Source: a virus. Taken from it: a DNA stretch of 36,309 nt. Positions 1 to 36,309 of this stretch are shown piece after piece. The notes under the pieces were generated by a model. It ran no database searches. It had not been told where the DNA came from and saw only the letters and a list, made by a program, of their open reading frames with translations. Position 1 is the stretch's first letter; the number at the start of each line of letters is the position of its first letter. Made by a program: the position numbers and the translations under genes. The DNA is taken from the IMG/VR virus record IMGVR_UViG_3300021957_000131, positions 1 to 36,309 of that record; one strand, written 5' to 3'.

Positions 1-831
1 AAATTCCATATAATATTTACCAGATGACATTCCTAAAGTTCCTAGCATTACTGCTCTTGAACCTGCACTACCATAAGCACAAGAATTGTTACCATTTGAT
101 AATGTTGCGTCTGTTAATTGTATTAAAGGATTTAATGTAGCAAAAACGTTGCTTGGATTATCTTCTGTTTTTGTAAGTGTACCACCACCAACTGTAAAGT
201 TATTACTATTACCAGATTGGTCTGTAACTGAATTACCATCTTTAAGAATAAAGAAACCATTAGTTCCATAAGTTACTGATGGAGAAGTTTTAATTTTCCA
301 TTCTCCAGTTGTTGTATCTGTTTCACCAAATGCTGTTGCGTCATAAGAATAACCATCACAGAAATGAATATGGCTCATAGAACCATCAAATGCATTTAAT
401 CTATTATCTGAAGCTATGCCAATAACATTTTCATAAGATGTTGAATTTTTTAAAGTATCATAATTTTGTGAAGGATATGTAGCTGTTGAAAAAGAAGTTT
501 CCTGTACTCCATTTACATATAATCTAATTCTATCACTTGCAGTAGATTGAGTTGTATCTACCCTATATACAAGATGATACCAAGCAGAAGTATCTCTAAA
601 TAATCTATTGGTGATTAAATTATAATTTTGTAAAGTACCATTTACAACTTCATATAATCTAATTTTTCCATCACTTTGAAAAAAGAAAGGTGTATAATCA
701 TCTTGACCATTTGTACCTACATCAAAAATAGTATTAGCACTTAAAGCAGATATTTTAACCCATGCACTAAATGTCCATGTTCTTCTGTTTCCATCTGATG
801 ATGGTGTTCTTTGTAAAAATGTACTAGCCAT
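1..831 (-). CDS. LamG/SPRY-type appendage protein, partial (3' end outside window)
   Basis: The frame is open from an ATG at 831 to the first base of the window, giving 277 codons with no stop, so the C-terminus is missing. The first 130 or so residues read as a concanavalin A-like LamG fold: an FSAWVKI strand near the start, a YHLVYRVD strand, an IRLYVNG strand and a GSMSHIHF segment. Around residues 220-277 an FATLNPL segment and a final GKYYMEF look like the beginning of a SPRY domain. Such domains bind sugars or proteins, so a role in the tail fibre or surface appendage is inferred. The start codon overlaps the stop of the preceding gene (TAATG), which implies translational coupling. The receptor or sugar target cannot be told. 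Confidence 0.8.
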   Translation of the reverse strand, partial: MASTFLQRTPSSDGNRRTWTFSAWVKISALSANTIFDVGTNGQDDYTPFFFQSDGKIRLYEVVNGTLQNYNLITNRLFRDTSAWYHLVYRVDTTQSTASDRIRLYVNGVQETSFSTATYPSQNYDTLKNSTSYENVIGIASDNRLNAFDGSMSHIHFCDGYSYDATAFGETDTTTGEWKIKTSPSVTYGTNGFFILKDGNSVTDQSGNSNNFTVGGGTLTKTEDNPSNVFATLNPLIQLTDATLSNGNNSCAYGSAGSRAVMLGTLGMSSGKYYMEF

Positions 832-1793
832 TAGTTAAATTGTCCACCCCCTGTTGCACCGAAGCTAGATGTTAAGCTAAATGCTCTATCTGCTGTTTGA
901 CCTTCGGCATCTGTAATTCTTAAAGTAAAATTGTAAGTAGTAGCAGTTGTAGAACTACCACCAAAATCTGTTGTTGTAATTGCACCTGTTGTAGAATTTA
1001 AAGCACAATTTGCTTGAGCTGCATTTGTTAATACTGATGTTGTTTCAGAATATGTTACTGCACTATCAGAAGTACCTGCAACTGTTGCAACTGTTCCAGA
1101 AAAATCTCCAGCAACACTTCCTAAAGAACCTGCTGCTGTTGTCCATGTAGGTGCAGTTGATGCTGTAATAATATTACTTGAACTTCTACCTGCATTACCA
1201 TCTGGGTTTTCTACTCTAACATAATAGTTACCTGTAGCTAAAGTTACATTAACTGAAAGTGTTGTAGCATTTGTAAATGAAATTGTATTAGCAACTGTTA
1301 CTGAACCATCTGTTTTAACAAATTCTACTTGAGGTATTGATACAAAGTTTGTACCAGTAATACTTATAGTTGTTGCAGTAGCTGGAGCAATAGTTTGAGA
1401 TACATTAGCTACAGTTGGCTTTGTTTCTTGTGCATCAACCCATGTTAATTGATTGTTTGTACTTCCATTGGTAGCAAGTACTTGTCCATTACTTCCAACA
1501 CTTGTTGGTAAAACTAAATTATAACTTTGTCCTGCAGAATGTGCAGGTCCAGCTATTGAAACTCCATGTGAATTTTGTGAACAGTTAAGAACTAATTTTC
1601 CATCAGCACTTGCACCATCTCCTTTAATAGTTAGTCCAGGTGTAAATTCTGTTTTAGCATTTGTTATTGCATCTGCATTTACTTTAACTTCAGTAACAGC
1701 ATTAGTAGCTAGTTTGTCTGCTGTGACAATACCATTATCTAAATCTGAAGCTGTAATAGCTGCGTTTGCAGGAGTTCTTCCAACATATGCCAT
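831..1793 (-). CDS. tail fibre/appendage protein with Ig-like segments
   Basis: A 320-residue, Ser/Thr/Ala-rich beta-structured protein. The N-terminal 80 residues (an AYVGRTPAN start, then DNGIVTADKLATNAV) resemble N-terminal adaptor segments of marine phage fibre proteins. Residues from about 128 onward (PTVANVSQTI, then a FVKTDGS strand) read like an IPT/TIG Ig-like fold, and the C-terminal third resembles a second, cadherin-like Ig domain. No enzymatic motif is visible. It lies in the late fibre cluster with a ribosome binding site (AAGGAA) before the ATG. Its stop overlaps the start of the LamG gene, so the two are probably made together and may sit in the same appendage. Confidence 0.75.
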   Translation of the reverse strand: MAYVGRTPANAAITASDLDNGIVTADKLATNAVTEVKVNADAITNAKTEFTPGLTIKGDGASADGKLVLNCSQNSHGVSIAGPAHSAGQSYNLVLPTSVGSNGQVLATNGSTNNQLTWVDAQETKPTVANVSQTIAPATATTISITGTNFVSIPQVEFVKTDGSVTVANTISFTNATTLSVNVTLATGNYYVRVENPDGNAGRSSSNIITASTAPTWTTAAGSLGSVAGDFSGTVATVAGTSDSAVTYSETTSVLTNAAQANCALNSTTGAITTTDFGGSSTTATTYNFTLRITDAEGQTADRAFSLTSSFGATGGGQFN

Positions 1794-1810
1794 AGTATAT
1801 TATTTCCTTA

Positions 1811-2149
1811 TTATGCTGAGATAGTATCTACAACACTTGTAATTATATCAACAGATGAAGCTGCAGAAGCATAAGCTTCAACTGAATCTCCAGTCTGTAA
1901 TACAACTTTAGAACCACCATCAATTAATTCTAAAGAACCACCTGTAGGAATAGGTGCATCTTTAATAATGTGATAAGTGTCACTACCATTCTTAACATAT
2001 ACAGTTACATTCACAGCAGTACCAGAAGTGTTTGCACATCTAATACCTATGATTGCATCATCTGAATCTGCTGCTGTTCTTAAAACAGTAGGAGACCCTG
2101 ACGAGTTTGAAATGTCTTGTTGTAAATATCTTTCGAAATCTTGTGCCAT
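1811..2149 (-). CDS. small virion/fibre-associated protein, 112 aa
   Basis: A 112-residue protein predicted to be mostly beta strand (VTVYVKNGSDTYHI, then GGSLELIDGGSKVVL). The pattern of strands and a phrase like IPTGGSLEL resemble small fibre or head-decoration proteins of marine phages that sit among tail fibre genes, but I cannot name a family. It has its own consensus promoter directly upstream (2162-2190), which predicts an mRNA starting only about six bases before the ATG. That arrangement suggests a demand for high or separately timed expression, as expected for an abundant structural protein. No signal peptide, membrane segment or catalytic motif is seen. Confidence 0.7.
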   Translation of the reverse strand: MAQDFERYLQQDISNSSGSPTVLRTAADSDDAIIGIRCANTSGTAVNVTVYVKNGSDTYHIIKDAPIPTGGSLELIDGGSKVVLQTGDSVEAYASAASSVDIITSVVDTISA

Positions 2150-2161
2150 AGAATTATCCTA

Positions 2162-2190
2162 ATTATACCTTTTTTTTACCTGATTGTCAA
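2162..2190 (-). promoter_or_regulatory. consensus sigma-70 promoter, leftward
   Basis: On the minus strand, TTGACA (2185-2190) and TATAAT (2162-2167) are both perfect and separated by 17 bases. The predicted start is near 2155, leaving about a six-base leader before the ATG at 2149. The AGGA that would otherwise serve as ribosome binding site (2157-2160) would lie upstream of the transcript start. It sits in the intergenic gap between the 549-aa fibre gene and the 112-aa gene. Confidence 0.7.
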
Positions 2191-2193
2191 CAA

Positions 2194-3843
2194 CTAGAGA
2201 GCAATAGCCATAGCTACTGCAAAACCATTACTAGCTTTATTACTAATATTAGTGTTAGCTGTATTTATTTGAGTTTGAATAGATGAAGTTACTCCATCCA
2301 AGAAACCAAATTCTGTATTGTCTACTGAACCATCATGTATTAGATTAGCATTTAATCTATTAGATGAATCAATAGTTGCTTGTTTAGCATCTAGTTGTGT
2401 TTGAGCATTAGATGATAAACTATTAATAAATTGAAACTCTGTACTTGTTACTGAACCATCTGCTATCTTTGTAGCATCAATAGCTGCAGCAGCTTTAATA
2501 TCTGCATCAACTATATTAGTAATAGTATTGTTATCTGAATCAATTGATTTATTAGTTAAAATTTGTGTACCAGTTAAAGTTGCAACTGTTGAATCTATAT
2601 CTAAAGTTACTGCTCCAGAAGTACCACCACCTGATAATCCTGTACCTGCAGTTACTTCTGTAATATCTCCAGTAGGTATAGTAGCTACTTGTGTATCAAC
2701 ATATGCTTTAATCGATTGTTGTGAAGCAACTGCTGTAGCAGAATCAGATGACATATTATCTTCATCTTTAAATGCTGTACCACTAATAGCAGTATTTAAA
2801 ACTGGACTATTTAAAGTTGGACTTGTTAAAATTTTATTTGTTAAAGTTTGTGAATCTGTAAGTGTAGCTACAGTTGAATCAATAGCAATATTATTTGCAT
2901 TAGCATCAATACCTGTACCACCTACAACATTTAAAGTTACATCACCAGATACTCCACCACCTGTTAAACCATCACCAGCAACTACTGAAGTAATATCTCC
3001 AACTGGGATTGTTGCAACCTGTGCATCTACATAAGTTTTAATTGCTTTTGCAGAAGCAAGTGTATCATCTGAACCAGATACTGAAGTTATATCTGTATCT
3101 AATACTCCAGATTTTAAATTATCAACTTCAATATTAGATAAATTATTATTATCTAAATCAATAACTTTATTTGTTAATGTTTGAGAACCTGTTAATGTTG
3201 CAACTGTATTATCAATTGCAAATGTCATTGTCTGTGCAGAACCTGTAGTATCAATACCAGTTCCACCAGTTAATGTTAATGATTGTGAATCTAAATCAAT
3301 TGATTGAGAACCACCAGCATCACCAGAAAAATCTAAATCACTTGCTGTTACTTGTGCATCAACATAAGTCTTAATAGCTTTAGCACTTGCAACTGTATCA
3401 TCACTTGCTGATACTGAAGTTAAATCTGTATCTACATCTGTAATACTTGTAGCACTACCAATAGTTAATCCATCTAAAGTAACTGTACCATCAAAGAAAG
3501 CATTTTTAAATTCTAAAGAACTAGAACCTAAGTCAATATCATTAGTTGTTATCGGTACAATTGCACCATCTAATAATTTAAATTGTTCTGTAGATGTACC
3601 TGATACATCAATATGAAAACCTATTTCATCATTAGTTGTATCAACAATAATTTTGTTTAAAGGAGTAGTAAGACCTGCATCTCCAATGAGTGCAATGACT
3701 GGACCTTCTGCTGCAGTACCATCATGTTTATGTCCTGATGATGCATTAAATGCTGCTAGTAATTGATTGTATTCATTATTAAATAAAGCTGCTGTAATAG
3801 TATCACCATTATTTAATGAACTCTGTCTAGTATATCCTGCCAT
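2194..3843 (-). CDS. repetitive tail fibre protein
   Basis: A 549-residue low-complexity protein rich in Asp, Thr, Ser and Ala with internal repeats. A unit containing ASAKAIKTYVDAQV recurs near residues 150-165 and 261-276, with a diverged copy near 371-386. A second unit, VATLT-SQ-LTNK followed by an Asp/Asn-rich stretch, recurs near 214, 325 and 420. A glycine-rich GDGLTGGG-SGDVTL unit occurs twice (about 290 and 400). These are hallmarks of trimeric phage fibre shafts. The N-terminal 30 residues (TRQSSLNNGDTITAALFNNEYNQL) are the conserved head that probably attaches to the tail. A good AGGAGG site precedes the ATG, two bases after the upstream stop. The tip or receptor domain is not recognisable. 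Confidence 0.85.
   Translation of the reverse strand: MAGYTRQSSLNNGDTITAALFNNEYNQLLAAFNASSGHKHDGTAAEGPVIALIGDAGLTTPLNKIIVDTTNDEIGFHIDVSGTSTEQFKLLDGAIVPITTNDIDLGSSSLEFKNAFFDGTVTLDGLTIGSATSITDVDTDLTSVSASDDTVASAKAIKTYVDAQVTASDLDFSGDAGGSQSIDLDSQSLTLTGGTGIDTTGSAQTMTFAIDNTVATLTGSQTLTNKVIDLDNNNLSNIEVDNLKSGVLDTDITSVSGSDDTLASAKAIKTYVDAQVATIPVGDITSVVAGDGLTGGGVSGDVTLNVVGGTGIDANANNIAIDSTVATLTDSQTLTNKILTSPTLNSPVLNTAISGTAFKDEDNMSSDSATAVASQQSIKAYVDTQVATIPTGDITEVTAGTGLSGGGTSGAVTLDIDSTVATLTGTQILTNKSIDSDNNTITNIVDADIKAAAAIDATKIADGSVTSTEFQFINSLSSNAQTQLDAKQATIDSSNRLNANLIHDGSVDNTEFGFLDGVTSSIQTQINTANTNISNKASNGFAVAMAIAL
2524..3429 (-). repeat. coding repeats in the tail fibre
   Basis: Three imperfect copies of a module of about 110 codons (module starts near residues 139, 250 and 366), each containing a SDDT-ASAKAIKTYVD-like motif, a GDIT-V-AG-GL-GGG motif or its equivalent, and a VATLT-LTNK motif. 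The copies are similar at protein and DNA level but not identical. They may allow recombination that lengthens or shortens the fibre. Confidence 0.65.
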
Positions 3844-3846
3844 AAT

Positions 3847-5649
3847 TTATCTTCTTCCTCCTGCTATGAATGAAACAAACATTCCATTTACTGAATATGG
3901 TGCATTAGTATCATTACTAAAAAATTTAAAGTTATTAGAAAATCCACTTCCATTTACTAATATACTTTTACTTGGTAATGTTGTTGTACCAAATACTGCT
4001 GTACCAAATACTGCAGTACCAAATAATGAAGCTGAACTTAAATTACCTACAGCAAAATTTCCTGGTTGAGGTACTTCACTACTTTCAAAATCATATCTAA
4101 TTCTTAAATTTAAATCGTTTTGAGTTCCTTCAGGTTCAATATTAGTTTTTACTTTATATAAACTTTTTCTTAAACCATTATCACCATAGTCCATATCTGG
4201 TGTTTGAAATTCTGCTTCAACATTTGAACCATCAAAACTATTGCCAGTATCATGTTGATAGACATAACCTGTTTCATCTGTATGAAATAAAGTTTCTGTA
4301 CCATTATTATTAACATCTGAGGTACAAAATTTTACAGGAAGTCCTTTAGTTTCACTCCATTCAAATGAAGGGATACCTTCTGAATTATATTTAAATGTTC
4401 CTATAATTCCTTTTTGTCCAGAAGCTGCTTGACCAGATTGATAATAAAATAATCTGTACTGACTTCTTTCTCTAATTACCATACTAGAAAGAGTGTAATT
4501 AGCAAAGTTATTAATTATATCATTTACTAAAGGTAAAATTTTTCTAGATATAGAACTTAATTCGACATCATCAATTCTAGCTGTACCAGCAACTGTTCTT
4601 AATCCATCAGGTGCTAAGAAGATTAAATCTCCACCTATCTCTTGAATTGAGTTACCACTTATACAACCAATATTTTTAGTTACTGATTTGATTATAGGTG
4701 TAGAATCAAGGTTTGTCAACTCATATATACTATTTTTACAAAATATAATTAAGCTATTTCTAAATACTTTAATACCTGTTACTATATCACCTACATCTAC
4801 AAATCCTGCAGATGCTCCTTCAAAATCATAAGGCTTTAATCTAGTACTATAATATACTAAACTAGGATTATCTGCTTGTCCTGATACTACTATTCTTTCA
4901 GCATATCTTTCAATTAATGAACAACCTACTGGAGAAGACCTATACATTTCTTCAAAGTGATATTTATTATTATTATCAATAAAAAATTCACCAATACGAT
5001 TATTTCCATCTACAAAATATAATGTACCATTTTGTCCATAAGATTCAAAGTTTGTAAATTGTATATTAGTTTGATTAGTTCTAGGTATTGTAGTTGCTGA
5101 AGCTAAAGCACTTGAGATAATACCACCTTTATAAAAAGTTAAACCATTTTGTGTACTGGCAGTATTAGCATTAATATCTAATGTTAATATTGTATCACTT
5201 GTAATAGATAATACTTTATAAAAGTTACCATCAATTTTTATATCATCACCTACAATAAATTCAGAAGTAAAGACAGTACTAGTTCCTGTTACTGTTGGTG
5301 AACCTGAACTAATTGAAACTGTTCCAATAGCTACTGTAAAAGTATCTTTATTTATTTGAACATAAGAAGTACCTGTAGTACTAAAATATAAATCATCTCC
5401 TTGAGCTACTACAACTCCATCAGCATATCCTGATATACCATGAATAATATCTGTTGATACACCAGAAGGAATAACTGCACTTGTAGTACCTAATTTTTGA
5501 TAACCACTTATTCTTCTATAACCACCTGTTGTAGATGATTCAAAATTTTGTAATTTAGTTGCAGCTCCAGGTGTTCTAAATAAAGCATGAGAACTTGAAA
5601 TTAAATCCAAGCCACCTTGTACTGTAATAGAAGCTCCTTGAGTTGGCAT
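3847..5649 (-). CDS. tail tubular protein B-like (tail nozzle) protein
   Basis: A 600-residue late protein directly after the tail tubular A-like gene, the position of T7 gp12. The N-terminus (LFRTPGAATKLQNFE, then GGYRRISGYQKLG) matches the pattern of marine podovirus nozzle proteins, where a peptide loop and a GG-RR element begin the protein. The middle has beta-propeller-like strands (YFVDGNNRIGEF, RIVVSGQADNPSLVYYS, IYELTNLD). The length is shorter than T7 gp12 (794 aa), and assignment rests mainly on order and on the N-terminal pattern. A near-repeat of AVFGTAVFGT occurs near the C-terminus. An AAGGA site precedes the ATG. A different tail stabilisation protein is the main alternative. 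Confidence 0.7.
   Translation of the reverse strand: MPTQGASITVQGGLDLISSSHALFRTPGAATKLQNFESSTTGGYRRISGYQKLGTTSAVIPSGVSTDIIHGISGYADGVVVAQGDDLYFSTTGTSYVQINKDTFTVAIGTVSISSGSPTVTGTSTVFTSEFIVGDDIKIDGNFYKVLSITSDTILTLDINANTASTQNGLTFYKGGIISSALASATTIPRTNQTNIQFTNFESYGQNGTLYFVDGNNRIGEFFIDNNNKYHFEEMYRSSPVGCSLIERYAERIVVSGQADNPSLVYYSTRLKPYDFEGASAGFVDVGDIVTGIKVFRNSLIIFCKNSIYELTNLDSTPIIKSVTKNIGCISGNSIQEIGGDLIFLAPDGLRTVAGTARIDDVELSSISRKILPLVNDIINNFANYTLSSMVIRERSQYRLFYYQSGQAASGQKGIIGTFKYNSEGIPSFEWSETKGLPVKFCTSDVNNNGTETLFHTDETGYVYQHDTGNSFDGSNVEAEFQTPDMDYGDNGLRKSLYKVKTNIEPEGTQNDLNLRIRYDFESSEVPQPGNFAVGNLSSASLFGTAVFGTAVFGTTTLPSKSILVNGSGFSNNFKFFSNDTNAPYSVNGMFVSFIAGGRR
4691..4719 (-). promoter_or_regulatory. possible internal promoter, leftward, inside the tail nozzle gene
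   Basis: The minus strand reads TTGACA (4714-4719), 17 bases, TATAAT (4691-4696), a complete sigma-70 match within codons for ELTNLDSTPIIKS. It could feed the fibre genes. Because it lies in coding sequence in an AT-rich genome, chance is possible. Confidence 0.35.
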
Positions 5650-5659
5650 AGTTTATTCC

Positions 5660-6421
5660 TTAATATAAATATGTAAATCTTACATCTGACATATACTCTG
5701 GTTGAGGAGAGTTTAATTGGTCAGCCATATTTTGTAATCCTTTTTTATATTCATCTAAAGCTAATTGCGATTGTGCAATATTATCTTTAAATTGATAAAT
5801 ATAATATCTAGCTCTTGCTAGTAAAACTGGTTTGTACTGTTCAGGAAATAATACTTTGTCTGTATCGTTTACTAATTCAGCAGGTCTATTATAAGCAAAG
5901 AAATAAATTCTATATACATCATCAGGTATTGGAGATAATCCAAATCTTCTTCCATCTGAACTTCTTAATACTCTTAATGGTGTTGAATAAGTTTGTGAGT
6001 TAGCTTTATTAGCTTCTTCACTTGCAGCATAGTTTTGTCTCCATGCTGATAAAGTTGTAAATGATAATTTATTAATTGTATGTGGAGCAGACTTACCTGA
6101 AACACCTTCTGTTGTTAAAGTAAAATCATCCCAGTTAACTGAATCATAATCTGTATCAACATCAGTTGAACCAGCTTTCATTAGATACCATCTTTGTCCA
6201 GCTACAGTTTCAACAAATGTATTACCATAATAATCATTTTGAGGTGCTGCAGTTTTTAACCAAGACCATTCATCTACTGCATCTACTATATCAAAGTAAG
6301 CTCTGTTAACACAATTAGATACAAACTTTTGTATACCTAATGCTCCTGATACTGTTGTTACTTCTGGTTCATTAATTTCAACCAGTAGTTCGTTTGTCAT
6401 TGATAGATAAGTTTTAGCCAT
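5660..6421 (-). CDS. tail tubular protein A-like protein
   Basis: A 253-residue protein in the position of T7 gp11. It begins with a helical MTNELLVEINEPEVTT segment and has FVSNCVNRAYFDIV, which is typical of the helical start of podoviral gatekeeper/adaptor proteins. It ends in a helix-rich part (PVLLARARYYIYQFKDN, then ALDEYKKGLQNM) common in marine phage homologues. The ATG follows immediately after the stop of the 90-aa gene, so the two are probably coupled. It would form the ring joining portal to nozzle. Length is near the family norm (about 200-250). Confidence 0.75.
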   Translation of the reverse strand: MAKTYLSMTNELLVEINEPEVTTVSGALGIQKFVSNCVNRAYFDIVDAVDEWSWLKTAAPQNDYYGNTFVETVAGQRWYLMKAGSTDVDTDYDSVNWDDFTLTTEGVSGKSAPHTINKLSFTTLSAWRQNYAASEEANKANSQTYSTPLRVLRSSDGRRFGLSPIPDDVYRIYFFAYNRPAELVNDTDKVLFPEQYKPVLLARARYYIYQFKDNIAQSQLALDEYKKGLQNMADQLNSPQPEYMSDVRFTYLY

Positions 6422-6694
6422 TTAACAGTTCCATGCTCTTAGTGATTTATTAATTCTTGAATTAGGGTCTCGTGCAGTTTTTGCAGATGTAAGTTTCTTC
6501 TTCATTCCTTTCATCCTTGCACAAAAACTCTTTCTTCTTTTATTGCCTACAACTTTACTTGGTGCTTTTAAGTTTCTTTTCTTACCAGTCTTAGTTTTAC
6601 CTTTATTGTAAGAAGCTCTACCTTTAGCATTAAGTCCTCCTTTAGGATTCTTACCCTCTTTACGAGTCCAAGCAGGTGAAGACATTATACCCAT
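6422..6694 (-). CDS. small very basic conserved phage protein (DUF6321-like)
   Basis: Ninety residues, strongly Lys/Arg rich, with WTRKEGKNPKGGLNAKGRASYN near the start and KSFCARMKGMKKKLT plus ARDPNSRINKSLRAW at the end. From memory this matches the DUF6321 family found next to capsid genes of many marine and tailed phages. No function is known to me. The charge suggests DNA or RNA contact inside the head. The annotated ATG at 6694 has no strong ribosome site; an ATG three codons later is an alternative. Confidence 0.75.
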   Translation of the reverse strand: MGIMSSPAWTRKEGKNPKGGLNAKGRASYNKGKTKTGKKRNLKAPSKVVGNKRRKSFCARMKGMKKKLTSAKTARDPNSRINKSLRAWNC

Positions 6695-6696
6695 TA

Positions 6697-6840
6697 TTAT
6701 TTTTTCTTAGTCTTGTCTTTTTTAATTACTATAGTCATTACTCCACCATGACCTTTTTTATTTCTGTGTACTTTACCACCATGTTTGTATTTGCCTTTGT
6801 TTACTATTTTTCCACCAGGCATTGCTTTTTTCATTGGCAT
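6697..6840 (-). CDS. 47-aa basic protein
   Basis: A short ORF with a clear AGGAG ribosome site about seven bases before the ATG at 6840. The product starts MPMKKAMPGGKIVNKGKYKH and continues in Gly, His and Lys, ending in a run of lysines. The stop lies two bases before the start of the 90-aa gene. The repeated GG-K pattern and high charge suggest a nucleic-acid-binding or minor head protein; the family is not known to me. The reading frame, ribosome site and tight packing all support it as a real gene. Confidence 0.65.
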   Translation of the reverse strand: MPMKKAMPGGKIVNKGKYKHGGKVHRNKKGHGGVMTIVIKKDKTKKK

Positions 6841-6850
6841 ATTGTTTCTC

Positions 6851-6955
6851 CTATAAAATATATGCGATTATAATTATAATAGCTACAATAAGAACTTCTT
6901 TTTTATGATGTTCCTTGTAGTGATTAATTTTGTTTGTCCAATATTTATTTAACAT
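6851..6955 (-). CDS. 34-aa single-pass membrane peptide
   Basis: ATG at 6955 with AGGAG eight bases upstream; the stop TAG at 6851 is merged with the ribosome site of the next gene. The first 20 residues are basic and aromatic (MLNKYWTNKINHYKEHHKKE), followed by an all-hydrophobic stretch (VLIVAIIIIIAYIL) to the end. This is a tail-anchored or inside-out single membrane span. Small proteins of this type follow the capsid gene in other marine podoviruses as I recall. The function is unknown. Confidence 0.6.
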   Translation of the reverse strand: MLNKYWTNKINHYKEHHKKEVLIVAIIIIIAYIL

Positions 6956-6974
6956 AATTCTTCTCCTAATAAGA

Positions 6975-7000
6975 GGATGGGGATATTACTACCCCCACCC
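6975..7000 (-). terminator. GC-rich hairpin after the capsid gene
   Basis: On the minus strand GGGTGGGG (7000-6993) can pair with CCCCATCC (6982-6975) to give eight pairs including one G-U, with a ten-base loop. It stands out in AT-rich sequence 17 bases after the capsid stop. What follows (TCTTATTAGG) is only a weak T tract. It may be a partial terminator or an mRNA 3' end stabiliser; T7 also has its terminator just after the capsid gene. Confidence 0.5.
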
Positions 7001-7016
7001 AATAGTGTATTAAAAA

Positions 7017-7964
7017 TTAATCTATTGTGTAGATAATTTTACCAGCTACTTCTGGTCTTAATACTTTTCTTCCCCATACCATTAAACCTCTAACGATATC
7101 TGAGAAAGTACCTGTGTCTCTAACAGTTTCCACTTTGTTCATGCTTGACGCAGCAGCAGTTGAACTCATGTGACCGAATAGAGCTTCAGGTGCAGTTGCT
7201 GAACCAGCAGGTGAAGCACCAGATAAGTCATTAGTTGGTAGGTTGTTTGATTTGTACATTGAAAAACCTCTAAGTAATCCAGATGCAACTAAACCATTTC
7301 TGATTGAACCTTGACCAGCATTAAAGTCTACTGATAAAAGTTTTGATGCAGAGTTAGAAAGTGCATTGTACCACTCAGGTGCAGCAACAAACCATCTTCC
7401 ATCTTCAGGTGCATTAGCTTCATCTAATTCTTTAGCAGCTAATGACATTTGGTTTAAAGGGTCAACTTCACCACTTCCAAATCCAATATCAATTGGAGTT
7501 GAAGTAGTTCCCATTCCTGTAGTTGCAGTTGCTCCTGCAGAAATAGCTGCTAGAATATTACTATCCATAGCATCTCTTAAAGCATAAGCAGCATTGTCTG
7601 CAGCAATAGCTTGGAAGTTGACATGAGAGAATCTCTTCTCTAAGTCATCAATCTTAAATGAAAAAGATTTAGCTTGGTCTACAGTTAGAACAAGTTCTTG
7701 GTCAGTTAAGTCAGTTGATGTTACAGCCAGACCTCTTGTGTAGTCTGCTACTGCGATTTGAGGCTCTTTGATAATGTTAACAGTATCACCGAAAGATGAG
7801 ATTTCTCCCATGTAGTCTGTGTTACATACTGCTTCTGCTACTGCAGCTTTTCTTAGAGCTATTTGTACTTTCTTTGAATAGATTTCAGGAATGAAAAAAC
7901 CATTAGTTTGACCTGAAACACCTAATCCAAAGTTATATGTTGAACCACCAGCGAATTTAGCCAT
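7017..7964 (-). CDS. major capsid protein
   Basis: A 315-residue protein lying directly downstream of the scaffold-like gene, the conserved capsid position. It shows the usual capsid features: an N-terminal segment (GFFIPEIYSKKVQIALRK), a GDTVNIIKEPQIAVADYTRG segment like the beta hinge/spine of HK97-fold coats, a long helix region (AADNAAYALRDAMDSNILAAI), APEDGRWFVAAPEWYNAL and a C-terminal AKIIYTID-type strand. The family is the HK97-like coat of T7-type podoviruses. A strong AAGGAGT site precedes the ATG and a stable hairpin follows the stop, both fitting heavy expression. It forms the icosahedral head. Confidence 0.85.
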   Translation of the reverse strand: MAKFAGGSTYNFGLGVSGQTNGFFIPEIYSKKVQIALRKAAVAEAVCNTDYMGEISSFGDTVNIIKEPQIAVADYTRGLAVTSTDLTDQELVLTVDQAKSFSFKIDDLEKRFSHVNFQAIAADNAAYALRDAMDSNILAAISAGATATTGMGTTSTPIDIGFGSGEVDPLNQMSLAAKELDEANAPEDGRWFVAAPEWYNALSNSASKLLSVDFNAGQGSIRNGLVASGLLRGFSMYKSNNLPTNDLSGASPAGSATAPEALFGHMSSTAAASSMNKVETVRDTGTFSDIVRGLMVWGRKVLRPEVAGKIIYTID

Positions 7965-8008
7965 TGTAGTTACTCCTTTGTTAGTTGTTGATAAAAATGA
8001 AAATAGAA

Positions 8009-8938
8009 TTAATCTATAATTCTACCTTCTCTTTGAGCTTTTAAAATATCTTTTTCATATTTCATAAACTCTTCGTCTGATAATTTTTTAATATCAGACC
8101 TTTTGAAGAAAGGTTCTTTAGATTCAGGTACTTGAGTTTGTTCGTTAGTTTTAACCAACAAGTCTGCACCTTCATTCTTCGGTTGTCTCTTCGTAGTTTT
8201 TTTATCAAGTCCAAGTCCTCGGTCCTTCTTATACAAGTCAATTGCTCGTGCAGCTAATGCTCCATTAGAGTTGTTTTCATATATCCAGTTTTTAATTTCC
8301 ATTGGCTGAGTATCTGCCCAGTTATGAAAATCATCAGACTCTTTTATTTCTTCAAAGTCAGGATGATATTTTGAAAGTTCAAGTGCAGCTTCCTTTTGTT
8401 GCAAAGTAGTATTTGCTTTCTTTAAACTTTCTAACTCGTCTTGTAAAGTCTTAACTTCATTTTGCGATTGTAAGTGAGATACAGTTTCCACAACTCCATA
8501 AATGTCAGGATAATCGTTTTTAAAAGCTTCAAGCTCTTCTTTCGATTTTGGTGGTTGGTACTTAGGTCGGTTCTCTTGAAGTTGAACTTTAAGGTCACTT
8601 TCTTTACTGTTCCATTCACCTAACTTCCTATCATAATATCGTTTTAGGTCGTCATATCTTTTCTTATAATCAACTTTTGTATAAGGGTTAGATTCTACAT
8701 TTAATGCAGACTCTTGAACCTTATCCATTGTTGCATCAGTATTCTCAGTATTATCATCTGGGTTGCCTTCGGCAGTAGCATTTGATAAACCTTGATTACT
8801 TTCAGGGTTTGGCACAAACAAACCAGTATCAGCAGAAGTTCTATCTTGTGGCATTGCTTCTTCTGTATGCCAAGATTTTTTTCTGTTGTAAGGGTTTGCT
8901 TCGGCTTCTTGTCTTCCTTCTTCGTTTTGATTACTCAT
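8009..8938 (-). CDS. capsid assembly (scaffold) protein
   Basis: A 309-residue, highly charged and mostly helical protein. Residues 1-90 are disordered (Asn, Glu, Gln rich). A central coiled coil spans roughly residues 95-195 (KKRYDDLKRYYDRKLGEW, LQDELESLKKANTTLQQKEAALE). Helices with Lys/Arg clusters follow, and the C-terminus ends in SDEEFMKYEKDILKAQREGR. This is the composition and position (between portal-side genes and capsid) of podoviral scaffolds such as T7 gp9. It has a very good AAGGAGG site. It would guide procapsid assembly and leave the head before maturation. Confidence 0.8.
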   Translation of the reverse strand: MSNQNEEGRQEAEANPYNRKKSWHTEEAMPQDRTSADTGLFVPNPESNQGLSNATAEGNPDDNTENTDATMDKVQESALNVESNPYTKVDYKKRYDDLKRYYDRKLGEWNSKESDLKVQLQENRPKYQPPKSKEELEAFKNDYPDIYGVVETVSHLQSQNEVKTLQDELESLKKANTTLQQKEAALELSKYHPDFEEIKESDDFHNWADTQPMEIKNWIYENNSNGALAARAIDLYKKDRGLGLDKKTTKRQPKNEGADLLVKTNEQTQVPESKEPFFKRSDIKKLSDEEFMKYEKDILKAQREGRIID

Positions 8939-9012
8939 TGTATCCTCCTTTAGGGCTTCTTAACTGAAGGTAGCTAAGGCAGGTGTTTTTGTTTAAAACG
9001 AAACTACAAGGG

Positions 9013-9034
9013 CTTATAATAAAATTATTATAAG
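9013..9034. repeat. 22-bp perfect AT palindrome upstream of the scaffold gene
   Basis: Ten-base arms (CTTATAATAA and its complement) around two bases, in the 139-base gap between the 328-aa gene and the scaffold gene. There is no T tract after it on either strand, so a simple terminator is unlikely. It could be an operator, a processing hairpin in the leftward mRNA, or chance. Confidence 0.5.
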
Positions 9035-9077
9035 GTAGCTTGTCTATTCATAGAGTTACCTTTCTCTATAAATTCTT

Positions 9078-10064
9078 TTATACTATCTCTTGCTCTTCTG
9101 CTTGAGATTGAATACCAGCATCATAATCTGCTTCTGCTTGTTTCATCATCTTTCTTAATTTGTCTACACCAATATTCTTAACTGCCTTGGCTGTAAATAC
9201 AAATTCACCATCTGATAAAAGTGCTGGGATAGAGTCTGAAGTTCCTGTTCCTGGTCCTTCTACTTCTCCATCTTCTGTAAATTCTGTTGCAACTAATTTA
9301 GGAATGATAGCTTCTAGTTCTGGATGCATCTCAACTGCTTCATCTAATAGTTGTTCTTCTTCATCTGATAAAGCTGAAGTATCAATAATAGCATCCATAC
9401 CTTCTAAGTCTTCATCAGTAATATCTTCTTCATCATCCATAGGCATTTCACTATCCATACCCATTGGTTCTAATAAAGATTCTTCTTCTACTTCTAATTC
9501 TTGCATAGGTGGCATATCTTCATCAGGCATTTCATCTTCAACAACATCACCTTCAGCATATGCTTGATACTCTGGTCTTTGTCTAGTATATTTTTCTGTT
9601 ACTGCTCCACCGATTGCCATTTGTGCTTTAACACCTTTAGATGCTTTATAAGCTTCTAATGCTTGTTCTTGTTCATCAGTTAAAGGTAAACCTGAATCTT
9701 GCATAGCTTCAAGTTGTTCCATTTTTTTCATTTCAATTAATTCTTTTGTTGATATATCTCCAGAACCAAATTTCATTCTTTGCATTATTCCACCTTTAGC
9801 TTTTTTAATCACACCTTTACCTATTAAAATATCTTCCTGTGTTATTTCACCATCACCACTTAAATCTGGGAAAGCTTCTCCACCTTTATTAAATCTTGTT
9901 CTTGATTTGTCTAATGCTCTAGAAGGTAAACCTTTTCTAGCAGACATAGGAGTACTAACATCATAAGGTGTAATACCATCAGATGTTTTATCTTGTTTAG
10001 CGATATAAGGTGGCATTGACATTAATCCACCTGTAGCCATTTTAATTGCTTTTACTTTTTTCAT
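9078..10064 (-). CDS. acidic virion/assembly protein with EF-hand-like loop
   Basis: A 328-residue protein between portal and scaffold. Residues 67-78 (DLSGDGEITQED) match a calcium-binding EF-hand/dockerin-type loop with acidic residues at positions 1, 5 and 12. Residues 60-62, 91-103 and 152-154 hold GG-centred motifs such as GGIMQRMKFGSGD. Residues about 170-260 are strongly acidic. A segment around 275-300 (SDSIPALLSDGEFVFTAKAV) is a motif I recall from many marine podovirus structural proteins. It is probably a head or portal-associated protein, possibly packaged; the biochemical role is unknown. Its own promoter lies at 10080-10108 and AAGGAG precedes the ATG. Confidence 0.7.
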   Translation of the reverse strand: MKKVKAIKMATGGLMSMPPYIAKQDKTSDGITPYDVSTPMSARKGLPSRALDKSRTRFNKGGEAFPDLSGDGEITQEDILIGKGVIKKAKGGIMQRMKFGSGDISTKELIEMKKMEQLEAMQDSGLPLTDEQEQALEAYKASKGVKAQMAIGGAVTEKYTRQRPEYQAYAEGDVVEDEMPDEDMPPMQELEVEEESLLEPMGMDSEMPMDDEEDITDEDLEGMDAIIDTSALSDEEEQLLDEAVEMHPELEAIIPKLVATEFTEDGEVEGPGTGTSDSIPALLSDGEFVFTAKAVKNIGVDKLRKMMKQAEADYDAGIQSQAEEQEIV

Positions 10065-10079
10065 TTTACTCCTTGCTTA

Positions 10080-10108
10080 ATTATAGCAATATAAATTATA
10101 TTAGTCAA
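10080..10108 (-). promoter_or_regulatory. sigma-70 promoter, leftward, for the 328-aa gene
   Basis: TTGACT (10103-10108, five of six), 17 bases, TATAAT (10080-10085, perfect) on the minus strand in the 74-base gap after the portal gene. The start is predicted near 10073, so the AAGGAG of the next gene is kept in the leader. Confidence 0.65.
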
Positions 10109-10138
10109 CACTAATATTATTTTACTATGTCTCTTACA

Positions 10139-12340
10139 TTATTGGGCAGGTTCTTCAGTCTGTCCAGTAAATTCCATCTCCCCTGGCATTGGTGTATTAC
10201 CAGGTCCGATTGGGCTTTCGCCATTTCCAGGGTTGTTTGCTCCTGGAGTTTGTGGAGGTACTCCTCCATCACCACCCATTGCTCCGAGTTCACCAGGGAT
10301 AGGAGCTTCTGGGCTAGTTCCTTTGTTAGCATTTTGTTGTCCTATTATTTTTGCGTAGATTTCTGCTTCGTCTTTAGTATTTAAAATTTCTGCTGGGTCT
10401 AAATCTAAAGAGTGAGCTAATTCTTTTATTACTTCTGACATTCTTACAAATGGAGCAATAGCAGGATTCTGTACAGTTTGTAAGAACATAGTTAGTCTTT
10501 GACTTCTAACTTCTTTCTTCATCAAACTAGAAGAACCTGTTGCTTTAATTTCTAAGTCACCATGTATTGGTAAGTCACCTTCATAGAATTGCATATTCCA
10601 TTGGAACAATGCTTCACCTAAAGGTTTAATTAATTGGTCATCAATATTTTTAATTACTGTTTTAATATTTAATGATGCTGCACCCATAAGCATTGACATA
10701 CCAGATGCTGTTCTTGTCATAGATTGAACACCTGTTTGTCCATGTGAGTAAGATGGTAATCCTGTAGATTCATCTGCAAGTTGTCTAAACTTATCAAACA
10801 TCTGCATATTTTCTACAGCAGTATTTGGAAACTTTAATCCATAGATTGATTGACCAGGAGAACCAGCTTGTCTTTTAAAAATCTTACCAGGAAATACTTC
10901 CATAGTTTGATTAGATGCTAGTGCTGATTCATCAACATCAAATATTAAATTACCAGCTAATGCTAAGTTATCAATTGCCATTCTTGCATGACCATTCATA
11001 ATCTGTTGTGCATCATCCATGTTTTCTGGAACACCAATACCAAAAAATGTATATGGATTTTTTTCATATACAAAAGATTGATAAGGAGTTCTAAAAGGTT
11101 TAAATGGATTTTGAACAATTCGAATTACTTTATCTCTAATCATCCAAACATTAACTTGAACTTCTTCCATGTCATCAATAGACTCATCAAGTTCTAGACC
11201 TTCTTCTCTAGCACTCATTGCATCTATTGTTCCCCAGTATTCTAATACTTCAAATCTATTTGATTCAATATCAGGGTACTGACTTTTTTCTAAATCTATA
11301 TCTGTTTCCCAAGATTTCTTATTATACTTAGCACCCATTCTTAAACATTCCATGATTGCTTGTTTGTTAAAGAAAGGTCTGTTAGTTAAATCTAAAACTT
11401 GGTTTCTATTTAATCTATGTCTTTGAATTACAAATTCTGCTTCTTCCATGTTTCTAGCATTAGGGTCTGGATAAAAATCCCATATGCTAACAAATTCCAT
11501 TTTAGGAACTTTAACAGTTTCAGGTGTATACTCTCTACCATTGCCAGTATCAGTATACTTATGTAAAGTTTTATTATAAGTAAAAGGTCCTTTAATAATT
11601 CCTGTTCCAAGTAGACAAGCTTCAAAGATTGCACTTCTTAATTCTACACTTCCATTTGATTCTTCTATTTGGTCTAAGATTAATTTTTCTAATCTTCTAG
11701 CTGCAATCTGTGCAGGTTTAATCTGAGGCATCTCAGGACTTGGAGCTGGTCCAGAAGTTAAATCTGCATCTTCATATTCTTTTTCTAAAGAACCTAAGTT
11801 AGCATCATTGTTTAATGAACCGAAAGTTGCACCAGGAGCTAAATCATTTCCATCACCAGGAAAACCTAACCCACCATTTGATTGTTGCATGATAGGTTCA
11901 CCAGGAGTATAATCCATATTACCTTCAATACCTGGAGTAGGTTCTTCATTTTGATTCATACCCATTTGTTCTTTTAATGGATTTAAATGAGCATACTCAT
12001 CAATACCTTCAGGTACTCTAGTTTCTTGAATAGTTAATGGAAATTTATTTGCACCAAACAATACATCAATCAATTGACCATATGCTGCTAGTACTTTTGT
12101 TTTAGTTACTTTGACAAAGACTCTAGATTTCTCATGGTCTCTGAAAGCTACATTTTTAAAATATCTTCCTCTGTAATTATGGAAAGCTTGTAGCCATCTA
12201 TCTTCATCATCTTCTCTAGTAGTTTCACATTGTTGAAACCTAGAATTAATTTGAGCAACAAGATTAGAAATTACTTCTTCGTCTTTTGCTTCATCCATAG
12301 ATGGATTTGAATCTTCTCTAACCTGGTCGTAAGTAGCCAT
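10139..12340 (-). CDS. portal protein
   Basis: A 733-residue protein two positions after the large terminase, as expected of a podoviral portal. It contains AFHNYRGRYFKNVAFRDHEKSRVFVKVTKTKV-type N-terminal sequence, a GAKYNKKSWETD/YPDIESNRFEVLEYWG region, a long central helix region (NMDDAQQIMNGHARMAIDNLALAGN) and STGLPSYSHGQTGVQSMTRTASGMSMLMGAASLNIKTVIKNIDDQLIKPLGE blocks typical of the crown/stem of P22/T7-like portals. The last 80 residues are Pro/Gly-rich and probably disordered. It makes the dodecameric channel for DNA packaging and tail attachment. A promoter lies directly upstream. Confidence 0.85.
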   Translation of the reverse strand: MATYDQVREDSNPSMDEAKDEEVISNLVAQINSRFQQCETTREDDEDRWLQAFHNYRGRYFKNVAFRDHEKSRVFVKVTKTKVLAAYGQLIDVLFGANKFPLTIQETRVPEGIDEYAHLNPLKEQMGMNQNEEPTPGIEGNMDYTPGEPIMQQSNGGLGFPGDGNDLAPGATFGSLNNDANLGSLEKEYEDADLTSGPAPSPEMPQIKPAQIAARRLEKLILDQIEESNGSVELRSAIFEACLLGTGIIKGPFTYNKTLHKYTDTGNGREYTPETVKVPKMEFVSIWDFYPDPNARNMEEAEFVIQRHRLNRNQVLDLTNRPFFNKQAIMECLRMGAKYNKKSWETDIDLEKSQYPDIESNRFEVLEYWGTIDAMSAREEGLELDESIDDMEEVQVNVWMIRDKVIRIVQNPFKPFRTPYQSFVYEKNPYTFFGIGVPENMDDAQQIMNGHARMAIDNLALAGNLIFDVDESALASNQTMEVFPGKIFKRQAGSPGQSIYGLKFPNTAVENMQMFDKFRQLADESTGLPSYSHGQTGVQSMTRTASGMSMLMGAASLNIKTVIKNIDDQLIKPLGEALFQWNMQFYEGDLPIHGDLEIKATGSSSLMKKEVRSQRLTMFLQTVQNPAIAPFVRMSEVIKELAHSLDLDPAEILNTKDEAEIYAKIIGQQNANKGTSPEAPIPGELGAMGGDGGVPPQTPGANNPGNGESPIGPGNTPMPGEMEFTGQTEEPAQ

Positions 12341-12374
12341 ATATAATTCCTTAAATTATTTGTGCAGTAATATA

Positions 12375-12403
12375 ATAATACAGTTATTATTACCTCTTGT
12401 CAA
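12375..12403 (-). promoter_or_regulatory. sigma-70 promoter, leftward, for the portal gene
   Basis: TTGACA (12398-12403, perfect), 17 bases, TATTAT (12375-12380, five of six) on the minus strand. The -35 hexamer lies inside the last codons of the preceding 103-aa gene. The start is predicted near 12368, giving a leader of about 28 bases with AAGGA before the portal ATG. Confidence 0.65.
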
Positions 12404-12701
12404 CTATTTTCTTGATTTCCACGATAACACTATTAGGTATAATCGTGCTGTTTCCAATCTCTTCAATCTTGCCTGACTCCTCATCAGCCAAAGAATAATC
12501 TCCAAATATTCTAGTCACTCCTTTAGTTTGAGTTAATAAGTGACCTTTAGTAACACAAATAGGCAGCTTTGCTTTCTTGCAACCTTCAATAGATTGCCAT
12601 GAGCTGTCGGAGCAAATGTCAAGCCAGTACACAGAAACCAAAGGATACTTGTCTATTTCCCTAGTAGCTTTAGTATTTAATTTAATTTTCTTTTTAACCA
12701 T
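12390..12701 (-). CDS. hypothetical protein, 103 aa
   Basis: A basic protein of 103 residues with VSVYWLDICSDSSWQSIEGCKKAKLPICVTKGHL, rich in Cys and Trp, and ICVTKGHLLTQTKGVTRIFGDYSL, which reads like a small beta barrel. I recall similar proteins in phage terminase regions but know no function. Its start overlaps the end of the 93-aa gene by eight bases, so it belongs to the terminase operon. Its last codons contain the portal promoter. Confidence 0.65.
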   Translation of the reverse strand: MVKKKIKLNTKATREIDKYPLVSVYWLDICSDSSWQSIEGCKKAKLPICVTKGHLLTQTKGVTRIFGDYSLADEESGKIEEIGNSTIIPNSVIVEIKKIVDKR

Positions 12702-12975
12702 TACCCTTTTTCTCCTCCTGCTGTTGTTTCATTTTACTAAATCCTTTTTTACCTTTACCATAAGGTTTAAAATCTCCTTTACCATTTACCTTATCATCTT
12801 TAGCCCATTCAGTAAATTGGTCTTTGATTCCACCAGCATCTGAGTATCTGTATATATTCATTTTAAATACTTGATGTATATCTTCTTGTTTTAAATATTC
12901 TTGAAGCTCTTCATAGCTCATCACTTCATCATACTCTTCATTTGTTTTAGTATTTTTAAAAGTATATAATGGCAT
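12694..12975 (-). CDS. hypothetical protein, FmdB-like N-terminus without cysteines
   Basis: Ninety-three residues. The first 30 (MPLYTFKNTKTNEEYDEVMS) follow the fold pattern of FmdB-type small zinc ribbons, but the metal-binding cysteines are absent. The C-terminal 40 residues are Lys/Gly/Gln-rich and likely disordered. Homologues beside terminase and portal genes are common in marine phages as I recall. The gene is packed tightly: its start shares a base with the stop of the upstream gene and its end overlaps the next gene. Confidence 0.65.
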   Translation of the reverse strand: MPLYTFKNTKTNEEYDEVMSYEELQEYLKQEDIHQVFKMNIYRYSDAGGIKDQFTEWAKDDKVNGKGDFKPYGKGKKGFSKMKQQQEEKKGNG

Positions 12976-13172
12976 TAGAAATACTTCCTTAATACATGAA
13001 GCTGGTCATCATACTTAGCTATCATCTCTAATTCTTTTTCAATTGTTTCTAATATATCAGAATGTTCTCCAATACCTATAGAATTATTTAAGTATATCTC
13101 TACATTAGCTGAATGTTTTTTTATGTGTCCTTCTGCGTGTGCTATTAAACTTTCTTTTATTTTATCTCTCAT
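12975..13172 (-). CDS. small conserved terminase-region protein, 65 aa
   Basis: Starting from the ATG at 13172 the product is 65 residues (MRDKIKESLIAHAEGHIKKH, then VEIYLNNSIGIGEHSDILETIE). A longer form from a TTG at 13184 is possible but would overlap the terminase stop. The AEGHI-KH, NVEIYL and GIGEH motifs recur in a small family beside terminases of marine and T4-like phages as I recall; its role is unknown. The single-residue pattern of helix, strand and helix suggests a small folded protein. It starts two bases after the terminase stop. Confidence 0.7.
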   Translation of the reverse strand: MRDKIKESLIAHAEGHIKKHSANVEIYLNNSIGIGEHSDILETIEKELEMIAKYDDQLHVLRKYF

Positions 13173-13173
13173 A

Positions 13174-14772
13174 TTAATATCCAAATGTTGGGTCTGATGG
13201 TGTCCATCGTTTTTTGTTTGACATTTCTTCCCATACTGAAGTTGCTCTAGGTCTAGACATAACTAAATATCTTAGAGCATCATAAGCATGGTCAGAAGCT
13301 TTTGTATCTACATCCTCTGGTCTACTAGGGTCAATAGGTATAGATTGTATTTCTCTTATTAAGTTAGGGCAAGATTTAAATATCTGGAGCTTGGGTCGAC
13401 CTTTGTCGTTTAATTTTAATCTCTCATGTATTTGTATCTTGCCTTGAATTCTGTTCTTGTCAGCTCTTCTAAGCTTGTGTCCTGCTCTGGATAGTACTTC
13501 CCCTACAGTTGGACCAGTAGCACCAGTCCTTGCCCACGCAGCTCCATCTAACACACCACTTACAGATAGTCTATCCTCTTTCTCAAACTCAAAGATTCTA
13601 GTAGCTAAGTCTTCGCCTGTTAAACCTTTCTGATATAATTCTCTATAAACAATTAATGTTTCATCGCTTGGGTCTACTGCTGCCCACACTACTGCTGATT
13701 CTGCTGCATAACCATAGTCAATTCCTTTTACTCTCACCCAATGTTTAGGTAAATCAAAAGGTTCTATTACATGACTATCATAATCAAATTCTGTAAAGGC
13801 AGCTCCTTCGGAAACATCCCAGTTACCTTCTAGTAATTGTTTTCTTTGTACAGCAGGTAATGATTGTAGCATCTGCTCGTACTTACCATCTTCAGATAGA
13901 TAAGGGTTATCTTCTAATCTAGCTGGTATAAATTTTCTTGTTATTTTATCTTGACCTGTAAAGCTTTCATTTGGTGGAGCTGGGTCTAGATACCTTTTCT
14001 TAACCCAGTTTCCTCCAACTCCTCCAGGGTTTGCAGTACACCGAATGTAGCATTGTATTTCATTGTTTGTTGTTCTCAATCGTGATTGCAAGTATTGGAG
14101 TGGGAACTCTGTTGGATACTGTGTTAACTCATCTATACCTATCCAGGTATATGATTGTCCTTGGTATCTATAAACATCAGCATCTCTATCAAGGTAACCA
14201 AACTCCAATGAAGCTCCTGAAGGGAATCTCCATATCTTTTCAACTTCTCTAAACTTTGCACCCTTAAAAGCTTTAGGATACAACTCTCTAGATTTATCTA
14301 TTAGTTCTCTTAATTCAGGCATTGACTTTCTTAACAGTAATGCTCTATGTTCTTTAATGTGCATAAATCGTAATGGGTCTACTAACATAGCATACGATTT
14401 ACCACCTCCAGCAGAACCACCATATAATACATCTTGTTCAGGTGCTGCTAGAAAATCTGTTTGAGGTCCTGAGTTAGGTTTAAATACTACTCTTTCTTTT
14501 TCTTCTTCAATGAGTTTTTTAACAGGACTAGGTAAGGTATCAAGTTTGTCTTCTTCGATGACCAAACCTTTTTTACTTTCTTTATTCGTTTCGGCATTTT
14601 GTACGACCTTTAATGTTTCTTTCTTATCTCGGAGTCTTCTTGTTTTATTCTCCAAGTTCTTTTTTAATCTAGCTATTTCTTTCTCCTTAGCTTTGACAGC
14701 TTTCCTTGAAGCCATTTTAGCTTTGTGAGCATAGCTATAGTTATATTGTCTTTTTGGTTTCTCGTCAGTCAT
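13174..14772 (-). CDS. terL: terminase large subunit
   Basis: A 532-residue packaging motor. Residues 1-60 form a basic coiled coil. The ATPase has a Walker A at about 118-126 (GGSAGGGKS), an adenine-binding region before it, and a Walker B at about 210-215 (WIGIDE) with the catalytic Glu. The RNase H-like nuclease domain begins near 345 with VKGIDYGYA (first metal Asp), continues with VSGVLDGAAWA and ends with ASDHAYDALRYL (last acidic pair). It cuts concatemeric DNA and pumps it into the procapsid through the portal. It overlaps the preceding gene by eight bases and is followed directly by the 65-aa gene. Confidence 0.92.
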   Translation of the reverse strand: MTDEKPKRQYNYSYAHKAKMASRKAVKAKEKEIARLKKNLENKTRRLRDKKETLKVVQNAETNKESKKGLVIEEDKLDTLPSPVKKLIEEEKERVVFKPNSGPQTDFLAAPEQDVLYGGSAGGGKSYAMLVDPLRFMHIKEHRALLLRKSMPELRELIDKSRELYPKAFKGAKFREVEKIWRFPSGASLEFGYLDRDADVYRYQGQSYTWIGIDELTQYPTEFPLQYLQSRLRTTNNEIQCYIRCTANPGGVGGNWVKKRYLDPAPPNESFTGQDKITRKFIPARLEDNPYLSEDGKYEQMLQSLPAVQRKQLLEGNWDVSEGAAFTEFDYDSHVIEPFDLPKHWVRVKGIDYGYAAESAVVWAAVDPSDETLIVYRELYQKGLTGEDLATRIFEFEKEDRLSVSGVLDGAAWARTGATGPTVGEVLSRAGHKLRRADKNRIQGKIQIHERLKLNDKGRPKLQIFKSCPNLIREIQSIPIDPSRPEDVDTKASDHAYDALRYLVMSRPRATSVWEEMSNKKRWTPSDPTFGY

Positions 14773-15034
14773 TCTTACTTAACAACCCTTTTGATTCTAT
14801 AGTAGGTTCTGGTTTATCTTTGTCTATGATTTTCTTTAAACCCATAGCTGATAATTTTCTTCCTGTTTGATGTTCTAATATTTCAACTGCTCCTCTTAAA
14901 CTAAAAGCACCTGACTTAACACCATCCTTCATTTCTTTTAATGCTGATACTTCTTTATCAACAATCTCTAATGTTTTATTATCTTCACCTAATCTATAAC
15001 CAAAAGGAATAGTCGAACTATTTCTCTTCATCAT
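14765..15034 (-). CDS. recombinase-domain-like helix-turn-helix protein in the terminase operon
   Basis: Eighty-nine residues. IPFGYRLGEDNKTLEIVDKE followed by a helix, SLRGAVEIL and TGRKLSAMGLKKII closely follows the layout of the Recombinase domain of large serine recombinases (PFGY, a linker, then a helix-turn-helix), but the catalytic Ser domain is absent. Similar small proteins sit next to terminases in cyanophages and pelagiphages as I recall. It could bind DNA at the packaging site or help the small terminase. It overlaps the genes on both sides, so it is translationally linked to them. Confidence 0.65.
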   Translation of the reverse strand: MMKRNSSTIPFGYRLGEDNKTLEIVDKEVSALKEMKDGVKSGAFSLRGAVEILEHQTGRKLSAMGLKKIIDKDKPEPTIESKGLLSKND

Positions 15035-15467
15035 CTATATCAATATCCTCTGCATTAGCATCTATTAATTTCTCTTTAGCAGGTATAATGAATATGCCTG
15101 ATGCTGCTGTATGCGTTACATCAAGCTTATCTCGTTTTGCAATACCCACTCTATCCAACAATGTCTGTGCTGCTTGTAGTTTAGCATTGACTTGTGGTAT
15201 AGGGTCATCACTCTCTAATATCTCCACTAACTTCTGACTGGCTATTGGTGCTGACTTTGCTAGAATCTTTGTGGCAACATCTACTATTTCATCCTTTAGG
15301 GAATCTATAACATTAGACTTTGAACTGTCAGCATACCCTGCTTCTTTTAGAGCTAGGTTTATATTACCTTTAGCAACACCACCGAGTGCTGTTAGAAAGT
15401 GTTGTTGTTGGTCTGTTAGTTTTCTTTGTTTATTATCTGAGTTAGTTGGTAGAAAGTTATTGTTCAT
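15018..15467 (-). CDS. terS: terminase small subunit (putative)
   Basis: A 149-residue protein at the head of the late unit. Residues 15-60 (KLTDQQQHFLTALGGVAKGNINLALKEAGYAD) give a helix-turn-helix of the terminase small subunit type, with a helical middle (SQKLVEILES, AAQTLLDRVGI) for oligomerisation and an acidic C-terminal tail. Position just before the large terminase supports it. The only in-frame start is the ATG at 15465-15467, which has no ribosome binding site. The promoter at 15474-15502 predicts transcription from about that same base, so the message is probably leaderless. Confidence 0.7.
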   Translation of the reverse strand: MNNNFLPTNSDNKQRKLTDQQQHFLTALGGVAKGNINLALKEAGYADSSKSNVIDSLKDEIVDVATKILAKSAPIASQKLVEILESDDPIPQVNAKLQAAQTLLDRVGIAKRDKLDVTHTAASGIFIIPAKEKLIDANAEDIDIDDEEK

Positions 15468-15473
15468 GTATTC

Positions 15474-15502
15474 ATTATAACAAGTTTACATCTAGTTGAC
15501 AA
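15474..15502 (-). promoter_or_regulatory. leftward late-unit promoter, predicted leaderless start
   Basis: TTGTCA (15497-15502, five of six), 17 bases, TATAAT (15474-15479, perfect) on the minus strand. Seven bases after the -10 the sequence is the A of the ATG of the small terminase gene, so the transcript would have no leader. A rightward promoter starts 20 bases away, and GTTGACAA occurs twice (15495-15502 and 15521-15528). Confidence 0.7.
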
Positions 15503-15521
15503 CATTTATTTTGATTTAGAG

Positions 15522-15549
15522 TTGACAAATGCAGAAGCACCTGTATAAT
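15522..15549 (+). promoter_or_regulatory. rightward consensus promoter before the structured region
   Basis: TTGACA (15522-15527) and TATAAT (15544-15549), both perfect, with 16 bases between. The start is expected near 15556. No convincing gene follows for more than 700 bases, so its immediate product is likely a non-coding RNA or a long leader to the early genes. Confidence 0.7.
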
Positions 15550-15555
15550 ATATAT

Positions 15556-15720
15556 ATCAACTCTCCAGGGGGTGAAGCATATAAGTCTATCTGGGGCAGT
15601 CCAGCAATATAGCAAGTCTTATGCGAATCTTTATAGCAGGGCGAGGCTATCTAGTTTACATCTAAAGCTCTGTATTTTGTATGAGCAGTATATATATACC
15701 CCCACCACCCCCCCATGGCA
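15556..15720 (+). ncRNA. candidate structured non-coding RNA
   Basis: The segment is richer in G+C than its surroundings and lies directly after the rightward promoter. Pairings visible by eye: CCA plus GGGGGTG (15565-15574) with CACCCCC (15706-15712) and TGG (15716-15718), closing the whole element; GCATATAAG (15577-15585) with CTTATGC (15618-15624), two bases bulged; inside it CTGG (15591-15594) with CCAG (15601-15604); ATAGC (15633-15637) with GCTAT (15646-15650); GCTC (15667-15670) with GAGC (15683-15686); and a 12-base palindrome at 15688-15699. An alternative helix pairs CTCCAG (15563-15568) with CTGGGG (15591-15596), which could make a switch. The family is not known to me. It might be a regulatory RNA, an origin primer RNA or a leader. 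No energy calculation was made. Confidence 0.5.
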
Positions 15721-15886
15721 CATATGTACCTACCTTATAATGATTCTAATTAGCAACTAAATATATATATAGATATTATATATAATTATTATACTTAAAT
15801 AGCTTTAAATATCTTCCTAGTTTACAGAGATAACAAGATTATCAAGCTTTATAAAGATAAGATAAAAACCCTCAAACAATCTCTAA

Positions 15887-15957
15887 AAATCTCAAGCTTA
15901 CCAACACTAATAACAATATTTCAATACCTCAAAAACCCTTGCCAAATCTCAAGCTTA
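15887..15957 (+). repeat. pair of 14-bp direct repeats (iteron-like)
   Basis: AAATCTCAAGCTTA occurs exactly at 15887-15900 and 15944-15957, start-to-start distance 57 bases, each followed by a CAAC within two bases. A weaker relative, ATCAAGCTTTA, lies at 15841. They could bind a replication or regulatory protein. Confidence 0.5.
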
Positions 15958-15962
15958 ACAAC

Positions 15963-16008
15963 CTAGAATTTTTGAAACTGGGTCGACCCTTTATAGCTTT
16001 AATTCTAG
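15963..16008. repeat. nested inverted repeat around GGGTCGACCC
   Basis: CTAGAATT (15963-15970) and AATTCTAG (16001-16008) are inverted copies flanking a perfect 10-base palindrome GGGTCGACCC (15980-15989). The two centres of symmetry are one base apart. This can form a cruciform or a bound dimer site and lies two bases before the DnaA box. Confidence 0.55.
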
Positions 16009-16010
16009 CC

Positions 16011-16019
16011 TGTGGATAA
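16011..16019 (-). promoter_or_regulatory. DnaA box
   Basis: The minus strand reads TTATCCACA, a perfect match to the bacterial DnaA box consensus, in non-coding AT-rich sequence beside a cruciform-like repeat. Host DnaA binding here would fit origin use or control of the early promoter. A single box can be chance, but its setting argues otherwise. Confidence 0.55.
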
Positions 16020-16248
16020 CTTTAATTATTATGTTGCAATATCTTTTTATTTATTGCAGACCTTTTTTATAAATTTTTATAAGTTTTTAAGCTTAATTTC
16101 TTTTTATATCTTTTATATTTGATTTGCTTTGATTTGCTAAAATAAGCTAATTTTAAGCATATTCTAAAAAGTACTTTTTTGTCGCACCCTAAATCGTCTA
16201 TTATTGTTATATATCAAGCCTTATTTAAGCATCAACTAAAAGTTGTAT

Positions 16249-16277
16249 TTGATTATTTTATTATCTTAAATTATAAC
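16249..16277 (+). promoter_or_regulatory. early promoter, rightward
   Basis: TTGATT (16249-16254, four of six), 17 bases, TATAAC (16272-16277, five of six). The start is predicted at 16284-16285, the A of the ATG of the first early gene, so this message may also be leaderless. Confidence 0.5.
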
Positions 16278-16284
16278 TTTATTC

Positions 16285-16515
16285 ATGAAAACAAAAATAA
16301 CATTTGAAATAACAAAGCATAATTACAAAGCATTTGGAATTCAAAACAATCGAGAATTTAGAAAATATAAATCTAGAGCCTTAAAAGATTTAAATAATAA
16401 TTCTTTGATATTTCAAAAATATTACAAGCCAGTCAAATCAAGCATATATAATTCGATTAACCAATCAATTCAAGGTGGTAAATCTAAAAATGCTAGATAC
16501 AACCATAGCTTGTAA
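16285..16515 (+). CDS. early basic protein, 76 aa
   Basis: First gene of the rightward unit, 76 residues, rich in Lys and Asn, with no family that I recognise. The N-terminal KITFEITKHNYKAFGI looks like a strand followed by a helix. There is no ribosome site before the ATG; instead a promoter ends just before it. First-expressed basic small proteins of phages often take over host functions, but nothing in this sequence proves that. Confidence 0.55.
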   Translation: MKTKITFEITKHNYKAFGIQNNREFRKYKSRALKDLNNNSLIFQKYYKPVKSSIYNSINQSIQGGKSKNARYNHSL

Positions 16516-16564
16516 TAAGTAAACAACACAAGATTTTTAATTAAATCTTACAACTGGAGGTAGA

Positions 16565-16696
16565 ATGTACCATATAATTTTATGGTTAAGTTTAATTTTT
16601 GGAAGTGTTTTTTCAATAATTAATAATGAAATATATTTAAGCTTGAGTTTATTCTTAATATTTGCGATAAATGTAGCTTATAATTTTACAAAATAA
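16565..16696 (+). CDS. 43-aa membrane protein with two predicted spans
   Basis: ATG at 16565 with a strong GGAGG site at the usual distance. The product is hydrophobic nearly throughout: IILWLSLIFGSVFSII, a short polar turn (NNEIY), then LSLSLFLIFAINVAY, so a helical hairpin in the membrane is likely. It is too short to appear among longer ORFs but has the same leader module as its neighbours (ACAACTGGAGGT), which supports expression. An early membrane peptide could act in superinfection exclusion or host membrane control; this is a guess. Confidence 0.6.
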   Translation: MYHIILWLSLIFGSVFSIINNEIYLSLSLFLIFAINVAYNFTK

Positions 16697-16720
16697 ATAA
16701 TAACAACTGGAGGTTGATAA

Positions 16721-16939
16721 ATGGTAAATATAACAAATAGTGAATTTGCAATAATAAAAGCAATATTAAAAGTAGTTAGTGATAAATGCAATTATTATTG
16801 GGAAAGTGAAAACGATATAGATTATGACAAAGAAGAAGCTAATAATTATATTGATTTAAAAAAAGACTTAGAATATCATATAGAATTAAAAAGATATAAA
16901 GATGTTGATTTAATGAAATTATTATACGAATTAAAATAA
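16721..16939 (+). CDS. early acidic protein, 72 aa
   Basis: Seventy-two residues, helical and charged (ATG follows an ACAACTGGAGGT leader). The start reads MVNITNSEFAIIKAILKVVS, and there is a YYWESENDIDYDKEE acidic stretch in the middle. I do not recognise a family. The even spacing and shared leader with the genes on both sides suggest one early operon. Confidence 0.6.
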   Translation: MVNITNSEFAIIKAILKVVSDKCNYYWESENDIDYDKEEANNYIDLKKDLEYHIELKRYKDVDLMKLLYELK

Positions 16940-16960
16940 TACAACCAATAGGAGAAAAAA

Positions 16961-17209
16961 ATGTTAAGCAGAAAATACTATAAAAAACTAGCAGAAATAT
17001 TTAAAAATGGATATGTTGAAAGTTATAAAAATACATATGAGAAATATCAAGGATTTGATGGAAATCTAATAGGTTGTTATATTGCAGATATGCAATGGGA
17101 ATTGATTAGATTTTTAAAAGAAGATAATCCTAGATTTGATGAAGATACTTTTTTAAAAGCTATGGAAATCGATTTTACAAAATTAAAAAAAGAACTAGAT
17201 AAAGAATAA
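16961..17209 (+). CDS. early protein with MLSRKYYKKLAEI motif, 82 aa
   Basis: Eighty-two residues. The start (LSRKYYKKLAEIFKNGY) and a later DNPRFDEDTFLKAMEID resemble a small helical family common in phages and plasmids whose members have a DNPRFD motif near the end; I know no function for it. An AGGAG site precedes the ATG. It is probably co-transcribed with its neighbours. Confidence 0.65.
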   Translation: MLSRKYYKKLAEIFKNGYVESYKNTYEKYQGFDGNLIGCYIADMQWELIRFLKEDNPRFDEDTFLKAMEIDFTKLKKELDKE

Positions 17210-17231
17210 TAACAATACAACTGGAGGTAGT

Positions 17232-17960
17232 ATGGTAAAATTAAATTTAGAATATAAAAAACCAGTCAAGCTAACATTTAAAACTGGAAATCCTAAGACT
17301 GATAAAAACTTAAAACAGGAATATAATAAATACTGGATACTTAGATTAAATCTAGCCCCTTATACAATTAGTGGTTACAATGTGTGTCCTAGTGCAAGTA
17401 AGGGTTGTGCTGAAAGTTGTTTGCATACTGCAGGAAATCCAGTATTTCAAAAACAAAAAGACCTAGGAAGGATTAATAGAACTAGATATTATATGCAAGA
17501 CAGGGTTGAATTTCTTAAACAACTTATAAAAGAAATACGAAACCATGAAATCTATTGTAGCAAAAATGGATTTAAACCAGTAGTGAGATTGAATACAACC
17601 TCTGATATACCATGGGAAATTCATGGAATTTTTGAGTTGTTTCCTAATATAACTTTTTATGATTATACTAAAATAAAAAAGCGAGTAATAAAATATTTAA
17701 ATAATATGTATCCAAAAAATTATCACTTGACATTTAGTATGCATGAAACTAATTATGATGATTGCATGGAGGTATTAAATAAGGGTGGCAATGTTGCAAT
17801 GGTATTCAGAAATAATTTACCAGAAAATTATAAAGGTTTTCAAGTGGTGAATGGTGATGAAAGCGACTTGAGATTTTTAGACCCACGAAATACAATCGTA
17901 GGTTTAAAAGCTAAAGGCAAGGCAAAAAAAGATACTACTGGATTTGTAGTAAATAGTTAA
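17232..17960 (+). CDS. GP88-like phage protein with conserved cysteine cluster
   Basis: A 242-residue protein. The start TGNPKTDKN, LNLAPYTISGYNVCPSASKGCAESCL and the following RINRTRYYMQDRVEFLKQLIKEI match the pattern I recall for the GP88 family, first seen in mycobacteriophages and common in marine phages. Cys52, Cys59 and Cys63 form a CxxxxxxCxxxC cluster that could hold a metal or Fe-S centre. Later conserved-looking segments are RLNTTSDIPWEI, FYDYTKIKKRV and HLTFSMHETN, which resemble a TIM-barrel-like layout. The enzymatic activity is unknown. It carries the repeated GGAGGT leader. Confidence 0.7.
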   Translation: MVKLNLEYKKPVKLTFKTGNPKTDKNLKQEYNKYWILRLNLAPYTISGYNVCPSASKGCAESCLHTAGNPVFQKQKDLGRINRTRYYMQDRVEFLKQLIKEIRNHEIYCSKNGFKPVVRLNTTSDIPWEIHGIFELFPNITFYDYTKIKKRVIKYLNNMYPKNYHLTFSMHETNYDDCMEVLNKGGNVAMVFRNNLPENYKGFQVVNGDESDLRFLDPRNTIVGLKAKGKAKKDTTGFVVNS

Positions 17961-17982
17961 ACAATAAACAACTGGAGGTTGA

Positions 17983-18171
17983 ATGATACAACTACTATAC
18001 GAAACTAAAAAAGAACTAAAAGAAAATGTTGGTAAGGAATTAAATTATATTGAAACATCTTTTTTTGGTGAGGAATATAAATCAACTGGTACTATTACAG
18101 GGTGCAATAAAAAAAGAAGTTGGTTTGCAAATGTAATAATGCAAGATGATAAAATAATAAAAGTAAAATAA
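17983..18171 (+). CDS. small early protein, 62 aa
   Basis: Sixty-two residues, ATG after ACAACTGGAGGTTGA. It alternates strand-like stretches (IETSFFGEEYKSTGTITGC, WFANVIMQDDKIIKVK) and looks like a tiny beta barrel, perhaps nucleic-acid or protein binding. No family recognised. Confidence 0.55.
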   Translation: MIQLLYETKKELKENVGKELNYIETSFFGEEYKSTGTITGCNKKRSWFANVIMQDDKIIKVK

Positions 18172-18185
18172 CAATAGGAGGTTGA

Positions 18186-18338
18186 GTGAGTAAAAAACTA
18201 TTTGAAGTATGGAAGAAATTAAAAACAATAGATAATAGAGAAAGTGTTTTAAAATCTTTTAAAAGAAATAATAAAAAATTATATATTATTTTTAAAAAAA
18301 TACATATAGAAAATAGTATAAAAGAATTATGTAAATAA
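18186..18338 (+). CDS. 50-aa basic protein, GTG start
   Basis: A GTG start with AGGAGG at the right distance opens a 50-codon frame ending TAA at 18336-18338. The product is very Lys/Ile-rich and helical (KKLFEVWKKLKTI, then VLKSFKRNNKKLYIIFKKIH). No family is recognised. The leader module (ACAATAGGAGGTTGA) is a variant of the one used by the preceding genes, which is the main reason to accept this small gene. Confidence 0.5.
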   Translation: MSKKLFEVWKKLKTIDNRESVLKSFKRNNKKLYIIFKKIHIENSIKELCK

Positions 18339-18396
18339 CATAATCTTGCCATAATTATTTGGTAAGCAATAATAACAATAACAAATAGGAGTTAAG

Positions 18397-18567
18397 ATGT
18401 TTAAAAAAGAGATGAGTATAAAAGAGTTTATTGAACAACCAGAAATCAAAACCTTAATTGATAAAGGTATGATGACTGTTAACGCAATAGATGAACAAGA
18501 AGAAATCATTGATGAGAATGTTGATGAATTTGTAGATGAAATAAATAAAACTGGTAAACTAATATAG
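18397..18567 (+). CDS. 56-aa acidic early protein
   Basis: ATG at 18397 after ATAGGAG; 56 residues ending TAG at 18565. The sequence is acidic and helical (MSIKEFIEQPEIKTLIDKGM, then DEQEEIIDENVDEFVDEINK). Strong negative charge on a short helical protein is typical of phage inhibitors and DNA mimics, though nothing more supports that here. The next gene starts nine bases on. Confidence 0.55.
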   Translation: MFKKEMSIKEFIEQPEIKTLIDKGMMTVNAIDEQEEIIDENVDEFVDEINKTGKLI

Positions 18568-18575
18568 GAGGAGTA

Positions 18576-18845
18576 ATGAAAAAATATAATCAATACACTT
18601 TAGAAAATCATTTTAAAATTCTAGAGATACAGACTGGCAGAAAAAATCCATGTGATATAATGGAATTTTTAGAAGAGCAATATTATTCTGTATCAAAAGA
18701 AAAGTATGTTAAATATAAAGACATGGACATCACACACTTGATAAGAGTTATGTTGAATGCAAGTGCAGATGTTGAAGACAATAGACTAGAAGTAATAAGA
18801 CTAAGAAAAAAAATAAGTAAACTAACTAAAGCATTGGAGGACTAA
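18576..18845 (+). CDS. hypothetical early protein, 89 aa
   Basis: Eighty-nine residues with ribosome site TAGGAGG. Mostly helical: YTLENHFKILEIQTGRKNPCDIMEFLEEQ, then a C-terminal coiled-coil-like helix (RLEVIRLRKKISKLTKALED). No family recognised. Its stop shares one base with the ATG of the next gene, so they are translated together. Confidence 0.6.
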   Translation: MKKYNQYTLENHFKILEIQTGRKNPCDIMEFLEEQYYSVSKEKYVKYKDMDITHLIRVMLNASADVEDNRLEVIRLRKKISKLTKALED

Positions 18846-19150
18846 TGAAACTATTTACTAAAGCACAAAGAGATAAGTTGATTAAGAACCATGGAGAGAA
18901 TGAGAATGCAGAAAAAACTACTGAACATAAGGTAGTAGTAAAACTTTTTAATCCAGTTGGTATTGGTACATGGTACTTAACAGAATTAAATCCATATACT
19001 AATGTTGCATTTGGGTTAGCTGACTTGCATGAAAAAGAAATAGGTTATGTAGATATAGCTGAACTTGAAAACTTAAAACTTCCAATGGGTTTAAAGATTG
19101 AAAGAGATAGATATACCAAGATAGATAAAACATTAAAGGAGTTATTATAA
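18845..19150 (+). CDS. DUF2958-like single-domain protein, 101 aa
   Basis: A 101-residue protein. It opens with KLFTKAQRDKLIKNHGEN and has VVVKLFNPVGIGTWYLTELNPYTNVAFGLADLHEKEIGYVDIAELENL, which closely follows the pattern I recall for the DUF2958 family (PD-like KLF-P-GA-TWLLTE-DP-D---FGLCDLG-PELGYV). That family is frequent on plasmids and phages and its function is unknown. The protein length is close to the usual 100 or so. GGAGG precedes the ATG, and its stop overlaps the next start. Confidence 0.65.
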   Translation: MKLFTKAQRDKLIKNHGENENAEKTTEHKVVVKLFNPVGIGTWYLTELNPYTNVAFGLADLHEKEIGYVDIAELENLKLPMGLKIERDRYTKIDKTLKELL

Positions 19151-19371
19151 TGAGTGATAAAAAAGAATATAACTTTGTAAGTAAACCATATGATAAAACT
19201 ACTGAACAACTTGATGAAGTTATTGAAAGCAGAGGATATAAGAAAGCAGTTAAAAGTTTTCAAGTTAAATATCCTAAACTTAAAACAGTAGATGTATGGT
19301 GGGTTAAAAATGGAATGGAAATATATAAAGAACAGAAACTTCCAATGGGTAGAAAGAAAAAGCTAGGATAA
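19150..19371 (+). CDS. hypothetical early protein, 73 aa
   Basis: Seventy-three residues, helical and basic, with NFVSKPYDKTTEQLDEVIES at the start and WWVKNGMEIYKEQKLPMGRKKKLG at the end. The phrase KLPMG also occurs in the preceding gene (LKLPMGLKI), possibly a coincidence. No family recognised. Its start overlaps the upstream stop; AGGAG precedes the ATG. Confidence 0.6.
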   Translation: MSDKKEYNFVSKPYDKTTEQLDEVIESRGYKKAVKSFQVKYPKLKTVDVWWVKNGMEIYKEQKLPMGRKKKLG

Positions 19372-19374
19372 TAT

Positions 19375-19476
19375 ATGATAGAAATAATTATAGACGCACC
19401 AATGGAATTACAAATATTAATTTTGTTTGGTTTGGTTATGATAGTAAGGAGTATGTTTACAAAGGAGGATAAATGA
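19375..19476 (+). CDS. 33-aa membrane peptide
   Basis: ATG at 19375; the product is MIEIIIDAPMELQ, then a hydrophobic span (ILILFGLVMIVRSM), then FTKEDK. One transmembrane helix is likely. The stop TGA overlaps the next ATG (ATGA), and its end contains that gene's ribosome site (AAAGGAGG). No good ribosome site lies before its own ATG (AGCTAGGATAAT), so expression is less sure. Confidence 0.45.
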   Translation: MIEIIIDAPMELQILILFGLVMIVRSMFTKEDK

Positions 19477-19778
19477 AAAGACTAATAGATATAACACAAA
19501 AGGATATTATAAATGGTGTTCAAGGTGATTGCAATAGATGTGCAGTTGCTTTAGCATTAAGAAGAGAATATAAAACTGATGATGTTGAAGTTACTATTGC
19601 AGATGGAAGTTATGTTTCATTATGTATTGGTAAAAATGAACTTAATATAACTACTTATATGGACAATGATTTATTAGATTTTATAGATTTATATGACAGT
19701 TATAATAAATTTGATTCTGATTATAAAGGTAGAGAACATAAGATACCTAAACCATTTACATTGGAGGTAGTTGAATGA
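19473..19778 (+). CDS. conserved phage hypothetical protein, 101 aa
   Basis: A 101-residue protein with an ITQKDIINGVQGDCNRCAVALAL start. I have seen this motif (T-E-I--G--GDC--CP-ALAL) in short phage proteins of many hosts, followed as here by beta strands and a C-terminal HKIPKPFTLEV that matches the PF-F-L ending. The Cys pair in GDCNRCA could bind metal or be structural. No function is known to me. The ATG has AAAGGAGG upstream. Confidence 0.65.
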   Translation: MKRLIDITQKDIINGVQGDCNRCAVALALRREYKTDDVEVTIADGSYVSLCIGKNELNITTYMDNDLLDFIDLYDSYNKFDSDYKGREHKIPKPFTLEVVE

Positions 19779-20011
19779 AAGAACTAAAGTTTGAAATGAA
19801 GTTGGTAAAAATATTAGAACTATTGCATGAACAGAAAACAAGAGTGATAGAAGATAAACCTATACTCTATACTAACTTGTCAGATATTTATCAGAGAGTA
19901 GAAATACTTTATGATACAATTAAAAACAATCAATACACACCAGAATATTATGGTGTTAAGGGTACAATGGCTATAGGAACAAACACAGAACAGAAAGGAA
20001 ACAATGACTGA
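19775..20011 (+). CDS. hypothetical early protein, 78 aa
   Basis: Seventy-eight residues, helical in the first half (KELKFEMKLVKILELLHEQKTRV), then YTNLSDIYQRVEILYDTIKNNQYTPEYYGVKGTMAIG. No family recognised. It overlaps its neighbours by four and eight bases; TTGGAGG precedes the ATG. Confidence 0.6.
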   Translation: MKELKFEMKLVKILELLHEQKTRVIEDKPILYTNLSDIYQRVEILYDTIKNNQYTPEYYGVKGTMAIGTNTEQKGNND

Positions 20012-20198
20012 ACAAAGTAAGATACATATAATATTAAGAAAATTAAATAAGTATGGTAGAGATTTATATTATGTAGTTAATAAGGATGACTGTTGGTTGC
20101 CAGTTATATATGGGCAAGAAGCATTGACTAAACATAACATAGATTATTTAAAGATGACTAATAGATTTTCATTTGAATTAGAAAGAGAAGAACTATAA
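20004..20198 (+). CDS. hypothetical early protein, 64 aa
   Basis: Sixty-four residues with IHIILRKLNKYGRDLYYVVN and DDCWLPVIYGQEAL. It has the layout of a tiny strand-helix fold and no known motif. AAAGGAAAC precedes the ATG. Its last base is the first of the next start codon. Confidence 0.55.
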   Translation: MTEQSKIHIILRKLNKYGRDLYYVVNKDDCWLPVIYGQEALTKHNIDYLKMTNRFSFELEREEL

Positions 20199-20374
20199 TG
20201 TACTTTATAATTTTTAAAAAGAAAAAAGATAAAGACTATAGATTGTTTACTAACACAATATTCTCTCAAGAGAAAAATGCTGAAGAGTTTGGTAGAAAAA
20301 GTATGAAGAGAACTGAAGAATTTAAAGTAGTAGAATATACAACTGAAAACTTAGATGATTATTGGTATACATAG
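20198..20374 (+). CDS. 58-aa hypothetical protein
   Basis: ATG at 20198, overlapping the upstream stop (TAATG), and stop TAG at 20372. The product starts MYFIIFKKKKDKDYRLFTNTIFSQEKNAEEFGRK and ends in DDYWYT. It resembles the small strand-helix proteins around it, in which a basic strand is followed by a helix with an EEF-like motif. It has AGAAGAAC upstream, so translation is probably coupled. It closes the first early cluster; a 230-base gap follows. Confidence 0.55.
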   Translation: MYFIIFKKKKDKDYRLFTNTIFSQEKNAEEFGRKSMKRTEEFKVVEYTTENLDDYWYT

Positions 20375-20457
20375 TTATATAGATATTAAGATATGTGTAA
20401 TAGTATTATTATTAATAACCCTAAAGATTTTATATATATACTTATACCAGAAATTTT

Positions 20458-20479
20458 TAGATGTATAAGAGAACATCTA
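20458..20479 (+). other. perfect 7-bp hairpin in the intergenic gap
   Basis: TAGATGT (20458-20464) and ACATCTA (20473-20479) flank eight bases in the 230-base gap between the first and second early clusters. No T run follows, so it is not a standard terminator. It may be the 3' end of the first early message after processing. Confidence 0.4.
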
Positions 20480-20538
20480 CAAAACATTATATAGGTGTGA
20501 CAACTAATCGCATCCTATTGTTGAAACAAAATTCTTGG

Positions 20539-20567
20539 TTGACATATTGTTGCCACAATTATATTGT
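20539..20567 (+). promoter_or_regulatory. promoter for the second early cluster
   Basis: TTGACA (20539-20544, perfect), 17 bases, TATTGT (20562-20567, four of six). The start is near 20574, about 30 bases before the ATG of the gene at 20605, which has its own AAAGGAG. Confidence 0.6.
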
Positions 20568-20604
20568 AGACCAGAATATATAAATAAAAAAACAAAGGAG
20601 TAAA

Positions 20605-20814
20605 ATGTTATTTATTAAATGCAAAGTACAAGGTGAGCCAATGTTCACTTGCGATGTAGCTTGGACACAAGAACAAGCAGTTGACTTACTGAAAGAGTAT
20701 AGAGAAGATGATAGTATCAGTAAATATTCTCTATCAGATACAGAGGGTCAAGAAGGATTAATAAAAACATCTTTCAATACAACTAGATATAATAAATACA
20801 AAGGAGGAAAATAA
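20605..20814 (+). CDS. hypothetical protein, 69 aa
   Basis: Sixty-nine residues, first gene of the second early cluster, with an AAAGGAG site. FIKCKVQGEPMFTCDVAWTQEQAVDLLKEYRED reads as a strand hairpin followed by a helix. No family recognised. Confidence 0.6.
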   Translation: MLFIKCKVQGEPMFTCDVAWTQEQAVDLLKEYREDDSISKYSLSDTEGQEGLIKTSFNTTRYNKYKGGK

Positions 20815-20815
20815 T

Positions 20816-20968
20816 ATGACTGAACGAGAAAAAGAACTTGAAGAACAACTAAGAGAAATGAGTGTCAAGTTTATTAATGTTAAATCTAAAGCTGAAGATT
20901 TGATTGCTGATTTAAAACAAGCTGAGAAAGTTAGACTTAAATTAGTAGAACAATTAAGAGGTAAGTAA
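20816..20968 (+). CDS. 50-aa coiled-coil protein
   Basis: ATG at 20816 after AAAGGAGG, stop TAA at 20966. The entire product is one predicted amphipathic helix (MTEREKELEEQLREMSVKFI, then KSKAEDLIADLKQAEKVRLKLVEQLRGK), so it probably forms a coiled coil, perhaps a dimer or a regulator partner. It lies directly between two genes with no gap, which supports it as real. Confidence 0.6.
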   Translation: MTEREKELEEQLREMSVKFINVKSKAEDLIADLKQAEKVRLKLVEQLRGK

Positions 20969-21211
20969 ATGAAAACAACTAAAGAAATTAAAGACCATTT
21001 CAGTAAGGATGAAATAAAAATTCTTATTGAAATCATAAGAGGTAGACAAGACTTTGATGTTATGGAAACTGCTATCAAAGATTTTTATTCTAATGAGTAT
21101 GATAATGAGGACTACTCAGAGGGTGATGGAATACATACTGGTGATGAGTGGTTAAGAGAATACTTATTAGAAAAGTTAGAGTTTGATTTTGAAGTAGGAG
21201 GATTAATATAA
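20969..21211 (+). CDS. hypothetical protein, 80 aa, acidic
   Basis: Eighty residues, acidic, with DHFSKDEIKILIEIIRGRQDFDVMETAIKDFYSNEYDNEDYSEGDGIHTGDEWLREYLLEKLEF. The pattern suggests a helical protein with an acidic loop. No family recognised. Start immediately follows the upstream stop; stop overlaps the next ATG. Confidence 0.6.
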   Translation: MKTTKEIKDHFSKDEIKILIEIIRGRQDFDVMETAIKDFYSNEYDNEDYSEGDGIHTGDEWLREYLLEKLEFDFEVGGLI

Positions 21212-21453
21212 TGAGTGAGTATGAATATAAATATACAGAGCAATCAGTTGATGTAAGAGAGTGGACTATAACTTCACCTAGAAAATTAACTGAGGAAGAA
21301 GTACAAGAGATAGGAATGGATTGGGGTTCATTTACTGAAGGTGAAACTTCTATTGTAGAACATGAAGACTATCCTAAATGTAAAGTTGTATTCAATGGAA
21401 CTGAATATGGTGACGATACACAAATAGAAATAGAAGGAGATACAGCAGACTAA
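21211..21453 (+). CDS. hypothetical protein, 80 aa
   Basis: Eighty residues, beta-rich and acidic (YTEQSVDVREWTITSPRKLTEEEVQEIGM, then KCKVVFNGTEYGDDTQIEIEGD). A pattern of strand, helix and three strands. No family recognised. Preceded by AGTAGGAGG and overlapping the neighbours at both ends. Confidence 0.6.
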   Translation: MSEYEYKYTEQSVDVREWTITSPRKLTEEEVQEIGMDWGSFTEGETSIVEHEDYPKCKVVFNGTEYGDDTQIEIEGDTAD

Positions 21454-21608
21454 TGGAAAAGAAATATAGAACTAAAGTAAAACCAGATACAAGACCAGTC
21501 GGACAGTTAGCTTATGAGAAGCATTGGAGTGTAGAGGGTTTGATTAAATCATTAAACTATAAACAACAGGAGATAAACAAATGGCTAAAGTTAAACAGGC
21601 AATCATAG
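21453..21608 (+). CDS. 51-aa hypothetical protein
   Basis: ATG overlaps the previous stop (TAATG) and the frame ends at TAG 21606, overlapping the next gene by 28 bases. The product is basic with PDTRPVGQLAYEKHWSVEGLIKSLNYKQQEINKWLKLN, which looks like a helix-turn-helix-like pair of helices. AAGGAGAT upstream. No family recognised. Confidence 0.5.
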   Translation: MEKKYRTKVKPDTRPVGQLAYEKHWSVEGLIKSLNYKQQEINKWLKLNRQS

Positions 21609-21826
21609 ATGTACAAGAAGAAGTATTAGATATTGTAATGAGTAGAACTTCATTAGAACGAGGACATGAAACAATAAGTCTTCCAGAAGTACAAACTATT
21701 TTATTTAAAAAGTATTTTCATAAAGCAGATACTGGATACTTTCTAGATGAAACTGTAGTTAAGAATGCATACAACAAAGCAGTATATGAAAAAGAAAATG
21801 AGGAGGAGTATGATGAGTGTAGATGA
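21581..21826 (+). CDS. hypothetical protein, 81 aa
   Basis: Eighty-one residues with VKQAIIDVQEEVLDIVMSRTSLERGHETISLPEVQTILFKKYFHKADTGYFLDETVVKNAYNKAV, mostly helical. No family recognised. The GGAG at 21570-21573 serves its ATG, and its 3' end overlaps the next gene. Confidence 0.6.
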   Translation: MAKVKQAIIDVQEEVLDIVMSRTSLERGHETISLPEVQTILFKKYFHKADTGYFLDETVVKNAYNKAVYEKENEEEYDECR

Positions 21827-21971
21827 GCAAGGAGATTTAAGAATAGATAGTTGGTTAATAAAAATATTCTTAACCAATGGTACAGAGAAAACAATAGTTG
21901 AACTACCAGATGAGATAAGTCAATCAATAGATGACTACTTATCAGAGATACAAGAGGAGTTAATAACATGA
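21813..21971 (+). CDS. 52-aa hypothetical protein
   Basis: The frame is open further upstream, but the ATG at 21813, six bases after AGGAGG, is the best start (the ATG at 21810 is too close). The product reads MSVDEQGDLRIDSWLIKIFL, then TEKTIVELPDEISQSIDDYLSEIQEELIT, a strand hairpin and helix. No family recognised. Confidence 0.55.
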   Translation: MSVDEQGDLRIDSWLIKIFLTNGTEKTIVELPDEISQSIDDYLSEIQEELIT

Positions 21972-22138
21972 CTGAACTAACACCTAAACATTTTGAAGTG
22001 ATAGATAAGAACAAAGCTAAAGCATATGAGGATAGAAAAGAAATGAAAAAAGAATTAACAGAGTTTATAGATAAATGTAATGCTTATGAATTACAAAGGA
22101 TGTACTCAGAGTTTAAAAGATTAAGGAGGGAAGTATGA
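21968..22138 (+). CDS. 56-aa helical protein
   Basis: ATG at 21968 overlaps the stop of the preceding gene by four bases; stop TGA at 22136 overlaps the next ATG. The product is helical and charged (HFEVIDKNKAKAYEDRKEMKKELTEFID, then YELQRMYSEFKRLRREV). Ribosome site AGAGGAG. No family recognised. Confidence 0.55.
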   Translation: MTELTPKHFEVIDKNKAKAYEDRKEMKKELTEFIDKCNAYELQRMYSEFKRLRREV

Positions 22139-22515
22139 AGTATTGGTTGTGTGAATTTCACGAACAAAATGGTGAAGCTGAATATAAACATAGACATATA
22201 TACAATGACAAACAATTAGATGACATTGGACATGAAGGTGATGACTATGATTATAGAATATTAAATCATTTCTTTATGGAAAATATAACTAAGGATGATG
22301 AAGATGGAGGAGGTTATTGGACTGGTGATGGATGTAGGATAGTAAGATTTGATGGTATGACACAATGCTATAAGAAAGATTTTAAAATTATGTCAATGTG
22401 TGGTGTTTATTATGTAGGAGATAGCATTAGATTAACTTGGAATAAAACTACTGAAAGTTATGATGAATATAGAGAAGAAAAATATAGAGTGAAAGGAGCA
22501 AGTACAAAGGTATGA
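22135..22515 (+). CDS. hypothetical protein, 126 aa
   Basis: A 126-residue acidic protein with YWLCEFHEQNGEAEYKHRHIY, DYDYRILNHFFMENITKDDEDGGGYWTGDGCRIVRFDGM and KIMSMCGVYYVGDSIRLTW. The strand-rich layout with aromatic and His residues does not match a family that I know. AAGGAGG precedes the ATG; the stop overlaps the next ATG. Confidence 0.65.
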   Translation: MKYWLCEFHEQNGEAEYKHRHIYNDKQLDDIGHEGDDYDYRILNHFFMENITKDDEDGGGYWTGDGCRIVRFDGMTQCYKKDFKIMSMCGVYYVGDSIRLTWNKTTESYDEYREEKYRVKGASTKV

Positions 22516-22682
22516 CAGAGGACATGATGAAAGAAATACTTGAAGACTGGATGAGTTGGAAGTATGACATTATTGAAATGAATAATTCAGAGTGGACACA
22601 AAGGGATGAGAGTAAGTTAGCAATGATAGAAGCTATACTCATGGAGCAACTTAATATAATAAAAGCTAGGGATAGAAGATGA
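22512..22682 (+). CDS. 56-aa hypothetical protein
   Basis: ATG at 22512 (ATGA overlap with the stop before it), stop TGA at 22680 that overlaps the homing endonuclease ATG. The product is helical and acidic at first (MTEDMMKEILEDWMSWKYDI), ending in RDRR. AAAGGTATG gives only a weak ribosome site, so translation is probably coupled. Confidence 0.5.
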   Translation: MTEDMMKEILEDWMSWKYDIIEMNNSEWTQRDESKLAMIEAILMEQLNIIKARDRR

Positions 22683-23041
22683 ACAACTTAAATGAAGAAC
22701 TGATATATGCAACAGCATTTATAGATGCTGAAGGACATATAGAATTTAAAACAAGAGATAAAAAAAATGGAAGAGGTAAGATATATCCATGTAAATCTAT
22801 TAGAGTTGAGGTTACTAATACAGATTTTAAACCTGTGAAAGATATGATAGATACATTTGGATGTGGTTTTCTTTCTTATCCTAAGAGGAGGTATAAAAAA
22901 AATGGTGAGTTAGGTAAGCAACAAATAAAATGGGGAGCATCACATAGAGATTGTTACAAAGTTATTAAAATGATTTTACCCTTTTTAAAAACTGAACAAA
23001 GAATAAATGTAGCTAATGAAATTATAAATTATTATGAGTAA
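22679..23041 (+). CDS. LAGLIDADG-type homing endonuclease, single motif
   Basis: A 120-residue protein. Residues 8-19 (LIYATAFIDAEG) match the LAGLIDADG motif with the catalytic acidic residue in the DAEG end. The following strands (IRVEVTNTDFKPVKDMIDTFGCG, then the basic RRYKKNGELGKQQIKWGA) match the DNA-binding sheet of the half-size family. One motif and this length mean it works as a homodimer. It cuts long DNA targets and spreads its own gene. It is freestanding and not inside an intron as far as can be seen. The ATG overlaps the upstream stop by four bases and its stop overlaps the next gene, so it is well fitted into the operon. Confidence 0.75.
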   Translation: MNNLNEELIYATAFIDAEGHIEFKTRDKKNGRGKIYPCKSIRVEVTNTDFKPVKDMIDTFGCGFLSYPKRRYKKNGELGKQQIKWGASHRDCYKVIKMILPFLKTEQRINVANEIINYYE

Positions 23042-23336
23042 AAAAGTTAAAGTTAACAAAGCAATCTTTGGTAGAAAAGTATTTAAGAATAGAGTTGAAC
23101 TTGAATACTATAGAAAATATAAACAAATAAACTTAGTAAAGGAGTTAGTAGTGGACATACATCAAGCAGTAGGTATAGCTGAAGGTTATATACCAAGTGA
23201 AAGTGCAGAGGAAGAATTAAGAGCATGGCAAATGTTAATTGATACTGGAGTTTGTTGGAAGCTTCAAGGTTGGTTTGGAAGACAGGCACATTGGTTAATA
23301 GATAATAATATATGTAAAGCAAAGGTAGTAAATTAA
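23034..23336 (+). CDS. conserved phage protein (DUF7417-like), 100 aa
   Basis: One hundred residues. The part from about residue 42 (DIHQAVGIAEGYIPSESAEEELRAWQMLIDTGVCWKLQGWFGRQAHWLIDNN) matches a short phage motif family that I recall as DUF7417 (A-QMLIDTG--W-LQG-FGR-A--LI). A later start at the GTG before DIHQ is possible. Function unknown. The frame overlaps the endonuclease stop and the next start. Confidence 0.65.
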   Translation: MSKKVKVNKAIFGRKVFKNRVELEYYRKYKQINLVKELVVDIHQAVGIAEGYIPSESAEEELRAWQMLIDTGVCWKLQGWFGRQAHWLIDNNICKAKVVN

Positions 23337-23515
23337 TGCTTGACATTTTTTTTATTTATGGTATAAGGATAAGTATGATTTTAAAAAAACTAATAGTAAG
23401 ATTGCGTATGTGGTATGCTGATATAAGAGGACATCATGGTAAGAAATGGAACTATGAACCTTCAGAATGGTATATGGGTATGCATAAAAAAAGGAAAAAT
23501 AAAAATGGAAAATAA
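23336..23515 (+). CDS. basic 59-aa protein (46 aa from a later ATG)
   Basis: The longest form starts at 23336 (TAATG overlap) and has a hydrophobic start (MLDIFFIYGIRIS). A second in-frame ATG at 23375 gives 46 residues (MILKKLIVRLRMWYADIRGH and a Lys-rich tail). A promoter at 23340-23367 predicts transcription from about 23374-23375, so the short form may be made from its own nearly leaderless message and the long form by coupling. It is Trp/Tyr-rich (EPSEWYMGMHKKRK). No family recognised. Confidence 0.5.
   Translation: MLDIFFIYGIRISMILKKLIVRLRMWYADIRGHHGKKWNYEPSEWYMGMHKKRKNKNGK
23340..23367 (+). promoter_or_regulatory. promoter, rightward, in front of the 46-aa start
   Basis: TTGACA (23340-23345, perfect), 16 bases, TATAAG (23362-23367, five of six). 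The transcript would begin one base before, or at, the internal ATG at 23375. Confidence 0.55.
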
Positions 23516-23726
23516 AGAAGTAAAAAAATATATAGTGATGAGTAAGTTTGCAGGTCAAGATAGATTTATGTTAGAGAAACAATTTATTAATAGACATAGT
23601 GCTGACTACTATGCAACCTTAATGACTGAAGAAAAAGATTATAAAGATATAGAATACTTTTTGTTTGAACAAAGTGTTGCTTACAATAACAAAGACAATG
23701 TAGATGACGATGGTATTCCTTTTTAA
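23505..23726 (+). CDS. hypothetical protein, 73 aa
   Basis: The frame is open from 23436, but the ATG at 23505, overlapping the end of the preceding gene, has AAAAGGA upstream and gives a more natural start: MENKEVKKYIVMSKFAGQDR. The product has a strand, then HSADYYATLMTEEKDYKDIEYFLFEQ and ends DDDGIPF. No family recognised. Confidence 0.55.
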   Translation: MENKEVKKYIVMSKFAGQDRFMLEKQFINRHSADYYATLMTEEKDYKDIEYFLFEQSVAYNNKDNVDDDGIPF

Positions 23727-23728
23727 AT

Positions 23729-23980
23729 ATGTCAGGAAGAAATTATAAATGGTTGGAGAAAGAAATGTTAACACCAAGACAATTAAAGTTATTTAAATAT
23801 TTAGTAGCTTATAAAAAGAAGCATGAGATAATGCCTAAGTTTGATGAGATAAGAGAGTACATGAGTATCAAATCAAAAAGTGGTGTTTATCAAATGCTTG
23901 GGTACATAGAGTGGAAAGGATATATTAAAAGGTATCCTGCACACGCAAGAGCAATAACAATTTTAAAGGAGGTAGCTTAA
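23729..23980 (+). CDS. LexA-type winged-helix DNA-binding protein
   Basis: Eighty-three residues. LTPRQLKLFKYLVAYKKKHEIMPKFDEIREYMSIKSKSGVYQMLGYIEWKGYIKRYPAHARAI is the N-terminal DNA-binding domain of LexA in order: TPRQ helix, P-F-EI turn-helix, S-S-V---L--L recognition helix, K-GYI and ARAI wing. The protease domain that follows in LexA is missing; the chain ends after the wing. A transcription regulator of phage or host genes is the natural reading. It sits just before the promoter for the replication genes, so that promoter is a likely target. Confidence 0.8.
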   Translation: MSGRNYKWLEKEMLTPRQLKLFKYLVAYKKKHEIMPKFDEIREYMSIKSKSGVYQMLGYIEWKGYIKRYPAHARAITILKEVA

Positions 23981-24198
23981 TGCACATAGATAGTTATAAA
24001 ATTTTTTCATATGGAACAGAATGGAAGAATGGAAAAGAAAGTAAGACAGAAACAATAAGACATATGCTAACATCAGAGGAATGTATTAGAGGTAAAGAAT
24101 TAATACGACTTCTTGAACAGTTAGAAGAAACATGGCATGGTGATTATGGAGATAAAGATTGTCATGTTGAAATAACTTTTAAGAAAAGACAAGACTAA
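23980..24198 (+). CDS. hypothetical protein, 72 aa
   Basis: Seventy-two residues after AAAGGAGG, overlapping the LexA-like stop by one base. The sequence (YKIFSYGTEWKNGKESKTETIRHMLTSEECIRGKELIRLLEQLEETWHGDYGDKDCHVEITF) reads as strand, helix, strand. No family recognised. Its tight link to the LexA-like gene may mean a partner function. Confidence 0.55.
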   Translation: MHIDSYKIFSYGTEWKNGKESKTETIRHMLTSEECIRGKELIRLLEQLEETWHGDYGDKDCHVEITFKKRQD

Positions 24199-24284
24199 AT
24201 TAAATACAACTTACAATAGAAAGGCAACACCTGATACCTTCTAAACTACTGATATTATTACATAATATTTATTTTTTAGAGAGG

Positions 24285-24313
24285 TTGCTAAGACAAAAGT
24301 TATAAGGTATAAT
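24285..24313 (+). promoter_or_regulatory. promoter of the replication module
   Basis: TTGCTA (24285-24290, four of six), 17 bases, TATAAT (24308-24313, perfect), in a 185-base gap without genes. It is flanked by inverted 7-mers ATACCTT (24234-24240) and AAGGTAT (24304-24310), the latter overlapping the -10 box, which could be repressor contacts. Confidence 0.6.
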
Positions 24314-24322
24314 AGAGATACT

Positions 24323-24339
24323 GTCTTTAAACAAAAGAC
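24323..24339 (+). other. 6-bp hairpin in the leader of the replication module
   Basis: GTCTTT (24323-24328) pairs with AAAGAC (24334-24339) around a five-base loop. It lies just after the expected transcript start (about 24320) and before AATCTTTTATCC, so it would form the 5' end of the mRNA. It could protect the message or act as an attenuator, though no full T tract follows. Confidence 0.45.
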
Positions 24340-24383
24340 AAAATCTTTTATCCAACATAACTTAACAGACAGGACAAACCAAT

Positions 24384-24650
24384 ATGAGCAATAAATTTTT
24401 CTTAAAAAAAACATGGGTCAATGTAGATGTATGCGTTGAAGACTATTATAATTCAGGTACTACATTAGCACAAGTTAAAGAGAAAATAAATTGGAGTCCA
24501 TATTCAAATATAATTAGTAAGGAAGTGAAACATAGTAGACATACAGTAGAAGAGATTGATGAAGAAACATTTAAAACTAAAATCAAAAAATCCGATAGCG
24601 AAAAGTCTAAGAACAAAACAGTTTCATTCGAAGATTATAAAGCAGAATAA
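24384..24650 (+). CDS. hypothetical protein, 88 aa
   Basis: Eighty-eight residues; first gene after the replication-module promoter, with AGGAC before the ATG. KTWVNVDVCVEDYYNSGTTLAQVKEKINWSPYS is a helical start; the C-terminal 40 residues are Lys/Ser/Asp-rich and probably disordered. No family recognised. Confidence 0.6.
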   Translation: MSNKFFLKKTWVNVDVCVEDYYNSGTTLAQVKEKINWSPYSNIISKEVKHSRHTVEEIDEETFKTKIKKSDSEKSKNKTVSFEDYKAE

Positions 24651-24688
24651 AAAGTCTTTATTAGAAAAGGTGTTTGATAAAATGAAAT

Positions 24689-25048
24689 ATGATATTGAAC
24701 AATAGCACAACTCACAACATAGGTGAAGGCGAAGGTAGGGCAATAACTCCTGAAGTATTATTATATAGAAGTGTTATTGTTAGAGCAATCATGGATGCAT
24801 TAGATATAGATATTCATGCATGGGGAAATAGTAGAATACAAATCATCAAAGAAGCTAAGGCTTGGTTTTCAAAAACCGACTCACACTTTTGTGAGATATG
24901 CGATTACGCAAATTTAGAACCAACATTTATAATCAGAAAGTTTAAACAATTACACAAGGCTAATGCTAAGAAACTTTTTAAGAATAAAAATATTCATAAG
25001 TTTTTAACTCATTATATTTGTAGCTTTCATCAACAGGAAAAATACTAA
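24689..25048 (+). CDS. conserved phage hypothetical protein, 119 aa
   Basis: A 119-residue protein, with EGRAITPEVLLYRSVIVRAIMDALDI then KEAKAWFSKTDSHFCEICDYANLEPTFIIRKFKQL. The A--WF-----F--IC--A-L-P--I pattern is shared with short proteins of phages with alphaproteobacterial hosts as I recall, and suggests a helix-turn-helix-like end. Function unknown. No strong ribosome site is seen before the ATG. The stop and the next ATG overlap by one base. Confidence 0.65.
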   Translation: MILNNSTTHNIGEGEGRAITPEVLLYRSVIVRAIMDALDIDIHAWGNSRIQIIKEAKAWFSKTDSHFCEICDYANLEPTFIIRKFKQLHKANAKKLFKNKNIHKFLTHYICSFHQQEKY

Positions 25049-25434
25049 TGGCAACAGGAAAGAATACTAAGTTTGATTTAGACTTAGAGTATGGACAAAT
25101 AAGAGAGAAGAGAGTAGCCGACTTACTTAAAGGAAGTAAAGTTGAAATTAAAACTGAAAGGAGTTGGTGGAGAAAGACAGGCAATATTGCTATTGAGTAT
25201 GAGTACAGAGATAAACCTTCAGGTATAGATAAGACAGAATCTAAATGGTGGTTTCATATCTTAGAACTTAATGGTAAAGAACATTGTATGTTAGTCTTTA
25301 GAGTATCAAGACTAAAGAAGATAGTTAAGAAATATAAAAAAACACACACTAAAAACATAGGAGACTATAGAGCATCTAAATGTGTAGTAATTCCAATAGT
25401 AGAATTATTTAATGAAGGATGTTATTCAATATAA
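25048..25434 (+). CDS. PD-(D/E)XK-like endonuclease (resolvase-type), putative
   Basis: A 128-residue protein. DLEYGQIREKRVADLLKGSKVEIKTERSWWRKTGNIAIEYEYRDKPSGI shows a helix with a Glu, then VEIKTE as the (D/E)XK strand, and a following GNIAIEYE strand. This is the architecture of small Holliday-junction resolvase-like and endonuclease families of phages. A role in processing branched DNA during replication or packaging is inferred; T7's endonuclease I is a functional analogue but I see no direct similarity. HRDxxx-like C-terminal motifs are absent. Confidence 0.65.
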   Translation: MATGKNTKFDLDLEYGQIREKRVADLLKGSKVEIKTERSWWRKTGNIAIEYEYRDKPSGIDKTESKWWFHILELNGKEHCMLVFRVSRLKKIVKKYKKTHTKNIGDYRASKCVVIPIVELFNEGCYSI

Positions 25435-25436
25435 AT

Positions 25437-25724
25437 ATGACTGAGAAAGCTTTATTAACAGAATATAAATCTACGATAGCTGACTTAACAAAAGAAAAGC
25501 AAGAATTAAATGAGACTATCATACAGAAAGATAGTAAGATTAAAAAGATTCTAATACAATTAGAACAGGCTAATTCTGATATTCAATCTATGGGTTCTAA
25601 GATAGGTGAACTTCAGGAAAAGCTGAACAAGAAACAAACTATTAAATTAAACATCGACAAAAAGATAGAAGAAATACTTGAAAAAAAAGATGAGCCAAGT
25701 GTTGACAAGGATGATGAAATTTGA
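25437..25724 (+). CDS. coiled-coil protein, 95 aa
   Basis: From the ATG at 25437 (the frame is open a few codons earlier, overlapping the stop of the nuclease). The product is almost entirely coiled coil: EYKSTIADLTKEKQELNETIIQKDS, then QLEQANSDIQSMGSKIGELQEKLNKK, ending acidic (DKDDEI). No ribosome site better than AATATG; coupling is likely. A spacer or oligomerising partner for the replication proteins is possible. Confidence 0.6.
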   Translation: MTEKALLTEYKSTIADLTKEKQELNETIIQKDSKIKKILIQLEQANSDIQSMGSKIGELQEKLNKKQTIKLNIDKKIEEILEKKDEPSVDKDDEI

Positions 25725-25730
25725 TAGAAG
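25702..25730 (+). promoter_or_regulatory. possible promoter for the ssDNA-binding gene
   Basis: TTGACA (25702-25707), 17 bases, TAGAAG (25725-25730, four of six) in the gap before the ssDNA-binding gene. Start near 25737; leader of about 33 bases with AAAGGAAA. The weak -10 makes this uncertain. Confidence 0.4.
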
Positions 25731-25769
25731 TAAAATAATAATTAACAATAACAACAAAGGAAAATACAT

Positions 25770-26222
25770 ATGGCAATAATTGAAGGCACAGCTTACTGGG
25801 CTTCTCTGACACGACCAAACGAAAAGTTTGAACCTATGTGGAGAATTGATTTAGCAGTTGATGATAAGTCAGCAGATGAATTAAAGAGCCAAGGCATAGC
25901 ACTTGGTGAAACTACTATTGATGAAAAGACTATTCCAAATATAGTAAGGTTCAAAAGAAAAGTACAGAAAGCTAATGGTGATAAGAATACTCAACCACAA
26001 TTAGTTGATGGTGCTAAGAACCCACTAGATAAAATAGTAGGTAATGGAAGTAAAGTTAAAGTAATGTACAAACCATACGAATGGAACTTCAAAGGTAAGA
26101 AGGGAATGGGTTTAGACTTACAAGCAGTACAAGTAATTGACTTAGTAGAGTACACACCTAGGGAAGACTTTGATGCAGTAGAAACTTCTTCAAGTGGTGT
26201 TGACATCAAGGATGATTTTTAG
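25770..26222 (+). CDS. single-stranded DNA-binding protein (T7 gp2.5-like role)
   Basis: A 150-residue protein. The first part (IEGTAYWASLTRPNEKFEPMWRIDLAV) and KVMYKPYEWNFKGKKGMGLDLQAVQVIDL are consistent with an OB-fold, and homologues at this place in marine podoviruses are annotated as ssDNA-binding proteins as I recall. The C-terminus is acidic and ends with Phe (VDIKDDF), as in T7 gp2.5 and bacterial SSB, where the tail recruits polymerase and helicase. It stands before the primase-helicase and is closed by a strong terminator, consistent with a separate, abundant transcript. Confidence 0.75.
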   Translation: MAIIEGTAYWASLTRPNEKFEPMWRIDLAVDDKSADELKSQGIALGETTIDEKTIPNIVRFKRKVQKANGDKNTQPQLVDGAKNPLDKIVGNGSKVKVMYKPYEWNFKGKKGMGLDLQAVQVIDLVEYTPREDFDAVETSSSGVDIKDDF

Positions 26223-26238
26223 TACTATCCAACTGTTG

Positions 26239-26306
26239 AAATGAAAATTAAATTTCATTTTTTCTTACTCCGAGGGGGTGGCGAGAAATTGCCACTCCTT
26301 TTTTTT
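26239..26306 (+). terminator. tandem hairpins with a strong rho-independent terminator
   Basis: First, AAATGAAA (26239-26246) pairs with TTTCATTT (26253-26260) and runs into a short T stretch. Second, GGGGTGGC (26275-26282) pairs with GCCACTCC (26291-26298) around eight bases, with one G-U, followed by eight T residues (26299-26306). The second is a textbook intrinsic terminator in this very AT-rich sequence. Confidence 0.85.
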
Positions 26307-26336
26307 GGACTCAATTAAAATTAACTAAGGGCGACA

Positions 26337-27977
26337 ATGGAAGAAATAAATAAAAAAGGTTTTGTAAAATATCACTTACCCTGTCCACTATGTTCTAGTA
26401 GTGACGCAGTATCTGTTAACGCAGACAACTCAGCTTATTGTTTTTCATGTCAAGAATTTATAAAGGAATACGATATGGAAGCACAACCAACAATACCACA
26501 AACTAAAAATGAATATGAAGTAAAAGACTTCATGAAAGAATCTAACTATGCAGAGATTATAGATAGAAATATTTCAGAGGATACCTGTAAGAAGTTTGGA
26601 GTTACAGTTAAGATGGATAGCATGGGTACTATCACTAATCACTACTACCCATATCATGATACACAAGGTGCAAAGATAGCAACTAAAACTAGATACACTA
26701 AACTAAAAGAGTTTAGCATACAAGGTAACACAAAAGATTCTGGTTTGTTTGGTCAACATCTTTTTTCTAAAAACAAATATTGTATAATTACAGAGGGTGA
26801 GTTAGATGCTTTATCAGCTTATCAGATGATGCTCAAAGGTACATATCATACACCAGTAGTAAGTATTAAGAATGGAATATCTTCAGCAGTAAAAGATATT
26901 AAGAATAGTTTAGAATGGTTAGAAAATAATTTTGATAATGTCATTGTTAATTTTGATAATGATGAGCATGGTATTGATGGTGCTATGAAAGTTGCAGAGT
27001 TATTCTCTCCAGGAAAATGTAAGATAATGCATTTACCTGAAGGGTTTAAAGATGCGTCTGATTGTTTAACTAAAAACAAAATACAAATATATAATAAAAC
27101 ATTTTGGGATGCTAAAGTATTTGCACCAGATGGAATTATAAATGCTAATACATTATTAGATGATGTACTTAAACCAATAACAAAATCATTTGTTCAATAT
27201 CCATTTGAAGGATTGAATAAAATTACTTATGGTCTACGACCTTCAGAGTTAGTTACCTTTACAGCAGGGTCTGGACTAGGTAAGACACAAGTAATGAGAG
27301 AAGTAGTACATCACATTATAAAATCAACAGAAGATAATATAGGTTTGTTAATGTTAGAAGAAACACCAGTCATAACTTCAAAAGGTTTGATGAGTGTTGA
27401 AGCTAATCAAAGACTACACTTACCAGATGTTCATGTAAGTAAAGAAGAAATGAAAACATACTTTGATGCAACAGTAGGTACTGGTAGAGTATTTATGTTT
27501 GACCATTTTGGTTCTAACTCTATTGATAATATTGTTTCAAGAGTTAGGTTCTTAGCTAAAGGTTTAGATTGTAAGTATGTAGTGATTGACCATATAAGTA
27601 TCATTGTATCTGACCAACAACATGGTGATGAGAGAAGAGCATTAGATGAAATTATGACTAGACTTAGAACACTTGTTCAAGAGACAGGAGTATCTATGAT
27701 AGTTGTATCACACCTTAGAAGACCTGAAGGTAAAGGACATGAAGAGGGTGCAGCAACTTCACTATCACAGTTAAGAGGTTCGGCTAGTATAGGTCAGCTA
27801 AGTGACATGGTTATTGGACTAGAGAGAGACGCACAGAACGATGACCCTGATATTCGTAACACCACTAGGATAAGAGTATTGAAGAATAGATTCTCAGGTA
27901 TTACTGGTCCTTGTTGTGATTTAAAATATGATATAGATACTGGAAGATTAACTGAGGTTAAGTCTGATGACTTTTAA
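26337..27977 (+). CDS. primase-helicase (T7 gp4-like)
   Basis: A 546-residue bifunctional protein. A zinc finger has Cys16, Cys19, Cys35 and Cys38 (CPLC, then CFSC). The TOPRIM primase core has TEGELDALSA (Glu153) and NFDNDEHG (Asp207, Asp209). The RecA-like helicase has Walker A at 311-317 (GSGLGKT), an LMLEE motif, VVIDHISIIVS as Walker B and VSHLRRPEGK as the arginine/sensor region, ending with QLRGSASIGQLSDMVIGLERD. It unwinds DNA and lays RNA primers for the polymerase that follows. A start at 26337 with AGGGCGA; the stop overlaps the polymerase start by 11 bases. Confidence 0.9.
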   Translation: MEEINKKGFVKYHLPCPLCSSSDAVSVNADNSAYCFSCQEFIKEYDMEAQPTIPQTKNEYEVKDFMKESNYAEIIDRNISEDTCKKFGVTVKMDSMGTITNHYYPYHDTQGAKIATKTRYTKLKEFSIQGNTKDSGLFGQHLFSKNKYCIITEGELDALSAYQMMLKGTYHTPVVSIKNGISSAVKDIKNSLEWLENNFDNVIVNFDNDEHGIDGAMKVAELFSPGKCKIMHLPEGFKDASDCLTKNKIQIYNKTFWDAKVFAPDGIINANTLLDDVLKPITKSFVQYPFEGLNKITYGLRPSELVTFTAGSGLGKTQVMREVVHHIIKSTEDNIGLLMLEETPVITSKGLMSVEANQRLHLPDVHVSKEEMKTYFDATVGTGRVFMFDHFGSNSIDNIVSRVRFLAKGLDCKYVVIDHISIIVSDQQHGDERRALDEIMTRLRTLVQETGVSMIVVSHLRRPEGKGHEEGAATSLSQLRGSASIGQLSDMVIGLERDAQNDDPDIRNTTRIRVLKNRFSGITGPCCDLKYDIDTGRLTEVKSDDF

Positions 27978-29649
27978 TAAAGTTGTATTTGATATAGAAA
28001 CCACTATGACTGCTGATAAGATATGGTGTATTGTTTGTAAGCATGGCGATACTTATTATCAGTTTAAAGAAGATAGACTACATAGGTTTGCTGAACTAAT
28101 AAAACAAACTGAAGAAGTTATAGGTCATAATATAATTGGATTTGATATACCAGTAGTCAATACAATTTTTGGTTATGATGTATTTGCTAATTGCAAAGTA
28201 ACTGACACTTTAGTTTTATCTAGATTATTAAATCCTATGATAGAAGGTGGACACTCATTAAGAAACTGGGGTACTAAGTTAGGTCAAAACAAAATACACT
28301 TTGAACAGTTTGATTATTTCTCTGAAGATATGTTAACCTATTGTAGAAATGATGTTGAACTAACTGAAAGACTTTATAAATTTTTAATTAAGAAGACAAC
28401 AGACTTTGGTCAATCAGTTGAACTTGAACATAAGGTTGCACAAATAATTCAGAAACAACATGAACGAGGATTTAAAATTAATGTTGTTGAAGCATATGAA
28501 TTACAATCTAAGTTTCAAGAAGATATGAATGACTTAACTACTAAGGTAAGACAAACTTTTCCTCCAATGAAAATAGAAGAAGAGTTTATACCTAAGTCTA
28601 ATAACAAAGCAAGAGGTTATGTGAAGGGTGTTCCCTTTACTAAAGTTAAATACAAAGAATTTAATTTAGGTTCAAGACAACAGATTGCTGAACGACTAAT
28701 GTTACTTGGGTGGAAACCTAAGAAGAAAACAGATAAAGGTCATGTGATTGTTGATGAGAAAGTATTATCTGAAATACATAATATACCTGAAGCTAAATTA
28801 ATAAACAGATTCTTAATGCTACAGAAAAGAATTGCTCAAGTTAATTCTTGGATTGAAGGCATTAAGGAAGATGGTAGAGTACATGGTAAAGTAATAACCA
28901 ATGGTACAATTACAGGGAGGATGAGCCACCAGTCGCCCAACATGGCTCAGATTCCTGCTGTGTACTCTCCTTATGGTAAAGAATGTAGGGCATTATGGAC
29001 AGTAAACAAAGGTTATAAATTAGTAGGTGTTGATGCTTCTGGACTTGAGTTAAGAATGTTAGCACACTACATGAATGATGAAAGGTACACATATGAAGTC
29101 GTTAATGGAGATATACACAGAGCAAATCAAGCTGCTGCTGGTTTGGAATCAAGAGATAAGGCGAAGACTTTTATCTACGCATTTATCTATGGAGCAGGTT
29201 CAAAAAAAATCGGAAGTATCATTGGAGGTTCGGAAAGAGATGGCGAAAGAGCTAAAGAAAAATTTCTTAGAGCAACACCAAGTCTTAGAAGCTTACGAGA
29301 AAAAGTGGAACGAGTGGCTCAACGAAGATGGGTCAGAGGACTCGACCAAAGAAAAATAATAATAAGACATCCTCACGCAGCATTGAATACTTTATTACAA
29401 GGAGCAGGTGCTATTGTTATGAAGTATGCGTTGACATTGCTAGAGGAATATGTTATAAGAAAACAAATCAAAGCATTTCCAGTTGTAAATGTACATGATG
29501 AATTTCAATACGAGGTTGAAGAAAGTAGAGCCGAAGAGTTTGGAAGGTTAGCAGTACAATCAATTATAGATGCAGGTAAACAATTAAATGTAAGGTGTCC
29601 ACTAAATGGCGAATATAAAATCGGAAACAACTGGTCAGAAACACATTAG
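27967..29649 (+). CDS. DNA polymerase, family A with 3'-5' exonuclease
   Basis: A 560-residue replicative polymerase. Exonuclease: Exo I VFDIET (Asp9, Glu11), Exo II IGHNIIGFD (Asp60), Exo III YCRNDVE (Tyr125, Asp129). Polymerase: motif A VGVDASGLELRMLAHYM (Asp356), motif B RDKAKTFIYAFIYG (Arg396, Lys400, Tyr404, Tyr408) and motif C VNVHDEF (His510, Asp511, Glu512). Tyr404 aligns with E. coli Phe762/T7 Tyr526, the dNTP-selecting residue. The length is shorter than T7 gp5 (704 aa), and no thioredoxin-binding loop can be identified. It copies the phage genome. Confidence 0.93.
   Translation: MTFNKVVFDIETTMTADKIWCIVCKHGDTYYQFKEDRLHRFAELIKQTEEVIGHNIIGFDIPVVNTIFGYDVFANCKVTDTLVLSRLLNPMIEGGHSLRNWGTKLGQNKIHFEQFDYFSEDMLTYCRNDVELTERLYKFLIKKTTDFGQSVELEHKVAQIIQKQHERGFKINVVEAYELQSKFQEDMNDLTTKVRQTFPPMKIEEEFIPKSNNKARGYVKGVPFTKVKYKEFNLGSRQQIAERLMLLGWKPKKKTDKGHVIVDEKVLSEIHNIPEAKLINRFLMLQKRIAQVNSWIEGIKEDGRVHGKVITNGTITGRMSHQSPNMAQIPAVYSPYGKECRALWTVNKGYKLVGVDASGLELRMLAHYMNDERYTYEVVNGDIHRANQAAAGLESRDKAKTFIYAFIYGAGSKKIGSIIGGSERDGERAKEKFLRATPSLRSLREKVERVAQRRWVRGLDQRKIIIRHPHAALNTLLQGAGAIVMKYALTLLEEYVIRKQIKAFPVVNVHDEFQYEVEESRAEEFGRLAVQSIIDAGKQLNVRCPLNGEYKIGNNWSETH
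29431..29459 (+). promoter_or_regulatory. possible internal promoter in the polymerase gene
   Basis: TTGACA (29431-29436, perfect), 17 bases, TATAAG (29454-29459, five of six), inside codons for ALTLLEEYVIRK. It could raise expression of the nuclease and SpeD-like genes, but may be chance. Confidence 0.35.
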
Positions 29650-30559
29650 TACGATAGCAACAGACATCAAGCAATTGATTTCTGATATATCTACTGGTAA
29701 ACCTGCCAACATGACAGAGGAAAACTTAAATGTTTTTCTTAATAATATTAAAGAAGCTATTCTATCTTGGAATACTTCTCAAGTAAAAGCAGAAAAGTAT
29801 GAAGGCAAACTTAGAATGTCTTCTATTGGTAAACCTGCAAGACAACTATGGTATGATAAACATAGTCCTAAAGATAGAAAAAATGAAGACACAGGATTAA
29901 ATTTAAAATTCTTATATGGTCATATCATTGAACACTTAGTACTATACTTAGCTGAACTTGCAGGACATAAGATAAAAGACCAACAAAGAAAAGTTGAAGT
30001 GTCAGGAGTATCAGGACATATAGATAGTATTATTGATGGTGAAGTATGTGATGTTAAGTCAGCTTCACCTTTTAGTTTTAAAAAGTTTCAATCAGGTGAG
30101 ATAGTAGGTGATGACCCATTTGGTTATCATGCACAGTTAGCAGCATATGAAGAAGGTTGTGATACAAAAGCAGGTGGCTTTCTTGTTGTTGATAAATCTT
30201 CTGGTGATATTTGTTTTTACAAACCAGATGATATGGCTAAACCTAATGTTAAGTCTTTGATTAAAAACCTAAGAGAATCTTTAGAGAAAGATACACCACC
30301 AGAAAAATGTTATGAGTTTAAGACAGAGAAGAATGGTAACAAAACTTTAGCTACTGGTTGTATGTTTTGTCCTCACAAATGGGAGTGTCATTCTGATGCT
30401 AATGGTGGTAAAGGTTTAAGAGTATTTAAATATTCTAATAAGAATGTTATGTTAGCTGAGGTTGTTAAAGAACCTAATGTAGATGAAATTACAAATCAAT
30501 ATAAGGAACAATTAAAAAACTATGGAAAAAGAACTGAAACACAAGCACCTACTAATTAG
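29606..30559 (+). CDS. RecB/Cas4-like PD-(D/E)XK exonuclease
   Basis: A 317-residue nuclease. Glu109-His110, GHID (Asp140), CDVKS (Asp149, Lys151) and YHAQLAAY (Gln177, Tyr181) follow the order of RecB-family nucleases. Cys235, Cys252, Cys255 and Cys261 near the C-terminus could form a Fe-S or zinc site as in Cas4 and AddB nucleases. In T7 the gene after polymerase supplies the 5'-3' exonuclease that degrades host DNA and processes replication forks; a similar role is likely here. It starts inside the end of the polymerase gene (44-base overlap) and its end overlaps the SpeD-like gene by 38 bases. Confidence 0.8.
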   Translation: MANIKSETTGQKHISTIATDIKQLISDISTGKPANMTEENLNVFLNNIKEAILSWNTSQVKAEKYEGKLRMSSIGKPARQLWYDKHSPKDRKNEDTGLNLKFLYGHIIEHLVLYLAELAGHKIKDQQRKVEVSGVSGHIDSIIDGEVCDVKSASPFSFKKFQSGEIVGDDPFGYHAQLAAYEEGCDTKAGGFLVVDKSSGDICFYKPDDMAKPNVKSLIKNLRESLEKDTPPEKCYEFKTEKNGNKTLATGCMFCPHKWECHSDANGGKGLRVFKYSNKNVMLAEVVKEPNVDEITNQYKEQLKNYGKRTETQAPTN

Positions 30560-30896
30560 AGCAGAGGTACAAAACCCACCTAAGAATGAAGAAGAAACTA
30601 TTTCTTGGATGAGAAAATTAATTAAAACAATTGATATGAATATACTTGCAGGTCCTTATTCTTCACAAGTTTCTAAGAAAGGAAACAAAGGATTAAGTGG
30701 TGTTGCTATTATAGATACATCACATATTAGTATTCATACTTGGGATGAACAGAATCCTGCGTTAATTCAATTAGATGTTTATTCATGTAAAGAATTTAAG
30801 AAAGCAGATGTTATAGATTGTTTAGAAGAGTTTAAACCTATAACTGTTGAGTATAAATACTTTGATAGAGAAACTAATTTTATAGAGGTAAAATAG
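30522..30896 (+). CDS. SpeD-like pyruvoyl-dependent decarboxylase
   Basis: A 124-residue homologue of S-adenosylmethionine decarboxylase (SpeD). The self-processing region reads IIDTSHISIHTWDEQNPA: Ser67 would become the pyruvoyl group, His72 and Cys89 occupy the catalytic His and Cys positions, and the residue before Ser67 is Thr where class 1b SpeD has Glu. The rest (LIRAEV, ITVEYKYFDRETNF) fits the fold. Phage SpeD homologues tested so far often lack AdoMet activity and decarboxylate L-ornithine or L-arginine instead. Here too it probably acts on polyamine precursors or arginine, but the substrate cannot be told from sequence. Confidence 0.8.
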   Translation: MEKELKHKHLLIRAEVQNPPKNEEETISWMRKLIKTIDMNILAGPYSSQVSKKGNKGLSGVAIIDTSHISIHTWDEQNPALIQLDVYSCKEFKKADVIDCLEEFKPITVEYKYFDRETNFIEVK

Positions 30897-31054
30897 TGAA
30901 GTGTTTTATTTGTAATGGTGATGTACTTTGGGGTAATGATTTTGATGCTGAAGATGTATATGACAATGATGAATATTTATTTGTAAGTAATTACAGTTGT
31001 AAAAATTGTAATGCTTCATATGAAGTTTGTCATGGAAAGAAAGAAAATGAATAG
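30896..31054 (+). CDS. 52-aa zinc-ribbon protein, GTG start
   Basis: The GTG at 30896 overlaps the stop of the SpeD-like gene (TAGTG) with TAGAGG upstream. The product MKCFICNGDVLWGNDFDAED has CxxC at residues 3-6 and a second CKNC near residue 35, so it should bind one zinc. This resembles a short phage family (MKCW-C--EL-WG-DHD) seen with replication genes in many phages. Role unknown; transcription or DNA binding is usual for zinc ribbons. Confidence 0.7.
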   Translation: MKCFICNGDVLWGNDFDAEDVYDNDEYLFVSNYSCKNCNASYEVCHGKKENE

Positions 31055-31343
31055 TAAAAAAATGAAACCTATAAGAAGAAAAGCAAGGCACATACTTGTT
31101 GAATGGCTACAGTCTTTGTTGTCTAAAGAAGAAGCTAGTAATATTAATTATAAAAATGTATTTGATTTTATACCTAATCAAACTCATTACTATGATAGTC
31201 AACAACAATTTAGATTACAACCTTGGTCTTACAAATGGATAGTAAAGAAACTAAAAAGAAATTCAGAGTTGACAATAGATGATTTAAATGCTATGTTACA
31301 ACCAACAGAAAAACAATTAAGAAGACAGGATAATATAATATAA
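31047..31343 (+). CDS. hypothetical protein, 98 aa
   Basis: The frame is open from 31011, but the Met at 31047 with GGAAAG upstream and a TGA-overlapping start suits coupling with the zinc ribbon gene. RRKARHILVEWLQSLLSKEEASNINYKNVFDFIPNQTHYYDSQQQFRLQPWSYKWIVKKL is basic and helical; RLQPWSYKWIVKKLKRN resembles a DNA-binding end. No family recognised. Confidence 0.6.
   Translation: MNSKKMKPIRRKARHILVEWLQSLLSKEEASNINYKNVFDFIPNQTHYYDSQQQFRLQPWSYKWIVKKLKRNSELTIDDLNAMLQPTEKQLRRQDNII
31269..31297 (+). promoter_or_regulatory. weak possible promoter
   Basis: TTGACA (31269-31274), 17 bases, TATGTT (31292-31297, four of six), inside the 98-aa gene and before the DUF3310 gene. A low-confidence candidate. 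Confidence 0.25.
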
Positions 31344-31582
31344 TGCCAAGTAAAGAAATGTTTAAAGGTGTTGCTTATGATAGCTTAGATAAGCAAATTG
31401 ATGGAGACCACTACAAAGGTATGAAGATACAACCTGCTCAGTTTATAAATGAGAATCAATTATTATTTGCTGAAGGTAATGCTATTAAATATATTTGTAG
31501 ACATAAGCTAAAAGGAAAACAAAAAGATATAGAAAAAGCAATTCACTATTTAGAAATGATATTGGAGAGAGACTATGACTAA
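31343..31582 (+). CDS. DUF3310 (SaV-like) family protein, 79 aa
   Basis: Seventy-nine residues. GDHYKGMKIQPAQFINENQLLFAEGNAIKYICRHKLKGKQKDIEKAIHYLEMIL matches the DUF3310 family: HYK, QP, FAEGN-IKY--RH, G--DI-KA-HYLE. It is widespread in phages; some members have been called nucleotide kinases without good proof. It starts at the last base of the preceding stop and its stop overlaps the next gene. A role in nucleotide metabolism or control of replication is only supposition. Confidence 0.85.
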   Translation: MPSKEMFKGVAYDSLDKQIDGDHYKGMKIQPAQFINENQLLFAEGNAIKYICRHKLKGKQKDIEKAIHYLEMILERDYD

Positions 31583-31877
31583 TGAATCACAGATAACACA
31601 ATTAGAAAAAAGAGCAAGAGGTTTTCGCAGAATTATCTCAGCACTAAATGATTTACCTATGTATGGTATTAACAGACACTTAGATAAAATACTTCATGTT
31701 AAGATTGATGCATTGAAAGACCATCTTAAATTAAAGATAACAAGAAACAATGATAAGCTAAATGAAATGTATACTGAAAGTGTAGATAGTTTAGCTGATG
31801 ATGATGGACAACAAGGAGAAGTAGCACCTGTTGTTATAGAAGATATACACAATAAGGAAATTATTAATGACAAATAA
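31575..31877 (+). CDS. hypothetical protein, 100 aa
   Basis: One hundred residues, starting with SQITQLEKRARGFRRIISALNDLPMYGINRHLDKILHVKIDALKDHL, a helical basic protein, then acidic (SVDSLADDDGQQGEVAPVVIED). AGAGAG precedes the ATG. It overlaps both neighbours. No family recognised. Confidence 0.6.
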   Translation: MTNESQITQLEKRARGFRRIISALNDLPMYGINRHLDKILHVKIDALKDHLKLKITRNNDKLNEMYTESVDSLADDDGQQGEVAPVVIEDIHNKEIINDK

Positions 31878-32199
31878 TATAGTAGGTTTAAATGGTAAGA
31901 ATATTAAACCACCTGAAAAAAAAGATGTATATAATTTAAGAGTTTGTTTAATAGGTTCAGATGATATAGACATCAAAAGAGTAGAAACATTTGGTGTTGC
32001 TGAAGATGGTTTCTTTATGGTAAAGTCTTTAGACAATCCTAAGTTTCCTATATTCATGACTAATCCTGTTAGAATTAGAACTATTGAAACCTATAAAGAA
32101 GGTACTAATCCTATGACTAAACTTAGAAGCGAGAAGAATGATGATGATTTTCTTGTTGACTTACTGAAAGAGAAACATGAAAACCAATCGAAAACTTAA
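31867..32199 (+). CDS. hypothetical protein, 110 aa
   Basis: A 110-residue protein with NLRVCLIGSDDIDIKRVETFGVAEDGFFMVKSLDNPKFPIFMTNPVRIRTIETYK, beta-rich, perhaps a small nucleic-acid-binding barrel, and an acidic-then-basic end. No family recognised. Its stop is overlapped by the next gene. Confidence 0.6.
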   Translation: MTNNIVGLNGKNIKPPEKKDVYNLRVCLIGSDDIDIKRVETFGVAEDGFFMVKSLDNPKFPIFMTNPVRIRTIETYKEGTNPMTKLRSEKNDDDFLVDLLKEKHENQSKT

Positions 32200-32434
32200 A
32201 CAAAAGAAAAGAGTTAGAAGAAAAGAAGCACACCTCATGGGCTTCAAATTAATTATTAATAATCAAGGACAATTTATTACTGAGTTATCTAAGTATCCTT
32301 TAGATAAAATACATCTTCATTTTAAGAAAGAAAATGCTGGAGTTATTAAAGCTTTGTTAAGAGAGTGTTCTGCTAAGTTTGAATTGTTAACTGAAGACTT
32401 AGAAAAGATTGCTTCAGATGTTTCTTATAATTAA
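32177..32434 (+). CDS. last early/middle gene, hypothetical, 85 aa
   Basis: Eighty-five residues; the first 16 are extremely basic (KTNRKLKQKKRVRRKEAH) and a second start, MGFKLIINNQGQ at about residue 21, is possible. The rest (LSKYPLDKIHLHFKKENAGVIKALLRECSAKFELLTEDLEKIA) is helical. No family recognised. It ends four bases past the stop of a leftward gene (32431), so transcription must collide or terminate here, yet no terminator hairpin is visible. Confidence 0.6.
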   Translation: MKTNRKLKQKKRVRRKEAHLMGFKLIINNQGQFITELSKYPLDKIHLHFKKENAGVIKALLRECSAKFELLTEDLEKIASDVSYN

Positions 32435-32664
32435 GATTCAACAATATCTTTAGGCACACAACTAAATCTTACATATAACTTTGCATCGTTAATCTGTTGT
32501 TTAGTTAAATCACTTCCAAATAAAACTTCATATCCATCACCCATTCCATGTTTAACACAATCATAATGAGTTTCATGTTCAGTAATTACTTGTGGCATAA
32601 CACATTGAGGTTGTCCTACCGAACATAACATTATTGTTAATATATATATTTTTGCTGCTGTCAT
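32431..32664 (-). CDS. secreted small Cys-containing protein, 77 aa
   Basis: Seventy-seven residues; MTAAKIYILTIMLCSVGQPQC begins with a short basic end and a hydrophobic stretch, likely a signal peptide, with Cys residues about it (Cys14, Cys21) and Cys36 and Cys69 later. The mature part (TEHETHYDCVKHGMGDGYEVL) is Cys/His-bearing. Export to the periplasm at the end of the lysis cassette suggests a spanin-like or accessory role; a lipobox is not clear. No family recognised. Ribosome site AAGGA at a long spacing. Confidence 0.55.
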   Translation of the reverse strand: MTAAKIYILTIMLCSVGQPQCVMPQVITEHETHYDCVKHGMGDGYEVLFGSDLTKQQINDAKLYVRFSCVPKDIVES

Positions 32665-32676
32665 ATTTTTATTTCC

Positions 32677-32814
32677 TTATTGACAAGATAAACACTCATC
32701 ACTATCACTATCTAAATCAGCTAAAGCTTCTTCCTTACATTGTTGGCTACAAAACATATCTAATTCTTCTTTAGCTTCATATTCTTTTTTACATTTATTA
32801 CAATTTTTTTTCAT
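32677..32814 (-). CDS. 45-aa zinc-ribbon-like protein
   Basis: ATG at 32814 after GGAGAAT, stop TAA at 32677. The product is MKKNCNKCKKEYEAKEELDM, then FCSQQCKEEALADLDSDSDECLSCQ. It has CxxC, CSQQC and CLSC, so one zinc site (perhaps two) is possible. The style is that of a small C4 ribbon. Its role in the lysis region is unknown. Confidence 0.6.
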   Translation of the reverse strand: MKKNCNKCKKEYEAKEELDMFCSQQCKEEALADLDSDSDECLSCQ

Positions 32815-32816
32815 TT

Positions 32817-33038
32817 CTATTCTCCAATTATTTTTTTAATTGCTTTACTACCATCAATGTTTGATTCTAATTCAGCTTTTACTCTTCCACATTTGTACTC
32901 TATATTATCATTAGCTGTTCTCTCAGCTACTCTCTTTCCTTTTAAACAATCACTCATTGCAGGTTGTATTCTGTGTTCAGTTAATTCCCCTGCTATAAAC
33001 ATACATAATGCTACTACTGTACTAATGACTGTTTCCAT
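32817..33038 (-). CDS. membrane-anchored lysis-cassette protein, 73 aa
   Basis: Seventy-three residues; METVISTVVALCMFIAGE is a membrane or signal segment, then HRIQPAMSDCLKGKRVAERTANDNIEYKCGRVKAEL with two Cys. Its layout (GEL, SDCL--KR-AER, YKCG-VKA) matches small proteins I recall from marine phage lysis regions, function unknown. Its stop lies close to the zinc ribbon start, and its start overlaps the next upstream gene. Confidence 0.6.
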   Translation of the reverse strand: METVISTVVALCMFIAGELTEHRIQPAMSDCLKGKRVAERTANDNIEYKCGRVKAELESNIDGSKAIKKIIGE

Positions 33039-33384
33039 TTGCTCTTACCTTATCTTTTAGTTCTTCTACATCATTTAAAGATTTTTCTAATTGAGATTTA
33101 AGAAATTCTATATTAACTTTGTTAGTCATATTCTGTTCTTGATTCTCAATTAATTTTTCTACATCTTCAAACAACGATTCTATTAACATAAATTGTTCTT
33201 GGTCTGTAGGTTTCTGTTCTGACTTTTTTAATAAGTCTGCTTGAAATAATTCTCTTGATGTTTCTAAACTGGTAAGTCTTGCTGTTACTTCTGTATACGC
33301 AAACACACCCATAGCTACAGCTACTACAATCCCAATCATATTTTTAACTGGCATACTTACTGATGTGTCTTGTGATATTTTCAT
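33022..33384 (-). CDS. membrane-anchored coiled-coil protein, lysis cassette, 120 aa
   Basis: A 120-residue protein with a single transmembrane span at about residues 14-32 (KNMIGIVVAVAMGVFAYTEV), then a long helical coiled coil (ARLTSLETSRELFQADLLKK, NKVNIEFLKSQLEKSLNDVEELKDKV). Proteins of this form, with MPVKN and KVNIE--K motifs, lie beside holins in many marine phages as I recall. It could span the periplasm as a spanin-like or holin-associated factor. GGAGGACC precedes the ATG; the ATG overlaps the stop of a 24-aa peptide. Confidence 0.65.
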   Translation of the reverse strand: MKISQDTSVSMPVKNMIGIVVAVAMGVFAYTEVTARLTSLETSRELFQADLLKKSEQKPTDQEQFMLIESLFEDVEKLIENQEQNMTNKVNIEFLKSQLEKSLNDVEELKDKVRANGNSH

Positions 33385-33455
33385 AAATTAGGTCCTCCAA
33401 AAAATGCTAACAATACAAATGCAACAATTAATAAACCTGTAAAATAATAATTCAT
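33381..33455 (-). CDS. 24-aa membrane peptide
   Basis: ATG at 33455, stop TGA at 33381 overlapping the next ATG (ATGA). The product is MNYYFTGLLIVAFVLLAFFG then GPNL, a single membrane helix. The GGAGGACC ribosome site of the next gene lies in its last codons. Its own ribosome site is weak (CTCTAGTT). It may be a leader peptide or a tiny holin modulator. Confidence 0.45.
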   Translation of the reverse strand: MNYYFTGLLIVAFVLLAFFGGPNL

Positions 33456-33469
33456 AACTAGAGTCCATA

Positions 33470-33637
33470 TTATTTAGTTGCTTTCTTACCTTTGTTAACA
33501 CCTTCTTTTATTATATAAGACTGAGTACCATTAGCACCAATCTCTACTTCTTTCTTTAACTCTTTAAACAGTTCCATTCTCTTTTTTTCTTTGTTTACTT
33601 TTTCTGTGTAAGAATTTATAAGTTTTGTGTCTCTCAT
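33470..33637 (-). CDS. 55-aa basic protein
   Basis: ATG at 33637 just overlapping the stop of the holin-like gene (33634), stop TAA at 33470. The product is helical and basic (MRDTKLINSYTEKVNKEKKR, then LFKELKKEVEIGANGTQSYI and a Lys-rich tail). The coupling start (GGGGGTAGTAAATG) supports it. No family recognised. Confidence 0.55.
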   Translation of the reverse strand: MRDTKLINSYTEKVNKEKKRMELFKELKKEVEIGANGTQSYIIKEGVNKGKKATK

Positions 33638-33885
33638 TTACTACCCCCTATGTATCCACCGATAACACCAATCAATCCTGTAACTGCCATTTTCATTAAT
33701 GTAATTACACTTTCATCTACAGGTCTATTCTCTTCTAATGCTACCCAATAATCACCAATAATAATAACACCAAGAAGTACTAACACTCCAGTTGTTATTA
33801 ATAATATAACTATATCTTTAAAATTTTTAATCATTTCTTCTTTCTTTTCTTTCTTAATAATTTTACTCTTGAGTGCCATAACCAT
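33634..33885 (-). CDS. holin-like membrane protein, 83 aa
   Basis: Eighty-three residues; the first 18 are very basic (KSKIIKKEKKEEMIKN), followed by a span (DIVILLITTGVLVLLGVIIIG), a polar stretch (EENRPVDESV) and a second, Gly-rich span (MKMAVTGLIGVIGGYIGGSK). Basic end, two spans and small size are holin-like. A start at the second ATG (33879, MALKSK) is equally possible. It overlaps the 46-aa gene in another frame by over 50 bases. Confidence 0.6.
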   Translation of the reverse strand: MVMALKSKIIKKEKKEEMIKNFKDIVILLITTGVLVLLGVIIIGDYWVALEENRPVDESVITLMKMAVTGLIGVIGGYIGGSK

Positions 33886-33971
33886 GTAGTAAACTTAATT
33901 GAATAAGTTTCTAACCACGAAAATAAATTATCAACTGAAGAAAATAGTTTATAAAAAAATTTATCTATCAT
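33831..33971 (-). CDS. 46-aa amphipathic protein overlapping the holin-like gene
   Basis: ATG at 33971, stop TGA at 33831. The product is MIDKFFYKLFSSVDNLFSWLETYSIKF, rich in Phe/Trp, then TTWLWHSRVKLLRKKRKKK. This looks like an amphipathic or membrane-interacting helix with a basic end. It overlaps the start of the holin-like gene in a different frame, the kind of arrangement seen for holin/antiholin pairs. Ribosome site AGAAATAAT is weak; coupling with the 144-aa gene stop (two bases away) is likely. Confidence 0.5.
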   Translation of the reverse strand: MIDKFFYKLFSSVDNLFSWLETYSIKFTTWLWHSRVKLLRKKRKKK

Positions 33972-33972
33972 A

Positions 33973-34407
33973 TTATTTCTTAACTAGTGAACCTCCAAAG
34001 TACAAACCAATAATAGCTGATACTAAGTTTGTATCTAATGGTGTAAGTACTAGTCCTTTAGCTGATAAATATTCCCACTTTAACACATCTCTACCCTCAG
34101 TTAGAAAAAAGAATCCAGGTTTAAATTCTAAATAACCTACGATTACATTTGCTTCAGGGTCAATCAATGGTAATAGTTTTGGTAATACTATAATAGCAAA
34201 TACAGCAGTCAATGCTATAATTCTTCTAGTCCATTGGAATCCTACATTCTCATATTCTCTTGCATCTTTAAACGCAGCAGTTTGCACCTCTGCTCTTTGC
34301 AGTAACATCTTTTGTTCTGCTTGTTTAGCCTTAATACTTTGCGACCATATACTCATAAATCCTCCGAGTACAGTTGAGCCTAGCATTGTTATCATTTCAA
34401 ATGGCAT
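33973..34407 (-). CDS. putative holin, 144 aa
   Basis: A 144-residue membrane protein. An N-terminal hydrophobic segment (MPFEMITMLGSTVLGGFMSIWSQ), a basic, helical part (KAKQAEQKMLLQRAEVQTAAF), an internal span (TRRIIALTAVFAIIVLPKLLPLI), and a C-terminal span (VSAIIGLYFGGSLVKK). This layout is conserved in marine phage proteins that I recall as holin superfamily (3TM) members. It would form the membrane lesion that lets lysozyme or precursor enzymes reach the wall. The gene follows the internal virion protein; ribosome site AGGAGA. Confidence 0.7.
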   Translation of the reverse strand: MPFEMITMLGSTVLGGFMSIWSQSIKAKQAEQKMLLQRAEVQTAAFKDAREYENVGFQWTRRIIALTAVFAIIVLPKLLPLIDPEANVIVGYLEFKPGFFFLTEGRDVLKWEYLSAKGLVLTPLDTNLVSAIIGLYFGGSLVKK

Positions 34408-34408
34408 A

Positions 34409-36309
34409 TTATTTATCTCCTTTTATTTTTTTAATAATTACTCCTGATGTTCCTATTTTATATTTACTAGGAATTTTTTCTACTTTAAATTTATCGCCTA
34501 AGATACTTTTAATATATTCTTCTAATTCTTTTTGACTATATCCTTTTTGAAAAGTTTTCTTATCTCCCTTACCAAATATCCAACCATCATTAAATGGTGT
34601 AGCATTCTTAGAAGATTGGGCTGCTTTAGTAACTTCATTACCTCTTGTTGTTATAACAGCCATACCTTTATTACTAATTAATTGTGATATTTGTCTAACA
34701 ACATTTGCTCTTTCAATAGGGTCTTCAATTACATTTAATACATTCGCATTAACAACACCATCTTTAGATGCAAATCCTTCTTTAAATATAACATCATCTG
34801 CTGTTTTATAATCAGGTACTTTACCTTTTACTTTTATAATTTTTTCTACTGGAACAAAAGGTTCATGATTAGTTACAATTTTATTTGTAAATTCTTTTGA
34901 ACCTAAACCTAAACCAGAACCAAAATCATGTACAGTTTTAACATTAGCATCATCAAATATTTTATTAACTTTTTTATATGTACCTACTGTAGTTGATATT
35001 GCTGTATCACCTCTTTTAACTGCAGCTTTTGATAGTCCTTTTGCTATAGCTTTACCTACTATACCACCTATATTTTTTTCTATTCTATCAAAATTAATAC
35101 TAGACATTAAAGCAGCTAATTGCTCTGCTCTTCCACTATTTTCCATTTGTTTATTCCAATTAGTTTTTCCAATTTTGTTACCTTTATCATCATAGTTAAA
35201 TAGCATTTGCTTTGCTGCTTCTTTATAATCTTTTCTATTAACAGCTTCTAACATTTTTTTAAATTTAGGTAATTTTGTACCTCCAATTTGATGTGCCATT
35301 TCTATTAATACTCCATAAGCTTTAGGGTCAGTAGTATCTTTATCTATTAAACTATCAACATCTCCTCTAGCTACTTCTAAATCTCTATTAAATATATCTT
35401 CAGCTTGTTCTTTTGTTAAGGTAGATATTTTATAACCATATACTTCTCCACTTTTAACTTCATCATCAGTTAATTTATGACCATATCCTATAGTTTTATT
35501 TCCTTTCTCAACTGAATCATGAACTATTTCACTTGTATCATCCTTAAATAATTTATCATTTTCATTTATTTTAATTCTAGTTTTAACTGTTTCAGGAATT
35601 GTATTATTTAATTCCATTACAGGTAAACTATTTTCATCTGTTTTTTCTGGTTTTGCTATAGGTAATATTACTTCTTTAGCTGCCTGTTCAACAGCATCTC
35701 CATTACTAAATTTTTTTCTTTTAACAACACCTCCCATTGCAAAAGGAGAAAGAGTTCCACTAGAAGAAGTTTTTAATTCTTTAAGTGGAGAACCAAATAT
35801 TTTTACAATGTTCCTTCTCCAGTTAGGTAAAGGTAATAGTCTTTCATTTATAATTCTTACTGCTCTATCAGTATTACCATTCCATGCAGCTTGTCCTGCT
35901 TCAACTGGTACTGATGCAATTTGTGCAGCAGGAGGAAATAAAAACCAAGGCTCTCTAGAACCTGGACCAATAAATCTATTTGCAACTAATTCAGGTAAAT
36001 ATCCAAACATACCAGATAATCTAGCACCCTCAGACCACCATCTATTATTATTAGCATCGTAATCAGTTATAACTTCACCATACTTTGCTATTTCTCTTAA
36101 TGATTGAACACCAGAATAAATAGGTAATACAGCTAAAGTTTTTACTAAAGTTTTAGCATTACCATTTTCCATTCGTGCTAAAATTTTATTTGTTTGTGCA
36201 GATTTTGCCATAGCCCATGATAAAAACTGACCCATTAATCTTACCCATTGATTATTACTTTGTGTAAATAATAATCTATTAGATACTTGAGGTATTAATG
36301 CATCTCTGT
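34409..36309 (-). CDS. internal virion protein C-terminal part with lysozyme and methyltransferase-like domains, partial
   Basis: The frame is open past the window end: the ATG at 36235 is internal and 24 codons precede it in frame without a stop, so the 5' end is outside. Numbering from that Met: residues 1-150 resemble the end of large internal virion proteins of marine podoviruses (T7 gp16-like). Residues about 167-180 hold MGGVVKRKKFSNGD. Residues 220-380 are lysozyme-like (GH24/T4-type): TIGYGHKL at 248-255, then GVLIEMAHQIGG; the catalytic Glu is not certain. Residues 430-605 look like a methyltransferase: VHDFGSGLGLG motif I, then NVLNVIEDPIERANVV as in the family linked to DNA phosphorothioation. 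It may enter the cell with the DNA. Confidence 0.75.
   Translation of the reverse strand, partial: RDALIPQVSNRLLFTQSNNQWVRLMGQFLSWAMAKSAQTNKILARMENGNAKTLVKTLAVLPIYSGVQSLREIAKYGEVITDYDANNNRWWSEGARLSGMFGYLPELVANRFIGPGSREPWFLFPPAAQIASVPVEAGQAAWNGNTDRAVRIINERLLPLPNWRRNIVKIFGSPLKELKTSSSGTLSPFAMGGVVKRKKFSNGDAVEQAAKEVILPIAKPEKTDENSLPVMELNNTIPETVKTRIKINENDKLFKDDTSEIVHDSVEKGNKTIGYGHKLTDDEVKSGEVYGYKISTLTKEQAEDIFNRDLEVARGDVDSLIDKDTTDPKAYGVLIEMAHQIGGTKLPKFKKMLEAVNRKDYKEAAKQMLFNYDDKGNKIGKTNWNKQMENSGRAEQLAALMSSINFDRIEKNIGGIVGKAIAKGLSKAAVKRGDTAISTTVGTYKKVNKIFDDANVKTVHDFGSGLGLGSKEFTNKIVTNHEPFVPVEKIIKVKGKVPDYKTADDVIFKEGFASKDGVVNANVLNVIEDPIERANVVRQISQLISNKGMAVITTRGNEVTKAAQSSKNATPFNDGWIFGKGDKKTFQKGYSQKELEEYIKSILGDKFKVEKIPSKYKIGTSGVIIKKIKGDK

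Follow-up and report, generated by a model that had tools for sequence, protein, structure and literature searches.

Within a stretch of viral DNA of 36,309 nucleotides (IMG/VR record IMGVR_UViG_3300021957_000131, the whole of which is referred to here as the window), the segment at 15556-15720 is a non-coding conserved phage element located directly past a strong promoter. The explanation that best accommodates the observations, and that we consider probably correct, if only just, is that the element forms part of a cis-acting control region of HTVC103P-type pelagiphages, placed between divergent early and late genes and comprising sites for a regulator together with a probable origin of replication.

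The window is a fragment of the genome of an HTVC103P-type pelagiphage, that is, of a phage infecting Pelagibacter (SAR11). With the Pelagibacter phages HTVC103P and HTVC104P it shares 84% identity in the terminase large subunit, the segment itself matches both genomes (MN698242 and MN698243) at 83-84% identity, and the gene order is the same. HTVC103P-type and HMO-2011-type phages have packaging and structural genes in common (PMC8528129), and no convincing DNA copy of the element was found in HMO-2011-type genomes. The segment sits in a 0.8-kb gap, bordered on one side by the leftward late operon and on the other by the early genes, which run rightward from 16285. The first gene of the late operon is terS (15018-15467, minus strand), encoding the terminase small subunit (PHROG 2538, E 2.7e-4), whose counterpart is labelled ‘putative terminase small subunit’ in the HTVC103P and HTVC104P records. 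The gap upstream of terS in these two phages is homologous, but it is unannotated there apart from gp89 of HTVC104P, a minus-strand hypothetical gene of 129 bp (L001 3094-3222) annotated inside the conserved element, for which the relatives give no support. The window codes for a family A DNA polymerase and for a primase-helicase resembling that of T7; no gene for a phage RNA polymerase was recognised in it. The product of the early gene at 23729-23980 has a LexA-type DNA-binding domain, and such a domain is also annotated in HTVC103P. The early genes also include one at 17232-17960, coding for a GP88 family protein (E 4e-49) with no role assigned, and 22679-23041, coding for a small protein with a weak match to LAGLIDADG endonucleases (E 0.005, below the Pfam cut-off).

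The gap contains two promoters arranged back to back which, as read from the sequence, would separate the oppositely transcribed operons. The rightward early promoter (TTGACA-16-TATAAT, 15522-15549, plus strand) matches the sigma-70 consensus at 12 of 12 positions, with a predicted start at about 15556, and both hexamers are nearly invariant among 64 non-redundant relatives, so that the perfect promoter reported by the initial annotation can be regarded as real. The leftward promoter (TTGTCA-17-TATAAT, 15474-15502, minus strand), with a TG ahead of its -10 hexamer, matches at 11 of 12 positions and is kept in the homologues. Its predicted start coincides with the ATG of terS (15467-15502), which suggests that the terS mRNA is leaderless.

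Homologues of the element were gathered with a terS search and by scanning 2.9 million viral contigs twice for motifs. More than 150 loci were found to carry it, yielding 91 distinct sequences after trimming, and in all loci from the exact motif scan it adjoins the terS start, as far as these could be aligned. Twelve further loci from the second motif scan were discarded as chance matches within other sequences. Conservation is organized in blocks, corresponding to the two promoters, the leader motifs, the CTAGTTTACA box, a dyad and a tract of G/C runs, after which similarity is lost. According to the conservation profile, it resumes at about +5, just past the predicted start. The conserved leader (15556-15650, plus strand) is defined in the 91 homologues by the motifs CYCUCCAGGGGGUGAARCA, CUGGRNCAGUCCAGCWAUAUARCAA and GCAGGGCGA; it is non-coding and without a supported fold. 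The first ~95 bp, and perhaps up to about 160 nt of the element, are presumably transcribed as an untranslated early leader. Because the conserved block reaches upstream through the terS promoter and also slightly beyond 15720, the limits 15556-15720 are not natural ones.

At its right edge, the tract of G/C runs (15700-15732) is C-rich in the window and G-rich in some relatives. C-runs (15700-15715 in the window) become G-runs between close relatives while their surroundings are unchanged (L087 versus L092 and L093; also L111 and L125), and the same switch occurs among HTVC115P-type loci (L243, L244 and L246 versus L245 and L247). The tract is followed by a short module (15733-15757) found in both orientations among close relatives: TTATAATGATTCTAATTAGCAA, of 16-21 bp (15731-15757 in the window), appears inverted in place or swapped for another module in loci whose flanks are 91-94% identical (L108, L168, L143, L129, L099 and L121), which marks the site as a hot spot of micro-inversion.

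Several features that had been noticed in the segment itself were confirmed. It is distinctly less AT-rich than its surroundings, with a GC content of 0.44 at 15550-15649 versus 0.27 upstream and 0.19 downstream. A coding gene was rejected, given that the leader lengths of the 91 homologues are evenly spread modulo 3 (33/29/29) and that no frame is kept open in most of them, in agreement with the early view that no credible gene lies here. Likewise, the statement that the segment matches no known RNA family was upheld by a search with the Rfam covariance models, which gave nothing at gathering score for the window, nor for six related loci, and only chance matches at E values up to 10. Neither a tRNA nor a tmRNA was found in the segment.

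One pointer to recognition sites is a motif that occurs twice in the leader, as TCCAG-N7-ARCA at 15564-15579 (variable base 15577) and as TCCAG-N6-ARCA at 15600-15614 (variable base 15612). The two variable bases carry the same letter in nearly all homologues (67 G/G, 18 A/A and 1 C/C), with three A/T exceptions. On a tree derived from the adjacent coding sequence, 5 and 6 changes were counted at 15577 and 15612, with a joint count of 6, which means that nearly all changes are shared. Since the letters are identical, this is not a Watson-Crick pair, and the pattern fits two recognition sites for one partner; a symmetric non-canonical RNA contact between both bases may also be conceived. In some homologues the two copies are separated by insertions of 15-16 nt. 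A second repeated element is the CTAGTTTACA box, present as a conserved block at 15651-15660 (plus strand). Two copies with one mismatch each lie at 15481-15490 and 15492-15501, and an exact one at 15817-15826. Across the 36-kb window, sequences within one mismatch of CTAGTTTACA are found only in this gap; four matches do not exceed chance for the whole window, and it is their clustering that constitutes the signal. The box reads CTAGTTAACA in most HTVC115P-type copies, and the third box differs in a few loci. Finally, direct reading reveals a conserved dyad at 15679-15697, which takes the form TGTATA-N7-TATACA in many relatives and is less perfect in the window.

Beyond the element extends an AT-rich stretch (15760-16284, 17-35% GC) that is a candidate for the origin and includes a perfect DnaA box at 16011-16019, which is present in 9 of 44 homologues. 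Many viral contigs end in this neighbourhood, at positions scattered from 15600 to beyond 16300, and these ends probably represent assemblies broken by AT-rich DNA.

In the control-region model, host sigma-70 RNA polymerase would initiate at terS in the leftward direction and at about 15556 in the rightward one, as indicated by the promoter consensus and its conservation. Along the conserved DNA at 15480-15720, a regulator encoded by the phage or its host would recognise in cis a series of sites, namely the CTAGTTTACA boxes, the TCCAG...ARCA repeats and the TGTATA dyad, and this array would set the choice between early and late transcription, or its timing. A candidate for such a regulator is the phage protein with the LexA-type DNA-binding domain encoded at 23729-23980, and the control region, together with the AT-rich stretch beyond, may well serve as the replication origin. 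In favour of this model, HTVC033P-type phages arrange the region alike around conserved repeats of another kind, TATTCC/GGAATA palindromes. Several observations fit the model poorly. The 15-16 nt insertions between motif copies break a fixed phasing on the DNA; a conservation that restarts after the predicted start is what would be expected of a transcribed element; and a terminator found at about +80 in HTVC115P-type relatives, described below, makes sense only for a transcript. Furthermore, the DnaA box is restricted to a minority of homologues, and one group (L183, L194 and L209) breaks the rule of identical letters at 15577 and 15612.

These last considerations direct attention to the RNA, which the initial annotation had pictured as five nested sets of complementary arms within a G/C closing helix, with an alternative helix allowing two states. 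The arms are indeed present as letters, and yet they do not rise above chance. The segment has a minimum free energy of -37.9 kcal/mol versus a mean of -41.6 for dinucleotide shuffles (z +1.0), 168 of 200 of which fold as well or better, so excess stability is absent. Among 44 homologues, the mean z was -0.51 for 15556-15720, the first ~95 nt alone averaged -0.39, and the minus-strand RNA showed no excess stability either (z +0.6). No significant Watson-Crick covariation was detected among the variable columns of the 91 homologues under a tree-preserving null, the listed pairs included; planted compensating pairs were mostly recovered where at least 20% of the letters vary, while the invariant core columns carry no power and, hence, no information. 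RNAalifold proposed 7 weak pairs (-3.8 kcal/mol), none of them with a two-sided change.

Most of the individual helices fared no better. The arms of the closing helix (15565-15574 with 15706-15718) are complementary in the window, but the helix is not kept in relatives: its pair counts are not clearly above those of slid controls, and it is lost in L087, L111 and L125, where the 5' arm is G-rich as before and a G-run has taken the place of the C-run on the 3' side. The alternative helix (15563-15568 with 15591-15596) consists of complementary letters, but it was rejected, since no pair shows a two-sided change, the extended form being counted. When arms were swapped between phages, a phage's own arms gave no gain for P0 (p 0.42), P1 (p 0.31) or the alternative helix (p 0.94), and only a slight advantage for P3. 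A hairpin at 15660-15690 did beat its swapped arms (p 0.0035, uncorrected for kinship), and it is weakly folded in most relatives. A small P1/P3 fold was suggested in L094 and L066; as P1 and P3 together gave 10 two-sided cells versus 4.7 in shuffles, yet 9 in a slid control, this model was not accepted. The nested five-helix RNA with its G/C closing helix and two states is thus not supported, and nothing in the evidence points to the inhibitor of host RNA polymerase that had also been imagined. The suggested role as an RNA primer for replication is conceivable. This case illustrates that complementarity between arms in a single sequence can collapse entirely once relatives are compared.

A role for the transcript that does not depend on this fold deserves separate consideration, and here the relatives are informative. 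In 18 of 27 HTVC115P-type loci an intrinsic terminator (a 9-bp stem followed by a T-run) is predicted ~80 nt past the early promoter, as in HTVC115P itself (L211 421-444, minus strand) and 17 relatives, where a very short transcript is expected; in some of these loci, by direct reading, GGGGCU in the leader is complementary to AGCCCC in the arm of the terminator. No other observation argues as strongly for a role of the transcript itself, and this predicted terminator is what makes a function as leader RNA or as small RNA possible. The first of these alternatives, which we regard as a real though rather improbable one, is a cis-acting leader RNA that works on the early transcript, either as an attenuator or as a put-like antitermination signal that modifies RNA polymerase, which would thereby cross the long AT-rich non-coding stretch and read the early genes. 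The position directly past the early promoter, the conservation from about +5, the P1/P3 fold of two loci and a tendency of the possible pairs towards G-U compatibility in the plus-strand sense all speak for it. Against it stand the fold tests described above and the finding of a terminator-like site in only 1 of 111 HTVC103P-type stretches, the window having none. In addition, the leaders of HTVC033P-type phages give no fold or covariation signal, although the HTVC033P sequence taken singly reached z -2.0.

A more specific version, which appears unlikely, would be a phage leader RNA of a new class, in which a small junction with the symmetric non-Watson-Crick contact between 15577 and 15612 would switch between readthrough and termination, the terminator having been lost in HTVC103P-type and kept in HTVC115P-type phages. 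Less likely still is a free small regulatory RNA with targets in trans, be they mRNAs or proteins of the host or the phage: a strong promoter followed by ~160 nt of conserved non-coding sequence would suit it, as would the prediction that HTVC115P-type phages make a short, terminated transcript, but the clade of the window lacks the terminator and no stable fold was detected. The least probable reading, a cos or pac packaging site recognized by the terminase small subunit beside terS, as in lambda, could draw on the invariant adjacency to terS, the G/C-rich tract with its partial dyad, the repeated motif changing in step and the frequent contig ends nearby, but these ends do not define one cut position, the start of the HTVC103P record at the first base of gp01 most likely reflects the annotators’ choice rather than a terminus, and in HMO-2011-type phages terS lies inside an operon with no such gap beside it.

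The sequence family appears to be undescribed in Rfam and in the literature found, phage promoter control regions as such being well known; nor was any description found there of gene timing and replication start in HTVC103P-type phages. Their SAR11 hosts are among the most abundant cells of the ocean, and the element offers a precise conserved target for studying such timing, with its promoters, repeated boxes and one coupled pair of positions.

Three known systems invite comparison. Origins of the T7 type are primed by a transcript, and the candidate origin described here resembles them in the succession of a promoter and AT-rich DNA and in the T7-like replication proteins, and differs in that no gene for a phage RNA polymerase was recognised in the window. 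The put RNA of phage HK022, of ~70 nt, folds into two firm stem-loops and binds the zinc-binding domain of the beta-prime subunit of RNA polymerase (PMC9378689), and it brings about antitermination without a protein factor. Both put and the present element are conserved, non-coding and comparable in length, and both directly follow an early phage promoter. Unlike put, the present element shows no supported firm stem-loops, its consensus being limited to the few weak pairs mentioned above, and no second copy was seen at the leftward promoter; the resemblance is one of position only. Among tailed phages, the lambda immunity region exemplifies a divergent early/late control region. In the pelagiphages the repressor-like gene lies kilobases from its presumed sites, and both regulator and sites are putative; the likeness is one of layout, and consists of back-to-back sigma-70 promoters, short repeats over or beside them, a repressor-type protein and a candidate origin nearby.
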